Part shown: in pieces, positions 1-64,000 of the stretch
Layout: every line of letters starts with the position of its first letter
How positions within the stretch are numbered: position 1 is the first letter of the stretch
Source of the DNA: a candidate division KSB1 bacterium
GTDB lineage: Bacteria > Zhuqueibacterota > Zhuqueibacteria > JANLFK01 > Oleimicrobiaceae
DNA length: 64,000 bases
Assembly: GCA_024655945.1 (NCBI GenBank)
Contig: JANLFK010000006.1
Span: 124,001 to 188,000 of the forward strand
Reading direction: 5' to 3'
Notes under the pieces: generated by a model
Told to the model about the DNA's origin: nothing
The model's database searches: none
What the model saw: only the letters and a program-made list of their open reading frames with translations
Program-made: the position numbers and the translations under genes

Positions 1-1917
1 TCCATGCGGTCGGTGATGAAGCGTTTGAGGGCGCGAATGGCGATGGCCTGGCCGCTAATCGCCCCGGCCCGGCAGCGCTCCTCGCATGGATGATGACAGA
101 CGCGCGCTCAGACGGAGGGAAATGGATTAGCCTCGCGGATGGCGCGGTAGGCTTCCTCGTACTCGCCACGGGCGATGTGCGCCACGTAACGCCAGGCCTC
201 CGTCCCAAGCGGACAGGCCGACTGACACGGCGCACCCACCAGCTCCTTGCACACGCCTGCCTGGCAGAGGTGTTTCTGGATGTGCTCCTCATATTCGTGG
301 CGGAAGTACCGCAGCGTGGAGAGCACCGGGTTGGAGGCCGTCTGCCCCAGACCGCACATGGTGGTGTCCTTGACCACCTCGGCCAGCTCCTGCAGCAGCG
401 CAAGCTGTCCATCGCTTCCCTTTCCGCGCGAGATGTCGTCGACTATCTCCCACATGCGCTGCGTCCCCTTCCGGCAGGTGAAGCACTTGCCGCAGGACTC
501 GTCGCGCAGGAAGTTCATGAAGTACTTGGCCACATCCACCATGCAGGTGTTCTCGTCCATGACGATGATCCCGCCGGAACCCATGATGGAGCCGGCCTGG
601 GCCAGGCTGTCGTAGTCGATGGGCAGGTCAAAGAGGCTGGCCGGGACGCAGCCGCCCGAGGGCCCCCAGTTTGCACCGCCTTGATCTTTGCCTTGCCAGA
701 CGGCCCACCGCCGATGTCGTAGACAATCTCCTTGATGGTGATCCCCATCGGCACCTCCACCAAGCCGGTGTTGCGGATTTTGCCCACCAGGCCGAAAATC
801 TTGGTTCCGGAATTGCCCTTGGTGCCGATGCTGGCAAACTTCTCCGCCCCCATCTCAAAGATCACCGGAATGTTGGCCCAGGTCTCCACGTTGTTGATGG
901 CCGTGGGCCGGCCGTTGATCCCTTTTTGTACGGGGAAAGGCGGCCGCTGCCGGGGCTCGCCCACCTTGCCCTCTATGGAGTGCATGAGGGCGGTCTCTTC
1001 GCCGCAGACGAACGCGCCGGCGCCGCGCACTAAGCGGATGTCGAAGGATAAGCCAGTGCGCAGGATGTTCTCGCCCAACAGGCCCAAAACTCGCGTGCCT
1101 GGCGCAGGGCAATGATTAGATGCTTGACGGCAAGGGGGTACTCGTCACGCACGTAGATGACGCCTTCCGTGGCGCCCGTGCCGTAGGCCCCGATGAGCAT
1201 CCCCTCGATGATGCTGTGCGGGTTGCCCTCCAGCACGCTGCGATCCATGTAGGCGCCGGGGTCGCCCTCGTCGGCATTGCACACCAGATACTTGCCGCGA
1301 CCGTCCGGCTGGGTGGCCAACAATTCCCATTTCTTGCCGGTGGGAAAACCAGCGCCGCCGCGACCACGCAAGCCCGACGCCTTCACCTCCTCGATGACCC
1401 AACTCGGACTGCGGCGGGCAAGGACTTTCACAAACCAACTGTACCCTCCGTGCACGATGTAGTTGTAGATCCGGATGGGGTCCAGGCGCTCATTGCGACT
1501 GAGGATGGTGCGCACCTGCTTGCGGAAGAAAGGCAAATCGTCCTGCTTGGCGAAGCGCTCGCCTGTCACCGGGTCGACGTACAGCAACTCCTCGATGACC
1601 TCGCCTTTGGCCACGGCCTCCACAATCCGCACCATGTCCGGCATGGTCACCTTGGGGTAGAACGTCCGGGCCGCCTCCACCAGCACCGAGGGCTCCATCT
1701 CGCAGAAGCCGTGGCAGCCGGTAATGAGCAAGCGGATTTTGTCGGTGAGGCCCTTGTTGAGCAGCTCGCGCTTGGCAATGCGGATGAGGTCATTGGCGCC
1801 GCTGGCCTGCCCACACGTGCCTGCGGAGATAACGATGGTCGGCATGGTGGGGTCGTGGTCGGCGAGGAGGATCTGCTGCAGGTGGTAGAACTCGTCAATG
1901 AAGTTGAGTCGTCTCAT
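1..1917 (-). pseudogene. NuoF/HndC-type NADH-binding flavoprotein subunit fused to a GltD-like Fe-S domain; interrupted and cut by the window edge
   Basis: This is the NADH-oxidising FMN and Fe-S subunit of a complex I-like or electron-bifurcating hydrogenase/dehydrogenase. The N-terminus is a thioredoxin-like ferredoxin domain (GTCGQASG, then TGCHGFCE). Next come the NuoF FMN/NADH motifs GRGGAGFPTGKKWE and NADEGDPGAYMDR, an SLBB region, and the cluster motif ESCGKCFTCRKGT. The C-terminus starts a GltD-like Fe-S domain (CQSACPLGTEAW) that runs out of the window. The frame is broken three times: an indel near 1085-1095, a one-base loss near 658-668, and a TGA at 108-110 where the family has Cys. 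Beyond the TGA the frame continues sensibly as ARVCHHPCEERCRAG. The start at 1917 is the first plausible ATG and has only a weak ribosome site. Domain identity is clear; whether the lesions are real decay or sequence error is not. Confidence 0.8.
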
Positions 1918-1975
1918 AATCTCGCTTTACTGTTGGCGTTCCGATCCTTTGGCCCCAGGGGTCGACAGTAGCCGG

Positions 1976-2834
1976 TCAGAAGTTCACCCCGTACAGGTCG
2001 AGCATGTGGCTCTTGCAGCCGCGCCGCGAGCAGATCTGCACCATGCCACCTCCGCGCACGACCATGGGGAACATCGGCGCCCCGCACTCGGTGCAATTGG
2101 ACGCCCCCACTAACTCGGCGTGACAGTGCGGACAGAAGTTGTCGATGATCGTGTCCATGGGGATTTCGTGCTCTGAGGCAATGGTGTAGCTGCCGTAGAG
2201 CGACGACAGACGAATCCAACCGTGCTTCTGCCCGAAGGAAATGGTTAGCCAGATGGACGGGTGGCCGTCGATGAGGTAGTCCGGATCCATGAGGCTATGG
2301 TTGCAGCGCGGGCAATTGACCTGCACCGAAAAGACACGCTCGTCAGTGGCAACGTCCACCTTGTCGAGTCCTTCCTGCGTACGGTCAAGCACGTGCCGCA
2401 CCTTGGTCTTGGCCAAGTGGGGGGAAGTAGTGGCCGTCCACAACGACCATTGGGCCTAAGGCGCACGCGCCCAGGCAGTTCACCGTCTCCAGCGTGTATT
2501 GCCTGTCGGAAGTGGTCTATCCGGCCGCGATGCCCAGCTGGCGCTGGAACTCCTGCACCACCAGCGGCGAGCCGCGCACATGGCAGGCTGTGCCCATACA
2601 CACGGAAATCAGGTGCTTGCCGCGCGGCTTGAGGCGAAAAGACCGATAAAACGTCGCCACGCCGTACACATCCACCAGCGGACGGTGCAACTGCTCCGCC
2701 ACTATGCGCAATGCCTGCTCAGGAAGGAACCCGTACTTGTTCTGAAGGTCGTGCAGAATCGCTATGGTGTCGCCACCGGCGGCACAGTGCTTGTCGACGA
2801 TTTCGAGGATCTCTTCGGTTCTGATTTGCTCCAT
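1976..2834 (-). pseudogene. NuoE-type [2Fe-2S] subunit with C-terminal zinc-ribbon extension; nonsense codon and frameshift
   Basis: The first part is a NuoE/HndA [2Fe-2S] subunit, the partner that passes electrons with NuoF. It has CMGTAC (C-x4-C) and, past the break, NCLGACALGP (C-x3-C). A TAG at 2517-2519 interrupts the frame where an ordinary GETT or GKTT is expected; the frame then reads on as TTSDRQYTLETVNCLGACA. A run of six C on the coding strand (2419-2424, one too many) shifts the frame at GHYFP-HLAKTK. About 120 further residues carry paired cysteines (CPRC, CPHC, CTEC, CSRRGC) typical of zinc ribbons and are not part of ordinary NuoE. The ATG at 2834 has GGAG about 8 nt upstream. 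It lies 58 bp upstream of the NuoF-like gene, and the two surely worked as a pair. Confidence 0.78.
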
Positions 2835-2872
2835 TCCGGAATTCTCCAACCAAAAAGCACCTCGCCTGGCCT

Positions 2873-3277
2873 TCATGGGCCAGGGTGCAAGGTCCGGTCC
2901 CTGCGCGCCAGGGTCTGCACCACCAAGGTAAGAATCTCCTCGCGCTTGATAGGCTTATCCAAGAAGGCGAAGGCTCCTGCCTCGCGGGCGCGCTGCCGCA
3001 CAGAATCGTCGCCGTAGGCGGTCACCAGGATCACCGCCGAATGGGGACTGCGCCGTCTGATCTCCGGCAGCAAGTCGATCCCCAGCACACCTGGAAGGCG
3101 ATGGTCGGTAATGACCAGGTCAAAGTTGCCTCTCTCCACGGCGCGCAAGGCCTCGACGCCATCGGCGGCCAGCTCCACCTGGTACCCCTGCTTGGCGAGC
3201 GCCTTCCCTAACGACACGCGGAATTCATAGTCGTCATCCACGATGAGCACGCGGAATTGCGGCGTCTGCGTGGCCAT
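2873..3277 (-). CDS. Single-domain response regulator receiver
   Basis: This 134-residue protein is a stand-alone CheY-like receiver. The acidic pocket is VDDD near residues 13-16, the phospho-acceptor is D58 in ITDHRLPG, and the conserved Lys lies in the DKP motif near the C-terminus. There is no output domain, so it would act by protein contact or in a phosphorelay. It sits 38 bp upstream of the NuoE/NuoF-like pair, in the same direction, and downstream of the sigma-54 activator gene. A sigma-54-like element lies 77 bp upstream of the start. AGGA precedes the ATG at usual spacing. Family assignment is secure; the partner is unknown. Confidence 0.9.
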   Translation of the reverse strand: MATQTPQFRVLIVDDDYEFRVSLGKALAKQGYQVELAADGVEALRAVERGNFDLVITDHRLPGVLGIDLLPEIRRRSPHSAVILVTAYGDDSVRQRAREAGAFAFLDKPIKREEILTLVVQTLARRDRTLHPGP

Positions 3278-3353
3278 GGCACGGTCCTGATGTTGCTTTC
3301 TGCTCCTAATCCAGACCTCAACAATGGTGAGCGTGTCGGTGATCGGAAGCTTT

Positions 3354-3368
3354 TCAAGAACTGTGCCA
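3354..3368 (-). promoter_or_regulatory. Candidate sigma-54 (-24/-12) promoter
   Basis: The minus strand reads TGGCACAGTTCTTGA, which matches the consensus TGGCAC-N5-TTGC except for the last base. The change hits the GC doublet at -12, so it may be weak. It lies 77 bp upstream of the receiver gene, and the adjacent upstream gene is an NtrC-type activator. Inference only. Confidence 0.3.
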
Positions 3369-3469
3369 TGCGCTCAATGCCGCTGCGCAGCGCAACTTCC
3401 CCTTTGTTCACGCACTTAACGGTGGCGGCGCTTCCTTCGCCATGCTCCCCTGTGCGTTGGTTCCCGCAA

Positions 3470-3498
3470 TTGGGAAAGGCATCTGAGGGCCTTCCCAA
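3470..3498 (-). terminator. Stem-loop directly after the NtrC-type gene
   Basis: TTGGGAAAGGC and GCCTTCCCAA pair (one bulged base) around an 8-nt loop, just past the stop codon at 3501. There is no good U-tract on the minus strand, so it may be a processing or weak termination signal. No gene is seen in the rest of 3278-3500. Confidence 0.4.
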
Positions 3499-3500
3499 AA

Positions 3501-4877
3501 CTAAGAATGGGCCGACGTGGTCGGAATCCCCAACTCCGCCATCTTGCGATAGAGAGAAGACTGGCTCACCCCAAGAATCTCCGCAGCACGCTCTTTGTCG
3601 TGGCCGGTGTGCCGGAGCACGGCCATGATGTGCTGCCGCTCAAAGTCCTTGACCGCGTCTTTGAGGCGCCGCGATCGTCCAGGTCGCTCGAAAAGATTGG
3701 GCTGGAGGTTCACCGGAAGGTGCGCCACGCCGATGAGAGGCCGGTCGCACAGAATCATCGCCCGCTCGATGACATTGTCCAGCTCCCGCACGTTTCCTTT
3801 CCAGTCATAAGCCATCAGGGCGGCCATGGCTTCGTCGTCGATCCCCTCCACCTTGGAGTTGAGCTCGGCCGCGTGCAGGGCGATAAAATACTGCACCAGC
3901 TCCGGGATGTCCTCCTTGCGCTCGCGTAACGGTGGGATCTCGATGCCCACCACATTCAGGCGATAGTAGAGGTCTTCGCGGAAAGTGCCCCTTTCCACCT
4001 CCTTGGCCAAGTCGCGGTTGGAGGCAGCGATAATGCGCACGTCCACAGGGATTGGCGTCGTGCTCCCGACGGGGAGGATCTCCTTTTCTTCTATGGCCCG
4101 CAGGAGCTTGATCTGCAACGCCAAGGGGACGCTTCCGATCTCGTCCAGGAACAGGGTGCCACCGGCGGCAACCTTGAACAGGCCGTCTTTGTCGCGAATG
4201 GCCCCGGTGAATGCGCCCCGAGTGTGGCCAAAGAGCTCGCTTTCCATGAGGCTTTCCGGGATGGCACCACAGTTGATGGCCACGAAGCGCTTTTCGGCCC
4301 GGGGACTGCGCGCGTGAATGGCGCGGGCCACCAGCTCCTTGCCTGTGCCACTCTCGCCGGTAATAAGCACGGTGGAAGAGATGGCGCTCAGGCGCTCCAC
4401 CCATTCCATGACCCGCCGCATCGCCCCGCTGCGGCCGACCACCAGCTGGTAGCCACGGCGACCCTCCAGTTCCTGGCGAAGGTAGCGGTTCTCCATGGCC
4501 AGACTCTGGCGCTCGGCGGCCCGTCGGATGGCCTGGACCAACTCGGCGCGCTTCAGCGGCTTGGTGACAAAGTCATAGGCACCGGCGCGCATCGCCTCCA
4601 CGGCCCCCTCGATCGTGCCGTAGGCGGTCAGCACCAGAACCTCGATGTCTGGCCACTGCTGTTTAATGCGGCGCAGCAGGTCCATGCCGCTCATCTGCGG
4701 CATGCGCAAGTCGGTGAGCACCAAGTCTACGTGCTTGCTGGCCAAAAGTTCCAAGGCGCGCTCGCCGCCTTCGGCCAGGAGCACGACATAGCCCTCCTTG
4801 CGCAGCACCTTTCCCAAGGAGTCGCGCAGATCGCTCTCGTCATCAACGACCAGTATTGTCTTTTCCGCAGAATTCAC
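3501..4877 (-). CDS. NtrC-family sigma-54-dependent response regulator
   Basis: The protein activates sigma-54 RNA polymerase after phosphorylation. Domains in order are a receiver (about 1-120, acceptor D56 in LTDLRMP), an AAA+ domain (Walker A GESGTGKELVARAIH, the sigma-54 contact loop GAFTGA, Walker B GGTLFLDEIG) and a Fis-type helix-turn-helix (AAEILGVSQSSLYRKM). All key ATPase residues are present. The GTG start at 4877 overlaps the kinase stop codon as GTGA, so the two are translationally coupled; the longer upstream reading is rejected for this reason. The kinase just upstream is the obvious partner, and rpoN itself lies at 52.3-53.7 kb. Likely targets are the neighbouring transporter genes or the downstream receiver/nuoEF genes, which is inference. 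Confidence 0.95.
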   Translation of the reverse strand: MNSAEKTILVVDDESDLRDSLGKVLRKEGYVVLLAEGGERALELLASKHVDLVLTDLRMPQMSGMDLLRRIKQQWPDIEVLVLTAYGTIEGAVEAMRAGAYDFVTKPLKRAELVQAIRRAAERQSLAMENRYLRQELEGRRGYQLVVGRSGAMRRVMEWVERLSAISSTVLITGESGTGKELVARAIHARSPRAEKRFVAINCGAIPESLMESELFGHTRGAFTGAIRDKDGLFKVAAGGTLFLDEIGSVPLALQIKLLRAIEEKEILPVGSTTPIPVDVRIIAASNRDLAKEVERGTFREDLYYRLNVVGIEIPPLRERKEDIPELVQYFIALHAAELNSKVEGIDDEAMAALMAYDWKGNVRELDNVIERAMILCDRPLIGVAHLPVNLQPNLFERPGRSRRLKDAVKDFERQHIMAVLRHTGHDKERAAEILGVSQSSLYRKMAELGIPTTSAHS

Positions 4878-6814
4878 AGCAACTCTTCCCTTTTCACCCC
4901 CTGCACCGGGAGCGCGATGACGAACTCGCTCCCCTCGCCCACCCTGCTGCGGCACGTGACCGCGCCCCCGTGCTCTTCCACCAGGTGGCGGGTGATGGTC
5001 AACCCCAAGCCGGTGCCAAACTCCTTGGTACTGTGAAAGGGCTCGAAGATTTTGGGCAACTCGCTCTCCTCGATCCCCATGCCTGTATCGGCCACCTTCA
5101 TCAGCACGCAGTCGCCATTTCGCTCGGTGGCCAACGTCAGGGTGCCGCCGTTGGGCATTGCCTCGACCGCATTGCGCAGCAGGTTCTGCAGCGCGCGGTA
5201 CATCTGCGCCCGGTCTACCCGCACGGGGGGAAGGTCGTCGCCGAAGCGGGTGGCGACCGCAATCTTCTTGGCCGCCAGTTCTGCCAACGAACGCTTGAGC
5301 AGCTCGCCGAACAGCTGGTTTGCGTCGGTGAGTTGAAGTTTCAACTTGGGAATGCGCGCGAATTCCAAGTACTCCTGGCTCATCTGCGCCAGGCGGTCCA
5401 CTTCCGAGGCAATGGCACTGAGCAGGTCGCGAATCTCCTCGTTGGAGGCTTGGCTGAGGTTGGCAACTTCGTCGCCCAGAAGTTCGACGTTGAGGCTGAT
5501 GGAGGAAAGGGGATTGCGAATGTCGTGGGCGACCTTGGCAGCCATGCGCCCCACCGTTGCCAAACGTTCCGATTGCAGCACCTTCTCCTCGAGGCGCTTG
5601 CGCTCGCTAATGTCACGGATGACCGAAGAAAAGCCGATTATCGTCCCTTCCCTGTCGCGGATGGTGCTGAGCGTGACATCCACCGGCACGTCGCGGCCGC
5701 TCTTGGTGGTGAGCATGGTCTCTATGTTGCGAATGTAGCGGTCGCGGCGCACCTGCGCAAGGAGGTGGCGAAGTCGCTTTCGGCGCTCAGAACCTGCGGG
5801 GGTCAGCACCGTGATCCGCTTGTTGATGATCTCCACAGCCGGGTATTCGAAGATTGCTTCCGCGCCTTTGTTCCAGAAGATGATGCGACTGTAGGGATCC
5901 AGGCCGATAATGGCGTCGGCCGAGTCATTGCTCACCGCCTCCAAGAACTCCTGTTGCCTGCCCACGCGGCGTTCCAGCTCGCGGATGTCGGTCACCTCGC
6001 GCACCAGTTCCAGGACTTGGGGGATAGAGCCGTCGGCGCCGTGCAGCGGTGTGGCGACGATCTGGAAGTGGCGGGTCTGACCGTTACCGTTGCGCACCTC
6101 CACATTGCTCTGCTCCACCTGGCCACTGCGGAAAGCCCGCTGCGTGGCACAGTCCTGATGTCGCCGCTGCGTGTGCCAGCACAGCACATTGCACTTGGTG
6201 CCGAGTTTGATCTCCTCTTGGCTCTCGCCGCGCCACAGGTAGCGGTTGTGCCATACCACGCGCATGTCGCGGCCGATGATGGCGATGTCGGCACCGATTG
6301 CCGCCACCAGGCGGTCGAGCTTCTCCCTCTCCGCCTGCACTTGTTCCAAGAGCCGCCGCTCTTCCTCGGCCTTCAGGGCCTCCCGGCTGCGCTTTTCCAC
6401 CTCCCTGAGCTGCAACTCCTGGTAGATGTCCGAGTATTCCAGCACCGTCTGGTTGAACGGCTCCTCTACCGCACGCAACGCAGTAGGCAAGCTGCCCTGG
6501 TCTTCCGCATAGGCCTCTTCAATCAAGTCACAGATGACCCGCTTGCCCACCAAGAACGCCCGCTGAATGTCGGAGAGGCGGAACCCCTGCTGGATGCGCA
6601 TAGGGGCAATCTCATTCAAGAACCCCCGCAGTTTGTCGTCGCACCCGGTTTCGATGAACTGGATCGTGGCTTCGAGGTGCTTGGCAGTGGTCTGGTACAA
6701 TTCCGAGAGCGGCCGCGAGCGATAGCTGGGGATGGAGCGCTGGATCTCCATCGCCCACAGGCGGATGATGCGGTTCCAATTGCTTCTGAGGAAAGCAACC
6801 AGACGAGAGCTCAT
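4874..6814 (-). CDS. Soluble PAS-domain sensor histidine kinase
   Basis: This 646-residue kinase has no transmembrane segment or signal peptide, so it should sense something in the cytoplasm. An N-terminal helical region (about 1-150) resembles the RsbRD sensor domain. Two PAS domains follow; the first contains a Cys-rich stretch, KCNVLCWHTQRRHQDC. Then come the dimerisation/phospho-acceptor motif AHDIRNPLSSISLNVELL and the ATP-binding motifs LQNLLRNAVEAM, VADTGMGI and GTGLGLTI. The ATG at 6814 has GGGAG at good spacing. It overlaps the NtrC-type gene by 4 bp and lies 22 bp downstream of the DASS transporter gene, so it may monitor the nutrient moved by the nearby transporters. Confidence 0.93.
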   Translation of the reverse strand: MSSRLVAFLRSNWNRIIRLWAMEIQRSIPSYRSRPLSELYQTTAKHLEATIQFIETGCDDKLRGFLNEIAPMRIQQGFRLSDIQRAFLVGKRVICDLIEEAYAEDQGSLPTALRAVEEPFNQTVLEYSDIYQELQLREVEKRSREALKAEEERRLLEQVQAEREKLDRLVAAIGADIAIIGRDMRVVWHNRYLWRGESQEEIKLGTKCNVLCWHTQRRHQDCATQRAFRSGQVEQSNVEVRNGNGQTRHFQIVATPLHGADGSIPQVLELVREVTDIRELERRVGRQQEFLEAVSNDSADAIIGLDPYSRIIFWNKGAEAIFEYPAVEIINKRITVLTPAGSERRKRLRHLLAQVRRDRYIRNIETMLTTKSGRDVPVDVTLSTIRDREGTIIGFSSVIRDISERKRLEEKVLQSERLATVGRMAAKVAHDIRNPLSSISLNVELLGDEVANLSQASNEEIRDLLSAIASEVDRLAQMSQEYLEFARIPKLKLQLTDANQLFGELLKRSLAELAAKKIAVATRFGDDLPPVRVDRAQMYRALQNLLRNAVEAMPNGGTLTLATERNGDCVLMKVADTGMGIEESELPKIFEPFHSTKEFGTGLGLTITRHLVEEHGGAVTCRSRVGEGSEFVIALPVQGVKREELL

Positions 6815-6836
6815 GCCTTCTGCTCCCTTGCACCTC

Positions 6837-8404
6837 TCATTGCGCCCAGGCTGGCAGCACACCCATGTTGATGCCGAATGCGGGCACTGCCACCACGTAT
6901 ACCACCAGTGTAACGAGAATGACCCCTAAGAAGTTCAACAGCACTCCGGCCCGGGCCATCTGCGGGATGGACACATGACCGGAGGCGAACACAATCGCAT
7001 TGGGCGGGGTCGCCACCGGCAGCATGAACGCGCAGGAAGCCGAAATGGCGCTGGGAATCATCAACAGCAGGGGGTTCATCCCCACGGCCACTGCCGCGGC
7101 CGCCAACACCGGCGTGAAGATCGACGCAACAGCCGTGTTGGAGGTCACTTCCGTGAGGAAGGTCGTCACCAGACAGACGAGAACGACCAGCACCAGAGGC
7201 GGCAGTGAGCGAAGCAGCGACAGTCTGTGCCCCACCCACGCGGCAAGGCCTGAGCTCTCGAAGGCCCCGGCCAGGGCCATGCCCCCGCCGAACAGAATCA
7301 GCACCCCCAGGGAATGCCGCGCGCCGTCTCCCAATCAAGGAAAAACTCCCGTCTCCGGAAATTCACAGGCAGGATAAAGAGGAGCACGGCCGCCACCATG
7401 GCCACGCTTGCGTCGTTGACCTTCGCGCCAAGTCCTAAGAGGCTTGCCCACCCCGGGATGCGCACCGCGCCCACCTCCACATCAGAGCGCCACACCCAAG
7501 CCAAAGCCGTGATCACAAAAACCAGCCCCACCAGCCATTCCCCGCGCGAAGGTCGGCCCAGCTGTGCTATCTCTTGCCTGATTGCCTGGCGCCCTCCCCC
7601 CAGGCTTCCTCTTCCCAAAGGAAGGACCACACGCGTGAGGAGCAGCCCGCTCAGGGGCAGAAAGAGCACCACAAAGGGCAATCCCACCTTCAACCAATCC
7701 AGAAAGCCAATGGTGGGGGCCTTCGGGAAAAGGCGCGTCAGCTGGGCAACGAGGATGATGTTGGGCGGGGTGCCAATCAGCGTGCCAATGCCACCGATGC
7801 TGGCTGCATAAGCAACTCCCAGCATCAGCGCGGTCTTCAAACGGGCGCGCGCGGGCGCCTCCTCTGCAGCCGAGCCTTCGTCCAGGTGCAGCACCAAGGC
7901 CAGGGCGATGGGGTACATCATGAGGGTGGTCGCGGTGTTGGAGATCCACATGGAGAGCGCCGCCGTCGCCACCATGAAGCCGAGCACGAGGGTGCGGGGA
8001 TTCGAGCCAATCAGACGAATCACGTGCAGGGCCAGGCGCCGGTGCAGTCCCCACCGCTGCATGGTCACCGCCAAGAAGAATCCGCCCATGAAGAGGAAGA
8101 CGTTGCTGTCGCCATAGGAGGCCGCCACCTCGCGCGCCGGCTGCACGCCGAGCACCGGCAGCAAGGCAAGCGGTAACAGAGCGGTGGCCGGGACAGGTAC
8201 CGCCTCGGTAATCCACCACCAGGCCATGAGTGCCGCCAGCGCTAAGACCCGGTGTCCGGCCGCGGAGAGATCGGCACCTGCCTCCACGCCCCAGAGAACC
8301 CCAAGAAAAAGCAAGGGGCCGGCTGCCAACGCACCCCACCTCAAAGTGGAGCCTTCTACCTGAGAGCTCTTGCTATCCTCTGCACGTTCAGGCACGCGAC
8401 CCAT
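6837..8404 (-). CDS. SLC13/DASS-family sodium:anion (dicarboxylate-type) symporter; one frameshift
   Basis: A multi-span inner-membrane transporter of the divalent anion:sodium symporter family. Visible hallmarks are WWITEAVPVPATALLP near the N-terminus, the motif SNTATTLMM, GGIGTLIGTPPN, and in the second half TEVTSNTAVASI and PVATPPNAIVFASG. These are the paired SNT and TPPN sodium/substrate sites of the family. The frame breaks at PWG-VLILFGG because the coding strand has five G (7304-7308) where six are needed, so the protein would otherwise stop about two thirds of the way. Everything on both sides is well conserved, so a sequence error or a slippery tract is as likely as true loss. The chosen ATG at 8404 has no clear ribosome site; a GTG further upstream (near 8437) is possible. 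Confidence 0.82.
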
Positions 8405-8426
8405 ACAAGAGTGTTCGCCAGTCGTT

Positions 8427-10058
8427 TCACCTCTGCTCACTTTGCATAGCCGTCGCGCCACGAAGGCTGCGGACTGCCTGGTTGATCAGCAGCCCGGCTA
8501 AGCAAAGGAGCACAATGCCGACGGCCACCAGAAGGTAGTTGCCCCGCAAAACGTTCTTGTACACCAAGGAGGCTAACGCCGTCAGCGTCACCAGAAACAT
8601 GAAGAACATCGGGTAGCGCACAAAAGCGTTGCGCCGGCCCGCTTTCGCTAACCAGACCGAGACCGCTAACAGGGCCAACGCGGCGAGCAACTGGTTGGCC
8701 GAACCGAACACCGGCCAAATGGCATCCGAGCCGCCGCTCGTTAAGAACACCCAGGCGGCCACCACGGTGACGGCGGTGCCTATGTAGCGATTCGTGACCC
8801 AGGGCAAAGCACGCCCCTGTTTGCGACTTTCGAAGAGTTCTTGGAAGACAAAACGGGCAAGCCTGGTGCTCGTGTCAAGCGAGGTCAAGACGAACGCAGA
8901 AACTCCGAGCGCCGCGAAGGTAGTTGCTGCATCAGCCTTCAAGCCAAGCAGAGGGATGCGGGCCATGAAATTGCCCACCCCCTCGGCAAAAATCTGCACA
9001 AAGCTCTTGGCCCCGTACAGCTGCTGAAGACGGCCCGAAGCCATGGTGGCCGCGGTGAGCAGCGCGACAATCGCCAGGAAGGACTCGATGAGCATCGCGC
9101 CATAGCCTATCAACTTGGCGTCGGTCTCCCTTGCCACCTGTTTGGCAGTCGTGCCCGAGGCCACCAGGGAATGGAAACCCGAGATGGCGCCACAGGCCAC
9201 CGTCACAAACAGCACGGGGAAGAGGTATCCCAGCTCCGTGTGAAAATGGGTAAGCGCGCTCATGTTGACGTGCGGCCTGGCAAAGAAGATGCCCGCCGCA
9301 CCGCCGACCAGAAGGGCATAAAGGAGATACGTGTTCAGATAATCACGGGGCTGCAGCAGGAACCACACAGGCAGGACGGCAGCGGCAAAGCAATAGGCCA
9401 GAAGCATGTAGCGCCACACCCCAGCCGGCAGTGCAAGCGGCCACTTCTGCCCCAGGTAGACGCAAAGGAACAGGAGCACAACCCCGACAACAGTACCAGC
9501 CAACAGCGGCACCCGTGCCCGGTAGATGGCCAAGCCAAAGCCAATGGCGAGCAGCATAAAGAGCAGGGAAGCCGTGGCCACCGACGGCACCTGCTCAAAA
9601 GTCTTGGCCACAAGCTGGGTAAAAACCGCGATGACCAGCAGGAGGGTCGACCACGAGAAAAGCAGGAACAGCAGCTTGCCATTTCTGCCGATGTGCTCCT
9701 CGATGACTTCGCCGATGGACTTGCCGCGATGGCGCAGGGAGGCCACGACCGCGCTAAAGTCGTGCACCGCACCCACAAAGATGCCACCGACCACAATCCA
9801 CAGATACACCGGCAGCCACCCGAAGATGGACGCCATCACAGGGCCCACGATGGGGCCCGCACCGGCGATGGAGGCAAAGTGGTGTCCCAGCACCACGGGC
9901 GCGGGCGTGGGCACATAGTCGATCCCGTCGTTCATGGTCTGCGCTGGCGTCGCCCGCCCGGCGTCGATCCCCAACCTCTTGGCGACAAAGCCCCCATAGC
10001 CAAGGTAAGCAAGCACAAGCAGCACAACCCCGATCAACACGAGCCACAGGGCGCTCAT
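8427..10058 (-). CDS. cstA: CstA-family carbon starvation protein (peptide/pyruvate transporter)
   Basis: The protein is an integral membrane protein of 543 residues with many hydrophobic segments. The opening LVLIGVVLLVLAYLGYGGF and the conserved stretch VLGHHFASIAGAGPIVGP are typical of CstA/BtsT proteins. The region SGFHSLVASGTTAKQ is also family-specific. Known members import peptides or pyruvate when carbon is short. The ATG at 10058 follows GAGGGAAG at ideal spacing; the longer reading upstream lacks this. The downstream DASS transporter gene and the kinase/NtrC pair are only about 20 bp apart from one another, so uptake of organic acids or peptides under two-component control is a fair guess. 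Confidence 0.93.
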   Translation of the reverse strand: MSALWLVLIGVVLLVLAYLGYGGFVAKRLGIDAGRATPAQTMNDGIDYVPTPAPVVLGHHFASIAGAGPIVGPVMASIFGWLPVYLWIVVGGIFVGAVHDFSAVVASLRHRGKSIGEVIEEHIGRNGKLLFLLFSWSTLLLVIAVFTQLVAKTFEQVPSVATASLLFMLLAIGFGLAIYRARVPLLAGTVVGVVLLFLCVYLGQKWPLALPAGVWRYMLLAYCFAAAVLPVWFLLQPRDYLNTYLLYALLVGGAAGIFFARPHVNMSALTHFHTELGYLFPVLFVTVACGAISGFHSLVASGTTAKQVARETDAKLIGYGAMLIESFLAIVALLTAATMASGRLQQLYGAKSFVQIFAEGVGNFMARIPLLGLKADAATTFAALGVSAFVLTSLDTSTRLARFVFQELFESRKQGRALPWVTNRYIGTAVTVVAAWVFLTSGGSDAIWPVFGSANQLLAALALLAVSVWLAKAGRRNAFVRYPMFFMFLVTLTALASLVYKNVLRGNYLLVAVGIVLLCLAGLLINQAVRSLRGATAMQSEQR

Positions 10059-10093
10059 TCTTCTTCCCTCGCGGTTCTCTTGGCAGGCACTGG

Positions 10094-10124
10094 CCCTCCC
10101 GCGCACACGCGACACCCGGGAGGG
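10094..10124 (-). other. Hairpin between the lemA-like and cstA genes
   Basis: CCCTCCCG and CGGGAGGG form a perfect 8-bp stem with a 15-nt loop in the 89-bp gap. No U-tract follows on the minus strand. It could tune expression within the run or mark an mRNA processing point. Confidence 0.35.
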
Positions 10125-10147
10125 GAAAACGGCAATGTGGCGGCGAG

Positions 10148-10729
10148 CTACCGGCCGCCTCTGCCAAAGTCGACGCGAGGGGCTTCTCGCGCTGGGCTTA
10201 CCGCCTCGAAGGTCTCCCGCACCTTAAAGTTGAACAGCCCGGCGATGATATTGGTGGGGAATCGCCTCACCATCGTGTTGAACTTTTGCACTACCTCGGT
10301 GTAGCGTCGCCGTTCCACGGCAATGCGGTTCTCGGTGCCCGCAAGTTCATCCTGCAACCGGATAAAGTTCTCGTTGGCCTTCAACTCCGGATAGCGCTCA
10401 ACCACCACCAACAGGCGTGCCAAGGCCGAAGACAACTGGTCGTTGGCCTCGATGACCTCTTGCGGCCTTCGTGCCTGGCCGACTTTTGCCCGCGCCTCGG
10501 TCACCGCAATCAGTGTCTCCCGCTCATGGGCAGCGTATCCTTTGACGGTCTCCACCAGATTGGGGATGAGGTCATAACGCCTTTGGTACTGATTCTCCAC
10601 CTGCGCCCACACAGCCTTGACCTCCTCGTCTGTGCTCACGAGCGCATTGTAGGTGGAGCAGCCGCGTAATCCCAGAAAAAGGATAACGACGATGATGACG
10701 ATCAGGACTAGAGAGCCAGTCTTACGCAT
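10148..10729 (-). CDS. LemA family protein
   Basis: The protein is 193 residues long. It begins with a short N-terminal membrane segment (about residues 5-22), then has the long helical LemA domain with the motif YQRRYDLIPNLVETVKGYAAHE. The second half contains FNTMVRRFPTNIIAGLF, also typical of the family. The start ATG at 10729 is preceded by AGGAGGAGAC, a strong ribosome site. LemA proteins often travel with TPM-domain proteins, as here (TPM gene at 11.5-12.3 kb), and are thought to act at the membrane, though the molecular role is not settled. Confidence 0.93.
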   Translation of the reverse strand: MRKTGSLVLIVIIVVILFLGLRGCSTYNALVSTDEEVKAVWAQVENQYQRRYDLIPNLVETVKGYAAHERETLIAVTEARAKVGQARRPQEVIEANDQLSSALARLLVVVERYPELKANENFIRLQDELAGTENRIAVERRRYTEVVQKFNTMVRRFPTNIIAGLFNFKVRETFEAVSPAREAPRVDFGRGGR

Positions 10730-10749
10730 TGTCTCCTCCTCTTGCATGG

Positions 10750-11472
10750 CTACATTGCGTCGACGGTGAGTGCCAGTCTTCTCACTTCCCAGGCAAACTG
10801 CTGCGCCAGACGGTCGAGTGTCTGGCGGCTGAGCTTTTCGCCGCTCCAGACGCGCAAGAGCTGGGAAAACACCGCGGCGTCCAGCCCGAATGCTTCCACC
10901 CCTTTGGCAATCACCTCCGTTCTGCTCCTCGGCACTTCCATGTCTTTGAGCACCAGCAGCGCCTCGAACAGCGGCACAAATGCGGTCAATGACCGGCGGA
11001 TGAGCCCGGCCAGGAGATCACGTCGCCCCGCCGTGGCCAAATAGGCCTCGCGCAGATGGAGCAGTTTCCCCTTCACCTCACGCTCGCACTGCAGGCGGAG
11101 GAGCTTTCTGTCTATCTCCACCTGCTGCAGCGGATCCTCTCCGAACACGACTCTATGATGTTGCTTCAGCGAGAGAAACTCCATGGGAAAGCTGTCCAGC
11201 GAAGAGGCTATATACTCGGGAGTCATGAACAGAGGGGGGCTCACGTTTCTCTTCCGCCACTTGGTGACAACTGGTAGGGCCTTGCCAATCTCTTTCATGC
11301 CCTCCTCGCTGAGGACGACGAGGAAGTTGATGTCCGAGCGCTTGCGCACATACTCGCCGCGCGCCCCGCTGCCGTAAAGAACGATAGAGATGAGCTGTTC
11401 GCCAAAGAGGGCACGATAATCCGCAACAAAGGCCTCGAATATTTCCTCTGGTGTGTGCGGTACTTTACCCAT
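10750..11472 (-). CDS. Nucleotidyltransferase-domain protein
   Basis: The N-terminus holds a DNA polymerase beta-like nucleotidyltransferase fold with the motif GSGARGEYVRKRSDIN. The usual second catalytic Asp of the SD-x-D signature is Asn here, so activity may be altered or metal binding may rely on other residues. The remaining 150 residues are helical and not recognised. Start ATG at 11472 is chosen over one 15 bp upstream because it begins the conserved region. It sits between the TPM and LemA genes with short gaps, an uncommon guest in this cluster. Substrate unknown. Confidence 0.75.
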   Translation of the reverse strand: MGKVPHTPEEIFEAFVADYRALFGEQLISIVLYGSGARGEYVRKRSDINFLVVLSEEGMKEIGKALPVVTKWRKRNVSPPLFMTPEYIASSLDSFPMEFLSLKQHHRVVFGEDPLQQVEIDRKLLRLQCEREVKGKLLHLREAYLATAGRRDLLAGLIRRSLTAFVPLFEALLVLKDMEVPRSRTEVIAKGVEAFGLDAAVFSQLLRVWSGEKLSRQTLDRLAQQFAWEVRRLALTVDAM

Positions 11473-11543
11473 TCCAAACCTCCACAAAGGTCGGCTTCGC
11501 CTGAGGGGTAATGCGGCGCTCGTGCATCGGCGTGCCCGTCATC

Positions 11544-12344
11544 CTAATAGCCACCTCCTGCTCCTCCCCCGCCGCTTGCGCCACCGCCAAAGCCACCGAA
11601 GCCCCCACCAAAGCCACCCCCGAAACCACCGCCGAACCCGCCTCCCCAACCCCCTCCACGCCTGGGCGAACCGAAGAGGGAGCTAAAGACCAGGAAGGGG
11701 AACAGACCGCCGCCCATTCTGCTGAACAGCAGCACCATGAACACAACGAAAAGAATGGTGCACAGGGGAATTCCCGTGCGGGCAGCTGGACGCGATCCAC
11801 CTGCGGTGTTCACCGCCTCATCGAGGTTTAGGGTCACCCCGTATTCCTGAGCAATGAGCTGGGCTGCGGCAACGGTGCCAGCCAGCAGCCCTTTGCCGTA
11901 CTCCCCGCGCTGCAAGAAGGGCCTAATCTGTTGGCGATAGATGTCGCCGGCACGCGCGTCGTTGATCGCCCCCTCTAAGCCATAGCCGACCTCGATCCAG
12001 ATCTTGCGCTCGGCCACTGTGTTGAAGATGAGCAGACCGTGGTCCTGCTCCTTGCCGCCGATGCCCCATGCCTCAAACAGGCGATTGGCATAGTCCTGGT
12101 AGTTGTAGTCGCCGACGCTGGGCATGGTCACTACGGCAATTTCGGCGCCGGTCTTGCGTTTCACCTCCTCGCACACAGCGGTGATGCGCGCCTCATACTC
12201 CGGCTCGATGACATTGGCAAAGTCGTTCACATAACCTCGGGGCTGTGGGAACTGCTGTGCCCCCACACGCTCAGTGCCCGCGCAGAAGAAGAGCGCAAGG
12301 AGACCTACGACACCGCCTCGTTTCAACCTCTGGTACAGTTCCAC
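11544..12344 (-). CDS. TPM-domain (YgcG-type) membrane protein with Gly-rich tail
   Basis: The protein has a signal peptide (about 1-29, ending GAQQ), a TPM domain outside the membrane (GYVNDFANVIEP, then GAEIAVVTMPSV and GLLIFNTVAERKIWIEVGYGLEG), a membrane segment (TILFVVFMVLLFS) and a C-terminal tail that is mostly Gly and Phe. This order is the standard YgcG/BA42/Psb32-like layout. The GTG start at 12344 immediately follows the TGA of the small gene upstream, so the two are coupled. The link with LemA recurs in many bacteria. Confidence 0.9.
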   Translation of the reverse strand: MELYQRLKRGGVVGLLALFFCAGTERVGAQQFPQPRGYVNDFANVIEPEYEARITAVCEEVKRKTGAEIAVVTMPSVGDYNYQDYANRLFEAWGIGGKEQDHGLLIFNTVAERKIWIEVGYGLEGAINDARAGDIYRQQIRPFLQRGEYGKGLLAGTVAAAQLIAQEYGVTLNLDEAVNTAGGSRPAARTGIPLCTILFVVFMVLLFSRMGGGLFPFLVFSSLFGSPRRGGGWGGGFGGGFGGGFGGGFGGFGGGASGGGGAGGGY

Positions 12345-12665
12345 TCACCGCTCCGTGTCGATGCGCACCTTCTTCCAGCGCCAGCCGAACAGCCAGGTGC
12401 CCAGTCGCCGTGTCACCCGTGTCTTGCTCATCAGTCGCTTGAGCCCCACCGCCCTCCGTCCTTTGACCACATGTGGGCTTTCTGCCGTGGGCGTGTCGCC
12501 CCAGGCAAGGTTTCTGCTTTCCTCATCCAGAAGTTCCTCCACCGTCACCACTCCCTTGCGCAGCAGCAGATTCACCACCGTGCGCAGGGAGATAGTGTCG
12601 GCCAGGGGGAAATCGACCTCCTGGCTGGCGGGTCGCCGAGCTTCTGGGTCTACTTCGTGGCTCAT
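12345..12665 (-). CDS. Small hypothetical protein coupled to the TPM gene
   Basis: The protein has 106 residues and was not recognised. The middle is a predicted helix-rich stretch (TISLRTVVNLLLRKGVVTVEELLDEE) and the C-terminus is strongly basic with several Trp (GTWLFGWRWKKVRID). No signal peptide or membrane segment is seen. Its stop touches the start of the TPM gene and it lies 34 bp after the membrane-anchored receiver gene, so all three are probably made together. The tight spacing is the main support for it being real. Confidence 0.65.
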   Translation of the reverse strand: MSHEVDPEARRPASQEVDFPLADTISLRTVVNLLLRKGVVTVEELLDEESRNLAWGDTPTAESPHVVKGRRAVGLKRLMSKTRVTRRLGTWLFGWRWKKVRIDTER

Positions 12666-12699
12666 GTTTGTCTCTCGCAGGCTCGTAGGCAGGGTTGCC

Positions 12700-13167
12700 T
12701 TAACGGAGGAGCTTCGCCAGGATAATGCCGAGGATCAACCACAGGGGGATGCTGACAATAAGTGCCCAGTTGAGCCCGCGCAACATGGGGATGGCCTTGA
12801 GCTGGCTCTTGCGCTCCAGGCCGCGCTCGATTCTGAGTTTGAGCTCTTCCAGGTTCACTGGCTTGACGAGATAGTCGTACGCCCCCTCGCGCATGGCGCG
12901 AATTGCCGAGTCCAGAGAAGGGTAGGCCGTCAGCAGGATGACCACCGCGTGCCGGTCGAGACTCATGATCTCCTTGAGCAACTGCAGGCCGTCCATCTCC
13001 GGCATCTTCATGTCGGTGACTACCGCGTCGATCGGGTACTCCTGGTACTTCTGCAGCCCTTCGCGCCCGTCCCGTGCCACGATCGGATTGTAGCCCCACC
13101 TCTTCATGACCTGGGGCAGAACGTCCAAGATGTCCTGTTCGTCATCAACGATGAGGATGTTGCTCAT
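12700..13167 (-). CDS. Response regulator receiver with C-terminal transmembrane anchor
   Basis: Residues 1-120 form a CheY-like receiver with the acceptor D52 in VTDMKMPEMDG and the conserved K102 in YLVKP. After a basic linker (GLERKSQLK) the chain ends in one hydrophobic helix at about residues 132-153, so the receiver should hang on the inner face of the membrane with its phosphorylation site in the cytoplasm. A receiver tethered by a C-terminal tail helix is unusual. It is the first gene of the LemA/TPM run and has a good promoter 100 bp upstream. No kinase lies beside it; the nearest is the PAS kinase at 4.9-6.8 kb. Confidence 0.9.
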   Translation of the reverse strand: MSNILIVDDEQDILDVLPQVMKRWGYNPIVARDGREGLQKYQEYPIDAVVTDMKMPEMDGLQLLKEIMSLDRHAVVILLTAYPSLDSAIRAMREGAYDYLVKPVNLEELKLRIERGLERKSQLKAIPMLRGLNWALIVSIPLWLILGIILAKLLR

Positions 13168-13275
13168 TGCCGTCGTACCTTTCGCTCTGCTCCACTGGTC
13201 CGCTCATGCGGGAGCGTCCGGTAGCTGCCTCCTACTTCTCCTGCCAAAGAGGCACCAATAATTCAGGTCGCTTGC

Positions 13276-13304
13276 AATATAGCCCTTTTTTGCCAGTTAT
13301 GCAA
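13276..13304 (-). promoter_or_regulatory. Sigma-70-type promoter for the anchored-receiver/LemA run
   Basis: On the minus strand TTGCAT (-35) and TATATT (-10) are 17 bp apart. Transcription would begin near 13269, about 100 bp before the receiver start. TTTTGACTTGC overlaps the -35 box, as in the promoter at 40314. Confidence 0.55.
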
Positions 13305-13329
13305 GTCAAAAAACGCGGTATATGGCACG

Positions 13330-13357
13330 AAAAAAGGCGAGCACCCGTTTGCTCGCC
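13330..13357 (-). terminator. Rho-independent terminator of the AgmX-like gene
   Basis: GGCGAGCA and TGCTCGCC pair perfectly around a 6-nt loop, followed on the minus strand by six T. It lies 27 bp past the stop codon at 13384 and separates that gene from the receiver promoter. Confidence 0.85.
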
Positions 13358-13383
13358 TTTACAAATTCCGCATGTGTGCCGGA

Positions 13384-14121
13384 CTATCTGTTCTCCACCC
13401 CGAACGTGTAGCGTTGCCGATAGGTGTGCGGTCCTTCGCCGGGGGCACAACGCCCAAAGTCCGTCCAGCGCAGCAGGCAATTGACCAGAGAGCACCCAAG
13501 CTCTGGGTCCCCGAGCGTCGACTCCACCACCTCCACGCTCGTCACGTGCCCCTCCGGCGATACCACGAAGCGCAGGTCGATAGACCCCTCGAGGCTCGGG
13601 TTGATCTTGACCCGCTGCCGGTAGCAGTCCTGGATTTCCTGATTGTGGCGTGCCAAGACCTCTGCGATGCGCGCCGGAGATCGCACATCCACCGGCACGG
13701 ACGCGTCGTCGCCCTGTGCACGTCGCATCGGGAACCGCTCAGGGCGCGCCAGGCTTCCGTTGCGTACCTCCGCGATCCAACTGCCATCGCCTTCCTGGGG
13801 ACCCTCCGTTTTCCCGGTGCCCCCCGTCACCTTTCGCGGTGGTGCCTCCTGGGAAGAAGCAACACCCTCAGCCTCGCGCCCCTTCTGGGGCTGTGCCTCT
13901 ACAGAGCCGCTGACGGGCTCGGGGTTCCTGTGCGTCGTCGCGACCTCACTGCTGGCGGGGATGGCCGGTTCATCGTACTGCTGGGCCGCAGCCACCTCCG
14001 GACCGGGCACTTGCGGAGTCAGTCGCCTTTCATCGCCTTCCCGGCCGCGTCGTGTCTGCCCTGCCAGCAGGACGGCGGCACACCCTATTGCCAGGCACCA
14101 CTTTGCCACCTTTCGTACCAC
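13384..14121 (-). CDS. AgmX/PglI-type (TonB C-terminal-like) periplasmic protein
   Basis: The N-terminus is a membrane anchor or signal (WCLAIGCAAVLLAG). A low-complexity Pro/Glu/Gly linker follows to about residue 140. The C-terminal 100 residues hold the AgmX/TonB-like fold: RHNQEIQDCYRQRVKINP, then GSIDLRFVVSPEGHV and a Cys pair in LGCSLVNCLLRW. Such domains occur in envelope-spanning proteins of myxobacteria and FCB bacteria, with roles in motility or transport reported for AgmX. The GTG at 14121 is preferred because GGAGGTG lies 8 nt upstream; a GTG at 14142 is the alternative. It is a single-gene unit with its own terminator. Confidence 0.78.
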   Translation of the reverse strand: MVRKVAKWCLAIGCAAVLLAGQTRRGREGDERRLTPQVPGPEVAAAQQYDEPAIPASSEVATTHRNPEPVSGSVEAQPQKGREAEGVASSQEAPPRKVTGGTGKTEGPQEGDGSWIAEVRNGSLARPERFPMRRAQGDDASVPVDVRSPARIAEVLARHNQEIQDCYRQRVKINPSLEGSIDLRFVVSPEGHVTSVEVVESTLGDPELGCSLVNCLLRWTDFGRCAPGEGPHTYRQRYTFGVENR

Positions 14122-14436
14122 AGTCCCGACACCTCCCTTCACCTTCCCACCGTGACAGGTTTGTGGCCTTCAGGGACCGCCCCGCGCAGTCCCTCCTGCT
14201 TCTGCCCCGAGTTCCACGAAACCGCCCCCCGATATACCCCTGTTCTTTCTCCAAGGTGCATCGGCTTTTCCCTTTCTTGGTGGCGGCTACCTTCCTTCTT
14301 CCGGAGCGCTCGCAGGACCGAGCGCATCTCCCCATGGCCAAGCAGGAATTGTGCAAATATTCGACTTGTTCTCAGAACGAGACACACCGCCTCCGCCTTG
14401 GGCGTGAGACGGCCTCGCACCCATTTTGGTTGTGCC

Positions 14437-14464
14437 AATTTACAACAATTCTCGAAGAAGTCAA
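14437..14464 (-). promoter_or_regulatory. Candidate promoter for the AgmX-like gene
   Basis: The minus strand has TTGACT, a 16-bp spacer and TAAATT. The same -35/-10 pair occurs at 44807-44835. The leader would be roughly 300 nt, which is long, so confidence is low. Confidence 0.35.
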
Positions 14465-14547
14465 GGGGAATTTTCGGCAGATTGTGCCGGACTCTCAGGC
14501 TGGCTGCTGTTCGCGCTTGCTGTTGTTCACTTCCTGAACAAACGGGT

Positions 14548-14596
14548 GCCACCGCGCAGCAGGGCCACAGCCGGGCGCATGCCGCTGCGCGGTGGC
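14548..14596 (-). terminator. Stem-loop after the large surface-protein gene
   Basis: GCCACCGCGCAGC and GCTGCGCGGTGGC form a perfect 13-bp stem around a 23-nt loop, 7 bp after the stop codon. Only a short TTTGTT stretch follows on the minus strand. Confidence 0.5.
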
Positions 14597-14603
14597 GAAT
14601 TGT

Positions 14604-17600
14604 CTACTTGGCCAGCAGAAGCTTGACCTTCTGCACTTGTCCAGCGTGCGAGAGCGCGGCGACGTAAACGCCGCTTCCCAGCGGCTCTCCACGACCGTCT
14701 CGGCCGTCCCACACCACCTTGTGGCGACCGGCCGTCTGCATCTGGTCGCAGAGCTCGGCAATGAGCTGGCCCCTCACGTTGTAAATCGCCAGCCTCACCC
14801 AGCCAGCCGCGGGCAGCAGGTACTCCAACACCGTCTCCGGATTGAACGGGTTCGGATAGTTCTGCAGAAGCTCAAGCCGCTGCGGGATGGCGGTGTCGGC
14901 TACCTGCACGGCACTCTTCTTGCGTGCCGCGAGGGTGAGATAACACAGCTGTTTTGTTCTGACATACAGCTTGTACTCGCTTGCCGCCACCACGGGCATC
15001 CGTGACCACACCCCCTGTCGGCTGGAGTAGCGGTAGCAGGGGATGTCGATGGCCCTTGCTACGCCCGCCTCACTGAGCTGGTAGGCGGAGAACTCGATGG
15101 CCACGGTGATCGAATCGGTAAACTCCAGACCTTCCGGGCCGAGGTAGTGGTACAGGTCGATCACCTTGAGGCTCTCCGGCAATGCCGGCGGATGCCAGAT
15201 GAAGCCCACCTCGATGGGCACCGGCGCGGCCAAGGCACCGGACGGGATATGCAATTCAGTTCCGGTCTGTTCCGAGACGACCTCGCCGCCAAGCTGAGTG
15301 ACCGTCTTTCTGACCATCACAAAGGCAGTATCCTCGCATGCCAAAAAGCTGAGGGTGGTGTCCAGCCGACCCAGGTGATACCCGAGGTCGGAGCACCTGA
15401 CGTGGACGGTGACCGGCGCATTTCTGGCGTACGGGACACGCGGGCGGTAGTCCACCGTGTATCTGTCCCCGACCATGAGGGCCGAAACCCTGCCATTGGT
15501 CTGGTCAACCCCAGCGCGCAGCACCGCAAGGCCATCCACCTCTACGTCCAAGGAGCTCGCATCAATGCCACCGGTCCGCCCTTGGAGGGCCAAGTACACG
15601 GAGGCGTTTCTCGGCACGCCGACGGCCCCCGTCGCGGGGTAGGAGCACACCAGAAGGGGTGGTGCGTACTGGCCGACACCGAAGTTGGCGGTCACCGCCA
15701 TCGGCCCATCCATGAAGACTATCGCCGGGTTTTGTGCGCCTTGCAAGTCATCCGTCCATCCCCAGAACGCATAGCCTCCTCCCTGGTTCGGCGAAGCGGC
15801 GACGGAAACTTGGCTCCCAGCGCCAAACCACTCTCCCGGAGGTGCCGGGGTAACGCTGCCACCCTCAGGCGGATTGCTCCGCGTAGTCAAGTAGTGCTGC
15901 AGCAGGAAAGTGGCCACATAGGCAGAGACATCGTTGACCACTACCTCATGACTCTGTTCGCCCCCGTCGCTCCACGATTGGAAAACGTACCGCGTGCCGG
16001 AGGCTACGCTCTGCGGCGAGGGCGCGGCGATTGTGTGCCGGCTTCCGGTCGGCCAGGAGAAGCTCTGCGGCGCAACGTACGAGGCACCGTCGACCACAAT
16101 CTCTCGACCTTCCGGCACGGTGCTGAGGAGAATCTGCCTCAGCACGGCAAAGTTCGCGGTGATATTCAGTGGGCGGTTCACCACCACGGTGGCTGGATTC
16201 GTGAGGCCCACGAGGTCACCCGACCAGCCGCCCCAGACGTACCCCTGGTTTGGCGTCGCGGCAAGCACCACGGTGGTACCTTGCGCATACCACCCGCCTG
16301 GTGGCGCAGGCACCAGCGTCCCGCCGGCCTCCGGCGATCTGGCCAGGCTCAGGTAGTACTCCGTGGCAAAGCGGGCAGTGTAGAGCGCTTCTCCCGCCAC
16401 GACCACGTTATGGCTCTGCGCACCACCATCACTCCAACTGGAGAACAGGTAGCGTACACCAGGGGCTCCTGCCTGCGGTGACTGCACCGCAATCGTATGG
16501 GTTGAACCGACCGCCCACGCAAAATCCGCGGGCGCGGCGTAAGAGACGCCATCTACCACGACGGTCAGCCCGGTTGGGTCGGTGGTTATCCGCACGTGAC
16601 CAGGAGGTGTAAAGTTTGCGGTGACGCTCTTGGGAGCGTTCATGGTCAGCGAAGTCGGATTGGCACTGCCAGAGAGCGCACCCGACCAGCTCGCAAAGGT
16701 GTAACCGCCGCCGCCGTTGGGTGTGGCACTCACCGTGACCACCGCCATGCTGTCGCACCAGAGGCCCGGTGGCTCAGGCACCATGCTCCCGCCGCCAGCC
16801 GGACTGACCGCAGTGGTCAGGCGGTATTGGGTCTTCCACAGGGCGGTCTCGGTGATGGGATTGTTCACCGCCACACTCGCCAGCGTGTCCGTGCCGGTGT
16901 AAGAGCCTGCCCCGGTGCCCGTCCACCGCACAAATGCCCGGCGCACGCCGCCGTTAACGATAACCACACCCGGCGCTACTCCGAACTGCGCCGTGCTGCC
17001 CTGGGGATACCAGCCCTGGCCGGAAGGCGTGCCATAAGGCGAGGTCACACTCAGATAGTGCTCCGTGGCCCAGGAAGCGACCACGCTCTTTGGCGCGTCC
17101 ATGCGCAAGGAGTCGGCAGCATTGGCGCCACTGTAGTCTCCTGACCAGCCGGTGAACACATGGCGAGTGGCGCCATGCACCTCAGGCGTGGTGACGCCAA
17201 AACGCGCCATCGAGCCTGCATCGTACCACCCCTGCCCTGCGGGCGAACCATGAGGTGAGGCAACCGCCAGGTAGTACTGAGTACGCCAGTTTGCCTGTTC
17301 CTGAATGGGGTTGTTCATGACCACGGTGGCGACCGCGTTCGGCCCAGTGTAGGAACCGGCGCCACTCCCCGTCCAACCAAGCAAGAGGCGCCTGGTGCCC
17401 GGAGCGCTGGTGTCTGGCGTAGTCACGCCGAATGTAGCTGAACTCCCGGCAGCATACCATCCGGCGCCAAACGGAGCACCGTAGGAGGACACGATGGTCA
17501 GCTCATGCTCCGTCACAAACTGGGCAGTCAGCGTCTGGTTCGAAGCGGGCACAGTTATCGCATGAGCCTGCGCCCCTCCGTCGCTCCAGGCGTTGAATAC

Positions 17601-19910
17601 ATGCCGTGTACCAACTCCCGCTTGCTGCGGAGACGGGGCCGACAGCGTGTGAGAGGAGCCGCGAATCCAGGTAAACATCTGCGGCGCAACGTACGGCTGG
17701 CCGTCCACCACCACTTCCAGCCCTGGCGGCGTAGTGGCCACCGTAATCTGCTGGGTGAAAACCGAAATGACCAGATTCAACGAGTCCACCGCCGCTGTGG
17801 AGAAAACCATCGAGCCTCTCCCATAGCCGGCGCCACCATCTCGCACCTCCACGAGAAGGGTCTCACCAGGCGCCCACGTATGCGGAAAGTTCTCGCACTG
17901 AATCCAATAGGTCCCTCCGCTATAGCCGCAGCCGGCCGAACTCTGGGTGAGCACCTCACTGGGGTAGTTCGTCTTGAACGCAGCGAACGTGGCGGTCGGC
18001 GGAATGCTGCCGTCCGGGTAGCGCACTTTGCCTGCAACCCTGTGCGGCGTGATCGTCGCGGTAAACTCGACGGCAGCCCCTGGCACCGCAGCACAGGTGG
18101 CGCGCACCGTTTGCGTCAGGCCCACGCTCCCCATGACGAAGTGAGCCGAGGCAATACCCTCGCGGTCAGTGGAAACGGGCTGCCACTCGAGAAAACGTCC
18201 GTTGCCGGTGAGCACCGTGAAGGTAACCTCTGCCCCAGCCACCTTCTTGCCATATTGGTCAGTGACCTTAACTCGGAAAGGCGCAGGCAGCAGGATGTTC
18301 CCTGGCCCTTGCTGGCCATTACCATCTACCAACTGGAGCTGCGCCGGCTTGGTGAAGTACAACTTAGTGTTTGCGGGAATACTGCGCGCCCGCAGCGTTG
18401 TGCTATCCAGCATCACAATTTTGACATCGACCGTGTCGCGTTGCGCCAGGCCAAAGTGCAGAACGTAGTCGTCCTGGCAGAGGTAGCCGTAGGCGCTGAT
18501 CATCTGTCGATAGCCGACCAGGTGGCCCATGTCGTCGCAATAGCCCTTGTCAAACACCCACACTTTCGTGCCGATGCCCCCCTTGTCCCCCTTCGGGCCG
18601 CGGCCATACACCTTGAGCCAGCGGTTGGTGGTCTGGGTGTCGTTGCGCAGCAGACGATTGGAGTAGTTCGCGTTGGCACCCTTGTTGGCGTCAGCAAAGT
18701 AGATGTCAAGGTCGCCGTCGCCATCCACGTCACAGACCGCCCCGCCACGGGGGTCGTAGGCGTAAAGCTCGGCACCGGTGTTTGATAGGGAGACGAAACT
18801 ACCGCCGTCATTGCGGTAGAAGAGACAGCGATTCGGTGAACTCTCGCTGCCATAGTGCTGCGGGATGTAAAGGTCAAGGTCGCCGTCATTGTCGGCGTCG
18901 AAGGCCAAGACGCTGTAGCCCCTCCCAGCGATGTTCAGCGTGTTGGTGACGTCATCAAAATAGCCGTCGCCGCGATTGCGGTACACGAACACCTTACCTA
19001 AGTACCGGTTCTGGCCTATGACAAAGAGGTCCAGATCGCCATCGTTGTCATAGTCGACGAAGGTGGCGCCGTCGTTCCAGAAGGAGCCACGCACCCCCCG
19101 CTCCCCGGCTTGCTCGGTGAAAGTGTTATCGCCATTGTTGATGAAGAGGAGGTTGCACGCCGCGCCCCAGCGACCACCGTGAGTATCATCGCGCCTGCAG
19201 ATGTAGACATCGATGTCGCCGTCATTGTCCACGTCGGCTGCCGTCACCCCTTGCTGGCCGAAGCCATCCTGGGTCACATTCTTGAGGCCCCAGTCCACCA
19301 GTTGGAAGGTGCCATTCTTCTGATTAGTGTAGAATTCATTGGGTTCGGCCTGGTTATCCGGCAGTCCGGCCCCCACGCAATACAAATCAAGGTAGCCGTC
19401 CTTGTTGGCGTCAAAAGCCACCACGCCCCGCGTGCTATAGGGCCAGTCCTTCAAACCTGCCGAAACGGTGATGTCGTCGAAGTAGGCGTTGCCCCTGTTG
19501 CGGTAGAGCCGATTCCGGGCGGTCGTGTTGCCGTTGTACACGTCCCAATCGTCATCGTTGTCCAAATCGAAGAAGACGATTCCATGGCTGCCGATGCCGT
19601 AGGAGTCATAGAGCCCACGTCGCGAGGCTTCCTCCGTGTAGGCCGACCCGGATTTGCTGATGTACAGCACCTCCGGGTAAGAGGAGCTACCCTCGTCCGC
19701 CTGGGAGACATAGATCTCCGGCAGACCATCGCCGTTAATGTCGGCCATGGCCACCCCGTGCCCGTACACGGACACGCCATTGACCAGGTAGCCCTTGACC
19801 GCTTTGGCCGCGGTAATGTCGGTAAAGCGGATCTGCTGCGCGCCGGCCCCAGCTACCCAGGCACAGAGCAGAATTGCCCCCGCCTTCAGCAAACGGCTCT
19901 TGGAGTCCAT
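14604..19910 (-). CDS. Giant secreted FG-GAP/UnbV, Big_1, PEGA/InlB-repeat surface protein with type IX-style sorting domain
   Basis: The 1768-residue protein starts with a signal peptide (cleavage near AGAQQ). About residues 30-430 hold FG-GAP/VCBS calcium-type repeats (DxDxDGDxD motifs such as DVDNDGDIDVYI), followed by an ASPIC/UnbV domain with WLKVYGRGPKGDKGGIGTKV. A Big_1-like Ig domain comes next (VKVTDQYGKKVAGAEVTFTV). From about 700 to 1380 there are nine W-S/T-centred modules of divergent InlB type; three carry a PEGA-like front (EVVVDGQPYVAPQMFTW) and end in WSDGG. Further Ig and ZU5-like segments lead to the C-terminal domain with LLQNYPNPFNPETVLEYL and GSGVYVAAL, typical of type IX secretion sorting or FlgD-like domains. 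GGAAGGCAGGG precedes the ATG at 19910. It is probably a cell-surface or released adhesive or binding protein; the ligand is unknown. Confidence 0.9.
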   Translation of the reverse strand: MDSKSRLLKAGAILLCAWVAGAGAQQIRFTDITAAKAVKGYLVNGVSVYGHGVAMADINGDGLPEIYVSQADEGSSSYPEVLYISKSGSAYTEEASRRGLYDSYGIGSHGIVFFDLDNDDDWDVYNGNTTARNRLYRNRGNAYFDDITVSAGLKDWPYSTRGVVAFDANKDGYLDLYCVGAGLPDNQAEPNEFYTNQKNGTFQLVDWGLKNVTQDGFGQQGVTAADVDNDGDIDVYICRRDDTHGGRWGAACNLLFINNGDNTFTEQAGERGVRGSFWNDGATFVDYDNDGDLDLFVIGQNRYLGKVFVYRNRGDGYFDDVTNTLNIAGRGYSVLAFDADNDGDLDLYIPQHYGSESSPNRCLFYRNDGGSFVSLSNTGAELYAYDPRGGAVCDVDGDGDLDIYFADANKGANANYSNRLLRNDTQTTNRWLKVYGRGPKGDKGGIGTKVWVFDKGYCDDMGHLVGYRQMISAYGYLCQDDYVLHFGLAQRDTVDVKIVMLDSTTLRARSIPANTKLYFTKPAQLQLVDGNGQQGPGNILLPAPFRVKVTDQYGKKVAGAEVTFTVLTGNGRFLEWQPVSTDREGIASAHFVMGSVGLTQTVRATCAAVPGAAVEFTATITPHRVAGKVRYPDGSIPPTATFAAFKTNYPSEVLTQSSAGCGYSGGTYWIQCENFPHTWAPGETLLVEVRDGGAGYGRGSMVFSTAAVDSLNLVISVFTQQITVATTPPGLEVVVDGQPYVAPQMFTWIRGSSHTLSAPSPQQAGVGTRHVFNAWSDGGAQAHAITVPASNQTLTAQFVTEHELTIVSSYGAPFGAGWYAAGSSATFGVTTPDTSAPGTRRLLLGWTGSGAGSYTGPNAVATVVMNNPIQEQANWRTQYYLAVASPHGSPAGQGWYDAGSMARFGVTTPEVHGATRHVFTGWSGDYSGANAADSLRMDAPKSVVASWATEHYLSVTSPYGTPSGQGWYPQGSTAQFGVAPGVVIVNGGVRRAFVRWTGTGAGSYTGTDTLASVAVNNPITETALWKTQYRLTTAVSPAGGGSMVPEPPGLWCDSMAVVTVSATPNGGGGYTFASWSGALSGSANPTSLTMNAPKSVTANFTPPGHVRITTDPTGLTVVVDGVSYAAPADFAWAVGSTHTIAVQSPQAGAPGVRYLFSSWSDGGAQSHNVVVAGEALYTARFATEYYLSLARSPEAGGTLVPAPPGGWYAQGTTVVLAATPNQGYVWGGWSGDLVGLTNPATVVVNRPLNITANFAVLRQILLSTVPEGREIVVDGASYVAPQSFSWPTGSRHTIAAPSPQSVASGTRYVFQSWSDGGEQSHEVVVNDVSAYVATFLLQHYLTTRSNPPEGGSVTPAPPGEWFGAGSQVSVAASPNQGGGYAFWGWTDDLQGAQNPAIVFMDGPMAVTANFGVGQYAPPLLVCSYPATGAVGVPRNASVYLALQGRTGGIDASSLDVEVDGLAVLRAGVDQTNGRVSALMVGDRYTVDYRPRVPYARNAPVTVHVRCSDLGYHLGRLDTTLSFLACEDTAFVMVRKTVTQLGGEVVSEQTGTELHIPSGALAAPVPIEVGFIWHPPALPESLKVIDLYHYLGPEGLEFTDSITVAIEFSAYQLSEAGVARAIDIPCYRYSSRQGVWSRMPVVAASEYKLYVRTKQLCYLTLAARKKSAVQVADTAIPQRLELLQNYPNPFNPETVLEYLLPAAGWVRLAIYNVRGQLIAELCDQMQTAGRHKVVWDGRDGRGEPLGSGVYVAALSHAGQVQKVKLLLAK

Positions 19911-19986
19911 CCCTTCCTGCCTTCCGAACCTCATCCAGAAACGTACTTCGCCACGCTCTCGCGGGCGCGCGACAGGGATAGAATCG

Positions 19987-20047
19987 GGGGAAGCCTGTCA
20001 GCTTCCCCTGCCTGCTGTGTTTATACCCGCAGCCGTGGCCGCTGCGG
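19987..20047 (-). other. Two hairpins in the leader of the surface-protein gene
   Basis: GGGGAAGC/GCTTCCCC (19987-20008, 6-nt loop) and CCGCAGC/GCTGCGG (20027-20047, 7-nt loop) lie side by side upstream of the large gene. They could form in its leader RNA. No known riboswitch class was recognised. Confidence 0.35.
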
Positions 20048-20101
20048 AAACTGTCGCTGGTAGGCAGAGGTGCGATGTACTATGGACGTGGCGGACAAGT
20101 C

Positions 20102-20131
20102 GGGCGTGCCGCTCCGCAGAACGGCACGCCC
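20102..20131 (-). terminator. Stem-loop after the aminotransferase gene
   Basis: GGGCGTGCCG and CGGCACGCCC form a perfect 10-bp stem with a 10-nt loop, 12 bp past the stop codon at 20144. There is no U-tract. Confidence 0.45.
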
Positions 20132-20143
20132 TCGTGGAATGGC

Positions 20144-21367
20144 TCAGAGTTCCTGGGCGTTAGCCTTGATCTTCGCGATGGCCTCGACGATATCGTCCAT
20201 GTCCTGCTGCGTGCCCAACAACATGTTCTGCGTGAACCACACGGCTTCTTCATAGCAGGCGCGATCGGTGACCGGTGTTTTCACCTTGCTGTAGTCGACG
20301 GGCAGGGGGATGCTCTTGCCGCGCGGGCCGAATGATTTCCTCAGGAAGACTGGTTGGGCATTGAGCGGCAGCGAATAGCCAGGGCTGCAGGGGATCCCTT
20401 CCTTGCGCAGTGCCTCGATGAACCGCCCCTTGGGCGCTCCGCCGAACTCCTCCTTGCGGTAGCGGAAGATGTAGAGATGATGGGACTGGCGCGTTGCCTT
20501 GGGCGGGTTGGCCAACGGCTCCACGCCGGGAATCTTGCTCAGCTGCTCGTCAAGGTAGGAAGCGTTCTCGTGGCGAATTGCCTGCAGCTGGTCGAAGCGC
20601 CCCAACTGCGCCAAGAGGACGGCGGCCTGGAATTCCGTCATCCGCGAGTTGCCACCGTAGTAGAAATGTTCGTACCACTGGCCGTCGGCGCTGCGCCCGC
20701 AGTTGGAGTGGGCGCGGGCCATCTTGTCCACCTCGGGGTCGTTGGTGGTAATCATCCCCCCTTCACCGGCATTGATGTTCTTTGACGATTGGAAGCTAAG
20801 GGCCCCGGCATCACCGATGGCACCAACGCGGTGGCCGTCCCACTCCGTGCCCCACGCCTGACAGGCGTCTTCCACCACCTTCAGGCCATGCGTGCGCGCA
20901 AAAGCCATGATGCGGTCCATGTCTGCCGGTCGACCGGCAAAGTGCACAGGCATGAGGGCCGCCGTGCGAGGCGTGAGGTGTTCGGCAAGCACCTCCGGGT
21001 CCATGTTGTACGTGTCGGGCTCCACGTCGACGAACACCGGCACAGCCCCCGCCTCCAGCACTGCAGTAGCCGAGGCGATGAAAGTGTAGTTGGGCACCAG
21101 GACCTCCTGCCCACTTTCCACGCCCACCGCCATCAAGGCCAGACGCAGCGCTGTGGTGCCGCTGTTCACGCAGGTGCCGAAACGCGCCTGCTGGTAGGCG
21201 GCAAACTTCTGCTCAAACTCCTTGACCTTGGTACCAGCCAGCGAGCCCCACTTGCCACTCTTGACGACCTCCGTGAGGTTGGCAATCTCTTCGTCCCCCC
21301 AAACTGGCCATTTCGGAAAAGGCTTTTCCCGCACCGGGGTCCCACCGTGCAACGCAAGTCTTGCCAT
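20144..21367 (-). CDS. DegT/DnrJ/EryC1/StrS-family PLP-dependent aminotransferase
   Basis: A fold-type I aminotransferase of 407 residues, of the family that aminates keto-sugars or related compounds. The PLP-binding Lys is in LSFQSSKNINAGEGGM, the usual position. Other family marks are GTCVNSGTTALRLAL near the N-terminus and VEDACQAWGTEWDG before the Lys. The opening LALHGGTPVREKPFP is typical of the group. Of two close ATGs, 21367 is chosen because GAGGAG lies 7 nt upstream; the ATG at 21373 would leave only 1 nt. It is transcribed alone from a good promoter, with no sugar-pathway genes nearby, so the substrate cannot be named. Confidence 0.92.
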   Translation of the reverse strand: MARLALHGGTPVREKPFPKWPVWGDEEIANLTEVVKSGKWGSLAGTKVKEFEQKFAAYQQARFGTCVNSGTTALRLALMAVGVESGQEVLVPNYTFIASATAVLEAGAVPVFVDVEPDTYNMDPEVLAEHLTPRTAALMPVHFAGRPADMDRIMAFARTHGLKVVEDACQAWGTEWDGHRVGAIGDAGALSFQSSKNINAGEGGMITTNDPEVDKMARAHSNCGRSADGQWYEHFYYGGNSRMTEFQAAVLLAQLGRFDQLQAIRHENASYLDEQLSKIPGVEPLANPPKATRQSHHLYIFRYRKEEFGGAPKGRFIEALRKEGIPCSPGYSLPLNAQPVFLRKSFGPRGKSIPLPVDYSKVKTPVTDRACYEEAVWFTQNMLLGTQQDMDDIVEAIAKIKANAQEL

Positions 21368-21429
21368 AGCCATACTCCTCAGTGTCTTGATGAAACCGCA
21401 AGCGTCTCTCGGCAGAAACGTTTGCGCGA

Positions 21430-21458
21430 AATATAGGGAAAATCGTCCACACCGGCAA
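21430..21458 (-). promoter_or_regulatory. Promoter of the aminotransferase gene
   Basis: TTGCCG, a 17-bp spacer and TATATT on the minus strand, 62 bp upstream of the chosen start. The same TTGCNN/TATATT form appears at 13276 and 40314. Confidence 0.55.
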
Positions 21459-21785
21459 GCACTATTTGCTCCCTCCGGTCGCGCCGGAATCGGCTTGCTT
21501 TTCAGGCGCCCTTTGGCTACATTTTCAGCAAAGCGATGGCCGGGTGAGTCAAGAGAGCGGGTGCGTGCTCCTCAGTGACCGGCTTATCCGCAGGGCGACC
21601 AGTTGGCTGGCGGAGGGAACGATCTGCGGCTGCGGTACACCCCCGGCAAAGGGGGTGGGCGCACAGTGTCCGCACCAAACATGTCGAGTCTGTCCAGCAT
21701 CGGCGGCGGAATGCCGCCAGCCGCGTGCCTGTGGTGTGGCGGCCAGACGCAGGCCGGACAAACCCATCCCTGCGAAAATCTTTGC

Positions 21786-21812
21786 AAACCTTTTGCCGCT
21801 GGCTGTGTCTAA
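21786..21812 (+). promoter_or_regulatory. Candidate self-regulated ECF promoter
   Basis: AAACC and TCTAA are spaced by 17 bp, matching the general form of ECF promoters (AAC in -35, a short -10), and end 24 bp before the sigma-factor start. Many ECF genes control themselves. Inference only. Confidence 0.3.
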
Positions 21813-21836
21813 GAATGCAGAAAGCGAAGGAACTCC

Positions 21837-22391
21837 ATGGACAGCGAAGAGAGCGCACTCATCCGCAAGGCGCAACAGGGCGAGCGCCAGGCGTTCGACC
21901 AGATAGTGCGACGCTATGACCAGCGCGTGCTGCGACTGGCGTACGACATATGCGGAAACTTGGAGGACGCCAAAGACATCTACCAGGAGGTCTTCTTGCG
22001 GGTGTTCCGCCAGATCGCCGGCTTTCGCTTTCAGAGTGAGTTCACCACCTGGCTCTACCGGGTTACCCTCAACTGCGCCATTAGCTACCGCAGGCGCCGA
22101 CGGCCGCCCGCTCCTTCGCTTGAGACCTGGGAAGGGGCCAAGTCCCTGGTGCACCGGGGATCGGACCCCCAGCAAGAGGCAGAGGGGGTGGACTTCAGGA
22201 TGCAACTGGAACATGCCCTCGGCTCTCTTTCACCCAAAGAAAGGTCGGTGTTTGTGCTTCGCCACTATCACGGTCACAAACTGACGGAAATTGCCGAGAT
22301 TCTGGACACGAAAATAGGGACGGTGAAGAACTACCTGTTTCGTGCGACGCAGAAGATCCGGCAACAGCTGGTCAGTTACCCTCGCGACTGA
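21837..22391 (+). CDS. ECF-type RNA polymerase sigma factor (RpoE-like)
   Basis: The protein has 184 residues. Region 2 shows FDQIVRRYDQRVLRLAYDICG, then DIYQEVFLRVFRQ and FTTWLYRVTLNCA. Region 4 shows LSPKERSVFVLRHYHGHKLTEIA and a helix-turn-helix ending GTVKNYLFRATQKIRQ. The two domains are joined by a linker of average length. The ATG at 21837 follows AAGGA. The anti-sigma gene starts 22 bp after the stop and the DUF4097 gene follows, giving a three-gene unit in which envelope events could release this factor. Confidence 0.95.
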   Translation: MDSEESALIRKAQQGERQAFDQIVRRYDQRVLRLAYDICGNLEDAKDIYQEVFLRVFRQIAGFRFQSEFTTWLYRVTLNCAISYRRRRRPPAPSLETWEGAKSLVHRGSDPQQEAEGVDFRMQLEHALGSLSPKERSVFVLRHYHGHKLTEIAEILDTKIGTVKNYLFRATQKIRQQLVSYPRD

Positions 22392-22413
22392 GGAGAAAAG
22401 GACGCGCTGAGCC

Positions 22414-23325
22414 ATGAAACCATGCCGAAAATACCGCCGACTGCTTGCTCTCCATGCCTCAGGCGATCTGTCCCCCAAGGAAGAAAAGCTCCTGCGTCTT
22501 CACGTGCAGGCATGTCCGGCGTGTGCAGCCGAAATGGAGGAGTTGCGAGTCCTTGTTGGCCGCTTCCAGGAACGCAATGGCCTGCAAGTCGAGCAAACCT
22601 TGCTGGACGAGTGCCGCGCAGAGCTAGGGGATCGACTTCGCATGCAGCGCCTCATGGAGACTCGCCGCCTGGCATGGGGAGCGCCTTGGCGTGGCTGGCG
22701 GCCCGCCATGAGAGTGGCAGCTGCCGTTTGCCTCCTGCTGGCAGGCGTATTCGTAGGGCGCTATCTCCTCCCCTCGCAACCGCGCTCCTTGGCCGAGGCG
22801 CCCCTGTTGGAGCGAAGTGAGTTAGATGTTCGCGGCTTCTCGTACGATCCCGAATCTGGGCAGGTTGAGGTACAGCTCGGCGACCGGGTGCTGCGGGGAG
22901 CCCCTTCTGATCCGCGCATTCGGGCACTCCTGGTGCACACGCTCACGGAGGCGGGGAACCCTGGCCTGCGGCTGCGCACAGTGAAAGCACTCGCCTCGCC
23001 CCCTCTTGGCGACGAAGAGGTGGAGGCCGCCTTGATTGTTGCTCTGGAAAAGGACCCAAACACCGGAGTGCGGCTCCAGGCGATCAGGGTGCTCAGAGAC
23101 TTTCCTTTGAGCAGGCCCATCAAACAGGCGCTTATCCGGGTACTGCTCACCGACCGCAATCCCAGCCTTCGTAAGGAGGCGATTGACGCGTTGAGCAGGC
23201 GTGCCTTTGACCCCGACATTGCCCCAACCCTGAGCGGGTTGGCAAAGAGCGATACGAGCGCCTACGTGCGCCGCAAGGCCGGCAAGGCCTTGGAGCGACG
23301 GGAGACGTCGCCCACCAGTCGTTAG
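22414..23325 (+). CDS. Anti-sigma factor: zinc-finger (zf-HC2), one TM helix, HEAT-like outer domain
   Basis: Residues 1-45 carry the anti-sigma zinc motif H30-x3-C34-x2-C37 (HVQACPAC). One transmembrane helix lies at about 99-119 (MRVAAAVCLLLAGVFVGRYLL), so the last 180 residues sit outside the cytoplasmic membrane. That part contains four or five helical repeats of HEAT/PBS-lyase type (for example NPGLRLRTVKALAS, NTGVRLQAIRVLRD, NPSLRKEAIDALSR, SAYVRRKAGKALER). By analogy with known systems the cytoplasmic finger would hold the ECF factor, and the HEAT domain would sense an envelope partner. The adjacent DUF4097 protein is the natural candidate. Confidence 0.88.
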   Translation: MKPCRKYRRLLALHASGDLSPKEEKLLRLHVQACPACAAEMEELRVLVGRFQERNGLQVEQTLLDECRAELGDRLRMQRLMETRRLAWGAPWRGWRPAMRVAAAVCLLLAGVFVGRYLLPSQPRSLAEAPLLERSELDVRGFSYDPESGQVEVQLGDRVLRGAPSDPRIRALLVHTLTEAGNPGLRLRTVKALASPPLGDEEVEAALIVALEKDPNTGVRLQAIRVLRDFPLSRPIKQALIRVLLTDRNPSLRKEAIDALSRRAFDPDIAPTLSGLAKSDTSAYVRRKAGKALERRETSPTSR

Positions 23326-23351
23326 AACCAGAAAGCACAGGAGAATCGACC

Positions 23352-24692
23352 ATGAAACCACATCCGCAGCGCTTTGTCGTGGCTGCCCTTCTGCTCTGCC
23401 TGGCCTTGACGGTCATACCCCGTGCTTCCATGGGCCAGAAGCTGAGTAAGCAAGGGCGACGTTGGGTGGCCGAAATCGAGACTACGTTTGCTGTCCAGCC
23501 TGGCGGGCAGCTGAGAATGCACGACATCAGCGGTGACGTCGGCGTCCGCACCTGGGACAAGCCGGAGGTCTACATCCTTGAGCGCCGGCGGATGGACGTC
23601 TTCACCAAGGAAGAAGCTGAGGAGGCCCTCAAGCGCGCCAAAGTCGGCTACCGCCACGTGGGAAACACCGTCGAGGTGGACGGCAGCGAGTTCCTGCGCC
23701 GCTGGATGGAGAGCAGCTTCGAGGTGCACGTGCCGGTGCGCTTTGACGTCGAGGTCAGAACCAGCGGAGGAGACCTGGCGCTGAGCGACCTCAAGGGGAC
23801 CATCAAGCTCAGAACTGCCGGCGGTGACATTGCGGTGCGGCAGACCGTCGGCGATGCCGAGCTCAGCACCTCCGGGGGCGACATCACCATTGATGGCAAC
23901 GACGGCGTACTGAGCGCCTCCACGGCAGGGGGAGATATTCGCGCCCTGCGCATCACGCAACGGGCAAAGCTCACCACCTCAGGCGGCAACATCGAGCTGG
24001 GCGAGATCGGCGGCACGGTGGAGGCCTCCACGGCCGGGGGCGACATCGTCGTGCGCGACTGCAAGGGGAGTGCGCGCGTCAAGACCTCCGGTGGGGACAT
24101 CACCCTGGTCAACGTGGGCGGCGAAGCGGATGCTACCACTTCGGGCGGCGATATTGAAGTTCGTGGCTCCACAGGAGCGGTCAAGGCCTCTACCTCGGGC
24201 GGCGATGTGGTCCTCTTCGACATCGGCGGGCCGATCAGCGCCAAGACCGCTGGCGGCGACATCCGCTCTCAAGGGGTCAAAGGCGGAGTCCAGGCGAGCA
24301 CCTCTGGCGGGGACATCAACCTGCGGGGAGTGCAGGGCTTCATCGAGGCCTCCACCGCAGGCGGCGACATCTACGGCGAAATGACGCTGGCCGACTTTTC
24401 CCAGGATCACCATGTGCGCATGAAGACCTCCGGGGGAGAGGTGACGCTGGTCATCCCTGAACGCTTGCCTGCATCTGTGCATGCCGTGCTGAAGATCACC
24501 GATCGGGCCACGGACAAATACGAGATTCTCTCCGATTTTGCGCTGACCATCAAAGAGGAACAGGGTACCGAGTGGGGTCGACGGATCGCGAAGGCGATCA
24601 TCGCCACCGGTGAGCTCAACGGCGGGGGAGACCCCATCGAGATCGAGACTACCAACGGCAACATTCGCCTCAAGAAGCTGCGCAAGCCTTAG
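23352..24692 (+). CDS. Secreted DUF4097-type beta-solenoid with twelve exact 18-residue repeats
   Basis: A signal peptide (about 1-29, ending ASMGQ) leads to a 446-residue protein. Residues 136-351 consist of twelve back-to-back 18-residue units, each starting at 136 + 18n and centred on T-[SA]-G-G-D-[IVL], for example STAGGDIVVRDCKGSARV. This is the pattern of DUF4097/adhesin-like right-handed solenoids. A degenerate thirteenth unit (KTSGGEVTLVIPERLPAS) follows, and a C-terminal cap ends in TTNGNIRLKKLRKP. It is the third gene of the sigma/anti-sigma unit, 26 bp after the anti-sigma stop. It probably lies in the periplasm or at the outer membrane; no enzymatic residues are evident. Confidence 0.9.
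   Translation: MKPHPQRFVVAALLLCLALTVIPRASMGQKLSKQGRRWVAEIETTFAVQPGGQLRMHDISGDVGVRTWDKPEVYILERRRMDVFTKEEAEEALKRAKVGYRHVGNTVEVDGSEFLRRWMESSFEVHVPVRFDVEVRTSGGDLALSDLKGTIKLRTAGGDIAVRQTVGDAELSTSGGDITIDGNDGVLSASTAGGDIRALRITQRAKLTTSGGNIELGEIGGTVEASTAGGDIVVRDCKGSARVKTSGGDITLVNVGGEADATTSGGDIEVRGSTGAVKASTSGGDVVLFDIGGPISAKTAGGDIRSQGVKGGVQASTSGGDINLRGVQGFIEASTAGGDIYGEMTLADFSQDHHVRMKTSGGEVTLVIPERLPASVHAVLKITDRATDKYEILSDFALTIKEEQGTEWGRRIAKAIIATGELNGGGDPIEIETTNGNIRLKKLRKP
23757..24404 (+). repeat. Twelve tandem 54-bp coding repeats
   Basis: The repeat is in phase with the reading frame and shows no unit of unequal length. DNA identity between units is limited mainly to the codons for T-S/A-G-G-D-I, so it is an old protein repeat rather than a recent expansion. 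Confidence 0.85.
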
Positions 24693-24703
24693 GGAATGCC
24701 GCT

Positions 24704-24733
24704 GAGGGCGGGGCACCACCTTGCCCTGCCCTC
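24704..24733 (+). terminator. Stem-loop after the DUF4097 gene
   Basis: GAGGGCGGGGC pairs with GCCCTGCCCTC (one G-U) around an 8-nt loop, 12 bp after the stop. No U-tract. Confidence 0.45.
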
Positions 24734-24916
24734 ACCGCCGGGGTTCGCTAACTTGCCGCCGATGCGACCCCAATAGCATTCGCGCTGCCCGGAAGCCGTC
24801 GTCCGAGCAAAGATATGGCGCGGAACCCTTCCTCTCCACTGCAGGCGTCGCCGGCAAGAGTGCTGCCACGCAGCAGTACCTGAGCTTTCTACCTCATGGT
24901 CAATGCCTCGGAAAAG

Positions 24917-24951
24917 CCCTGCCCCTCAGCAGTGTCGGCCAAGGGGCAGGG
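24917..24951 (-). terminator. Terminator of the M16/DUF3857 run
   Basis: CCCTGCCCCT and AGGGGCAGGG form a 10-bp stem, followed on the minus strand by CTTTT. It lies between the converging DUF4097 and M16 genes. Confidence 0.6.
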
Positions 24952-24978
24952 GCAAATCCGAAGAGGGCGATCGCGCCG

Positions 24979-27090
24979 CTACTTCTCAAACCACGCGGGG
25001 TCAACAGGGACGTTTAGCCGCACCTCTTTGAACACGGTCTCTGACTGCTTCTTCCCACCGACGCTGACCACCGACCGGAACGGGATCCAGGCGTAGCCTA
25101 ATTGCTTGTAGTCAGAGAGAACTTCTTCGTGTTGGGCCGGGCCCTGCTCGCTCACGTCCTGGTAGATGGTCCCCACCGGCCACATAGTCTTGGGGTCGGC
25201 CAGGATGTGGAACGGCGCCCGATCGTTCAGCACGAGCAGGTCGATGGCCTTGGCACCGGCGAACTCCCGTTCCCCAAGGTACTGCACCTTGTAGTCCGGC
25301 CAGTGCCCCAACACCCAGACGAGGTCACGCGCTAAGCTGGCCTTGTAGCTCTCCACTTGCGCCTGCGGCATCGGCATGGTCCCCTGGGCGGTCTGCATCC
25401 ACCCTTCATCGCCTTTGACCACCATGGTCACCGGGCCCATGGGAGTGGTCAGCACGACGCGCATGCGGTCAGGATAGACGACGAGCAGCTCACCGGCAAG
25501 GGACATCTCACCTCCAGGCGTAGCCATGGTGAGTTCGACAGTGGCCTGGAGGTTAGCGATTTTCTCCAAGACGTCGGGGCTGCCGCAGGCCTCACTGACG
25601 AGCTCGATAAGGTTGCGGCCCTGAGCCAAAGTCAGCGGCGTCGGCGGCGGGATCTTCTCCGCCGGAGCCGGGATGGTGATATCGATGACGTTCACCTTCC
25701 CTAGCGCTGCCAGCGGCTCGTCGAAATCCTCTTCCTTGCCAACCACCAGGATGCGCACTTTGTCCGGGCGCAAGTACTCCTTTGCCACGCGCACAATGTC
25801 GGCCTTGCTCACCTTCTCGACCCCCTGTCTGGTCCTCTCCATAAAGTCCGGAGGGTAGCCGAAATAGGCGTAGGTGAGCAGGCGGTTGACAATTTTCGCC
25901 TTGGAATCGAACTCGAACACAAAGCCGTTGAGGAAGCTATCCTTGGCGCGCGCCAGCTCCTCGTCGCTCACCTCGGCGGTGCGCAGCTTTTCGAGCTCTT
26001 CCAAGATGAGGCGAATAGCCTTGACCGTGCTCTGCGACTTGGTCTGGCAGCCGCAGCTAAAGATGCCTGGATGGTCATAGCCCGCACCGAACCTTCCCCA
26101 CACCGAGTAGGCCAGACCCTCTTCGGTGCGCACCCGCTTGAACAATCGCTCCAGCGATAGGATTTCGTTCATCACCAGCCACGCCGGATAATCGGGGTTG
26201 CGGAGCTCGCCCCCGATGTGACCGAGCATGATGTTGCTCTGGTTCACGTCCGGCTTGCGCACATAGCTGACGGAAAAGTCGTAGCGGTACTGTACCGCCG
26301 GCACAGGTGGCACCTGCTCGCGGCCCGGTTGCCAGGCGGCAAAGGCCTTCTCCAACTTGCGTCGCATCTCCTTGGCGGAAAAGTCGCCCCACACGGCCAT
26401 CAGCACATTGTTGGGGAAGAAGAAGCGTCGGTGGAAGGCGACGATGTCATCCCGCGAAATCGCGTCGATGGTGGCGTACTCGGGGTGCCGCGCATAGGGA
26501 CTCTGTGCACCGTAAATGAGCTTCTCAAACTCCCGATTGGTGATTTGCCCCACGTCGTCATTGCGGCGGGCAATGGCGGAGCGCTGCTCGATCTTGGCCA
26601 GCTCGATCTTCTCGTCGGGAAAGAGCGGATGCATCAACAACTCGGCCATCACCTCAAGGCCAGTGGCGATGTCCTCCTTGAAGACCGACACGGAGACATA
26701 GCCGGAATTCTCGCCGATGGATGACTCGACGCTGGCGCCGAGTTTTTCCAAGAGGCCATCGAGCTCGTCACCGGGGAATTTGGCGGAGCCTCCGGTGCGC
26801 AAGACCGTGCCGGTAATGGCCGCCAGTCCCACCTTGTCCGCAGGCTCATACACCGACCCGGTGCGAATCATTGCTCGCAGATCGATGGTGGGGTAGTCGT
26901 GGTCTTCCACAAGAAAGACCTTCATGCCGTTTTTCAAAGTCACGCTTTCCACCGGAGGTAAGGTGATCTGGCGAAGGGGCGGGTGCACGAACTGCTCTTT
27001 CGGGTTCTTTTGCGCCCAAAGCGCGCTTATCCATACGCCGCTGGCCAGCAGGGCAGCGGCAAAGGTGAACAGGTACTTCCGATTCTTCAT
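24979..27090 (-). CDS. Inactive-type M16 peptidase homologue with C-terminal LolA-like domain
   Basis: The protein has a signal peptide (cleavage near SALWAQ) and the two-lobed M16 fold, but the zinc motif HxxEH is absent: the aligned stretch reads GLAAITGTVLRTGG. Residues after the first lobe (FHRRFFFPNNVLMAVWGDFS) are typical of M16. It is therefore like the non-catalytic subunit of mitochondrial processing peptidase-type pairs. The last 200 residues look like a LolA/outer-membrane lipoprotein-sorting fold (GEMSLAGELLVVYPDRMRVV, later KAIDLLVLNDRAPFHILADP). The ATG at 27090 has GAGGGACGAG upstream. The active partner is the next gene upstream, 37 bp away. Confidence 0.85.
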   Translation of the reverse strand: MKNRKYLFTFAAALLASGVWISALWAQKNPKEQFVHPPLRQITLPPVESVTLKNGMKVFLVEDHDYPTIDLRAMIRTGSVYEPADKVGLAAITGTVLRTGGSAKFPGDELDGLLEKLGASVESSIGENSGYVSVSVFKEDIATGLEVMAELLMHPLFPDEKIELAKIEQRSAIARRNDDVGQITNREFEKLIYGAQSPYARHPEYATIDAISRDDIVAFHRRFFFPNNVLMAVWGDFSAKEMRRKLEKAFAAWQPGREQVPPVPAVQYRYDFSVSYVRKPDVNQSNIMLGHIGGELRNPDYPAWLVMNEILSLERLFKRVRTEEGLAYSVWGRFGAGYDHPGIFSCGCQTKSQSTVKAIRLILEELEKLRTAEVSDEELARAKDSFLNGFVFEFDSKAKIVNRLLTYAYFGYPPDFMERTRQGVEKVSKADIVRVAKEYLRPDKVRILVVGKEEDFDEPLAALGKVNVIDITIPAPAEKIPPPTPLTLAQGRNLIELVSEACGSPDVLEKIANLQATVELTMATPGGEMSLAGELLVVYPDRMRVVLTTPMGPVTMVVKGDEGWMQTAQGTMPMPQAQVESYKASLARDLVWVLGHWPDYKVQYLGEREFAGAKAIDLLVLNDRAPFHILADPKTMWPVGTIYQDVSEQGPAQHEEVLSDYKQLGYAWIPFRSVVSVGGKKQSETVFKEVRLNVPVDPAWFEK

Positions 27091-27127
27091 TGCTCGTCCC
27101 TCGTAGCTATCGTGCAGTGGCTGTTTG

Positions 27128-28642
27128 CTATTGCGCAACGCTCTTTTCCGGCACGATCTCGCCGATGGTGCGATTGCGTGTCGTCAGATAAGTCTTTGCC
27201 ACCCGTTGCACATCGGCCGCCGTGACCGCCTCGACACGATTGAGCTGCTCAAAGGTGGCGCGCCAGTCGCCCAACAGCGCCTCGGCGTTGGCCAGCATCT
27301 CGGCCATGCCTGCATTGGACTTCATCCTGTCCAGGAGTCCCTTCTTGCTCATGCGTTTGTACTTGGTCAGTTCCTCCTGGCTCACCGCAGTCTCCTTCAG
27401 CTTGTCGATTTCGGCATCAATCACCGCTAAGCACTCGACGGAGGTGTGGTCCTTGGCAGGGATGGCGTAGAAGGCAATGAGGTTGGGGTACTTGTCGCCC
27501 GGGAAGCCGTTGAAACAACCAGTTTGCACGGCAATCTTGCGCTTCTTGACCATTTCCTCGTATAGCCTGCTGGAGCGGCCTATGCCGACGATGTTGGCCA
27601 GAGCGTCAAGAGGATAGTGGTCCGCGTGGCAGATTGACGGACGATGGTAGCCCACAACCAGAACCGGTTCCGACTGCGCCACCACCTCGACGCGGCGCTG
27701 CCCCCATTGCTCTGGCTCTTGGGTACGCGGGCCCTCCGGTTTGGGGCCACTGGGGATGCGCCCAAAGTACAGCTCCGCCAGGCGGAAGGCCTCCTCGGCA
27801 TCGACATCACCGACAATGGCCACCACCATGTTGCTGGGGATGTAAAACTTCCGGAAGTAGGCCTCCACGTCCCTTCGGGTGATGCGCTCCAGGTCGGACA
27901 TGTGGCCGATAACTTCGTGGTGATACGGATGTGCCTTGAAGGCCGTGGCCAAAAAATCCTCGATGAGCCGCCCTATAGGCCTCGTCTCCAAGCGCAACCG
28001 ACGTTCCTCCATGACCACGTCGCGCTCTTTGTAGAACTCGCGGAACACCGGGTTGAGGAAGCGATCGGAGGTGAGCGCCATCCAGAATTCCAGCCGGTTG
28101 GAAGGCAGAGAGTTGATGTACTGGGTGGCGTCGTTGCTGGTGTAGGCGTTCACGGCGCGATCGCCTTCCCTGCGCAGCAGGTCCACAAACTCATCGGTGA
28201 CCACGTACTGCTTGGCCTCCGCCTCAAGGGTGGCAAATTGGTGTTGCAGCTTGCCAATTTTCGCCGAGTCGGGACGGGGCGCATGCCGTTCCCGCTGCAG
28301 CTCTTCGTAGACGGAGTCGAGGCGGGCCAATAGCACAGACTCCTGCGCATAGTCGGTGGTGCCCACGGTGGTGCTCCCCTTGAAGGCCATGTGTTCCAGC
28401 AGGTGGGAGATGCCGGTGATGCCGTAGGATTCGTTGGCGCTGCCCACGTCGGCGTAGACATGGAAGGAGGCCACCGGCGCATCTCGGCGTTCCATGACGA
28501 TGACCTTCATGCCATTGCTGAGCACCTTGTCTTTGACCTTGCTCTTCATGGCCTCAAGACTCTGGGAGTAGAGGCTCCCAGTCATGAGGCCGAGGAGCAA
28601 GCATGCGGCCGCTGCCGCGCCTCCCAGGCGGGAAAGTCGCAT
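27128..28642 (-). CDS. Active-type M16 (insulinase-like) zinc metallopeptidase
   Basis: A secreted peptidase of 504 residues with a signal peptide. The inverted zinc motif is H80-L-L-E-H84 (GISHLLEHMAFKG), with the distal Glu in the ERDVVMEERRLRLE region. A charged helical insertion of about 60 residues (SVYEELQRERHAPRP and onward) lies between them, as in other FCB-type M16 proteins. The C-terminal lobe shows VAIVGDVDAEEAFRLAELYFG. AGGAGGAAG precedes the ATG at 28642. It lies directly before the inactive homologue, so the two likely form a heterodimer in the periplasm. Confidence 0.92.
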   Translation of the reverse strand: MRLSRLGGAAAAACLLLGLMTGSLYSQSLEAMKSKVKDKVLSNGMKVIVMERRDAPVASFHVYADVGSANESYGITGISHLLEHMAFKGSTTVGTTDYAQESVLLARLDSVYEELQRERHAPRPDSAKIGKLQHQFATLEAEAKQYVVTDEFVDLLRREGDRAVNAYTSNDATQYINSLPSNRLEFWMALTSDRFLNPVFREFYKERDVVMEERRLRLETRPIGRLIEDFLATAFKAHPYHHEVIGHMSDLERITRRDVEAYFRKFYIPSNMVVAIVGDVDAEEAFRLAELYFGRIPSGPKPEGPRTQEPEQWGQRRVEVVAQSEPVLVVGYHRPSICHADHYPLDALANIVGIGRSSRLYEEMVKKRKIAVQTGCFNGFPGDKYPNLIAFYAIPAKDHTSVECLAVIDAEIDKLKETAVSQEELTKYKRMSKKGLLDRMKSNAGMAEMLANAEALLGDWRATFEQLNRVEAVTAADVQRVAKTYLTTRNRTIGEIVPEKSVAQ

Positions 28643-28665
28643 TGCACTTCCTCCTGTGTTTGTCC

Positions 28666-30612
28666 TCACTGCACCTTTTCCAAGAGAATTATCGTGTTCC
28701 GGCGATGCACAAAGTCGTCGTACACAGCCTTGTAGAGGCCGTATTTCTCCACCGGGATGGTTTGCCGCCGCAAGAGGACGCTCTTTTTCTCCACCACCAC
28801 GTAGGGATCACTTGCGACGGTCTGGTAATCGAGGGCCCATGAGCCGAACTCCTTTTCCACGGCGACCTTGGGCGGCAGGTAGGCTACGCGAATGCCCGCC
28901 GGCAGCCGGAAGCGCCGCTCGGACTGGAAGCTACAGTTCATCCCGATGTGGAAGGGGTACTTGCGCTCCTGCAGCGTGGGGCGATAGGGAGTCGCCTCCA
29001 AGAAGTCAAAACCCACCGGCGGAAGGGGGCAAATCATCATATCTCCCTCCGCCACGGCGTAGTCGGGCGAGTCGAAAGCCCAGGTCAATTGCGATGGAGC
29101 GGTGAGGTCCTTCAAGTTGGAAAGCGACCGCGTCGTGATCGCGGTCCCTTCGCCGACTCTGCTTGCCGCCTGATCGAAGAGTTGCTCCAGCTCCTTTGGG
29201 GTGAGATCCTTGACGCGGGAGCGCAGCCGGCGGTCAAAAGCGCCATCGAGGCGAAACTCCTCGCTGCCGCGCAGCGCGCCGTCGCCTGCGAAAGTGTACC
29301 CGCCGCGCAGCAGGAAGCTATTGACCTCGGCAGAGAATGGCGGCACGGTGACCAGCTCGCCGCCCTTTTCGGTGACGGCCAAGGCCTGCGTGCCGTCGCC
29401 GCCTGGGAAGTAGCCGTAACGACAATCTTCCGCAAAGGGGTCAAGCCACAGAACTTGGCCGCTCCGCAGCACAGCGCGCACGTAGATGGCGTCGAGCTGC
29501 TTCGGCGTAGGGATGTCGGACAGCAAGGCAGCGCCGTTGCGCTTGACAAAGGCGACGTCGGCGCGCACCCCCACCGCGCCGAGCAGAGCGGTGAGTAGGG
29601 TAGCTTTGTCCCGCCAGTCGCCGTACATGTTCTCCAACACCTGGGCGGCTGGATGGGGCGCATAGCCCGTCACCCCCAGGGGCAAGCTCACGTTGCGCAC
29701 GCTGCTCGCCAGCCAGAGGTAGACCGCCCGCACTTTGTCTTCCTCGCTACCGAGGCCCTTAGTGAGCTCGGCAGCTTTGGCCTGGATGGCCAGGTTCGGC
29801 TGCACTTTCTCACGGAACTGCTCCCCGAGCCACATTCCCAAGGCTTCCCATGAGGGGCAGGAGCTGTACAGGAGCCGCGGCTCCATCTCCGGGGGCATGT
29901 TGGGCTCGGCAATGATTTGTGGCGCCTTCTCTACACGCCATGTGTAGGCCTTCTTGCCGCCCTTTTCTGAGACCAGCGGCTCTGGCACATCACCGGTAGC
30001 CTTGTAGGAAAACGCAAGCCCTTTGGGCACCACGACCGTGTACTCTTTGACCATGATGGGCTCGTCGCCCTGGAAAGTGGCTATGCCCCAGAAGTACTTG
30101 CTGCCGGTCTCATCGGCTCTGTGATAGGTTCGCCGCTTGAGCTCAAGGCACATGTTCGGCGCCACTTCCGGGTAGGAAATGACCCTCTGGTGGAAATCGG
30201 CATAGACAGCGGCATCCGCAAACTCGGGGGGGGTGATGTCGTTGATTGCGTCCTTCTCCACCGGGATCGGCGCCCCGATGCGTCTGCGCGTCTGCGCCAG
30301 GAGCACCTCCATGCTATCGGTCTTCAAGTTGTAGGTCCGCTTTAGGTCGGCAAACTTGGTCTTGCCGCGGTCGCGCAGGATTTTCACCAGGAAATGCTCG
30401 CTGGTCACCGCGCTGCCGTCGCTGTTCACCTCATGCACCACCTGCTCCAAGAGGACCACCGCACCGGCCTCCGGAAACTCCGAGAAGCGTGGCGACTCGC
30501 GCACCATTCTGCGTATGTCGTCGTCGGTATACTGCGTTTGGGCGGCGGCCATGGCAGCGAGGCACAGCCCAAGGAGCGCCCACAACAAGTGCCGCATCGA
30601 ATGCCTGGTCAT
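28666..30612 (-). CDS. DUF3857/transglutaminase-like secreted protein with lost catalytic residues
   Basis: The protein of 648 residues has a signal peptide, a DUF3857 beta-rich N-terminal half and a transglutaminase-like half. The catalytic Cys motif, normally YGDCKDKATLL, reads YGDWRDKATLL with Trp at position 333. The usual His is also missing, the corresponding stretch being YVRAVLRSGQVLWLDP. It is thus probably a binding or scaffold protein rather than an enzyme. The ATG at 30612 follows AAGGA; an ATG 18 bp upstream has no ribosome site. The active M16 gene starts 23 bp after it, and the related active-looking paralogue is just upstream. Confidence 0.87.
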   Translation of the reverse strand: MTRHSMRHLLWALLGLCLAAMAAAQTQYTDDDIRRMVRESPRFSEFPEAGAVVLLEQVVHEVNSDGSAVTSEHFLVKILRDRGKTKFADLKRTYNLKTDSMEVLLAQTRRRIGAPIPVEKDAINDITPPEFADAAVYADFHQRVISYPEVAPNMCLELKRRTYHRADETGSKYFWGIATFQGDEPIMVKEYTVVVPKGLAFSYKATGDVPEPLVSEKGGKKAYTWRVEKAPQIIAEPNMPPEMEPRLLYSSCPSWEALGMWLGEQFREKVQPNLAIQAKAAELTKGLGSEEDKVRAVYLWLASSVRNVSLPLGVTGYAPHPAAQVLENMYGDWRDKATLLTALLGAVGVRADVAFVKRNGAALLSDIPTPKQLDAIYVRAVLRSGQVLWLDPFAEDCRYGYFPGGDGTQALAVTEKGGELVTVPPFSAEVNSFLLRGGYTFAGDGALRGSEEFRLDGAFDRRLRSRVKDLTPKELEQLFDQAASRVGEGTAITTRSLSNLKDLTAPSQLTWAFDSPDYAVAEGDMMICPLPPVGFDFLEATPYRPTLQERKYPFHIGMNCSFQSERRFRLPAGIRVAYLPPKVAVEKEFGSWALDYQTVASDPYVVVEKKSVLLRRQTIPVEKYGLYKAVYDDFVHRRNTIILLEKVQ

Positions 30613-30643
30613 GGTCGTTTTCCTTTCCATTGACAGAGAGCGG

Positions 30644-32632
30644 TCAGTTCACCCTCTCCAGGATGATTTCGCCACGGGTGGAGCGCTGTGCAGTCTTCAT
30701 CACCTCTTTGAGTTGCAGATATTCCTCTGGGGAGTAAATCTTGCGCTTCAGCGCCAGTTTGCTGGTGAACTGCACGGCCGCACTGTGCTCTGGCTCCTCA
30801 GCGCGTGTCTCGGCAAATCGCATGCTGTAGCCCACAGCAGGCCGTTCTACGCTCACCTCATTCGGCAAGGCTTTCACCCTGAATTTATTGGGGATGACGA
30901 GGGTCTCCTCGCACAGCGAGGCAAGGGTTGTCTGCAGATTGAACGGATAGGTGCGCTTGGGCAAGTTGGCAGCGCGCAAAAACTGCTTGCCCAGGATGTC
31001 AAAATCCCCACTTGCCAATGGGTTCTTCACCAGGAGGTATCTGCCGGCCTGCAGAGCAAAGTCCTGCGCCGTGAGACGAATATCCAGCGTGAGGGGATGG
31101 TACAGGTCCTCAGGGTCGCCAAAAGTTACCTCCTCCACGACCAACCCGGGAAAGGCAGACGCCCCCAATTCTTGGAACACGTTCTTGAGGCGAGCAGGCG
31201 GCAGCGCCTTCACCACCTGGCGGAGTGCCAAGTCGTAGATGCCCTTCGCTTCCACGTGGAGAAGGCCGGTCATGGAGCCGTCCTGGTGGAGCCTGGTGGT
31301 GGCGGTGAAACGAGCGGCGTTGTCCTCGGCAGGACTGTAGGGCGTGCGCGCCAAGCTGTCTCCGGCTGCCGTCAGCACCAGGGTCACCTGCTCCGCCTCC
31401 ACCGACATGAGCAGGTCCATGCCGTTCTCCACGGTGGGGTCTATGTAGAGGTAGCCACCCTCCTGAGGCACGGCCACGATGCCATGACTCCATAGCAGGT
31501 TGGGAATCTCGGTGTACTGCTCATACCCTGCAGAGGTGTACACGACAAAAGCGGGGATGCCTACCTCGCGGAGCATCGCGGTGAGCAACACCGCCACGTC
31601 GCGGCATACGCCATACTTGGTCCCGTAGGTCTTGGTAGCGGGTTTGGGGTCGTACCCCGTCTTCTTGCCCAGGCCGATGCCCATGTAGCGCACCTTCTGC
31701 GCCACAAAGTGGTACAGCGCAAGCAGCGTGTCCTGCCTCGTCGCGCAGCCGCGTACCAAGCGGTGGGTTTCGGCGCGCAAGGCCTCGTTCATGTCGATGT
31801 ACTGCTCGTTGAGCTGATAGCCCCAGCGGGAGATCTGTCGCCACGAGGCGATCGTCGAGGCCCATACCCCTGGCGACACGTTGATCAGCGAAGGCATGGC
31901 TGGCTCGAGCACGATGCGCGGCTGGTTGTCTGCCCACCAGCGGTAGGTGATTGCGCCATCCTCCTCGGTACGGGCAAAACGCACGCTCCCATGGGGATCG
32001 TTCTGCACCTGGTAGCGCAAAGGTCGTGCGGCCGGACCTCTCACCACCAGTTCATCGCGAACCACGGGGTCGATTTCCTGGAAGAGGTACGTCACATCGA
32101 ACTCGCCCTGGATTACCGCACGGTGGCAGGTATCGATGACGGTGTACTCGGTAGCATCTCCCACCTCCAGGTTCGGAAAGGTAATGACCAGCTGCCGCAT
32201 GTCCGGCTCGTAGATGTTCATGGCCGCCACTTCCGGGATGGTCTGGTCTTTGATGTTCTCTGGCGCCACATCAATCACCAAGCCATCGGGCTTGATCACT
32301 CTGGCCAAAGTGACGTGCACGTGGTCGTACTTGCGATAGTACTGGACGCGCTCCTGGCCATGCTGCTTCTTTCCCTCAGCGGTGAGAATCTTCCGCAGGC
32401 CGTAGAGCGTTGCCACGTAGGTGCCGTCAAGCTGGTACACGTACTCGGTCCTCATGTCCACCAGAATGGTGTTGGCCTCCGGGTGCTTCTCTGGCCCCCC
32501 GGCGGCAGCGAGCTTTGCCATGACCTCAGCTGGCGCCATGGCCTGCGCCAACGCTGTTGAGAACCATCCGGCCCCAGCAAGCGCAAGGGCCACGATCAGA
32601 TGCAGCATGCCACATGCGTGGAGTTTCTTCAT
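30644..32632 (-). CDS. DUF3857/transglutaminase-like secreted protein with intact triad
   Basis: A paralogue of the preceding protein, 662 residues, with a signal peptide (ending STALAQ). Here the catalytic triad is present: C343 in KYGVCRDVAVLL, H383 in LLWSHGIVAVP and D398 in YLYIDPT. DUF3857 lies at about 50-250. GGGAG sits 7 nt before the ATG at 32632; a longer reading upstream runs through intergenic sequence. Such proteins are found in gut and soil FCB bacteria next to peptidases; the substrate is not known. It appears to lead the four-gene run down to the M16 pair. Confidence 0.88.
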   Translation of the reverse strand: MKKLHACGMLHLIVALALAGAGWFSTALAQAMAPAEVMAKLAAAGGPEKHPEANTILVDMRTEYVYQLDGTYVATLYGLRKILTAEGKKQHGQERVQYYRKYDHVHVTLARVIKPDGLVIDVAPENIKDQTIPEVAAMNIYEPDMRQLVITFPNLEVGDATEYTVIDTCHRAVIQGEFDVTYLFQEIDPVVRDELVVRGPAARPLRYQVQNDPHGSVRFARTEEDGAITYRWWADNQPRIVLEPAMPSLINVSPGVWASTIASWRQISRWGYQLNEQYIDMNEALRAETHRLVRGCATRQDTLLALYHFVAQKVRYMGIGLGKKTGYDPKPATKTYGTKYGVCRDVAVLLTAMLREVGIPAFVVYTSAGYEQYTEIPNLLWSHGIVAVPQEGGYLYIDPTVENGMDLLMSVEAEQVTLVLTAAGDSLARTPYSPAEDNAARFTATTRLHQDGSMTGLLHVEAKGIYDLALRQVVKALPPARLKNVFQELGASAFPGLVVEEVTFGDPEDLYHPLTLDIRLTAQDFALQAGRYLLVKNPLASGDFDILGKQFLRAANLPKRTYPFNLQTTLASLCEETLVIPNKFRVKALPNEVSVERPAVGYSMRFAETRAEEPEHSAAVQFTSKLALKRKIYSPEEYLQLKEVMKTAQRSTRGEIILERVN

Positions 32633-32932
32633 CTTCCGACTCCCAAAGGCTGATGCGCTGCCTCTGAAACGACAGTGCGTGTGCGCTACCGACGCACATC
32701 CGAAGCGCCCACGAGAACCACTCATATTACACGCAAGGCGATTCCCCTATTCTGCCTACCAGCCACGGTCCATTCATACGAACCCACAAGGTAAATGTTC
32801 CTCGCAGCGAGCCAGGAGAGCCTGAGGCCACATGCGGCCTTGACGCCGGCCGGAGGAGCCAGGCCGATTCCCGGCAGAGGTTTGGTGCAAGCAGCGCCAT
32901 ACCATGAGCGGCACCGGCGGGCTTTCCACAGA
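32633..32932. other. Intergenic region without a gene
   Basis: The 300 bp before the DUF3857 run hold no supported reading frame. A TAATAT box on the minus strand at 32724-32729 could be a -10 element, but no matching -35 box was found. Confidence 0.5.
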
Positions 32933-33532
32933 TTAGCGCACGGTTATGTCGCCGGCAACCTGCGAAATCCAGACCGCCAGCTTCGCCTCTGCCTGGGCAT
33001 AGTCGGGGCTCTGATAGGTAATGCCCGGACCAAGACCCGAACGCTTCTGCCCAAACACATCGACATCGCCCAGCACCGTGGTAGCGCGCACCGCCACCGG
33101 CGTTCCTGGCTTGACGCGAAGAGTCACCTCGCCGAAGGTCGATGAGACTTCGAGCTTTTGCTCGCCGGGGGCAATGTCGGCACGCGAGAGGTCCAGCTCC
33201 ACGTCCCCGAACACTGTGTGCACGCTGCCACCACGGAAAGCCGTGGCCTCGCTGACGAGCTTGATGTCGCCCCACACGGCATGATGCAGAAACGCATCGC
33301 CGACGAGGCCCGTGCCTGGCGGCTCAGACGCCGCTTCCACATGCGGCAGAGCTCCCCACGGGCTGAATGCGTGGAGCAGCACGTAGATACCCGCCAGAAT
33401 GATCACGAGCGGCCAGTAGCGCTCGAGAAGCTCCCAAAAGTCCAACTGCTCACGAGTGTGCAGAAGGAGCAGAACACCAAGGGCAATGAGGATGAGGCCC
33501 AAGAACAGGATGTGGAACCTGACCTCGCGCAT
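32933..33532 (-). CDS. LiaF-like membrane protein
   Basis: The protein has 199 residues. Two hydrophobic segments open it (LFLGLILIALGVLLLL and WPLVIILAGIYVLLHAF), forming the DUF5668-type membrane part. The C-terminal half is a beta-rich domain with VWGDIKLVSEATAFRGGSVH, TVFGDVELDLSRADI and TVLGDVDVFG, the repeated GD-V pattern of LiaF-like C-terminal domains. In Bacillus LiaF inhibits a cell-envelope stress kinase; no such kinase is beside this gene, so only the family is claimed. It follows the methyltransferase gene after about 50 bp. Confidence 0.82.
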   Translation of the reverse strand: MREVRFHILFLGLILIALGVLLLLHTREQLDFWELLERYWPLVIILAGIYVLLHAFSPWGALPHVEAASEPPGTGLVGDAFLHHAVWGDIKLVSEATAFRGGSVHTVFGDVELDLSRADIAPGEQKLEVSSTFGEVTLRVKPGTPVAVRATTVLGDVDVFGQKRSGLGPGITYQSPDYAQAEAKLAVWISQVAGDITVR

Positions 33533-33584
33533 GCCGCCTCCGCGGCTCCCCGGTTCGTGTACAATTCCCTCAACCTCTCATCTC

Positions 33585-34120
33585 TTAAAAGGCGAGCGCA
33601 ACACGAGCCTCCTTGCGGAACAGGAGTGTGTACTTTCCTTGGCGCGCCAGCCTGAAGAGGCCTGTGCCGGTAACGCGCGTTGCGATGGCCTGCGGCCGCA
33701 TGTGATGGTTCCTCACAGAAAGCGAGCCCTCGGGCTTAGCACTCGCCAGAGCTCGCGCAACACCGCCTCCGGCTCCTTCAAGTCGTGGAGGAAGTCGTAC
33801 AGGACAGCGACCTCGATTGCCCCATCGGGCAAATATGTGGAACAGGGAGAAAGGACGGTGTGCACGTTGCCGAGGTGCTTATTTGCGGCCCGGCGCCGCA
33901 CCATCTGCAACGCGCGCGGGTGGACATCGAGGGCATAGACCTTTCCCTCCTCGCCTACGAGCTCGGCCACCACAAGCACGTAACTTCCCGGGCCACACCC
34001 GTAATCGACCATCGCAAAGCCCGGCTTGATATCCACCTCACGGAGAATGCGCCTGCGCGGGCGAAGGAAATCGCCGACCCAGTAGGCGATGGCCATCAGC
34101 CTGAAGTCAAGGTCCATCAT
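33585..34120 (-). CDS. Small class I SAM-dependent methyltransferase; frameshift near the C-terminus
   Basis: A Rossmann methyltransferase of about 178 residues. Motif I is VDYGCGPGSYVLVVAE, followed by VYALDVHPRAL and the motif VAVLYDFLHDL. The visible frame stops early at LSPRARFL (33713). The next frame continues the family's C-terminus well: VRNHHMRPQAIATRV, GLFRLARQGKYTLLFRK, to a TAA at 33585. One base is missing near 33713-33722, so the full gene is given here. ATG at 34120 follows AGAGAGG. The substrate cannot be told from the sequence. Confidence 0.75.
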
Positions 34121-34297
34121 CGCGCCTCTCTGCTGTGATGAGCCCGTGCTGCGCAACAGCCGTCCGCCATCCAAAACGAGGCAGCCCTTCTGGCAGGGGA
34201 GAGTCTACCTCGGCTCCCTTCGCCTGGTCGGCCAATGTGTTCGGCCGCTGGGAAGACACCTTTCCGGCATGGTTCGCCGGCGTTTCAGGAAGCGGAC

Positions 34298-37231
34298 TCA
34301 CCGGAGAAGGACCACCTTCGAGCTGTCGCGCATATTTCCCGCTTCCGCCTGCAGGTAGTAGACGCCACTGGCCACTGGGTTCCCCTGCGCATCGCATCCA
34401 TCCCAGCGCTCGCGGTAGCGCCCGGGGGCGCGCTGCTCATCCACCAGCACGCGCGTCACCTGGCCGGCCGCGTTCACCACTGTCAATCGCAACCTGGCCT
34501 TGGCGGGCAGCTCCACGAGGACGACCACGCTGCTGTTGAACGGGTTCGGATGCGGCGGCAGCAAACGGAAGCTCTCAGGGAGCAGGGCGGAGGGTCGATC
34601 GGGATGAACGCCGCTCGGAAGGGCAAACCAGGCGAGAATCTTCTGTAGCAGCTGGGTCGCCGTCGTCTTCGACGGCCCGCCAATGCCTTCGAATCCAAAG
34701 GCCAAATAGACCAGCTTGGCGCCCGTGCGTGCATCCTGCCCGTGCACCGCAGCCCCACCTTGGCTGGGCAGGTATTTCAGCATCACCACGCCGGGGGCAA
34801 GGGGAGTAACCACGTCCGGAGCAGTCTGGTTGCCCGCACCATACTGCCCCCGCAGGTTGATGACGAGTCCCGGAGCAATCGGATCGCCGGCCACACCCAT
34901 GGCCAAATAGTCTGAAGTGGACGGCTGCACCAGCCCGATGTGCAGGAGGTCGGCACAAAAGGCCGAGTCGGGAGCCGAGCGTCGCGCCATCAGGTCGGAG
35001 GCGATGTTCTGGCCGGTGAGCAAGAGGTTTCTCCCCTTGGCGAGGTAGTCGGCGAGGGCCGCCTGCTCCACAGAAGTGAGGGTGGTGCTGTCGTCGTCGC
35101 CGGTAAACCAGATCACCGTGTCGTAGCTGGAGAGATCGGCGACCTTGGGCGGCCCCTGCTGGGCGGAGTTCCAGTAGTCCACGTAGGTGCCCAGTTCCGC
35201 CAGGGGGCTCAGGAAATAGCCCTCATAGGAAGCACCGCCGTCATCGTCCACCAGCAGCAGCGGCGCCCGTCCCACTCCAACAGTGAAGGTATCGCACGCG
35301 GCGTAGCCGCCGGCTGCGCCCATGCGGGCAACGAATGCCACACGTCGAGCGGTGGCAGTGTCGCTCACCGCGAACTCGAAGGGACCGACCGCTTTCTGCT
35401 CGCGGTGTTCCAAGAAACTTACCCTCGCTGTGTCTTGCCGAAGCGCAATCGCAGGATCCGGACAGGAGAGCACGATTTGCACATCCTCTGCGTCCACGCC
35501 GCGATTGTCGAGCAACAGGCTGAGCTGCACCATCTCTCCCGGGTCCGCGCGGCCGTCATTGTTGCCGGAATCATGGACAACGGTGGCAGCGACACAACCG
35601 ATTGCCGGACGCGTCGTGGACTTGGCCTCCTTCAACACCCAGCCGTCTGGATCCAACAAGATGGTATCGGGGCGAACCTCGGTCTCCCATGACAAGGTGA
35701 GGTATCTTTCCTCCACTCGCGGCAAGAGAATCCACTCGTAACCTGCCGGGGCGCGCACGTTGATGAGCAGGGGCATGTGAAAGAGCGGGCCGATGGCCTG
35801 CTCCTGATCGATGAACATCTTCACCGCGTAACGGGGGGAATACCCCACCCCTTTATCGGTGACTCTGTAGCCGTAGAAGTATTCGGGGTGCCAGCGGTCA
35901 TAGACCCATTCCTGAAAGAACCAGTCCAAAGACGTGCCAGCGACCTCCTCGCACACCCGGCAAAAGTCTTCGGTGGTGGCGTTGCCATATTCGTGACGTT
36001 GGCGGTAAAGGCGCAAGATCTCCTTGAAGGCCGAGTCGCCCACCATGCCGCGCAGCATGTGCAGGATCCAGGCGCCCTTGTTGTAGACGACTGCATCGAA
36101 AATGCCCATGGCGTTGCTCAGATCGTGGCGATAGACGGGCTCCTTGTATTGAAGAGCGTTGAGGCTCGTGTTCATGTGCGCATGATATGCCGCTTTGCCA
36201 GAATAGTACTCGTGGTACAGGGCTTCGGCATAAGAGGCGAATCCTTCATTCAGCCAGCAGTGGTGCCAATTCTCCACCGTGACGCAGTCTCCCCACCACA
36301 TGTGGGCAAGCTCGTGCACAAAAACGTCGTCGTAGGTGTGTTGCCCAGTGATGTAATTGGGGTGGATAGTGGTCATTGTCTGGTGTTCCATGCCGCCAAA
36401 AATCATCTGGCACTCGGCCATGCCGTACTTCTCGTCGGCAAAAGGGTATTCGCCGAACCAATGTTCGAAGGCGGCCATGGCGCGCGGAACCACCGCAAAG
36501 TCCTCCTGGGCCTTCGCCACATCGCTCGGATAGACAAAATACTGGAGCGGCACAACTTTGCCACTGACGCTGGTGTAGGCATCGTTCAGCACCGTGTACT
36601 TGCCGGCGGTAAGGCATATGAGGTAGGTGGCAATGGGATAGCTCTCCAGCCAGGTAAAAGTCGTCGTGCCGTCGCCGTGGGGCTCCTGGGCGAGCGGGCG
36701 ACCGTTGGACGCAACCACCATGGAGCTCGGTACGGTGACGACCATTCGCACGCTATCCGCTTTGTCGCCAGGGTAGTCGCGGCACGGCATCCACAGATAA
36801 GCATGGTAGGGGCAGCTGATGGTGTGCACGCTCGGGGCATTAGCCGCCCGCGCAAACACCATCCCAAGACCACCCACATTGCGCGGCTTGCCAGCGTAGT
36901 ACACCGCCACCGCCGCATGCTCTCCCGGCGCCAGCGCATGGTCTAACTGCACGGTGAGGCGGTCATTTGCATGAACAAAGCCCGCACTGTTACCCACCAC
37001 ACCGCTCACCGTCAGGGCGCTGGAAAGATCCAGCTCAATGCTCTGCAAGGCGGAATCGCGGCTGCAAAAGCGCACGGTAGCGACGCCGCTTATGGTCTCC
37101 GTGGACGGGTCGATGCGCAGATGGAGTTCGTAGGAGGTGATGTCGAAGGGGTGTTGGGCCAAGAGTTGCGCCGCAACGGTGGCGACGACTGCAGTTCCCC
37201 CCAGGAGCCCAGACAGCAACCTCAGACGCAT
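34298..37231 (-). CDS. Secreted M1-family zinc aminopeptidase with type IX-style sorting domain
   Basis: The protein of 977 residues has a signal peptide (ending AQLLAQ) and an M1 catalytic part to about residue 530. The substrate motif is GGMEH at 279-283, and the zinc site is H306-ELA-H310 with E329 in NEGFASY. Middle beta domains follow, including a cleft-type region LLLVDDDGGASYEG and VIWFTGDDDSTTL. The C-terminus has LLPPHPNPFNSSVVVLVEL and SGVYYLQAEAG, the same class of C-terminal domain as in the large surface protein. It should act outside the cell or on its surface, trimming peptides. Confidence 0.94.
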   Translation of the reverse strand: MRLRLLSGLLGGTAVVATVAAQLLAQHPFDITSYELHLRIDPSTETISGVATVRFCSRDSALQSIELDLSSALTVSGVVGNSAGFVHANDRLTVQLDHALAPGEHAAVAVYYAGKPRNVGGLGMVFARAANAPSVHTISCPYHAYLWMPCRDYPGDKADSVRMVVTVPSSMVVASNGRPLAQEPHGDGTTTFTWLESYPIATYLICLTAGKYTVLNDAYTSVSGKVVPLQYFVYPSDVAKAQEDFAVVPRAMAAFEHWFGEYPFADEKYGMAECQMIFGGMEHQTMTTIHPNYITGQHTYDDVFVHELAHMWWGDCVTVENWHHCWLNEGFASYAEALYHEYYSGKAAYHAHMNTSLNALQYKEPVYRHDLSNAMGIFDAVVYNKGAWILHMLRGMVGDSAFKEILRLYRQRHEYGNATTEDFCRVCEEVAGTSLDWFFQEWVYDRWHPEYFYGYRVTDKGVGYSPRYAVKMFIDQEQAIGPLFHMPLLINVRAPAGYEWILLPRVEERYLTLSWETEVRPDTILLDPDGWVLKEAKSTTRPAIGCVAATVVHDSGNNDGRADPGEMVQLSLLLDNRGVDAEDVQIVLSCPDPAIALRQDTARVSFLEHREQKAVGPFEFAVSDTATARRVAFVARMGAAGGYAACDTFTVGVGRAPLLLVDDDGGASYEGYFLSPLAELGTYVDYWNSAQQGPPKVADLSSYDTVIWFTGDDDSTTLTSVEQAALADYLAKGRNLLLTGQNIASDLMARRSAPDSAFCADLLHIGLVQPSTSDYLAMGVAGDPIAPGLVINLRGQYGAGNQTAPDVVTPLAPGVVMLKYLPSQGGAAVHGQDARTGAKLVYLAFGFEGIGGPSKTTATQLLQKILAWFALPSGVHPDRPSALLPESFRLLPPHPNPFNSSVVVLVELPAKARLRLTVVNAAGQVTRVLVDEQRAPGRYRERWDGCDAQGNPVASGVYYLQAEAGNMRDSSKVVLLR

Positions 37232-37300
37232 GGCATTCCTCCTCGTATCTTGCTGCCGCTCCAGCAGAGCAGCGGCCGACAGAAAGGCACAGGCGCTCCG

Positions 37301-37861
37301 CTACCACCGACTCAGGCGGTCGATCAGGCTGCGGAATTCGCCCGGCTGGATGTCTGGCCTGAGGTAGACCTTCTTCATGTAGTCCAGCGCGCCAGAGAGC
37401 CTTTCGAACTCGCGGAACAGGCGGCGGAACAGGGGCGCTGTCTGGCGCTCGGCGATCTCGTCCAGCTCACTCACTCCTAAGTAGGCCAGTTCCCCCTGCT
37501 TGAGGTAAAGGTCCAGCACGCCGATGTTGGTGACGTACTCCCGAAAGATACCCGTCGTAAACATGGTATAGTCGCCCACGTGGCGCCGGATTTCCCGTTC
37601 GTCGTTGGGATTGAACTGGGGGCTCTCCGGATGTGCACGTGCTTCCGCCTCCAAGAGCATCTCCACTATGGTGAGCACCTCTTTCCCACCCCAGGCCTTG
37701 AGGCGGTACAGGTTCTCGGTCCGCGCGAAACGTGTCAAGAGGTCGGTGAGATAGTCGCGCACGCCGTTGCCGCGCAACCCAAGGTCAACAAAAGTGCAGT
37801 ACAGCCACTTGTCGAAGAAGCGGCGCAGTGCCGGTATGGAAAGCTCTCCCTGCCTCTGCAT
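37301..37861 (-). CDS. Conserved-looking hypothetical protein
   Basis: The 186-residue protein was not recognised. It looks soluble, mainly helical and charged (RRFFDKWLYCTFVDLG, EIRRHVGDYTMFTTGIFREY, LFRRLFREFERLSGALDYMKK), with no signal peptide or membrane segment. The ATG at 37861 follows GGAGGGAG. It lies 45 bp downstream of the DUF5916 gene and 69 bp upstream of the secreted aminopeptidase, both exported, so a cytoplasmic protein between them is of interest. Confidence 0.72.
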   Translation of the reverse strand: MQRQGELSIPALRRFFDKWLYCTFVDLGLRGNGVRDYLTDLLTRFARTENLYRLKAWGGKEVLTIVEMLLEAEARAHPESPQFNPNDEREIRRHVGDYTMFTTGIFREYVTNIGVLDLYLKQGELAYLGVSELDEIAERQTAPLFRRLFREFERLSGALDYMKKVYLRPDIQPGEFRSLIDRLSRW

Positions 37862-37906
37862 ACGCTCCCTCCGCACGAGTCACCTTGGCTGGAGGCCGTG
37901 GGCTTT

Positions 37907-40168
37907 TCAGGTACGCAGGAATCGCGTAGCCTTCAGGAGCACAGTACGATTGGTGATCTCTTGCCCACCTGGCCCCACCAAGCGCCCATCGTTGACAACC
38001 ACGTAAAGGTCGCTGCCTGGGCTGTAGATCCAGCGCAGCAGAAAATTGCTGACCAGGCGATGCTTGCCGCCGTAGTTCAAACGGTCGTCATTCCACTGAA
38101 CGTATGCTTTGAAAAAGAGTTCCGTGGAAAAGAAGTAGAAGAACCGCACTCCCAGCGTATTGGTGTGGAATTGCCCCCCTGCTAAGGACACATAATTGTG
38201 GCTGTAGTTGAGTGCAAGTTTCACCTGGGGGATCGCGGTAAGCTCACTCTCCGCACGCAGTCCCACGTTGTGTCCGGTGTAGTAGTCGCCGGCGTGCAGG
38301 TCCACGGAGCCGGATAGGGAGCGGCCGCGGTCCGAAGTGAGCTCCACAAACCCCTCGTATCCGGTGTACTCCCCTTGGGGTACTACAAGCCCCGGGCGGA
38401 TTTCCCAGTCCTCTGGCAGCCATTCGTATTCCCTGCTCACGCCGAGCTCGAAGCGGGCGCTATTCTGGAAACGCACGCCGAAGGAGGCGTCGAGACCGTT
38501 GTCTAACATCGTCCCCGCGTGGTCGGTACGCCAATCCGCACCCAGGCGGTAGCTGAACTGCCGAATCACCGTGGCGTTGCGCGGCCGCGGCGAGTACTCG
38601 CCGCTCACTTGGGCGCGACGAAAATCTCTGCGGCGCACGAAGCCCATGGCTGGGTCAAATGCCGCGCCCACGTCCTGCACGCCGCCCCCGAAAGACCACA
38701 GGTCACTGTGGTAGCGCACGCTCAGGTCGGAGGCCGAGTGCCGGAGCAGGGCCTTGGGCGCCAGCCTCTCATCGCCGGCGCCGAACTCACCCGCTGCCCA
38801 GCCGCTCACGGTCAAGTGGTCGGTCAGCGGGAAGAACCCGTCGACACCAAACGAGCGGCCATACGCCGCACTGCTCAGTTGGTCCTTGGACGTGAAGAGC
38901 AGTCCCAAGGATGCCCTGCTCATCAGGTCGCGCCGTACCCGCAGCACGCTGAAATTGGCGGCGGGCACCACCTCGCCGTCTTCCAGGGTCTTGCGGCTGG
39001 TGACCATGTTCAGGGCGCCCACCTGGTAGTTGCCAATCTTACCCACCAACTTGGCGCCGCCGATAATGGGAATCGCCACCCCGTTGGCCAGGCCAATGCG
39101 GCGGCTGTAGAAAAGCTCCATGTTGCCGCGCCCACTTCCGAAGGAAAAAACATCGCCCCCCTCCAAAAAGAATTCCCGCTTTTCCGGGAAGTAGAGGGAA
39201 AAACGGGTCAGGTTCACCTGTTCGCGGTCGGCTTCCACCTGGGCAAAGTCCGGGTTCACCGTCAGGTCGACGACGACATTCTGCGTGAGCAACACCTTGG
39301 CGTCCAGGCCGAGGTCGCCCTTGCGCAGGGTGGCGAAGGAGGTGTTCGCGTCGCGTTCGATGCCCCCTACCACGTATGGCTTGATGTCCCAGGTGCCGCC
39401 GCCATGCAATCCCGCAAGCCCGCGCAAAGTGCCTGCTTCCGACAAGCGGAACAGACCCACCCAGCCGATGTCGCGGGGCACCAGTTGCCAATAGGCGTAT
39501 TCATTCTTGCGGCGAATGGTGCGCGCGAAATTGATGCCCCACACTTGCGTGTCTTGGCGGGCAAAGCGCAACGTCTTCCACGGGATGGCGATCTCGGCGA
39601 ACCAGCCGAGGTGGTTCACTTCCGTGCGGCACTTCCAGATGCCATCCCAGGAGGGATTGAAATTGCGCCCCTCGTTGCTGAAGACTGCGTCCCGCATCGC
39701 CCCGCGAGGGTTGACGACGAAATAGAAGCCGCTGCGCCGGTCGCGGTAAGAGTCGATCACTATCTCAAAGTTGTCATCGTCGTCAAGCTGTGTGTCGCGG
39801 AGCATCTCTCTGGCGACGAGGCGCTCCGACTCTGTGTCATAACACCTAACGCCCAGGTAGAGGTTTTCCGAGTCATAGAGGACGGCCACCTCGGTGCGTT
39901 CGCTGCAGGCTGCGCCCTCCTGAGGCTCGCGCTGCACAAAGTCGCCCTGAAAGGCAACCGCCTGCCACGCCAAGTCGAGCAGACAGCCGTCGATCTCCGG
40001 CTTGACCTCGGCCCACATGGCCTCAATGCTCCGCCGGGCCTCGTCGTGCCTGGCTGCTCCGCCGCCTGCCGCGGTCAAAGACACAGCACCAGCGAACAGC
40101 CAACCAACAATACACCAGAGAGCCACTCTCCTTCGTGTTTTCTTGGGCAAACAGTTCGCTTCTACCAC
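37907..40168 (-). CDS. DUF5916 protein: CBM9-like domain plus outer-membrane-barrel-like region
   Basis: A protein of 753 residues with a signal peptide. The N-terminal 200 residues form a family 9 carbohydrate-binding-like fold (EIDGCLLDLAWQAVAF, then DNFEIVIDSYRDRRSGFYF). The rest matches DUF5916, with VNPDFAQVEADREQVNLTRF and FPEKREFFLEGGDVFSFG, and many alternating beta strands ending in an aromatic residue region (LLKATRFLRT) as in outer membrane barrels. The GTG start at 40168 has AAGGAGA upstream and lies downstream of a strong promoter; the GTG at 40222 lies inside that promoter and is excluded. Function is unproven. Confidence 0.88.
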   Translation of the reverse strand: MVEANCLPKKTRRRVALWCIVGWLFAGAVSLTAAGGGAARHDEARRSIEAMWAEVKPEIDGCLLDLAWQAVAFQGDFVQREPQEGAACSERTEVAVLYDSENLYLGVRCYDTESERLVAREMLRDTQLDDDDNFEIVIDSYRDRRSGFYFVVNPRGAMRDAVFSNEGRNFNPSWDGIWKCRTEVNHLGWFAEIAIPWKTLRFARQDTQVWGINFARTIRRKNEYAYWQLVPRDIGWVGLFRLSEAGTLRGLAGLHGGGTWDIKPYVVGGIERDANTSFATLRKGDLGLDAKVLLTQNVVVDLTVNPDFAQVEADREQVNLTRFSLYFPEKREFFLEGGDVFSFGSGRGNMELFYSRRIGLANGVAIPIIGGAKLVGKIGNYQVGALNMVTSRKTLEDGEVVPAANFSVLRVRRDLMSRASLGLLFTSKDQLSSAAYGRSFGVDGFFPLTDHLTVSGWAAGEFGAGDERLAPKALLRHSASDLSVRYHSDLWSFGGGVQDVGAAFDPAMGFVRRRDFRRAQVSGEYSPRPRNATVIRQFSYRLGADWRTDHAGTMLDNGLDASFGVRFQNSARFELGVSREYEWLPEDWEIRPGLVVPQGEYTGYEGFVELTSDRGRSLSGSVDLHAGDYYTGHNVGLRAESELTAIPQVKLALNYSHNYVSLAGGQFHTNTLGVRFFYFFSTELFFKAYVQWNDDRLNYGGKHRLVSNFLLRWIYSPGSDLYVVVNDGRLVGPGGQEITNRTVLLKATRFLRT

Positions 40169-40212
40169 TTGTCTCCTTTTGACGCATCTTCGCGAGACCA
40201 CAGGCACCACGA

Positions 40213-40241
40213 AAAATAGCACTTTGCAGTGACGATGTCAA
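40213..40241 (-). promoter_or_regulatory. Strong sigma-70-type promoter for the DUF5916 gene
   Basis: TTGACA, a 17-bp spacer and TATTTT on the minus strand. Transcription would start near 40206, which fixes the GTG at 40168 as the start codon. Confidence 0.7.
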
Positions 40242-40313
40242 GGGTTAAGATGCGGCTGCGCACCAGCACTGCGAGTTTTTGCCTAACCTCTTCACGTTCG
40301 CACAACTTTTGAC

Positions 40314-40341
40314 TTGCTTCTTAGCGTAAAAGTCTTATATT
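40314..40341 (+). promoter_or_regulatory. Promoter of the MEMO1-family/DUF2520 pair
   Basis: TTGCTT, a 16-bp spacer and TATATT, about 90 bp before the start codon. TTTTGACTTGC overlaps the -35 box. It diverges from the promoter at 40213. Confidence 0.5.
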
Positions 40342-40429
40342 AACAAACGGGCCGTCATCACCGGGTGACTTGCACCGCCTTGGGTCGCCACGGGTTTGGG
40401 AGACGAGGGCAAATGGAGGGGTAAGGACT

Positions 40430-41284
40430 ATGAGGTCAGCAGAGCATACGCGGCCAGCCGCCTTTGCCGGTGCATTCTACCCCGCGAACCCTCGACAGCT
40501 CGACACATTGGTCACGCGTCTTTTGGCCGAGGCTCCGGAAAGAAACATTCCAGGCCAGATTGTCGGCCTGGTGGCGCCTCACGCCGGGTATCTGTACTCG
40601 GGGTCTACTGCGGCAGCCGCGTACAAGCAGGTCATGGGCAAGCCATACGAGAGCGTGGTCATCATGGCCCCCAGCCACCGCGAAGTTTTCCGTGAGGCGG
40701 CCGTCTCTCCTTTCTCGGGCTACGCCACGCCTTTGGGGGAGGTGGCTGTGGACAGGGAGCTTGCCGAGCAGATCGTCGCGCAGGGCAAGGGGGTAACCTT
40801 TTCCCCGCGCGGCCACGAGGTGCACGGTGAGAACGCGGAGCACTCGTTGGAGGTGCACCTCCCTTTCCTGCAAAAAGCATTGCCGGGAATGCCGATTGTG
40901 CCCATCGTCATCTCGGACTATCACGGGGCGAGCAGCCGTCGCTTTGGCGAGGCAATAGCGCAGGCCATCGGCGAGCGCCAGGTGCTGATTGTGGCAAGCA
41001 CCGACCTCTACCACGGCTACTCCTACGAGGAGTGCAGGCTGGCCGACTCCCGCACGCTTGCCGCGTTAGAAGCCTTCGATCCCGAGGATTTCGCCGCAGG
41101 GGCGAGTCAAGGGAAGTACATGGCGTGCGGGGCCGGTCCGGTGAGCGTCATGTTGCATGCCGCCCGCCTGCTCAAGGCTGACACGGTGACGGTGCTTGCG
41201 CAAACCAACTCCGCTGATGTGACCGGCGTGCGAGGCGGATACGTGGTGGGCTATGCGGCGGCTGCGGTCTACCGTCGCACTTAG
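40430..41284 (+). CDS. amrB: AmmeMemoRadiSam system protein B (MEMO1 family)
   Basis: A protein of 284 residues of the MEMO1 fold, related to class III extradiol dioxygenases. Visible family features are AGAFYPANPRQLD at the N-terminus, GLVAPHAGYLYSGSTAAAAYK, APSHREVF, EHSLEVHLPFLQ and STDLYHGYSYEE. The His residues in APHAGY, EVHLPF and LYHGY correspond to the metal-site positions of the family. Elsewhere it pairs with an AMMECR1 protein and a radical SAM protein, neither of which is seen here. The ATG at 40430 has GGAGGGG and AAGGA upstream. The reaction is not established. Confidence 0.92.
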   Translation: MRSAEHTRPAAFAGAFYPANPRQLDTLVTRLLAEAPERNIPGQIVGLVAPHAGYLYSGSTAAAAYKQVMGKPYESVVIMAPSHREVFREAAVSPFSGYATPLGEVAVDRELAEQIVAQGKGVTFSPRGHEVHGENAEHSLEVHLPFLQKALPGMPIVPIVISDYHGASSRRFGEAIAQAIGERQVLIVASTDLYHGYSYEECRLADSRTLAALEAFDPEDFAAGASQGKYMACGAGPVSVMLHAARLLKADTVTVLAQTNSADVTGVRGGYVVGYAAAAVYRRT

Positions 41285-41305
41285 GCATCGACCGGGAAGG
41301 CGAAC

Positions 41306-42235
41306 ATGGCGGGTGCCAACGGAGGAGCGGAAAGCATCGCCCTGGTGGGCGCAGGACGAGTGGGGGGCAGCTTCGCCATCGCGCTGCACAAGGCCGGCCT
41401 AAGAGTGACCGGCATCGTCGACCAAGACTTGGCCAAAGCCAGGCGGTGTGCGACCCTCAGTGCTGCCAGCATCGCTTCCTCTTCAGTCGCGGCGCTCACC
41501 AGTCCCACCGACTTTGTCCTCTTGGCCGTGCCCGACGACGCGCTGCCCGAGGTGGTCACCCCATTGAGCTCTTGCAGCGCTATCCGCCCTGGCACGGTCG
41601 TGGCGCACACTTCCGGGGTCTTGGATTCCGCGGTTCTGGCTCCCCTGCGGACCATAGGGGGACTGGTGGCCTCAGCGCACCCAGTCATGACCTTCGCAGG
41701 GCGGGAGGAGGACTGGCAACTCTGGAACGGCGCGTACGTAACGCTGGAAGGTGATGTTGAAGCCCGTCAGCGTCTGGCACCGCTGTTCTGTCGTGTCGGT
41801 GCTGTTCCTGTGGAATTCCCGGGCCCCAAGAACGTGCTCTACCACCTGGCCTGTGTGTTTGCATCAAACTACGTGGTGGCTCTGCAGGCAAGCGCCATGC
41901 GCCTGTTAGCAGCGTTGGGCTTCGACGAGGCGACCGCTGCGCGGACGCTTGCTCCGCTCCTGGCGCAGACAGCCGCCAACCTCGTAGCCCAAGGGCCTGT
42001 GCGTGCACTCACCGGCCCCATCGCGCGCGGCGACCTCGGCACGGTGGAGAAGCATCTGCGCGCACTCACTGGGCTACCGGATCTTGCCGCCGCGTACGCC
42101 GCTCTGGGAAGGGTGTGCGTGGGCTTGGCTCGCCAACAGGACAAGAGCAAGGAGCCACTCCACCAGGCTATCGACGCCCTACTGGCCGCCTCCCTGTCGC
42201 CACCACGGAGAGAAAACCCCGGTGGCGACAAATGA
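41306..42235 (+). CDS. Rossmann-fold DUF2520 (ProC/6PGDH-like) protein
   Basis: A protein of 309 residues with an N-terminal NAD(P)-binding motif GAGRVGGSFAIALHKAG and a C-terminal helical DUF2520 domain (CVFASNYVVALQASAMRLL, later TGPIARGDLGTVEKHL). The middle reads AHTSGVLDSAVL and SAHPVMTF, typical of this group. It resembles pyrroline-5-carboxylate reductase and 6-phosphogluconate dehydrogenase relatives, but the substrate is unknown. It follows the MEMO1-family gene by 21 bp and both face away from the DUF5916 gene. Confidence 0.88.
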   Translation: MAGANGGAESIALVGAGRVGGSFAIALHKAGLRVTGIVDQDLAKARRCATLSAASIASSSVAALTSPTDFVLLAVPDDALPEVVTPLSSCSAIRPGTVVAHTSGVLDSAVLAPLRTIGGLVASAHPVMTFAGREEDWQLWNGAYVTLEGDVEARQRLAPLFCRVGAVPVEFPGPKNVLYHLACVFASNYVVALQASAMRLLAALGFDEATAARTLAPLLAQTAANLVAQGPVRALTGPIARGDLGTVEKHLRALTGLPDLAAAYAALGRVCVGLARQQDKSKEPLHQAIDALLAASLSPPRRENPGGDK

Positions 42236-42264
42236 AAAAGCCGGCCCCCGCACGGAGACCGGCT
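42234..42264 (-). terminator. Terminator of the acyl-CoA synthetase gene
   Basis: AGCCGG and CCGGCT pair, with the inner CTCC/GGGG extending the stem, followed on the minus strand by five T. It lies in the 55 bp between the converging genes. Confidence 0.6.
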
Positions 42265-42290
42265 CAAGGAAGAGCCACCGCCACTTTCGC

Positions 42291-43952
42291 TCAAGCGGTG
42301 TAGAGATACCGTTTGATTTTCTTGGTGGGGGTCATCTCGAAGGGCTCACGCTGTTCGATGATCTCGTGAATGCGCGAGAAGGTGGAGACCTTCTCGTTCA
42401 CCTCTTTCTTGATGGCCTGAAGGACCTCCTGAATCTTGCGCGAGGCTTGCTCCCCATCCATCTTGTGCAACCCCATTTCTTGGTCCAAATGGTCATAGTC
42501 CAAGTGGACGCGTGCCACCAAGCGGCCGTTGCGCTCGTACACCAGCGATTCCAGCACATAGTTGTTCTCGGCCAGCTTGGCTTCGATCTGCTCGGGGTAG
42601 ATGTTCTCGCCGCTCGGGCCGACGATGACGTTCTTAGAGCGGCCTTTGATGTACAGGTACCCGTCATCGTCTAAGTAGCCGCGGTCGCCGGTGACCAGCC
42701 ATCCCCCGTCCAGAAGGGTCTGCTTGGTGGCCTCCGGATTCTTGTAATAGCCGAGCATCACATTGGGCCCGCGCGCGTAGATTTCGCCGATGCCCGTCTG
42801 GGGATCAGGGTCCACAATCTCCAGGTCCACGCCCTCAACTGCCTTGCCGCAGGACTGGAACTTGACTTTCCCTTCCGGATTGACCGTGAGAAGAGGCGCC
42901 GATTCGGTCAAACCGTAGCCAGAGATGTACGGGAAGCCCGCCTGGCGCAGGAACGTCTCCACCTCCGGGTTCAGTGCGGCGCCACCGAAGCAGATGAAGC
43001 GCAGGTTGCCGCCAAAGGCCTTGTAGAGCCGCTTGCCGGCAACCTTGTTGAGTGCCTTGCGCATCGGCGCCAGCTTGTACAGGTCCTTCACCAAGAACTT
43101 TTCCCCGATCTCGCCGAGAACCTTCTTCTTGTAGATCTTCTCCATGATCAGCGGCACGGAAAGGACAATGGTCGGCCGGATCTGCTCCAAGGCGGGAAGC
43201 AGCGTCTGTGCGGTGGGCAGCCCCTTGATGTAGTAGATCTTGGCCCCACCACACAAGGGGGCAAGGAAACCCATGGTGCACTCGTACGAGTGAGCCATGG
43301 GGAGGATGGATAGCAGCGTGTCCTCCGGGCCAATTGGGACCGCCCGCAGACCCTGCAGGGCGTTGTAGGTGATGTTCTTGTGGGACAACATCACCCCCTT
43401 GGAGTGGCCGGTCGTACCAGAAGTATAGAGGATCTCGGCGAGGTCACCCTCTTTGATCTTGGCCGCCGGCAGGGTGGTCTCCCTGGCCCCTTCGTCGATC
43501 AGCTTGCTGAGGTTTTCCACTTTGTACGGCAAGTCGCGACGCTCGATGGGGTCAAGCCCCACCAGCAGTTTCAAATCCCCGAGTCGCTTCTCTTCGACCT
43601 TGTGCACCAGCTTGCTGGCCACAAAGAGCACCTTCGCCCCCGAGTTGCGGATGATGTGGTGCACTTCCGACTTGTGAAAGTCAGGCAGAATGGGCACCAC
43701 CACCGCGCCCATGGTGACGACCGCCAAGTAGGCGATGCCCCACTGCGGGCTGTTCTCCCCGAGGATCGCCACTCTGTCTCCCTGCTTGACCCCCCTCTTC
43801 TTCAACGCGTGGGCGGTAGCCGCCACTGCGCGCTTGAGGTCGTTGAAGGTGAGCGCCGGTTCATCAACGAAAGAAAGGGCGATGTGCGGGCCGTACTTGG
43901 CAAAGCTCGTTTCGGCCAGGCATCGAAGCGTCAACTCGTCCAAGGCGTACAT
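42291..43952 (-). CDS. AMP-forming long-chain acyl-CoA synthetase-like ligase
   Basis: The protein of 553 residues is an adenylate-forming enzyme that would activate a fatty acid with ATP and CoA. The AMP signature YTSGTTGHSKGVMLSHKN, the ISGYGLTESAP motif, TGDRGYLDDDGYLYI and the Lys-bearing C-terminus (TPTKKIKRYLYT) are all present. Length and order fit long-chain fatty acyl-CoA synthetases of the FadD type. No signal peptide. The closest genes on the same strand are a thioredoxin-fold protein and a small membrane protein, so a pathway cannot be read from context. Confidence 0.93.
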   Translation of the reverse strand: MYALDELTLRCLAETSFAKYGPHIALSFVDEPALTFNDLKRAVAATAHALKKRGVKQGDRVAILGENSPQWGIAYLAVVTMGAVVVPILPDFHKSEVHHIIRNSGAKVLFVASKLVHKVEEKRLGDLKLLVGLDPIERRDLPYKVENLSKLIDEGARETTLPAAKIKEGDLAEILYTSGTTGHSKGVMLSHKNITYNALQGLRAVPIGPEDTLLSILPMAHSYECTMGFLAPLCGGAKIYYIKGLPTAQTLLPALEQIRPTIVLSVPLIMEKIYKKKVLGEIGEKFLVKDLYKLAPMRKALNKVAGKRLYKAFGGNLRFICFGGAALNPEVETFLRQAGFPYISGYGLTESAPLLTVNPEGKVKFQSCGKAVEGVDLEIVDPDPQTGIGEIYARGPNVMLGYYKNPEATKQTLLDGGWLVTGDRGYLDDDGYLYIKGRSKNVIVGPSGENIYPEQIEAKLAENNYVLESLVYERNGRLVARVHLDYDHLDQEMGLHKMDGEQASRKIQEVLQAIKKEVNEKVSTFSRIHEIIEQREPFEMTPTKKIKRYLYTA

Positions 43953-43983
43953 GGCGATGTCTCCTCAGTTTGACGGCAACATG

Positions 43984-44005
43984 CTGACCAGCCGATGCTG
44001 GTCAG
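43984..44005 (-). terminator. Stem-loop between thioredoxin-fold and acyl-CoA synthetase genes
   Basis: CTGACCAGC and GCTGGTCAG form a perfect 9-bp stem with a 4-nt loop, 2 bp after a stop codon. No U-tract. Confidence 0.45.
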
Positions 44006-44007
44006 GC

Positions 44008-44349
44008 CTATGACCCGGACTTCCCGCAGCGGGAAGTGCCGCCCCGCAGTTTGCCTATTTGCTGACGAATGAATTCCTTGGGAAGCACACCCGTCCTCAT
44101 CCCGTTGACGAGGTAGACACGGCAGGCAAAGTTGGCTTCTCGCGGCTCTTCCTCCGTGTAGATGTCCACGCCGTCGACCAACACGGTTGGCGACCCGGCA
44201 AAGCGCATCCGCCGTGCTGCTTCTGCGTCGTTTACCTCGGTGACGTGCACCTCATCTGGAAGCAGAAAGCCCTCTGCTATCAGCTCCTGGAGGTGCCGCC
44301 ACGTCTCTGCCGCGTTGGGGCATCCTGCAAAGTACTGGAACTCCACCAT
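44008..44349 (-). CDS. Small thioredoxin-fold protein
   Basis: A 113-residue protein that appears to have the thioredoxin fold. It opens with VEFQYFAGCPNAAETW, where the redox position is C-P-N-A rather than C-x-x-C, and contains GSPTVLVDGVDIY with the cis-Pro after Ser. It thus lacks the resolving Cys and cannot work as a dithiol reductase by itself, though two more Cys lie further on (ACRVYLV and SRCGKS). Related short proteins occur with mercury or arsenic genes, not seen here. ATG at 44349 follows GAGGAGC. Confidence 0.72.
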   Translation of the reverse strand: MVEFQYFAGCPNAAETWRHLQELIAEGFLLPDEVHVTEVNDAEAARRMRFAGSPTVLVDGVDIYTEEEPREANFACRVYLVNGMRTGVLPKEFIRQQIGKLRGGTSRCGKSGS

Positions 44350-44408
44350 CGCCACGCTCCTCGTTGCCTCGTCGGGGGATCGCGCCCATCATGGTCGCTG
44401 GGGCGTCC

Positions 44409-44744
44409 TCACTTCATCGGGTGTACCTCTTTGGCGGTCACGGTAAACGACTCGTACAGGCTCAGGCAGACGCCCAACACAAAGACCGTCCAAAGGAGCG
44501 GGATCGCAAAGCCGGCGATTTCGCCGCCCAGGATGGAAGCCACAAAGACATGCACGCGGTTGACCAAGGGCCGGGCCACCACCGAGATGGCCGAAGATAG
44601 AATGACTGCCGTGATCATCTTGGCCACATTGAGCCTGAGCCCACCGAAGAAACCCACCACGTACATGAGTACGCCCACAATGAAGGCCACCCACGTGGCG
44701 GTGGGACCAAAGTTGAGCGAGTATGTTGCCGGGTCCTGAATCAA
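44409..44744 (-). CDS. Small multi-span membrane protein
   Basis: A protein of about 111 residues with three hydrophobic segments (WVAFIVGVLMYVVGFF, AKMITAVILSSAISVV and IAGFAIPLLWTVFVLGVCL). Family not recognised. TTG at 44744 is preferred since GGGAGG lies 5 nt upstream; a GTG at 44750 would overlap the ribosome site. It is preceded by a fair promoter and is followed 59 bp later by the thioredoxin-fold gene. Confidence 0.65.
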   Translation of the reverse strand: MIQDPATYSLNFGPTATWVAFIVGVLMYVVGFFGGLRLNVAKMITAVILSSAISVVARPLVNRVHVFVASILGGEIAGFAIPLLWTVFVLGVCLSLYESFTVTAKEVHPMK

Positions 44745-44806
44745 GGCCACCTCCCGATCTCCGTCGCAGAACTCCCCGGCCGCCGCTTGGGCCGGAAACT
44801 GCAGCT

Positions 44807-44835
44807 AATTTAGTGAGGAAAAACAAGGAAGTCAA
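44807..44835 (-). promoter_or_regulatory. Promoter of the small membrane-protein gene
   Basis: TTGACT, a 17-bp spacer and TAAATT on the minus strand, about 60 bp before the start codon. No gene is seen in the rest of 44751-44990. Confidence 0.55.
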
Positions 44836-44990
44836 GCACAAATTGGCGCATGCCGGCCCCGGGTTCCACAGTCCTTGCGGCCTCGCGTGGCTGCTTAGCC
44901 TGGCCGAAACCATCCTCGCAGAATTGCCACGCCTTGCCTAACAACCAAACCCCGCGCACATGGCGCTCCGGCGGCGCCCTGGAGCTCCGG

Positions 44991-45317
44991 TCAAGGGGCC
45001 GTGCCTGTCTGGTCCTTGGCACAACGGAGTATGGCAATCGTGGCCCCCCAGCCGCCTGCCTCCGGAGGAGCATCGCCAAAGGCCTCCACCAGCGGGTGGC
45101 AGCGCAGCACGCCATGGACCGCCCACTTCAACTTGCTGCGCCCCTTGCCGTGGACGATGCGCACCCGGGCAAAGCCCGAGGCGCACGCATGGCGCAAGAA
45201 TTCCTCCACCACTTCGGGCACTTGTTCCGGGAAGAATCCATGCAGGTCGAGTTCGTCCTTCACCACGAAGAACTCGGGCGCATCTTCGGCAAGGGGAGGC
45301 TCATCGCGATCGTTCAT
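44991..45317 (-). CDS. Smr-domain protein
   Basis: A 108-residue protein made almost only of an Smr domain. The core motifs are LDLHGFFPEQVPEVVEEFL and VRIVHGKGRSKLKW, in the usual order. Small Smr proteins include nucleases and ribosome-rescue factors acting on collided ribosomes; the stand-alone form here does not fix the role. No clear ribosome site precedes the ATG at 45317. It comes 27 bp after the NUDIX gene. Confidence 0.85.
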   Translation of the reverse strand: MNDRDEPPLAEDAPEFFVVKDELDLHGFFPEQVPEVVEEFLRHACASGFARVRIVHGKGRSKLKWAVHGVLRCHPLVEAFGDAPPEAGGWGATIAILRCAKDQTGTAP

Positions 45318-45344
45318 TTTGCGGACGAGGAAAATGGGTGAGGC

Positions 45345-45791
45345 TCATTTGTCCGGAGGGCAAGGTGCGGGTTTCCCATTCCGGGCAACCACCTTGTCCA
45401 GCAGGGAGCGCACCATCTCCGTCACTTCATAGCGAGGGAGCTCTGCCAAAGGGACCCACGCGGCGGCTGCTGCGTCGCTTGCCGGGCGGAGGGTTCGGCC
45501 GCCATACTGACCTGAGAAGATCACCAACACGAAGTGAAACCGCACCGCACCACAATTGTCGCGCTCGATATGCTCATGGGCATCGAGGAGCTCCTGCACC
45601 TCGACGTCGATGCCGCACTCCTCAGCCACCTCCCGGCGGGCGGCTTCCTTGAGGGGCTCGCCAAGCTCCACATGACCGCCGGGCAGAGACCAGCGGCCGG
45701 CGTTGGGAGGACAAGCCCGTTTTACCAGCAGCACCGCCCCATGGCGTTCCACCAAAACAGCAACGCCCACGAGCGGCGTGGGCGGATACAT
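45345..45791 (-). CDS. NUDIX hydrolase
   Basis: The 148-residue protein has the NUDIX box GGHVELGEPLKEAARREVAEECG, with all consensus Gly, Arg and Glu residues, so it should hydrolyse a nucleoside diphosphate linked to another group. The start at 45791 (MYPPTPLVGVAVLVE) is chosen as the beginning of the fold; a longer frame upstream runs through the acidic gene in a Lys/Arg-rich false reading. The specific substrate is not evident. Confidence 0.88.
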   Translation of the reverse strand: MYPPTPLVGVAVLVERHGAVLLVKRACPPNAGRWSLPGGHVELGEPLKEAARREVAEECGIDVEVQELLDAHEHIERDNCGAVRFHFVLVIFSGQYGGRTLRPASDAAAAAWVPLAELPRYEVTEMVRSLLDKVVARNGKPAPCPPDK

Positions 45792-45828
45792 GGAGTGCAC
45801 CTGAGTGTGCTCGACGGATGGTAACTGG

Positions 45829-46083
45829 TTAGTTGTCTTCCCAGTCGTCAAGATCTCCCCACTCCTCCTCTTCTTCCTCGTCGAGGTATTCTTCGTCCTC
45901 CCAGTCCTCTTCCTCATCGAGGTCCTCGTCCCAGTCTTCTTCCTCGTCCCACTCCTCATCCCACTCTTCCCCCTCTTCCTCTTTCTCCTCCCAGCTGTCG
46001 TCGTCCCACGGCTCTTCGTCTGGGTCATAGTCCGGGGACCACTCATCGTCGAGCCATCGACGGGAATCGTCGCCGCCACTCAT
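45829..46083 (-). CDS. Extremely acidic, Trp-rich small protein
   Basis: An 84-residue protein. By my count 52 residues are Asp or Glu and 10 are Trp, with only 3 basic residues, in recurring units such as EEWDEEWDEEEDW. It should be unfolded or a flexible acidic tail-like protein and might bind metals, basic proteins or nucleic-acid-binding proteins. GGAGAGGG before the ATG supports it, as does the 38-bp gap to the NUDIX gene. The opposite-strand Ser-rich frame and the Lys/Arg-rich frame are mirror readings of the same repeats. Not recognised as a family. Confidence 0.68.
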   Translation of the reverse strand: MSGGDDSRRWLDDEWSPDYDPDEEPWDDDSWEEKEEEGEEWDEEWDEEEDWDEDLDEEEDWEDEEYLDEEEEEEWGDLDDWEDN

Positions 46084-46134
46084 TGCCTATACCCTCTCCC
46101 ACACTTGGTGTTGCACTTCTTCCAATTCGGCGCA

Positions 46135-46163
46135 AAGCTATCAAAATAAAAACTGAAAATCAA
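46135..46163 (-). promoter_or_regulatory. Candidate promoter of the acidic-protein/NUDIX genes
   Basis: TTGATT, a 17-bp spacer and TAGCTT lie in an AT-rich stretch unlike the GC-rich surroundings, about 50 bp before the ATG at 46083. The -10 match is only fair. Confidence 0.38.
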
Positions 46164-47275
46164 CAACATTTTTGCATGTGCCGCACCTTCTGGAGAAACA
46201 ACCGTTCCAGTTCGGCCACCATCCTCTGATCGCTAAAGTGCGCGGCGACCCGCGCTCTGCCCGCACGGCCCATCCTCCGGCGCAGGGCAGGATCGGCAAG
46301 CAAAGTGCACATCGCCTCTGCCAGGGCCCCGGCGTCGGCCGGAGGAACCAGCAACCCGGTGCCGCCGTCGACCACGATTTCCGGCATGCTGCTCACCGCC
46401 GTGGTCACCACCGGCTTGCCGGCCGCCATGGCTTCGATGAGGACTATGCCAAAACCCTCCCACAGGGAGGGCAGCACCAGCAGGTCGATGCTCTGCATCA
46501 CCGCGGGAACATCATCGCGGAATCCAGCCAGGATGACGGGAAGGTTGACCTGCGCCGCAGCTTCGGCCACCCACCCCTTGAGTGGCCCTTCGCCGACCAT
46601 GAGCAGCACTGCCTCCGGATGGCGGCGATGGACCTGGCGGAACGCCTTCAGCAGGTAGCAGATGCCCTTGCGCTCGTCGAGCTGGCCGACAAATCCCACC
46701 ACTTTCGCCCCAGGAGAAATCCGCAGCTCTTCCCGCAGCCGCGGACGCGCCTTCGCAAAGGGAGCAGGGTCAATGCCGTTGTGGATGACCACGATCTCCT
46801 CTCTGGCGAGCCATGGCGCATTGCGGAGGAGCGCATTAGCAGTGGCCTGGGAGTTGGCAATGACCGCGCTCGCTATGCGGGTGTAGGCAAAACGATAGCG
46901 CCACCGGTTCTTGAGCGGGTAGTCTATGCCCCTTCTCGGGAAAACGGTCTTTACCCCGGCCAGGCGCGCAGCAATGCCGGCGAAGCGCAGCTCTTTGTCC
47001 ATGTTGGTCAGCACCACCTGCACGCGCAACCGCTTGAGCAGGCGATAGACCTGCCAGATAACCAGCGGGTCAAAGTCGCCGCGCATGCGCATCGTCACCA
47101 CCGGGATGCCCTGGCGGCTGGCCTCCGCCGCCAGTCGCGTGCCTGGACGGCAGAGCAACCAAGCGCGATGCCCCCGCTCCTTGAGCAACGCCAAGGTGCG
47201 CAGCATCCAGACCTCGCCGCCGCCGAACATCTGGATGGAGTTGACAAACAGGATGCGCAGCTTGGCGGCGGTCAT
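46160..47275 (-). CDS. GT4-family glycosyltransferase
   Basis: A 371-residue glycosyltransferase of GT-B fold. The N-terminal half opens with LRILFVNSIQMFGGGEVWM, and the C-terminal half shows VGFVGQLDERKGICYLLKAF, LLVLPSLWEGFGIVLIEAMA and GKPVV, the E-x7-E donor-sugar motif of the family. It shares ATGA with the stop of the upstream gene, which fixes the start. Together with the next gene it probably builds a surface glycan. Confidence 0.9.
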   Translation of the reverse strand: MTAAKLRILFVNSIQMFGGGEVWMLRTLALLKERGHRAWLLCRPGTRLAAEASRQGIPVVTMRMRGDFDPLVIWQVYRLLKRLRVQVVLTNMDKELRFAGIAARLAGVKTVFPRRGIDYPLKNRWRYRFAYTRIASAVIANSQATANALLRNAPWLAREEIVVIHNGIDPAPFAKARPRLREELRISPGAKVVGFVGQLDERKGICYLLKAFRQVHRRHPEAVLLMVGEGPLKGWVAEAAAQVNLPVILAGFRDDVPAVMQSIDLLVLPSLWEGFGIVLIEAMAAGKPVVTTAVSSMPEIVVDGGTGLLVPPADAGALAEAMCTLLADPALRRRMGRAGRARVAAHFSDQRMVAELERLFLQKVRHMQKCC

Positions 47276-48348
47276 GGGAGCCCTGCCAGCTGGTGAATAC
47301 GCGCTGCCACCTGCCGACTGTCGTGGTGCTCTTTTACCCATCGCCTCCCCGCCATGCCGAGGCGCTGGCGCAAGCCAGGGTCGGTGAGCAGACGAACAAG
47401 TTGCTCGCGCAAATTCGTGGCGTCCACTACCACAAAGGGGTGATCCGGGTAGCGCTCGGCAAATCCCGGCGCCAGGCAGGAGCACACCGGGATGCCCATG
47501 GCCAGCGCTTCCAAGGAGTTGATGCCATAGCCCAGGTCGCCAAGTTGGTCGACGAAGATGTGGCAGTCGGCTTTGCGCCGGATCGCCTCCTTGTAGGGGA
47601 GGTTCTCGATGAGCACCATCTCCAGCCCATATTCCGCAGCCAACGAAGCAATCACCGGGATGATGATGTCGCTCCCCTTCGCCTTGCGGCTGGTCGGCGC
47701 ATGGCCTATCCGCAGCGGGCCAGGCCTGCGCTCGCTCACCGGGCGGAAGCGCTCCACTTCGAACGGGAAGAAGACATGGTGAATGGAGGGGTGCAGCCGC
47801 AGATGGTCAAATTCCACGGTCACCGTCAGGTCAGCCATGCGGTCAATGGCGGAGATCACACCGCGCGTGCGCAGGTCGCTACCGGTGTAGCAGCAGATGA
47901 CGCGCTTGCCTTCTCGCTTGCGGGCAGCCACAAAGCGGCCGTCCCGGGTGAACTCCAGGCCGCCGTCCAGTTGGTAGACGTCGAAGTTGGTCAAGTCGTG
48001 GTCACGGATGGCCCGGCGTATGGCCGGCGCCCACAGGCGTTCGCGCAGTCGAACAAGATAGGCCTCTGCCCGACCCCGCGGACGCCATGTGAGCGGCACG
48101 TGCTCCGGAATGCGAGCGACGTTGTCCACGCGCAGCCTGTTCGGATCGGCCACCAGCCGCTTCGCCAGGCGCGTCCCCCACCAGTCCAAGAAAGGAAGCT
48201 CGAGGCAGATGTCCTCTTCGAAGGCGCGCGGATCGCGGGCAAGGGTCACCAGGCGACTGTAGTGCCCCATCGCTCGCTCGGCACGCACCAAGGTCATGGG
48301 GACATCAGAGGTATTGAACGGGGCAATGTGCAGGATACGCAGCGGCAT
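47272..48348 (-). CDS. Glycosyltransferase-like protein (GT-B fold)
   Basis: A 358-residue protein. The start LRILHIAPFNTSDVPMTL and the C-terminal stretch CHIFVDQLGDLGYGINSLEALAMGIPVC resemble GT4-type glycosyltransferases, with a Gly-rich loop and a Glu in the sugar site. RIGHAPTSRKAKGSD is the usual hinge-to-second-domain motif. ATG at 48348 is preferred over one 15 bp upstream. It overlaps the downstream glycosyltransferase by 4 bp. Donor and acceptor are unknown. Confidence 0.83.
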   Translation of the reverse strand: MPLRILHIAPFNTSDVPMTLVRAERAMGHYSRLVTLARDPRAFEEDICLELPFLDWWGTRLAKRLVADPNRLRVDNVARIPEHVPLTWRPRGRAEAYLVRLRERLWAPAIRRAIRDHDLTNFDVYQLDGGLEFTRDGRFVAARKREGKRVICCYTGSDLRTRGVISAIDRMADLTVTVEFDHLRLHPSIHHVFFPFEVERFRPVSERRPGPLRIGHAPTSRKAKGSDIIIPVIASLAAEYGLEMVLIENLPYKEAIRRKADCHIFVDQLGDLGYGINSLEALAMGIPVCSCLAPGFAERYPDHPFVVVDATNLREQLVRLLTDPGLRQRLGMAGRRWVKEHHDSRQVAARIHQLAGLP

Positions 48349-48390
48349 GGAGGACCCACTCAAGGCGTGTCGGTACCGTTGGGCCCGCCC

Positions 48391-49353
48391 TCACACGGCG
48401 CGGTGAAAAGTGTCCCGGAACACTCCCTGCGCGCCGAACCCTTCCTTGAAATGCCCCAACCCCCAGTTAGGCTCCATGTTCACGGTGAAGATACCGAAAT
48501 CGAACCAGCGAAATCCCTCACGGATGGAGTCCTGGAAGATCTCGTAGAAGAGGAGGTTGACCGGCCGGTACTGCTGGTACTCCTCGTTGTGACTGATGTA
48601 GAAGGCGAGGTTGCTGCGGCTGTTGCAGTAGAACAGCACCACGCCGGCGACCATCCGCTCCATCACGAACGCGGCCACCAGGTGAATGCGCTCCGGAAAG
48701 AGGCCCTTGAGTCTGATAAGTTCCTCCACCGTATGCGTCGGGCGCACGTTGTGCCGCATCTTCAGGTTCTTCTGCAGAATCTGGTAAAAGTCTTCGTAGT
48801 CATCGCAGCGGCGCACCAGCACCCCCAGCTTGAGGGCACGCCGCACCGCCCGCCGCGACTCCGCGCTAAAGGTCTCTAACACCCGTTCAGGCGGGAAATT
48901 CAGAGGAACGACGCTGGAAATCTCCCGCTTCTTGTAGACGAAATTGCGCTGAAACAGGGCAAAGTCAATGTAGTTGCTGGGCTTCTCCCAGTACACCTGC
49001 GGCGGGTGGGTCAGCTCCAGCACGTCGAATCTCTGCGACCGGGCGTAGTCCAACAGTGCGTCCACCAGCATGAACGCATCGCGGATGGAGAGGTCAGGCT
49101 TCACCACGAACCCGCCGTAGGAGGCCCCGCAATGCGAGGAGAGCACGTTGGAATTCCCGCGATCGATGCGCACCGCCGGCAGCAGCGCCAAGAGCTTCCC
49201 GCGCTTGTGAAAGAGCAGGGAATGGTCCTCAAACCTTGCCGGCGGGTGATAGGAAAGGAAACGGCGGGTGTGGAAGATGGTGCCGTTGTTGGCGGCCCAC
49301 ACGAAGCGCTCCCATTCTTCCGCGTGATGCTCTTTGTAGCGGACGATCTCCAC
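48391..49353 (-). CDS. FemAB-like GNAT-fold acyltransferase
   Basis: The 320-residue protein has the double-GNAT layout of FemAB-type enzymes that add amino acids to peptidoglycan or lipid-linked sugars. Seen features are NNGTIFHTRRFLSYHP, the domain join SAESRRAVRRALKLGV and the second half VAGVVLFYCNSRSNLAFYISH, then WFDFGIFTVN. It lies between argF and a glycosyltransferase pair, which suggests work on the envelope or an exopolysaccharide. GTG at 49353 follows GAGGAGC. The substrate is unknown. Confidence 0.82.
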   Translation of the reverse strand: MEIVRYKEHHAEEWERFVWAANNGTIFHTRRFLSYHPPARFEDHSLLFHKRGKLLALLPAVRIDRGNSNVLSSHCGASYGGFVVKPDLSIRDAFMLVDALLDYARSQRFDVLELTHPPQVYWEKPSNYIDFALFQRNFVYKKREISSVVPLNFPPERVLETFSAESRRAVRRALKLGVLVRRCDDYEDFYQILQKNLKMRHNVRPTHTVEELIRLKGLFPERIHLVAAFVMERMVAGVVLFYCNSRSNLAFYISHNEEYQQYRPVNLLFYEIFQDSIREGFRWFDFGIFTVNMEPNWGLGHFKEGFGAQGVFRDTFHRAV

Positions 49354-49381
49354 GGCGCGCTCCTCGCTTGGTGAATTGCCC

Positions 49382-50296
49382 TCAGCTGCGCATCAGGGTC
49401 ACGAGGATGGCCTTCTGCACGTGCAAGCGGTTTTCCGCCTCGCCAAAGACCACCGAATGCGGGCCGTCGATGACCGCATCGGTGATCTCGTCGCCGCGAT
49501 GTGCCGGCAGACAGTGCATGACGATGCACTCCGGAGCGGCAAGTTTCACCAGCTCGTCATTCACCTGGTAGGGCCGAAAGACCTTCTTGCGCGCCTCCGC
49601 CTCGGCCTCCTGCCCCATGCTTGCCCACACATCGGTGTAGATGACGTCAGCGCCCCGCACCGCCTCTTTGGGGTCGCGGAAGATTTTGATGTCGCTCAAA
49701 CCCGCGGTGCGGGCACGCTCCAAGATGGCCTGGTTGGGATCGTATCCCTCCGGGCAGGCCAGGTGCAGCGTGAAGGGGAGTCGTGAGGCCATGTTGAGCC
49801 ACGAGTTCGCGACGTTGTTGCCATCGCCTACCCACGCCACCTTGAGCCCCTGCATGCGCCCTTTGTGTTCGATGATAGTCAGCACGTCCCCCATCACCTG
49901 GCAGGGGTGGAACAGGTCGGTAAGGCCGTTGACTACCGGCACGGAGGCGTAGCGGGCAAGCTCCTCGATCGTCTCGTGGCCGAACAGGCGGGCCATGATC
50001 CCGTCGCAGTAGCGGGAGAGCACGCGCGCCACATCCGCCACCGATTCGCGCTTCCCCAAGCCGATCTCGTTGGGGCCAAGATAGAGGGCGTGACCCCCTA
50101 AGTGAAACATGCCCACCTCGAAGGAGACGCGGGTGCGGGCAGACGGCTTCTCGAAAATCATCGCCAAGGTCTTGCCCTTGAGCAGGGGCTGCAACTTGCC
50201 CTTCTTTGCCTCGCGCTTCAGCCTCTTGGCAAGCTGCAGTGTGGCTTCTACCTCTTGACAGGAAAAGTCGGTGATGGCAAGAAAGTCGCGCTTCAT
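49382..50296 (-). CDS. argF: Ornithine carbamoyltransferase
   Basis: The 304-residue enzyme joins carbamoyl phosphate and ornithine to citrulline in arginine synthesis. The carbamoyl-phosphate loop reads FEKPSARTRVSFE, the catalytic HPCQ is present, and the ornithine site reads MHCLPAHRG. VWASMGQEAEAEAR holds the residues that contact ornithine. Length fits the family. ATG at 50296 follows GGAGGTG at 7 nt. It directly follows hslU in the same direction. No other arg gene is visible. Confidence 0.96.
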   Translation of the reverse strand: MKRDFLAITDFSCQEVEATLQLAKRLKREAKKGKLQPLLKGKTLAMIFEKPSARTRVSFEVGMFHLGGHALYLGPNEIGLGKRESVADVARVLSRYCDGIMARLFGHETIEELARYASVPVVNGLTDLFHPCQVMGDVLTIIEHKGRMQGLKVAWVGDGNNVANSWLNMASRLPFTLHLACPEGYDPNQAILERARTAGLSDIKIFRDPKEAVRGADVIYTDVWASMGQEAEAEARKKVFRPYQVNDELVKLAAPECIVMHCLPAHRGDEITDAVIDGPHSVVFGEAENRLHVQKAILVTLMRS

Positions 50297-50311
50297 CAGT
50301 TCCACCTCCGG

Positions 50312-51649
50312 TCACAGAATGTAGTGGCTCAAATCCTCGTCTTCCACAATGTCGCGCAGGGTCTCGCGCACCTGCTTCTGGGTGATGGTCACGGTCTTGA
50401 TGTTCTCGTCCGGCAGCTGGTAGAGGATGTCCTCCAACAGCGTGGTCAGAATCGTATGGAGACGGCGGGCGCCGATGTTCTCGGTGCGCCCATTGACCTT
50501 GGTGGCCGTCTCGCTGATTTCCCACAGTGCCCCACGGGTGAATCTGATATGCACCCCCTCGCTTTCCAAGAGCGCTGTGTACTGCTTGATGAGGGCGTTC
50601 TCCGGCTCGGTGAGGATGCGCATAAAGTCCTCGGTGGTCAGGCTGTGGAGTTCCACGCGAATGGGGAAGCGGCCCTGGAGCTCGGGGATCAAGTCCGAAG
50701 GCCGGGACACGTGAAATGCTCCTGAGGCGATGAACAGGATGTGGTCGGTGCGCACCAGCCCGTACTTGGTCAGCACGGTGGTGCCTTCGATGACCGGCAG
50801 CAGGTCGCGCTGTACTCCTTCGCGGGAGACGTCGGGGCCCACGGCGCTCTTCTCGCCGGCGATCTTGTCGATCTCGTCCAGAAAGACTATCCCGGAGTCT
50901 TCCACGCGGGCGATGGCTTCGCGCACCACCTCCTCCATGTCGATGAGCTTTTGCAGCTCTTCCTGCACCAGGTAGCGGCGCGCCTCGGCAACCTTCATCT
51001 CGCGCTTCTTGACCTTCTTGGGCACCATGGGGCCGAGCAGCTCCTGGACGTTGACGCCCATCTCCTCGACGCCCAGCGGCGAGATGATCTGCATGAGGGA
51101 CATGGAGTCCACCGGCACTTCCATTTCCACCGTGCGCTCTTCCAACTGGCCAGCGCGCAGCCGGCGACGCAGCTTCTCTCTGGTGTTGCGCAGACGCTGC
51201 CGAGGCCCGGGGTTGTCCTCCTTGCCATCGCCGCTCTCCGGCAAGAGCAGATCGAGCAGGCGCTCTTCGGCCAATTGCTCGGCGCGCGGCTCCAGCTCCT
51301 CGGCCTTCTCGTTGCGCGTCATCGCCACCGCCAGGTCCACCAGGTCGCGGATGATGGATTCCACATCGCGGCCCACATAACCCACCTCGGTGAACTTTGA
51401 GGCTTCCACTTTGATGAACGGGGCGTTGGCCAGCTTGGCCAGGCGTCGCGCGATCTCGGTCTTGCCCACGCCCGTCGGGCCGATGAGAATGATGTTGTTG
51501 GGCATGATCTCTTCGCGCAGCCGCTCGTCCACCTGCAGACGCCGCCAGCGGTTGCGCAAGGCAATTGCCACCGCCTTCTTCGCCTTCTCTTGGCCGATGA
51601 TGTAGCGGTCCAGCTCCCGCACTATCTCTCGCGGCGTGAGCTCTTTCAT
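50312..51649 (-). CDS. hslU: HslU, ATPase subunit of the HslUV protease
   Basis: A 445-residue AAA+ unfoldase. It opens with [17 protein letters not shown], has Walker [16 protein letters not shown], the pore motif GYVGRD, Walker [13 protein letters not shown] and the C-terminal HslV-docking tail ending DLSHYIL. The I domain lies between Walker A and B as in the family. GGAG precedes the ATG at 51649. It follows hslV by 40 bp in the same transcript. Confidence 0.97.
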
Positions 51650-51689
51650 CTTGTGCTCCGCGCCCTTGGCTCGCCCTCTCATAGCGCAG

Positions 51690-52214
51690 CTAAAGCTCGA
51701 TCATCGTAATCTTGTTGTTGGTGTAGATACAGATGGACGAAGCGACCTGCATGGCCTCCCGGACAATGTCGCGCGCGCTGAGGTCGGTGTGCTTGATCAG
51801 GGCACGCGCCGCTGCCAGCGCGTAGCCACCGCCCGAGCCAAGGGCGACCACGTCGTCATCGGGCTCAATGACCTCGCCGGTGCCAGAGATGATGAAAGTC
51901 TGCTTCTTGTCCATCACCGCCAAGGTGGCGTCCAGGCGGCGCAGGTAGCGGTCGCTGCGCCAGTCTTTTGCCAGCTCTACCGCGGCGCGGCCCAGGTTGC
52001 CATGCGACTCCTCCAACCGCTTCTCGAAGCGGTCAAACAGGGTGAGGGCATCCGCCGCCGCTCCGGCAAAGCCAGCCAGCACCGTGTCGTTGTAGATCTT
52101 CCGTACCTTCTTGGCGTTGTTCTTGAGCACGGCGTCGCCGAAGGTCACCTGGCCATCGCCGGCCAGCGCCACTTCGCCTTTGTGGCGCACGCCCAAGATG
52201 GTGGTGGCGTGCAT
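51690..52214 (-). CDS. hslV: HslV, peptidase subunit of the HslUV protease
   Basis: A 174-residue proteasome beta-type subunit. The N-terminus reads [13 protein letters not shown]; the catalytic Thr is the first or second T, as in other HslV proteins, and the leader M-H-A would need removal. [22 protein letters not shown] and [20 protein letters not shown] are family motifs. It sits 71 bp after rpoN and 40 bp before hslU. Confidence 0.96.
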
Positions 52215-52285
52215 GCGGCCGCACCGCCACCAACCGCGGCACTCCCCATGCGTCATGTACACGGTCGGAGCTCCTCCGCTGCTTT

Positions 52286-53728
52286 CTAAAGACCCCGCCG
52301 CAGTCGGGCAATGGGAATCATCATCTGTTCGCGATACTTGGCCACCGTTCGCCTGGCCACATTGTACCCCTGAGCCTTGAGCATCTCCGCGATCTTCTGG
52401 TCGTTGAGCGGCTTCTTCGGGTCTTCCTTCTGAATGATCTCCTTGATGAGATTCTTGATCACCTTGTTGGACACATCCTCGCCGTCGTCGCGATGGATCT
52501 TCTCACTGAAAAAGTACTTCAGCTCAACGACGCCGAACTCGGTCTGCACGTACTTGCCGTTGGTGACTCGGCTCACGGTGGAAATGTCCATGCCAATGTC
52601 GTCGGCGATGTCCTTGAGGATCATCGGCTTGATGTGCTCGGGGCCGTGTTCGAAGAAGTCCCTCTGCCGCCGAACAATAGCCTCCATGGCGCGGATGATG
52701 GTCTGTCGCCTTTGCTGGATGGAATTGATCAGCCAACGCGCCGACTCTAATCGCTGCCGGATATAGTCCCTCGCCTCCTTGGGCGTGTTCTTCTTGTCGG
52801 CCAACATCTGCCGGTACGATTTGCTGATGCGCAACGAGGGGATGTTCCAGTCGTTGAGCACCACCTTGAATTCGCCATCTTCCTTGACCACCGTTATGTC
52901 CGGCACAACGTAATTGTCGTCGTAGGCGACGTACCCCTCCCCTGGCTTGGGATTGAGTTTCTTGATCTCCTCGACCGCCTCTTTCACCTCGTCTAAGCTG
53001 ACTCCCAAGGTCTTGGCCAGCTTCTCGAAGCGCAAGTTCTTAAAGTCGTCGAAGTGGTCGCGAATGATGGCCACCGCCAAGGGGTGCGGCTCCTCCTGCT
53101 CCAGGAGCTGAATGAGCAGACACTCCTGCAGATTGCGGGCACCTATGCCGGGCGGATCGAAATGCTCGATGACCTCGAGCACCTTCTCGACGACCTCTTC
53201 GTCCACCTCGAAAGTATCGGCCACGCTGTGCACATCGGTGGCCAGGTAGCCAGCGCTGTTGATATTCCAGATGAGGTGTTCGCCGATGGCCATCTCCTGG
53301 TCGGAGAGGTCGGTCAGGTGCAACTGATTGAGCAGGTGGTCGGTGAGCGTCTCCCGATAGACCTCCGGTCGCTCGAATTGCTCGGCGTCCTTCTCCCTGG
53401 GGATCCAGTGCTCGTAGGAATCCTGATCGTTGAGCACGGTCTCCCAGTCCATCTCCTGCTCTTCCTTCTGGTCGTGAATGGTATCATAGTCGACTTCCTG
53501 CTCATCGGACTCGTCGGGGCTTTCCAGCTCTAAGCTCTGCTCTGGGATTTCCTCCTGCTCCAGCTCTTCTTCCATGTCCGTATCGATTTCCAGAAGGGGA
53601 TTGGTCTCCAGCTCCAAGTTGATGCGGTGTTCGAGACTGAGGATCGGTAACTGGAGCAAGGAAGAGAGCAGCACTTGCTGCGGTGACTGCCGCAGCTGCA
53701 TGGACAGTCTTTGCGACAGGTTTACCAT
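52286..53728 (-). CDS. rpoN: RNA polymerase sigma-54 factor
   Basis: A 480-residue sigma-54 protein. The Gln/Leu-rich activator-contact region is at the start ([18 protein letters not shown]), followed by a very acidic region (about 60-120), the core-binding part ([18 protein letters not shown]) and the RpoN box [11 protein letters not shown] at the end. GGAGGTG precedes the start. It lies just after lptB, a position seen in many Gram-negative genomes. It is the partner of the NtrC-type activator at 3.5-4.9 kb. Confidence 0.97.
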
Positions 53729-53927
53729 GCGCTCTGCACCTCCTTCCTTCTGGGCCGGCAGGAGAGTCTGTCCTCCGCCTCAGCCACCCACATACCAACA
53801 TTCAACAGCCACTCGCTCCCACAGGTTTCCACAGTTGCTTTCCCTTGGTTCTCACCTCATTCCTTTGCCGCATTCCCGAAGAGTCTCTCGCCTATTTTCT
53901 TGCTCTCTCACTGTGCCGGGCAGGCGC

Positions 53928-54683
53928 TCAACGGTCCAGGCGGAATTTCTCCCCCAGGTAAAGCTTCCGCGCCTCGGGGTCGTTGGCTAAGAACTCTGAG
54001 GTCCCTGACTTGAGCACGACCCCCTCGTAGAGCAGATATGCCCGGTCAGTGATTGAAAGCGTCTCATGGACGTTGTGGTCAGTGATGAGCACGCCAATAT
54101 TCTTCTCCTTCAAGCGCGCGACGATGGCCTGAATGTCCTCCACCGCGATGGGGTCCACCCCTGCAAACGGCTCGTCCAGCAAAATGAACTTTGGTTTGGT
54201 GACCAGTGCCCTGGTTATCTCCGCGCGTCGCCTCTCCCCTCCGGACAGGGTATAGGCTTTGTTCTTGGCCAGATGGGCGATGTCCAGCTCGTTGAGCAGT
54301 TCCTCGAGGCGTTGCCTCCGCTCCTCGCGGCTGAGCTCCATCGTCTCCAGGATGGCCAGAATGTTTTCCTCCACCGTCAGTTTGCGGAAGATCGACGGCT
54401 CTTGCGACAGATAGGCAATTCCCGTCTGCGCCCGCCGGTACATGGGCAAGTGCGTGATCTCGCACTCGTCCAAGAAAATCCTTCCGGCCGTGGGACGAAT
54501 CATCCCGGTAATCATGTAGAAGGTGGTCGTCTTGCCCGCTCCGTTGGGTCCCAGCAGTCCAACGATCTCGCCCTGTCGCACCTCGATGGAGACCCCGTTG
54601 ACCACTTTTCTCTTGCTGTAGACCTTGACCAGCTCCTCGGAGCGGAGGAGCATGCGGTGGTCACCACCTCCAGCCTGGGTCAT
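53928..54683 (-). CDS. lptB: LPS export ABC transporter ATPase LptB
   Basis: A 251-residue ABC ATPase that powers LPS extraction from the inner membrane. Motifs are Walker A GPNGAGKTTT, Q-loop YLSQEPSIFRKLTVEENI, signature LSGGERRRAEI, Walker B FILLDEPFAGVDP and the switch His in ITDHNVHETL. Its start overlaps the lptA stop as ATGA. LptF and LptG, the membrane partners, are not in this window. Confidence 0.97.
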   Translation of the reverse strand: MTQAGGGDHRMLLRSEELVKVYSKRKVVNGVSIEVRQGEIVGLLGPNGAGKTTTFYMITGMIRPTAGRIFLDECEITHLPMYRRAQTGIAYLSQEPSIFRKLTVEENILAILETMELSREERRQRLEELLNELDIAHLAKNKAYTLSGGERRRAEITRALVTKPKFILLDEPFAGVDPIAVEDIQAIVARLKEKNIGVLITDHNVHETLSITDRAYLLYEGVVLKSGTSEFLANDPEARKLYLGEKFRLDR

Positions 54684-55840
54684 CCTGTTGCTCGTCTGGT
54701 CCCTTGCCCATTGCCAGCGGGAATACTTCCCTCCAGGCGCGGCGGGTAGAAGACACCGCTGGTCTTGCCCGGCGCGCTCTCGATGCGCACGCGGCGCAAC
54801 TTGCCGTCCTCAAGGTAAAGGAGTATCCGGTCGCCGCTGATGAGGTTCACTCCCTTGAATTCGCCCTCTTCCACCACGTGGTAGAGGCTCGTTGCCTGCT
54901 CCTCGATGGTCATCTCTCGAACCTGTTCCTCGACCAACTGGATGGTTACCCGCTGCCCGGTGAGGCGATTGACGCGCGCTTCTGGGTTGAGCGAGTCACT
55001 GGGCGAGGTGATTAGCGCCTCGCCTTGGACAACGATGGTGCGCACCGCCTGTCCGTTGAGGAACACCTCCATTGTCGTGCCGCGCAGATGGTCCTGGCCG
55101 TAGACCCCGTGGGGCGAGGCCGTGAGCACCACCTTCTGCTCGTCGTCGAAGTACTCGGCTCTGCCACAGCTCACGAGCAGGCGCCCCTTGCTGAGCGTGA
55201 CGCTGTCGGTGACCAGGGCGCGCGCCCCTGCGTCGAAGACCTCCATCTTGTCGCCCAGCAGCACTAGCGAATCGCCCCCGGTGCTGTCCGTCTTAACCAG
55301 ACGGGGGGAATCTGTGGCCACCCCATAGCCGGTGGCACGAAAGTACTCCAGTCGGCCGCAGGTGAGCGTGGTGAAGCGGGCGGTGTCGGCAAGAATGACC
55401 CGCCCCGAGGCCAGCGCCCGCTCCTCTGGCTCGAAGTAGGTCAGCCTCTCGGCTGCCAGCCGCCGCGTGCTATCATAGACCACCGGATGCCCCTCTGCCT
55501 CCTCCACGCGGCTGAACTCGTTGTAGGCGACGCGCGCGGCGTACAGCCTGCGTCTTCCGGTATCGATGCGCACGCGGCCGATGAAGACCACGGTGCCTGC
55601 TGCTTCGTCGCGGAGCGCCTGCTCGCATGACATGGTGGCGCGCCCCTGACGAAAGAGGACGTCCCCTTCCAGTCTCTGCAGAATCCGCCCCTCCACTGTC
55701 TGCCCGCTGAGACGTGCGGCCCTGATAAGTCGCAGCCGCTCATCCTGAGCGCGGGCGCGAAGACAAACGCAGGCGAAGAGCACCACGCCCACGAAGACCG
55801 TCAGTCGCGCACCGTCTCTTCCCACCACACCCGTCTTCAT
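54680..55840 (-). CDS. lptA: LptA/OstA-like periplasmic LPS-transport protein (long form)
   Basis: At 386 residues this is about twice the length of E. coli LptA. After a signal peptide it contains repeated OstA-type beta units (for example GDVLFRQGRATMSCEQAL, GRVRIDTGRRRLYAARV and GRLEYFRATGYGV), fitting a long beta-jellyroll bridge. It ends with ESAPGKTSGVFYPPRLEG. It is flanked by lptC and lptB with overlap or a 15-bp gap, so its role in the Lpt bridge is well supported. GGGGGGAGGG precedes the ATG. Confidence 0.85.
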   Translation of the reverse strand: MKTGVVGRDGARLTVFVGVVLFACVCLRARAQDERLRLIRAARLSGQTVEGRILQRLEGDVLFRQGRATMSCEQALRDEAAGTVVFIGRVRIDTGRRRLYAARVAYNEFSRVEEAEGHPVVYDSTRRLAAERLTYFEPEERALASGRVILADTARFTTLTCGRLEYFRATGYGVATDSPRLVKTDSTGGDSLVLLGDKMEVFDAGARALVTDSVTLSKGRLLVSCGRAEYFDDEQKVVLTASPHGVYGQDHLRGTTMEVFLNGQAVRTIVVQGEALITSPSDSLNPEARVNRLTGQRVTIQLVEEQVREMTIEEQATSLYHVVEEGEFKGVNLISGDRILLYLEDGKLRRVRIESAPGKTSGVFYPPRLEGSIPAGNGQGTRRATG

Positions 55841-55855
55841 CTTCCCTCCCCCCGG

Positions 55856-56485
55856 CTACTCCGGTGCTCCACCTGAGGGCGGCCGACTTTGCCCCACCGC
55901 CGAGTCCGCACGCACGCGCCTGGGCCGAACGTGCCGCTCCAAGTCGAGATCGATCTTGCGCTCTGTTACGCCGCGCGGCTCATAGAAGGTGTAGTTGCGC
56001 AAGTTCTTGTCGGACTCGAACCCTTTTCCGTACAGGGTGTCGCCCGGGCCGCGCACGATCGTCACCGGGGCGTCGGAGTAGACCTTGTCGTTCTCCTTTG
56101 TGTAGAACAGACGCTGCGTGAGCAGCACCACGCCGCTGTCGGAAACCACGACCACATTGCCATGCGCCTCGACGTCGTAGGAGGCTTCGTGCATCACGCC
56201 AGAGTCGGCGGTGACGTGGGACAAATGGTCGCCTTCATCGTTGAACAGGTCTACTTCCACGCCCTGGTCGAAGCGATAGACTCTGTCCCCCTTGTACTTG
56301 ACCATGTGCCCGTACCTGATGACGGCTGTGGGTCTTCCCTCCTTGGTGCTGACCACGCGCGAGTGCCAGCCCTCCTGCTCCACCGGCCTCCCCTCAGGGG
56401 GACGGGCAGTAGTCCGCGGCGTCTCCTTTCGTGCGCAGGCGACAATGAGCGGTGCCAGGCCGACGACCAGAACCCACCGTGTCAT
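55856..56485 (-). CDS. lptC: LptC-like LPS export protein, lipoprotein-type signal
   Basis: The 209-residue protein has a signal with the lipobox-like LIVAC, so it may be lipid-anchored rather than spanning the membrane as in E. coli. The body shows AVIRYGHMVKYKGDRVYRF, SHVTADSGVMHEASYDVEA and GNVVVVSDSGVVLLTQRLFY, the strand-turn pattern of LptC. Its start overlaps kdsD by 4 bp (ATGA). Confidence 0.87.
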   Translation of the reverse strand: MTRWVLVVGLAPLIVACARKETPRTTARPPEGRPVEQEGWHSRVVSTKEGRPTAVIRYGHMVKYKGDRVYRFDQGVEVDLFNDEGDHLSHVTADSGVMHEASYDVEAHGNVVVVSDSGVVLLTQRLFYTKENDKVYSDAPVTIVRGPGDTLYGKGFESDKNLRNYTFYEPRGVTERKIDLDLERHVRPRRVRADSAVGQSRPPSGGAPE

Positions 56486-57489
56486 GACACTCCAGCTTCC
56501 AGGAAGTCGTGGAGGTGAATCATCCCCACCGGGTGGTTTTCCCTGTCCACCACCACGATCTGCATGATGTTGAGGTCCTCCATGATGCGCAGGGCGTCGA
56601 TAGCCATGGACCCCACCTGCACCGTCTTCGGCTTGTCGTTCATCACGTCGGCGGCAGTGAGCGTGCGCACGTCAATGTCCCGCTCCATCAGGCGGCGCAG
56701 GTCACCATCGGTGATGATGCCGCGCAGCACTTCCTGCTCGTCCACGACGCACGTGCCGCCGAAGCGCTTGCGGGTGATCTCGAGGATGGCCTCGCGCAGC
56801 GGGGTGCTGAGCTTCACTTTGGCCACCTTCTCGCCGGTGAACATGATGTCGTCCACCTTGAGGCGCAACCTTTTGCCCAGCGAGCCCCCGGGGTGGAGAA
56901 ACGCGAAATCCTCGGGGCCGAAGCGGCGCCGTTCCAAGAGCGCCACCGCCAACGCATCCCCCATGGCTAAGGCGGCGGTGCTGCTGGCAGTGGGCGCAAG
57001 GTCGTTGGGACAGGCCTCTTCCTGCACGCTCACATCCAGCACCACGTCGCTGCGTTCGGCCAATGCGGAGCGGCGGTTGCCAATGAGCGAGATGATGGGC
57101 ACGCCGATCCGCCGCAAGGCCGGGAAGAGGCGCGTCAATTCGCCGGTGTTGCCGCTCTTGGAGACGCAGATAACCACGTCGTCCTTGCGCACTAAGCCAA
57201 GGTCACCGTGCACCCCTTCGGCGGCGTGCATGAAAATCGCGGCCGTGCCGGTGCTGGTCAGCGTGGCAGCAATCTTGGAGGCGACGATCCCCGACTTGCC
57301 CATGCCGGTGACGATCACACGACCGCGGCAGTTGTACAACAAGTCCACGGCCTTGACAAATGCCTCGCCCACCCGGTCAACCAAGGCGTAAAGTGCGCGC
57401 GCCTCGATCTCCAGGACCCGTCTCCCGGTGGCAATCGCCTGCGCAGCCTCAGCATTCACATTCGATAATGGCGAAATAGTAGCTTCCAT
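56482..57489 (-). CDS. kdsD: Arabinose-5-phosphate isomerase (KdsD/KpsF type)
   Basis: A 335-residue enzyme that converts ribulose 5-phosphate to arabinose 5-phosphate, the first step to Kdo. The N-terminal SIS domain shows GMGKSGIVASKIAATLTSTG and the HAAEGVHGDLG loop with the active His; two CBS domains follow (about 200-335, for example VVDEQEVLRGIITDGDLRRL). It stands just before lptC, as in many Gram-negative genomes. The kdsC phosphatase, often next to it, is missing here. Confidence 0.95.
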   Translation of the reverse strand: MEATISPLSNVNAEAAQAIATGRRVLEIEARALYALVDRVGEAFVKAVDLLYNCRGRVIVTGMGKSGIVASKIAATLTSTGTAAIFMHAAEGVHGDLGLVRKDDVVICVSKSGNTGELTRLFPALRRIGVPIISLIGNRRSALAERSDVVLDVSVQEEACPNDLAPTASSTAALAMGDALAVALLERRRFGPEDFAFLHPGGSLGKRLRLKVDDIMFTGEKVAKVKLSTPLREAILEITRKRFGGTCVVDEQEVLRGIITDGDLRRLMERDIDVRTLTAADVMNDKPKTVQVGSMAIDALRIMEDLNIMQIVVVDRENHPVGMIHLHDFLEAGVS

Positions 57490-57496
57490 GCAGCGT

Positions 57497-58174
57497 TCAC
57501 CTTGGAAAAGGGGTCACCCCCTCGATGACCACGTGTACCGAGTCGGCACCCGGAGGCCCTGGCGGGTGCAATCGATACCCTTTCGCAACCACTGTTTTCG
57601 GACCGGAAACGCCGTCCAGATTCCAGAGAAAGGCGTACAGGTTGCCTTCGGCAGCGGTGTCCGTGAAGAGCAGCGCGCCATTCACATAGAACTCCACCCG
57701 CTCGATGGGACTGGTCGGGTGCGTCACACGCGCCTCCACGCGAAAAGTGCCCAGTCCTGGCAGGGCCTCTCCTTCCCGCGGCCGAAGAATGGTCACCTGT
57801 GGCGGCTCTTCGCTCACCACGACCTCGGTCAGCGAACCGGTGGCCTGTGCGCCGTTCTCGTCGCGCACCACGACGGTCAGCTGGTAGGAGCCAGGTTGCG
57901 CGGGCGCCTGCCACAGAGCGCGCGGCCCTTGCGCAGAGCCAACGAACGCTCCACCGCTCCTGTTCCATTGATACGACAAAAGGTCCCCATCCGGGTCTTC
58001 GGCCTCGACGATGACCGTGGTAGTATCGCCAGGGAAGAGGTCATTGTCCAGGGCATAGACGCGCACGATGACCGGCGGCCGATTGGCCAGCTTCTCCACC
58101 AGACTGCACCCGGATAGAAGCACCGCCACGGCGATCATCATTGTCCAGTGGTACTTCAGCGCTGCTCGTTGCAT
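57497..58174 (-). CDS. Lipoprotein with PKD/Ig-like domains
   Basis: The 225-residue protein has a lipobox (LLSGC) and two beta-sandwich domains. The first is PKD-like (VEAEDPDGDLLSYQWNRSG, then GSYQLTVVVRDENGAQ), the second Ig-like of Big_9 kind (VEFYVNGALLFTDTAAEG). It should sit in the outer membrane or periplasm. It is embedded between the Kdo synthesis genes in the same transcript, so an envelope-building role is likely, but no partner is known. Confidence 0.8.
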   Translation of the reverse strand: MQRAALKYHWTMMIAVAVLLSGCSLVEKLANRPPVIVRVYALDNDLFPGDTTTVIVEAEDPDGDLLSYQWNRSGGAFVGSAQGPRALWQAPAQPGSYQLTVVVRDENGAQATGSLTEVVVSEEPPQVTILRPREGEALPGLGTFRVEARVTHPTSPIERVEFYVNGALLFTDTAAEGNLYAFLWNLDGVSGPKTVVAKGYRLHPPGPPGADSVHVVIEGVTPFPR

Positions 58175-58186
58175 CGCAATCTGCCT

Positions 58187-58954
58187 CTACAGCCTAATCG
58201 CCGCGGCCTGTTCCACCGCGCGATCGGCTCCCTCTCCAGACTCGACAAAGAGAATCAGCGTGTCGCCGCCGTCCAGGGCACTTGCCGGCAGCAGGAAGGT
58301 GCTCTCCACCACCTCGCCCGCCTGCAAACCCTCCACCCGCTGGCCCGAAAGGACTGCCCTCACCACGTGCCGGTGCCTATCCACGCCCAGGTCGCTCACC
58401 AGCACCGCCCGCACCAAGAGGGCAGGTGCTGGCTGCGCACCAAGCCGGGCCAGGCTCACCTGTACCTTCAGCTCCGCGCTCGTGCGCACCACCTCCCCCT
58501 CGATGGTGAACAAGCCCTGAGCGGTGCGGTGCGCGTCATAAAGCCGCCGGTAGCGGTCATAGGCAGTGGCAGCGCTGTGTGCCCCTTGCACACGACCTGC
58601 GGCACCGTCAAAGAACACATCGGGGATGCCCAGGGCTGTCTGGGCAAGTTCTTCGTAGCGCAGACGCGCCTCAGGCAGCGCATACTGATCGACCCACTTG
58701 CCAGGATTCGGCAGGTGGTACTCGGCAATGAGCAGATGGGCGCTGCCTACTTCCGCTTCGAGCTGAGCAAGAGCGTCGAGCGCATGGCCGCAATAGGCAG
58801 CAACAGGATCGTCACTGACAAATGCCTCGGCCAGGATCACGCGCTCCCGCTGGCTGCGCGGGTTCTTGGGGTCCAAGGGATTGTCCCGCGGCAGGTCCCC
58901 ACATTGGCATGCCACCACCAAGAGGACCACCGCGAGGCGCACTGCACCAGGCAT
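58187..58954 (-). CDS. Omp28-like lipoprotein with a thioredoxin-like fold
   Basis: The 255-residue protein begins with a lipoprotein signal (LLVVACQC). Residues 40-140 look like the thioredoxin fold of Omp28-related proteins (VILAEAFVSDDPVAAYCGHA, then VGSAHLLIAEYHLPNPG and GIPDVFFDG). The usual CxxC reads Y-C-G-H, with one Cys only, so redox activity is doubtful. The rest resembles a beta-domain. It sits 12 bp upstream of the Ig lipoprotein and 3 bp downstream of the CsgG-like gene. Confidence 0.7.
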   Translation of the reverse strand: MPGAVRLAVVLLVVACQCGDLPRDNPLDPKNPRSQRERVILAEAFVSDDPVAAYCGHALDALAQLEAEVGSAHLLIAEYHLPNPGKWVDQYALPEARLRYEELAQTALGIPDVFFDGAAGRVQGAHSAATAYDRYRRLYDAHRTAQGLFTIEGEVVRTSAELKVQVSLARLGAQPAPALLVRAVLVSDLGVDRHRHVVRAVLSGQRVEGLQAGEVVESTFLLPASALDGGDTLILFVESGEGADRAVEQAAAIRL

Positions 58955-58957
58955 ATC

Positions 58958-59821
58958 TCACCACCTGTAACTGAGCGCCAAGCGCACCCCGGCGCTCTCC
59001 CACACAGGGCGGAGAACCAAGCGTCTCGTCCGTGGCTCTTCTGCTGCGGCCCCGACGTAGTTTGACTCTCCCCTGTTGGCCGCAATCAGGGCAAGCGTCG
59101 CCGCACCGGCCACGCCGGTCACGCCCAGCAGCACATTGCGCGCCTTCATGTAGCTATTAGCCCGGTCGTAGGTGCGATCGAAATCCGCCAGGCGCGTAGC
59201 CTGCTGATACTCGGTGTATGCGTCGCGGTAGTTGAGGTGCGTGATGAGCGTCGCCAGGCCGCACACTCCGGTTACCCCCAGCGCAAACGAGGCCGGGTAG
59301 TTCCGCAAACGCACCTGCTGCTGATATTGGCCGTTGCCCGTCAGGTCGTAAACGATGTTCTGCGCCAACAGACCGACCATCTGCGGCAGAGCCTGAGGGC
59401 CGCGACCCTCGACCTTCTCGCCGAGCACTCTGCCGCTGCTCACCTCGACCATGTGGGCATCTATGCGCAAAGCGCCAGCTGAGCGACCAATGGCCCCCTG
59501 AATCACGTAGCGCGCGCCAGCCATCTGCCCAACTGCCAACGCCTGTTCCTCGTTCAACAGCCCAGCCTGTGCCAGCGCCAGTTCCTGCATCACCCCGTCC
59601 AGCGTGCTGCGCTCCAGCACCTGAAGGTAAGGCGAGCGAGAAAGCTCCGTCTTGAGCATCTCCGGCACGATGGCGCACAGCCTGTCCCAGTCTCTCATCC
59701 CGCTGACGTTCTGAAACTCCAACACTGCCACCGTGACGGCGGTCTGCCCGCTCGCCTGGGAAAGGCCCACGGTGAGGAGGACCAGGGTGAGCATGAGGAG
59801 TTGCGACAGACGGCCGCGCAT
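58958..59821 (-). CDS. CsgG-like secreted protein
   Basis: The 287-residue protein has a signal peptide (ending SQASGQ). The first domain is like CsgG/DUF4810-type lipoprotein-associated folds (VAVLEFQNVSGMRDWDRL, then YLQVLERSTLDGVMQEL and GARYVIQGAIGRSAGAL). A hydrophobic middle (SFALGVTGVCGLATLI and NVLLGVTGVAGAATLALI) could lie in the outer membrane. A GTG at 59833 overlapping the kdsA stop (GTGA) is the alternative start. It may form or guard a pore, which is inference. Confidence 0.75.
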   Translation of the reverse strand: MRGRLSQLLMLTLVLLTVGLSQASGQTAVTVAVLEFQNVSGMRDWDRLCAIVPEMLKTELSRSPYLQVLERSTLDGVMQELALAQAGLLNEEQALAVGQMAGARYVIQGAIGRSAGALRIDAHMVEVSSGRVLGEKVEGRGPQALPQMVGLLAQNIVYDLTGNGQYQQQVRLRNYPASFALGVTGVCGLATLITHLNYRDAYTEYQQATRLADFDRTYDRANSYMKARNVLLGVTGVAGAATLALIAANRGESNYVGAAAEEPRTRRLVLRPVWESAGVRLALSYRW

Positions 59822-59829
59822 GACTGTGC

Positions 59830-60675
59830 TCACGTGATGGGGTGCGCTGCCTCGAGCTCCCGGCGAAGCTCGTCCATGCGCCGCAGGTGGATGAGCAGCC
59901 GCTCCAGCCTGTCCAGAGGCCACATGCTGGCTGCGTCGCACAGCGCCTCCCGGCAGTTGGGATGCGTCTCGATGAACACCGCCTCACACCCTGCCGCCAT
60001 TGCTGCCCGCGCCAGGCCCGGCACAAACTCCGGCCGCCCACCGGCTGGGTCGCTGGAAGGCACCCCATAGACGCGTATGGCGTGGGTCGGGTCAAAGACC
60101 ACCGGATAGCCGAGACCACGCATGATGGCAAAAGAGCGAAAGTCCACCACAAGGTTGTGGTAGCCGAAGAAAGTGCCCCGCTCGGTGAGGAGGATGTTAT
60201 GGTTGCCAACGCCCTCCACCTTGCCGATGACGTGCTTCATGTCAGTCGGGTCCAGGAACTGACCCTTCTTGATGTTGAGCGCCTTGCCGGTCCGCGCTGC
60301 CGCAAGGGTCAGGCTGGTCTGCATGGAGAGGTAGGCAGGAATCTGGATGACATCCAGCACCTCTGCCGCCGGTTCAGCCTCATGCTGCTCGTGGATGTCC
60401 GAAAGAACCGGCACGCCTATCTCTTCCTTGACCCTCTGCAGGATGCGCAGCCCCTTTTCTAAGCCTGGGCCCTGATAGGAATTGGCCGACGAGCGATTGT
60501 CCTTCAGGTACGATGACTTGAAAATGAAGGGCATGCCCACGCGACGGGCGATCTTTTGCACCTCTGCGGCTGTGCGCAGCACCAGCTCTTCCGATTCGAT
60601 GACGCATGGCCCGGCAATCAGCGCCAGCGGTCGCCCGGGCCCAATGCTAATGTCGCCAACGGTCACGGTTCGCAC
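59830..60675 (-). CDS. kdsA: 3-deoxy-8-phosphooctulonate synthase (KdsA), metal-type
   Basis: The 281-residue enzyme condenses arabinose 5-phosphate and phosphoenolpyruvate to Kdo-8-phosphate. It has LIAGPCVIES near the N-terminus; the Cys marks the metal-dependent class, unlike E. coli KdsA. FKSSYLKDNRSSANSYQGPGL and GYHNLVVDFRSFAIMR are catalytic or binding regions. GTG start at 60675 follows GGAG. It lies between pyrG and the three inserted envelope genes. Confidence 0.96.
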   Translation of the reverse strand: MRTVTVGDISIGPGRPLALIAGPCVIESEELVLRTAAEVQKIARRVGMPFIFKSSYLKDNRSSANSYQGPGLEKGLRILQRVKEEIGVPVLSDIHEQHEAEPAAEVLDVIQIPAYLSMQTSLTLAAARTGKALNIKKGQFLDPTDMKHVIGKVEGVGNHNILLTERGTFFGYHNLVVDFRSFAIMRGLGYPVVFDPTHAIRVYGVPSSDPAGGRPEFVPGLARAAMAAGCEAVFIETHPNCREALCDAASMWPLDRLERLLIHLRRMDELRRELEAAHPIT

Positions 60676-60692
60676 TTTTGCCAGCTCCAGAC

Positions 60693-63085
<2,393 letters not shown>

Positions 63086-63093
63086 CGCCACCC

Positions 63094-63384
63094 CTACCGC
63101 AGCACCTTAGGCACGCTGAAGAAGCCGGCCCGAGAGCGCGGCGCCCTGGCCAGGGCTGCCTCGCGCCTGAGGCCTCGTCTGACCACGTCTCGGCGCACAC
63201 GTTGCACCGTCACTTCGGGCTGCTCCATGGGCTGCACTCCTGTGGTGTCCACCTGCTGCAGCTGAGCCATATAGTCCACAATGCGCGAAAGCTCGGCCGC
63301 CATACGCGGCACCTCATCGGGCTGCAGATGAAGTCGTGCCAGCCGTGCGACGTGCTGTACCTCCTCCGGAGTAACCTGCAACAA
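63094..63384 (-). CDS. gatC: Glutamyl-tRNA(Gln)/aspartyl-tRNA(Asn) amidotransferase subunit C
   Basis: The 96-residue protein has the GatC pattern: VTPEEVQHVARLARLHLQ, later ELSRIVDYMAQLQQVDTTGV and VRRDVVRRGL. It would scaffold GatA and GatB in making Gln-tRNA or Asn-tRNA. gatA and gatB are not adjacent. It begins with TTG (63384 or 63381) after GGGAGGAG, and is the first gene after the strong promoter. Confidence 0.93.
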   Translation of the reverse strand: MLQVTPEEVQHVARLARLHLQPDEVPRMAAELSRIVDYMAQLQQVDTTGVQPMEQPEVTVQRVRRDVVRRGLRREAALARAPRSRAGFFSVPKVLR

Positions 63385-63428
63385 ACGCTCCTCCCGAATA
63401 GGGCACTCCTCTTCAACGGAGTCGCCCT

Positions 63429-63457
63429 AATATAAGAGAATCGCCCCTCATTGTCAA
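63429..63457 (-). promoter_or_regulatory. Strong promoter heading the gatC-kdsB-pyrG-kdsA run
   Basis: TTGACA, a 17-bp spacer and TATATT on the minus strand, with a start near 63422 and a short leader of about 38 nt. It is the best promoter match in the window. Confidence 0.72.
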
Positions 63458-63568
63458 GCTTCTTTTCTTGCCTGTGGCATAGTATTTGTTAGGCGGCCTC
63501 GGCGGGAGCCATAGAGAGGAGCAAACGAGAGTGGTTTGAGAGAGACGGCAGGGGGTGGACGCATAGGC

Positions 63569-63620
63569 AGGCAACGGCCCTGCACCTTCCCTCGCGGTGC
63601 AGGGCCGCCGGCATTTGCCT
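63569..63620 (-). terminator. Long stem-loop after the right-edge gene
   Basis: GGCCCTGCACC and GGTGCAGGGCC form a perfect 11-bp stem (9-nt loop), with AGGCAA/TTGCCT pairing outside it. It directly follows the stop at 63621. No U-tract on either strand. The rest of 63385-63620 holds the gatC promoter and no gene. Confidence 0.5.
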
Positions 63621-64000
63621 CTACTTGACCAGGCGAAGGGTAGACTTGACCTCCTGGGTCATGGGGATGGCCATATCCACCGGGCCGCTCACTGCCGCTG
63701 TGCCCTCCATGAGCCTGTCGCTCTTCACCTCCAGCAGCGTGCCCGTCCTGTAGGCAAACAGGAAATGGCCGTTCTCCTCTCCTTCTCCTTCGAAGCTGAT
63801 GTTGGCGCCCATCTGGCTCCCCTCACCGCTCACGGTAAAGCTGCCTTGGGTCTTCACCTTCAGGCACTCAACGCCTTCGTGGGTCAATTGCTCGGCGAGC
63901 ATGTACAGGGTCTTCGAGGAGATGACCACGTCCAGACCACTCTGCTTGACGGTGTCGGTACGCGTCTCTTCCCACGTGTCTCCTAACTTCACCGCCTTTC
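63621..64000 (-). CDS. Partial gene at the right edge; DUF6263-like secreted protein C-terminus
   Basis: Only the last 126 or so codons are in the window and the frame is open to the edge. The stretch KLGDTWEETRTDTV and the final beta-strands (VDMAIPMTQEVKSTLRLVK) resemble the C-terminus of DUF6263-type periplasmic proteins. A GTG at 63992 is not a real start. It is transcribed toward the gatC promoter and ends in a long hairpin. Identity is tentative. Confidence 0.6.
   Translation of the reverse strand, partial: KAVKLGDTWEETRTDTVKQSGLDVVISSKTLYMLAEQLTHEGVECLKVKTQGSFTVSGEGSQMGANISFEGEGEENGHFLFAYRTGTLLEVKSDRLMEGTAAVSGPVDMAIPMTQEVKSTLRLVK

Follow-up and report, generated by a model that had tools for sequence, protein, structure and literature searches.

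Toastrack proteins are widespread; in Gram-positive bacteria they have been connected with envelope stress and with resistance to daptomycin. In Escherichia coli, the RpoE-RseA-RseB system places a sigma factor, a membrane anti-sigma factor and an exported protein in one operon, and the sigma factor is autoregulated. Bacillus SigW, paired with the single-pass anti-sigma RsiW, has dozens of targets. The core SigW regulon includes the gene yvlB (PMC3498285). In Enterococcus, liaXYZ is the main target of LiaR. LiaX acts on the outer side of the membrane and keeps the regulator in check; loss of LiaX, or of its C-terminal region, activates LiaFSR (PMC11601895). A survey of PSP systems found Toastrack proteins in operons with transcription regulators, including one context with a linked sigma factor. 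Neither HEAT anti-sigmas nor ECF trios are mentioned in the main text of that survey, whose prediction is that Toastrack domains are intracellular (PMC11237479).

We analysed a 64,000-nucleotide stretch of DNA from a candidate division KSB1 bacterium (hereafter, the window). Three genes on one strand encode an ECF sigma factor, a HEAT-domain anti-sigma factor and an exported solenoid, with intergenic gaps of 22 and 26 nt. The original prediction described positions 21786-24692 as a unit with these parts, and open reading frames, Pfam matches and structural models agree with its coordinates and contents. The features are as follows.

21783-21812, plus strand: predicted ECF-type autoregulatory promoter, conserved in 41 of 41 loci and matched by the promoter profile
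21783-21794 and 21806-21812, plus strand: predicted -35 block TGCAAACCTTTT and -10 block TGTCTAA of this promoter, with an N11 spacer between them
21826-21831, plus strand: probable ribosome-binding site GAAGGA, judged from sequence
21837-22391, plus strand: ECF sigma factor, 184 aa, regions 2 and 4 (Pfam PF04542, 1.9e-16; PF08281, 5.3e-16)
22414-23325, plus strand: membrane anti-sigma factor, 303 aa (Pfam zf-HC2 and HEAT_2; alignment of 35 orthologues)
22423-22527, plus strand: predicted cytoplasmic zinc anti-sigma domain, residues 4-38 (PF13490, 4.8e-7; RsiW match of the orthologue profile)
22714-22770, plus strand: predicted single transmembrane helix, residues 101-119 (hydropathy 2.19; helix 97-118 in the model)
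22774-22806, plus strand: predicted disordered juxtamembrane linker, residues 121-131 (pLDDT below 50), a candidate site for the first protease cut
22828-23307, plus strand: predicted extracytoplasmic domain, with a beta element (139-162) and then HEAT-type helix pairs (167-298) (model; alphaRep/HEAT profile matches)
23352-24692, plus strand: exported beta-solenoid of the Toastrack/LiaG family, 446 aa (LiaG NCBIfam, 5.3e-9; model pLDDT 91.6; Foldseek 4QRK, 3PET)
23352-23435, plus strand: predicted N-terminal signal peptide of ~28 residues, without a lipobox cysteine (hydropathy and alignment)
23739-24386, plus strand: array of ~18-residue coils with T[SA]GG(D/N) turns, residues ~130-345 (alignment; strand pattern in the model)

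The trio looks like an undescribed counterpart of the Gram-positive envelope-stress circuits that control Toastrack proteins. Like LiaFSR-LiaX, it would join a membrane stress regulator to a Toastrack-domain protein as the main target. However, LiaFSR is a two-component system with LiaF, whereas the KSB1 module uses an ECF sigma factor and a HEAT anti-sigma. As with SigW-RsiW and yvlABCD, an ECF sigma and a single-pass anti-sigma with an RsiW-like N-terminus would control a Toastrack protein; in Bacillus, by contrast, the yvl genes are unlinked to sigW-rsiW. The arrangement of sigma, anti-sigma and exported protein in one operon recalls RpoE-RseA-RseB, as does sigma autoregulation, which we predict here from the promoter. 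To our knowledge, RseB is not a solenoid, and HEAT domains are absent from both RsiW and RseA. Searches of the open literature found no description of HEAT anti-sigmas, of DUF4097 proteins with ECF factors or of KSB1 ECF systems; an ECF group number may exist for this arrangement. The parts are known. Their combination and the taxonomic depth at which it is kept appear to be new, as do the promoter and the regulon centred on Toastrack.

The sigma factor consists of Sigma70_r2 and Sigma70_r4_2 only, and has neither region 1.1 nor region 3, as defines an ECF factor. Against the SigW model it scores 117 bits, where the equivalog cut-off is 209; it is not, therefore, a SigW member. Upstream, the original prediction had noted a possible ECF promoter, AAACC-N17-TCTAA. 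This motif does start at 21786 and is the core of a longer conserved element, TGCAAACC[TA]TTT-N11-TGTCTAA. At least 15 of 19 positions of the element are matched upstream of the sigma gene in 41 of 41 same-class loci; shuffled regions, searched over a slightly different spacing range, reach 15 positions in 8 of 820 cases. All 36 sites spaced by N11 have AAC and GTC without variation, and the spacer sequence is not conserved. The predicted promoter is thus of the AAC/GTC type associated with autoregulated ECF factors, in all 41 loci. The proposed genome scan for AAACC/TCTAA fared differently from comparison between loci. The bare pattern occurs at chance level (1 match versus 2+3 for the reversed control), and it was comparison that revealed the conserved core.

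The window's genome has a single promoter site at up to 3 mismatches, and the promoter profile gives one match (E 7e-4), the sole one at E<=5. Over 84,980 species genomes, the exact pattern has 26 matches, against ~7 expected by chance on our own rough estimate. Fifteen are in KSB1, and every one that could be checked lies directly before a trio sigma gene. Conversely, 10 of the 11 matches elsewhere are inside reading frames; the eleventh is L155. Extra promoter-like sites at 3 mismatches were set aside, being mostly at control level or within genes.

In the window anti-sigma, the zf-HC2 zinc motif is C-x24-H-x3-C-x2-C (residues 4-38), which contains the H-x3-C-x2-C signature of class I zinc anti-sigma (ZAS) proteins. 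Positive residues precede the transmembrane helix (~101-119) and HEAT_2 follows it (E 3.6e-15). Hence, by the positive-inside rule, the HEAT domain is predicted to be periplasmic. The AlphaFold model, built from the orthologue alignment, has a pLDDT of 86.6. Positions 1-64 of the orthologue profile match the structure of RsiW bound to SigW (5WUQ; E 1.7e-5), and sequence profiles of the HEAT part match alphaRep/HEAT-type repeat structures. From gene order and the RsiW match, we infer that the protein binds and inhibits its cognate sigma factor. The predicted plan of a zinc finger inside, one helix and a HEAT domain outside therefore fits the window protein in its Pfam matches and model, but the zinc ligands vary between orthologues. 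The full set is kept in 23 of 35, so the family does not depend on metal binding. Separately, zinc ligands are lost, with the rest of the domain kept, in the trio anti-sigmas of L039, L043, L046, L047, L055, L057, L058 and L062.

The AlphaFold model of the solenoid, also from an orthologue alignment, is an uninterrupted beta-helix after an N-terminal hydrophobic segment. Together with the predicted signal peptide, this bears out the secreted repeat protein of the original prediction. Foldseek matched the model to 4QRK (1.8e-4), 3PET (3.1e-4) and 4OPW (0.027); TM-scores are low, as the query has about twice the length of the matched structures. The PSP survey identifies 4QRK as a Toastrack structure (mSystems 2024, PMC11237479). 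The beta-helix of the model agrees with the Toastrack fold of 4QRK and 4OPW, a single-strand right-handed beta-helix with a complex N-terminal region. The LiaG NCBIfam matches 31 of 31 solenoids, with the window protein scoring below the equivalog cut-off. Pfam PF13349 (DUF4097 'Toastrack') matches 14 of 31 orthologues (best 1.2e-26) and the LiaX model matches 15 of 31 weakly; the window protein is matched by neither. These matches mark the solenoid as a long member of the Toastrack (DUF4097/LiaG/LiaX-like) proteins. Unlike LiaX, it is much longer and has the beta-helix part alone, with no LiaX N-terminal domain as a separate module. It may work like LiaX, with a proposed feedback, and is not a member of that family. 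All 31 members open with an export-type hydrophobic segment, and an exported Toastrack runs against the published prediction of intracellular Toastrack domains. A second, shorter Toastrack gene (~330 aa) often lies behind the first in the trio operon and is elsewhere unlinked; loci with this gene include L034, L037, L044, L049, L053, L054, L059, L061, L065, L066 and L068.

The anti-sigma and the solenoid were each searched for in the same 60 same-class genomes of the KSB1 phylum. With the window's genome counted in, strong matches were found in 43 and 42 genomes, respectively. The two proteins thus occur in the same genomes, the sole exception being G046, whose contig ends within the anti-sigma. 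Several families include genomes that lack the pair. Every same-class locus uncut by a contig end reads sigma, anti-sigma, solenoid, and the solenoid adjoins the anti-sigma in 41 of 41 same-class loci and 9 of 9 loci from other KSB1 classes. In two of the latter (L212, L213) the sigma frame was masked by our frame filter, with the promoter in place. The same filter masked the sigma of L242 and the anti-sigma of L252 in Bacteroidota. In that phylum, a profile search found the anti-sigma in 39 of 296 sampled genomes, and the solenoid follows it directly in 20 of 20 fetched loci. The promoter lies in the same place and has diverged to ACAACC[TA]TTT-N-[AG]GTCTAA. In both phyla, the module couples a dedicated sigma factor with a long exported Toastrack protein. 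The trio anti-sigma was found in 0 of 199 Planctomycetota genomes, and a single-sequence search of genome contigs with the anti-sigma gave no match. An apparent loss of the trio in G002, of the same genus, was rejected. The solenoid match there (L134, G002:C66) stops at the contig end, at 14552 of 14555, which indicates an assembly break with the rest of the trio not assembled.

Conserved adjacency and one conserved ECF-type promoter bear out the claim that sigma, HEAT anti-sigma and exported solenoid form one unit, and a lack of conservation, named beforehand as grounds for abandoning it, did not occur. Shared ancestry could in principle preserve gene order between a regulator and a solenoid that are functionally unlinked, and all of the genomes compared are related. 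We consider this highly improbable, given that adjacency persists within KSB1 where anti-sigma identity is 23-38%, and also in Bacteroidota despite the diverged promoter, that the two genes are jointly absent from several families and that the same promoter precedes unlinked solenoids. As a separate observation, a second ECF sigma/anti-sigma pair lies directly upstream of the trio at L210, L212 and L213 in other KSB1 classes. It comes with an exported protein of ~390-440 aa, one of which was checked and had no Pfam match.

The sharp promoter exposes a predicted regulon in uncultured bacteria. In a profile search over 40 genomes, the trio ranks first in most carriers. Weaker matches precede six Toastrack paralogues unlinked to the trio (in G039, G035, G006, G028, G012 and G016), the distance to the start codon being 57 to 137 nt. 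From the numbers of hits, paralogues and bases, the rough chance expectation for these six is far below 0.1; Toastrack paralogues are enriched among promoter targets. Six of the seven promoter-bearing unlinked paralogues came from the promoter search itself, which biases the ratio, and among those chosen independently 1 of 4 bears the promoter (G027). Unlinked paralogues without the promoter are found in the trio-bearing genomes G029, G014 and G004. In G011, which lacks the trio, a paralogue shared with its congener G027 keeps a remnant of the site in which AAC has become AGC; this is one case and anecdotal. Matches also precede two DUF5916/CBM9 genes (G026, G029), and in 7 of 20 Bacteroidota loci the trio is immediately followed by DUF5916 homologues. 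Promoter-like sites were seen before a Zn_peptidase_2 gene in G030 (L309), with a gene of the same N-terminal sequence in G022 (L116), before a DUF2268 zinc-protease lipoprotein gene in G026 (L290) and before a MacB/FtsX permease gene in G007 (L293). On these sites, the three are possible further members of the regulon. We discounted as likely chance the matches that precede an asparaginase gene (L298) or L299 and those within genes.

These data point to the solenoid family as the main output of the sigma factor, so the solenoid may be an effector rather than, or as well as, a ligand; the original prediction did not raise this role. One account stops there. The solenoid would be an envelope-protecting or adhesive product of the regulon that the HEAT domain never touches, and the HEAT domain would sense something else, such as a misfolded protein, a lipid, a cell-wall fragment or a protease. 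The promoter targets mainly solenoid paralogues, as expected for effectors, and known DUF4097-type structures carry the name putative adhesins. In partial Mantel tests, the distance correlation between HEAT domain and solenoid (0.15) is nothing special beside that between cytoplasmic domain and solenoid (0.21). Yet a pure effector could relocate under the same promoter, and the first-type solenoid always adjoins the HEAT anti-sigma in assembled contexts. The HEAT anti-sigma and the solenoid are also absent together, and LiaX is a Toastrack protein that is both product and regulator (PMC11601895). We regard an output-only role as a serious contender that falls somewhat short of even odds.

Our preferred interpretation, to which we give a probability of about 0.62, is a self-contained envelope-stress switch that combines HEAT sensing, sigma release, the Toastrack solenoid as main product and effector, and probable feedback. 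Briefly, the RsiW-like cytoplasmic domain would hold the ECF sigma at the membrane while the HEAT domain on the outer side monitors periplasmic conditions. Stress would inactivate the anti-sigma, probably through regulated proteolysis with its first cut in the disordered juxtamembrane linker. Once free, the sigma factor would transcribe its own operon (sigma, inhibitor and solenoid) from the conserved promoter; where a species has a larger set, further Toastrack paralogues and DUF5916 proteins would be transcribed too. The exported solenoid, as main product, would act as an envelope effector, the likeliest candidate because it is the sole non-regulatory product common to all carriers. It would probably report back to the HEAT domain, closing the loop as LiaX does for LiaFSR. 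In the window's genome, where the promoter occurs once, the switch would control nothing beyond itself and a single solenoid. M50 site-2-type proteases are present in this genome; all 14 control genomes have them too, which makes this weak evidence.

The original prediction saw in the solenoid a possible ligand of the HEAT domain. Unbroken adjacency, shared presence and absence, a common predicted compartment and the LiaX precedent are all consistent with this. By analogy, then, the exported solenoid possibly acts back on the HEAT domain. Such a ligand could be protective, as RseB is for RseA, covering the juxtamembrane cleavage site and leaving under envelope stress. This variant fits the linker that is disordered in the model, the shared predicted compartment and the operon order of sigma, anti-sigma and exported protein, as in rpoE-rseA-rseB. 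Family and fold searches gave no RseB match, however, and the solenoid, unlike RseB, belongs to a set of several paralogues that share a promoter. We think the protective role unlikely. A broader form of our preferred switch is an ancestral ECF system of KSB1 and part of the Bacteroidota, in which envelope damage is sensed by direct contact between HEAT anti-sigma and Toastrack, the solenoid being main conserved product, sensor and feedback inhibitor. We put this forward tentatively, as a bolder claim with the balance of probability against it. If true, direct contact would make the module a diderm counterpart of LiaFSR-LiaX assembled from different regulatory parts. Whether Toastrack talks to its own regulator is testable in E. 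coli with three small genes.

A parallel set was seen at L135-L142 (G045, G050, G036, G026, G028, G007 and G023). Here, an ECF sigma and a ~280-aa zf-HC2 anti-sigma are followed by separate exported HEAT-repeat proteins (430-600 aa), so that HEAT is provided in trans and not within the anti-sigma. By eye, two neighbouring M16-type (insulinase-like) peptidase genes lie convergent with the trio in the window (24979-28669, minus strand). A long repeat protein, encoded at 14604-19934 on the minus strand, has a C-terminus resembling a type IX secretion sorting signal, again by eye.
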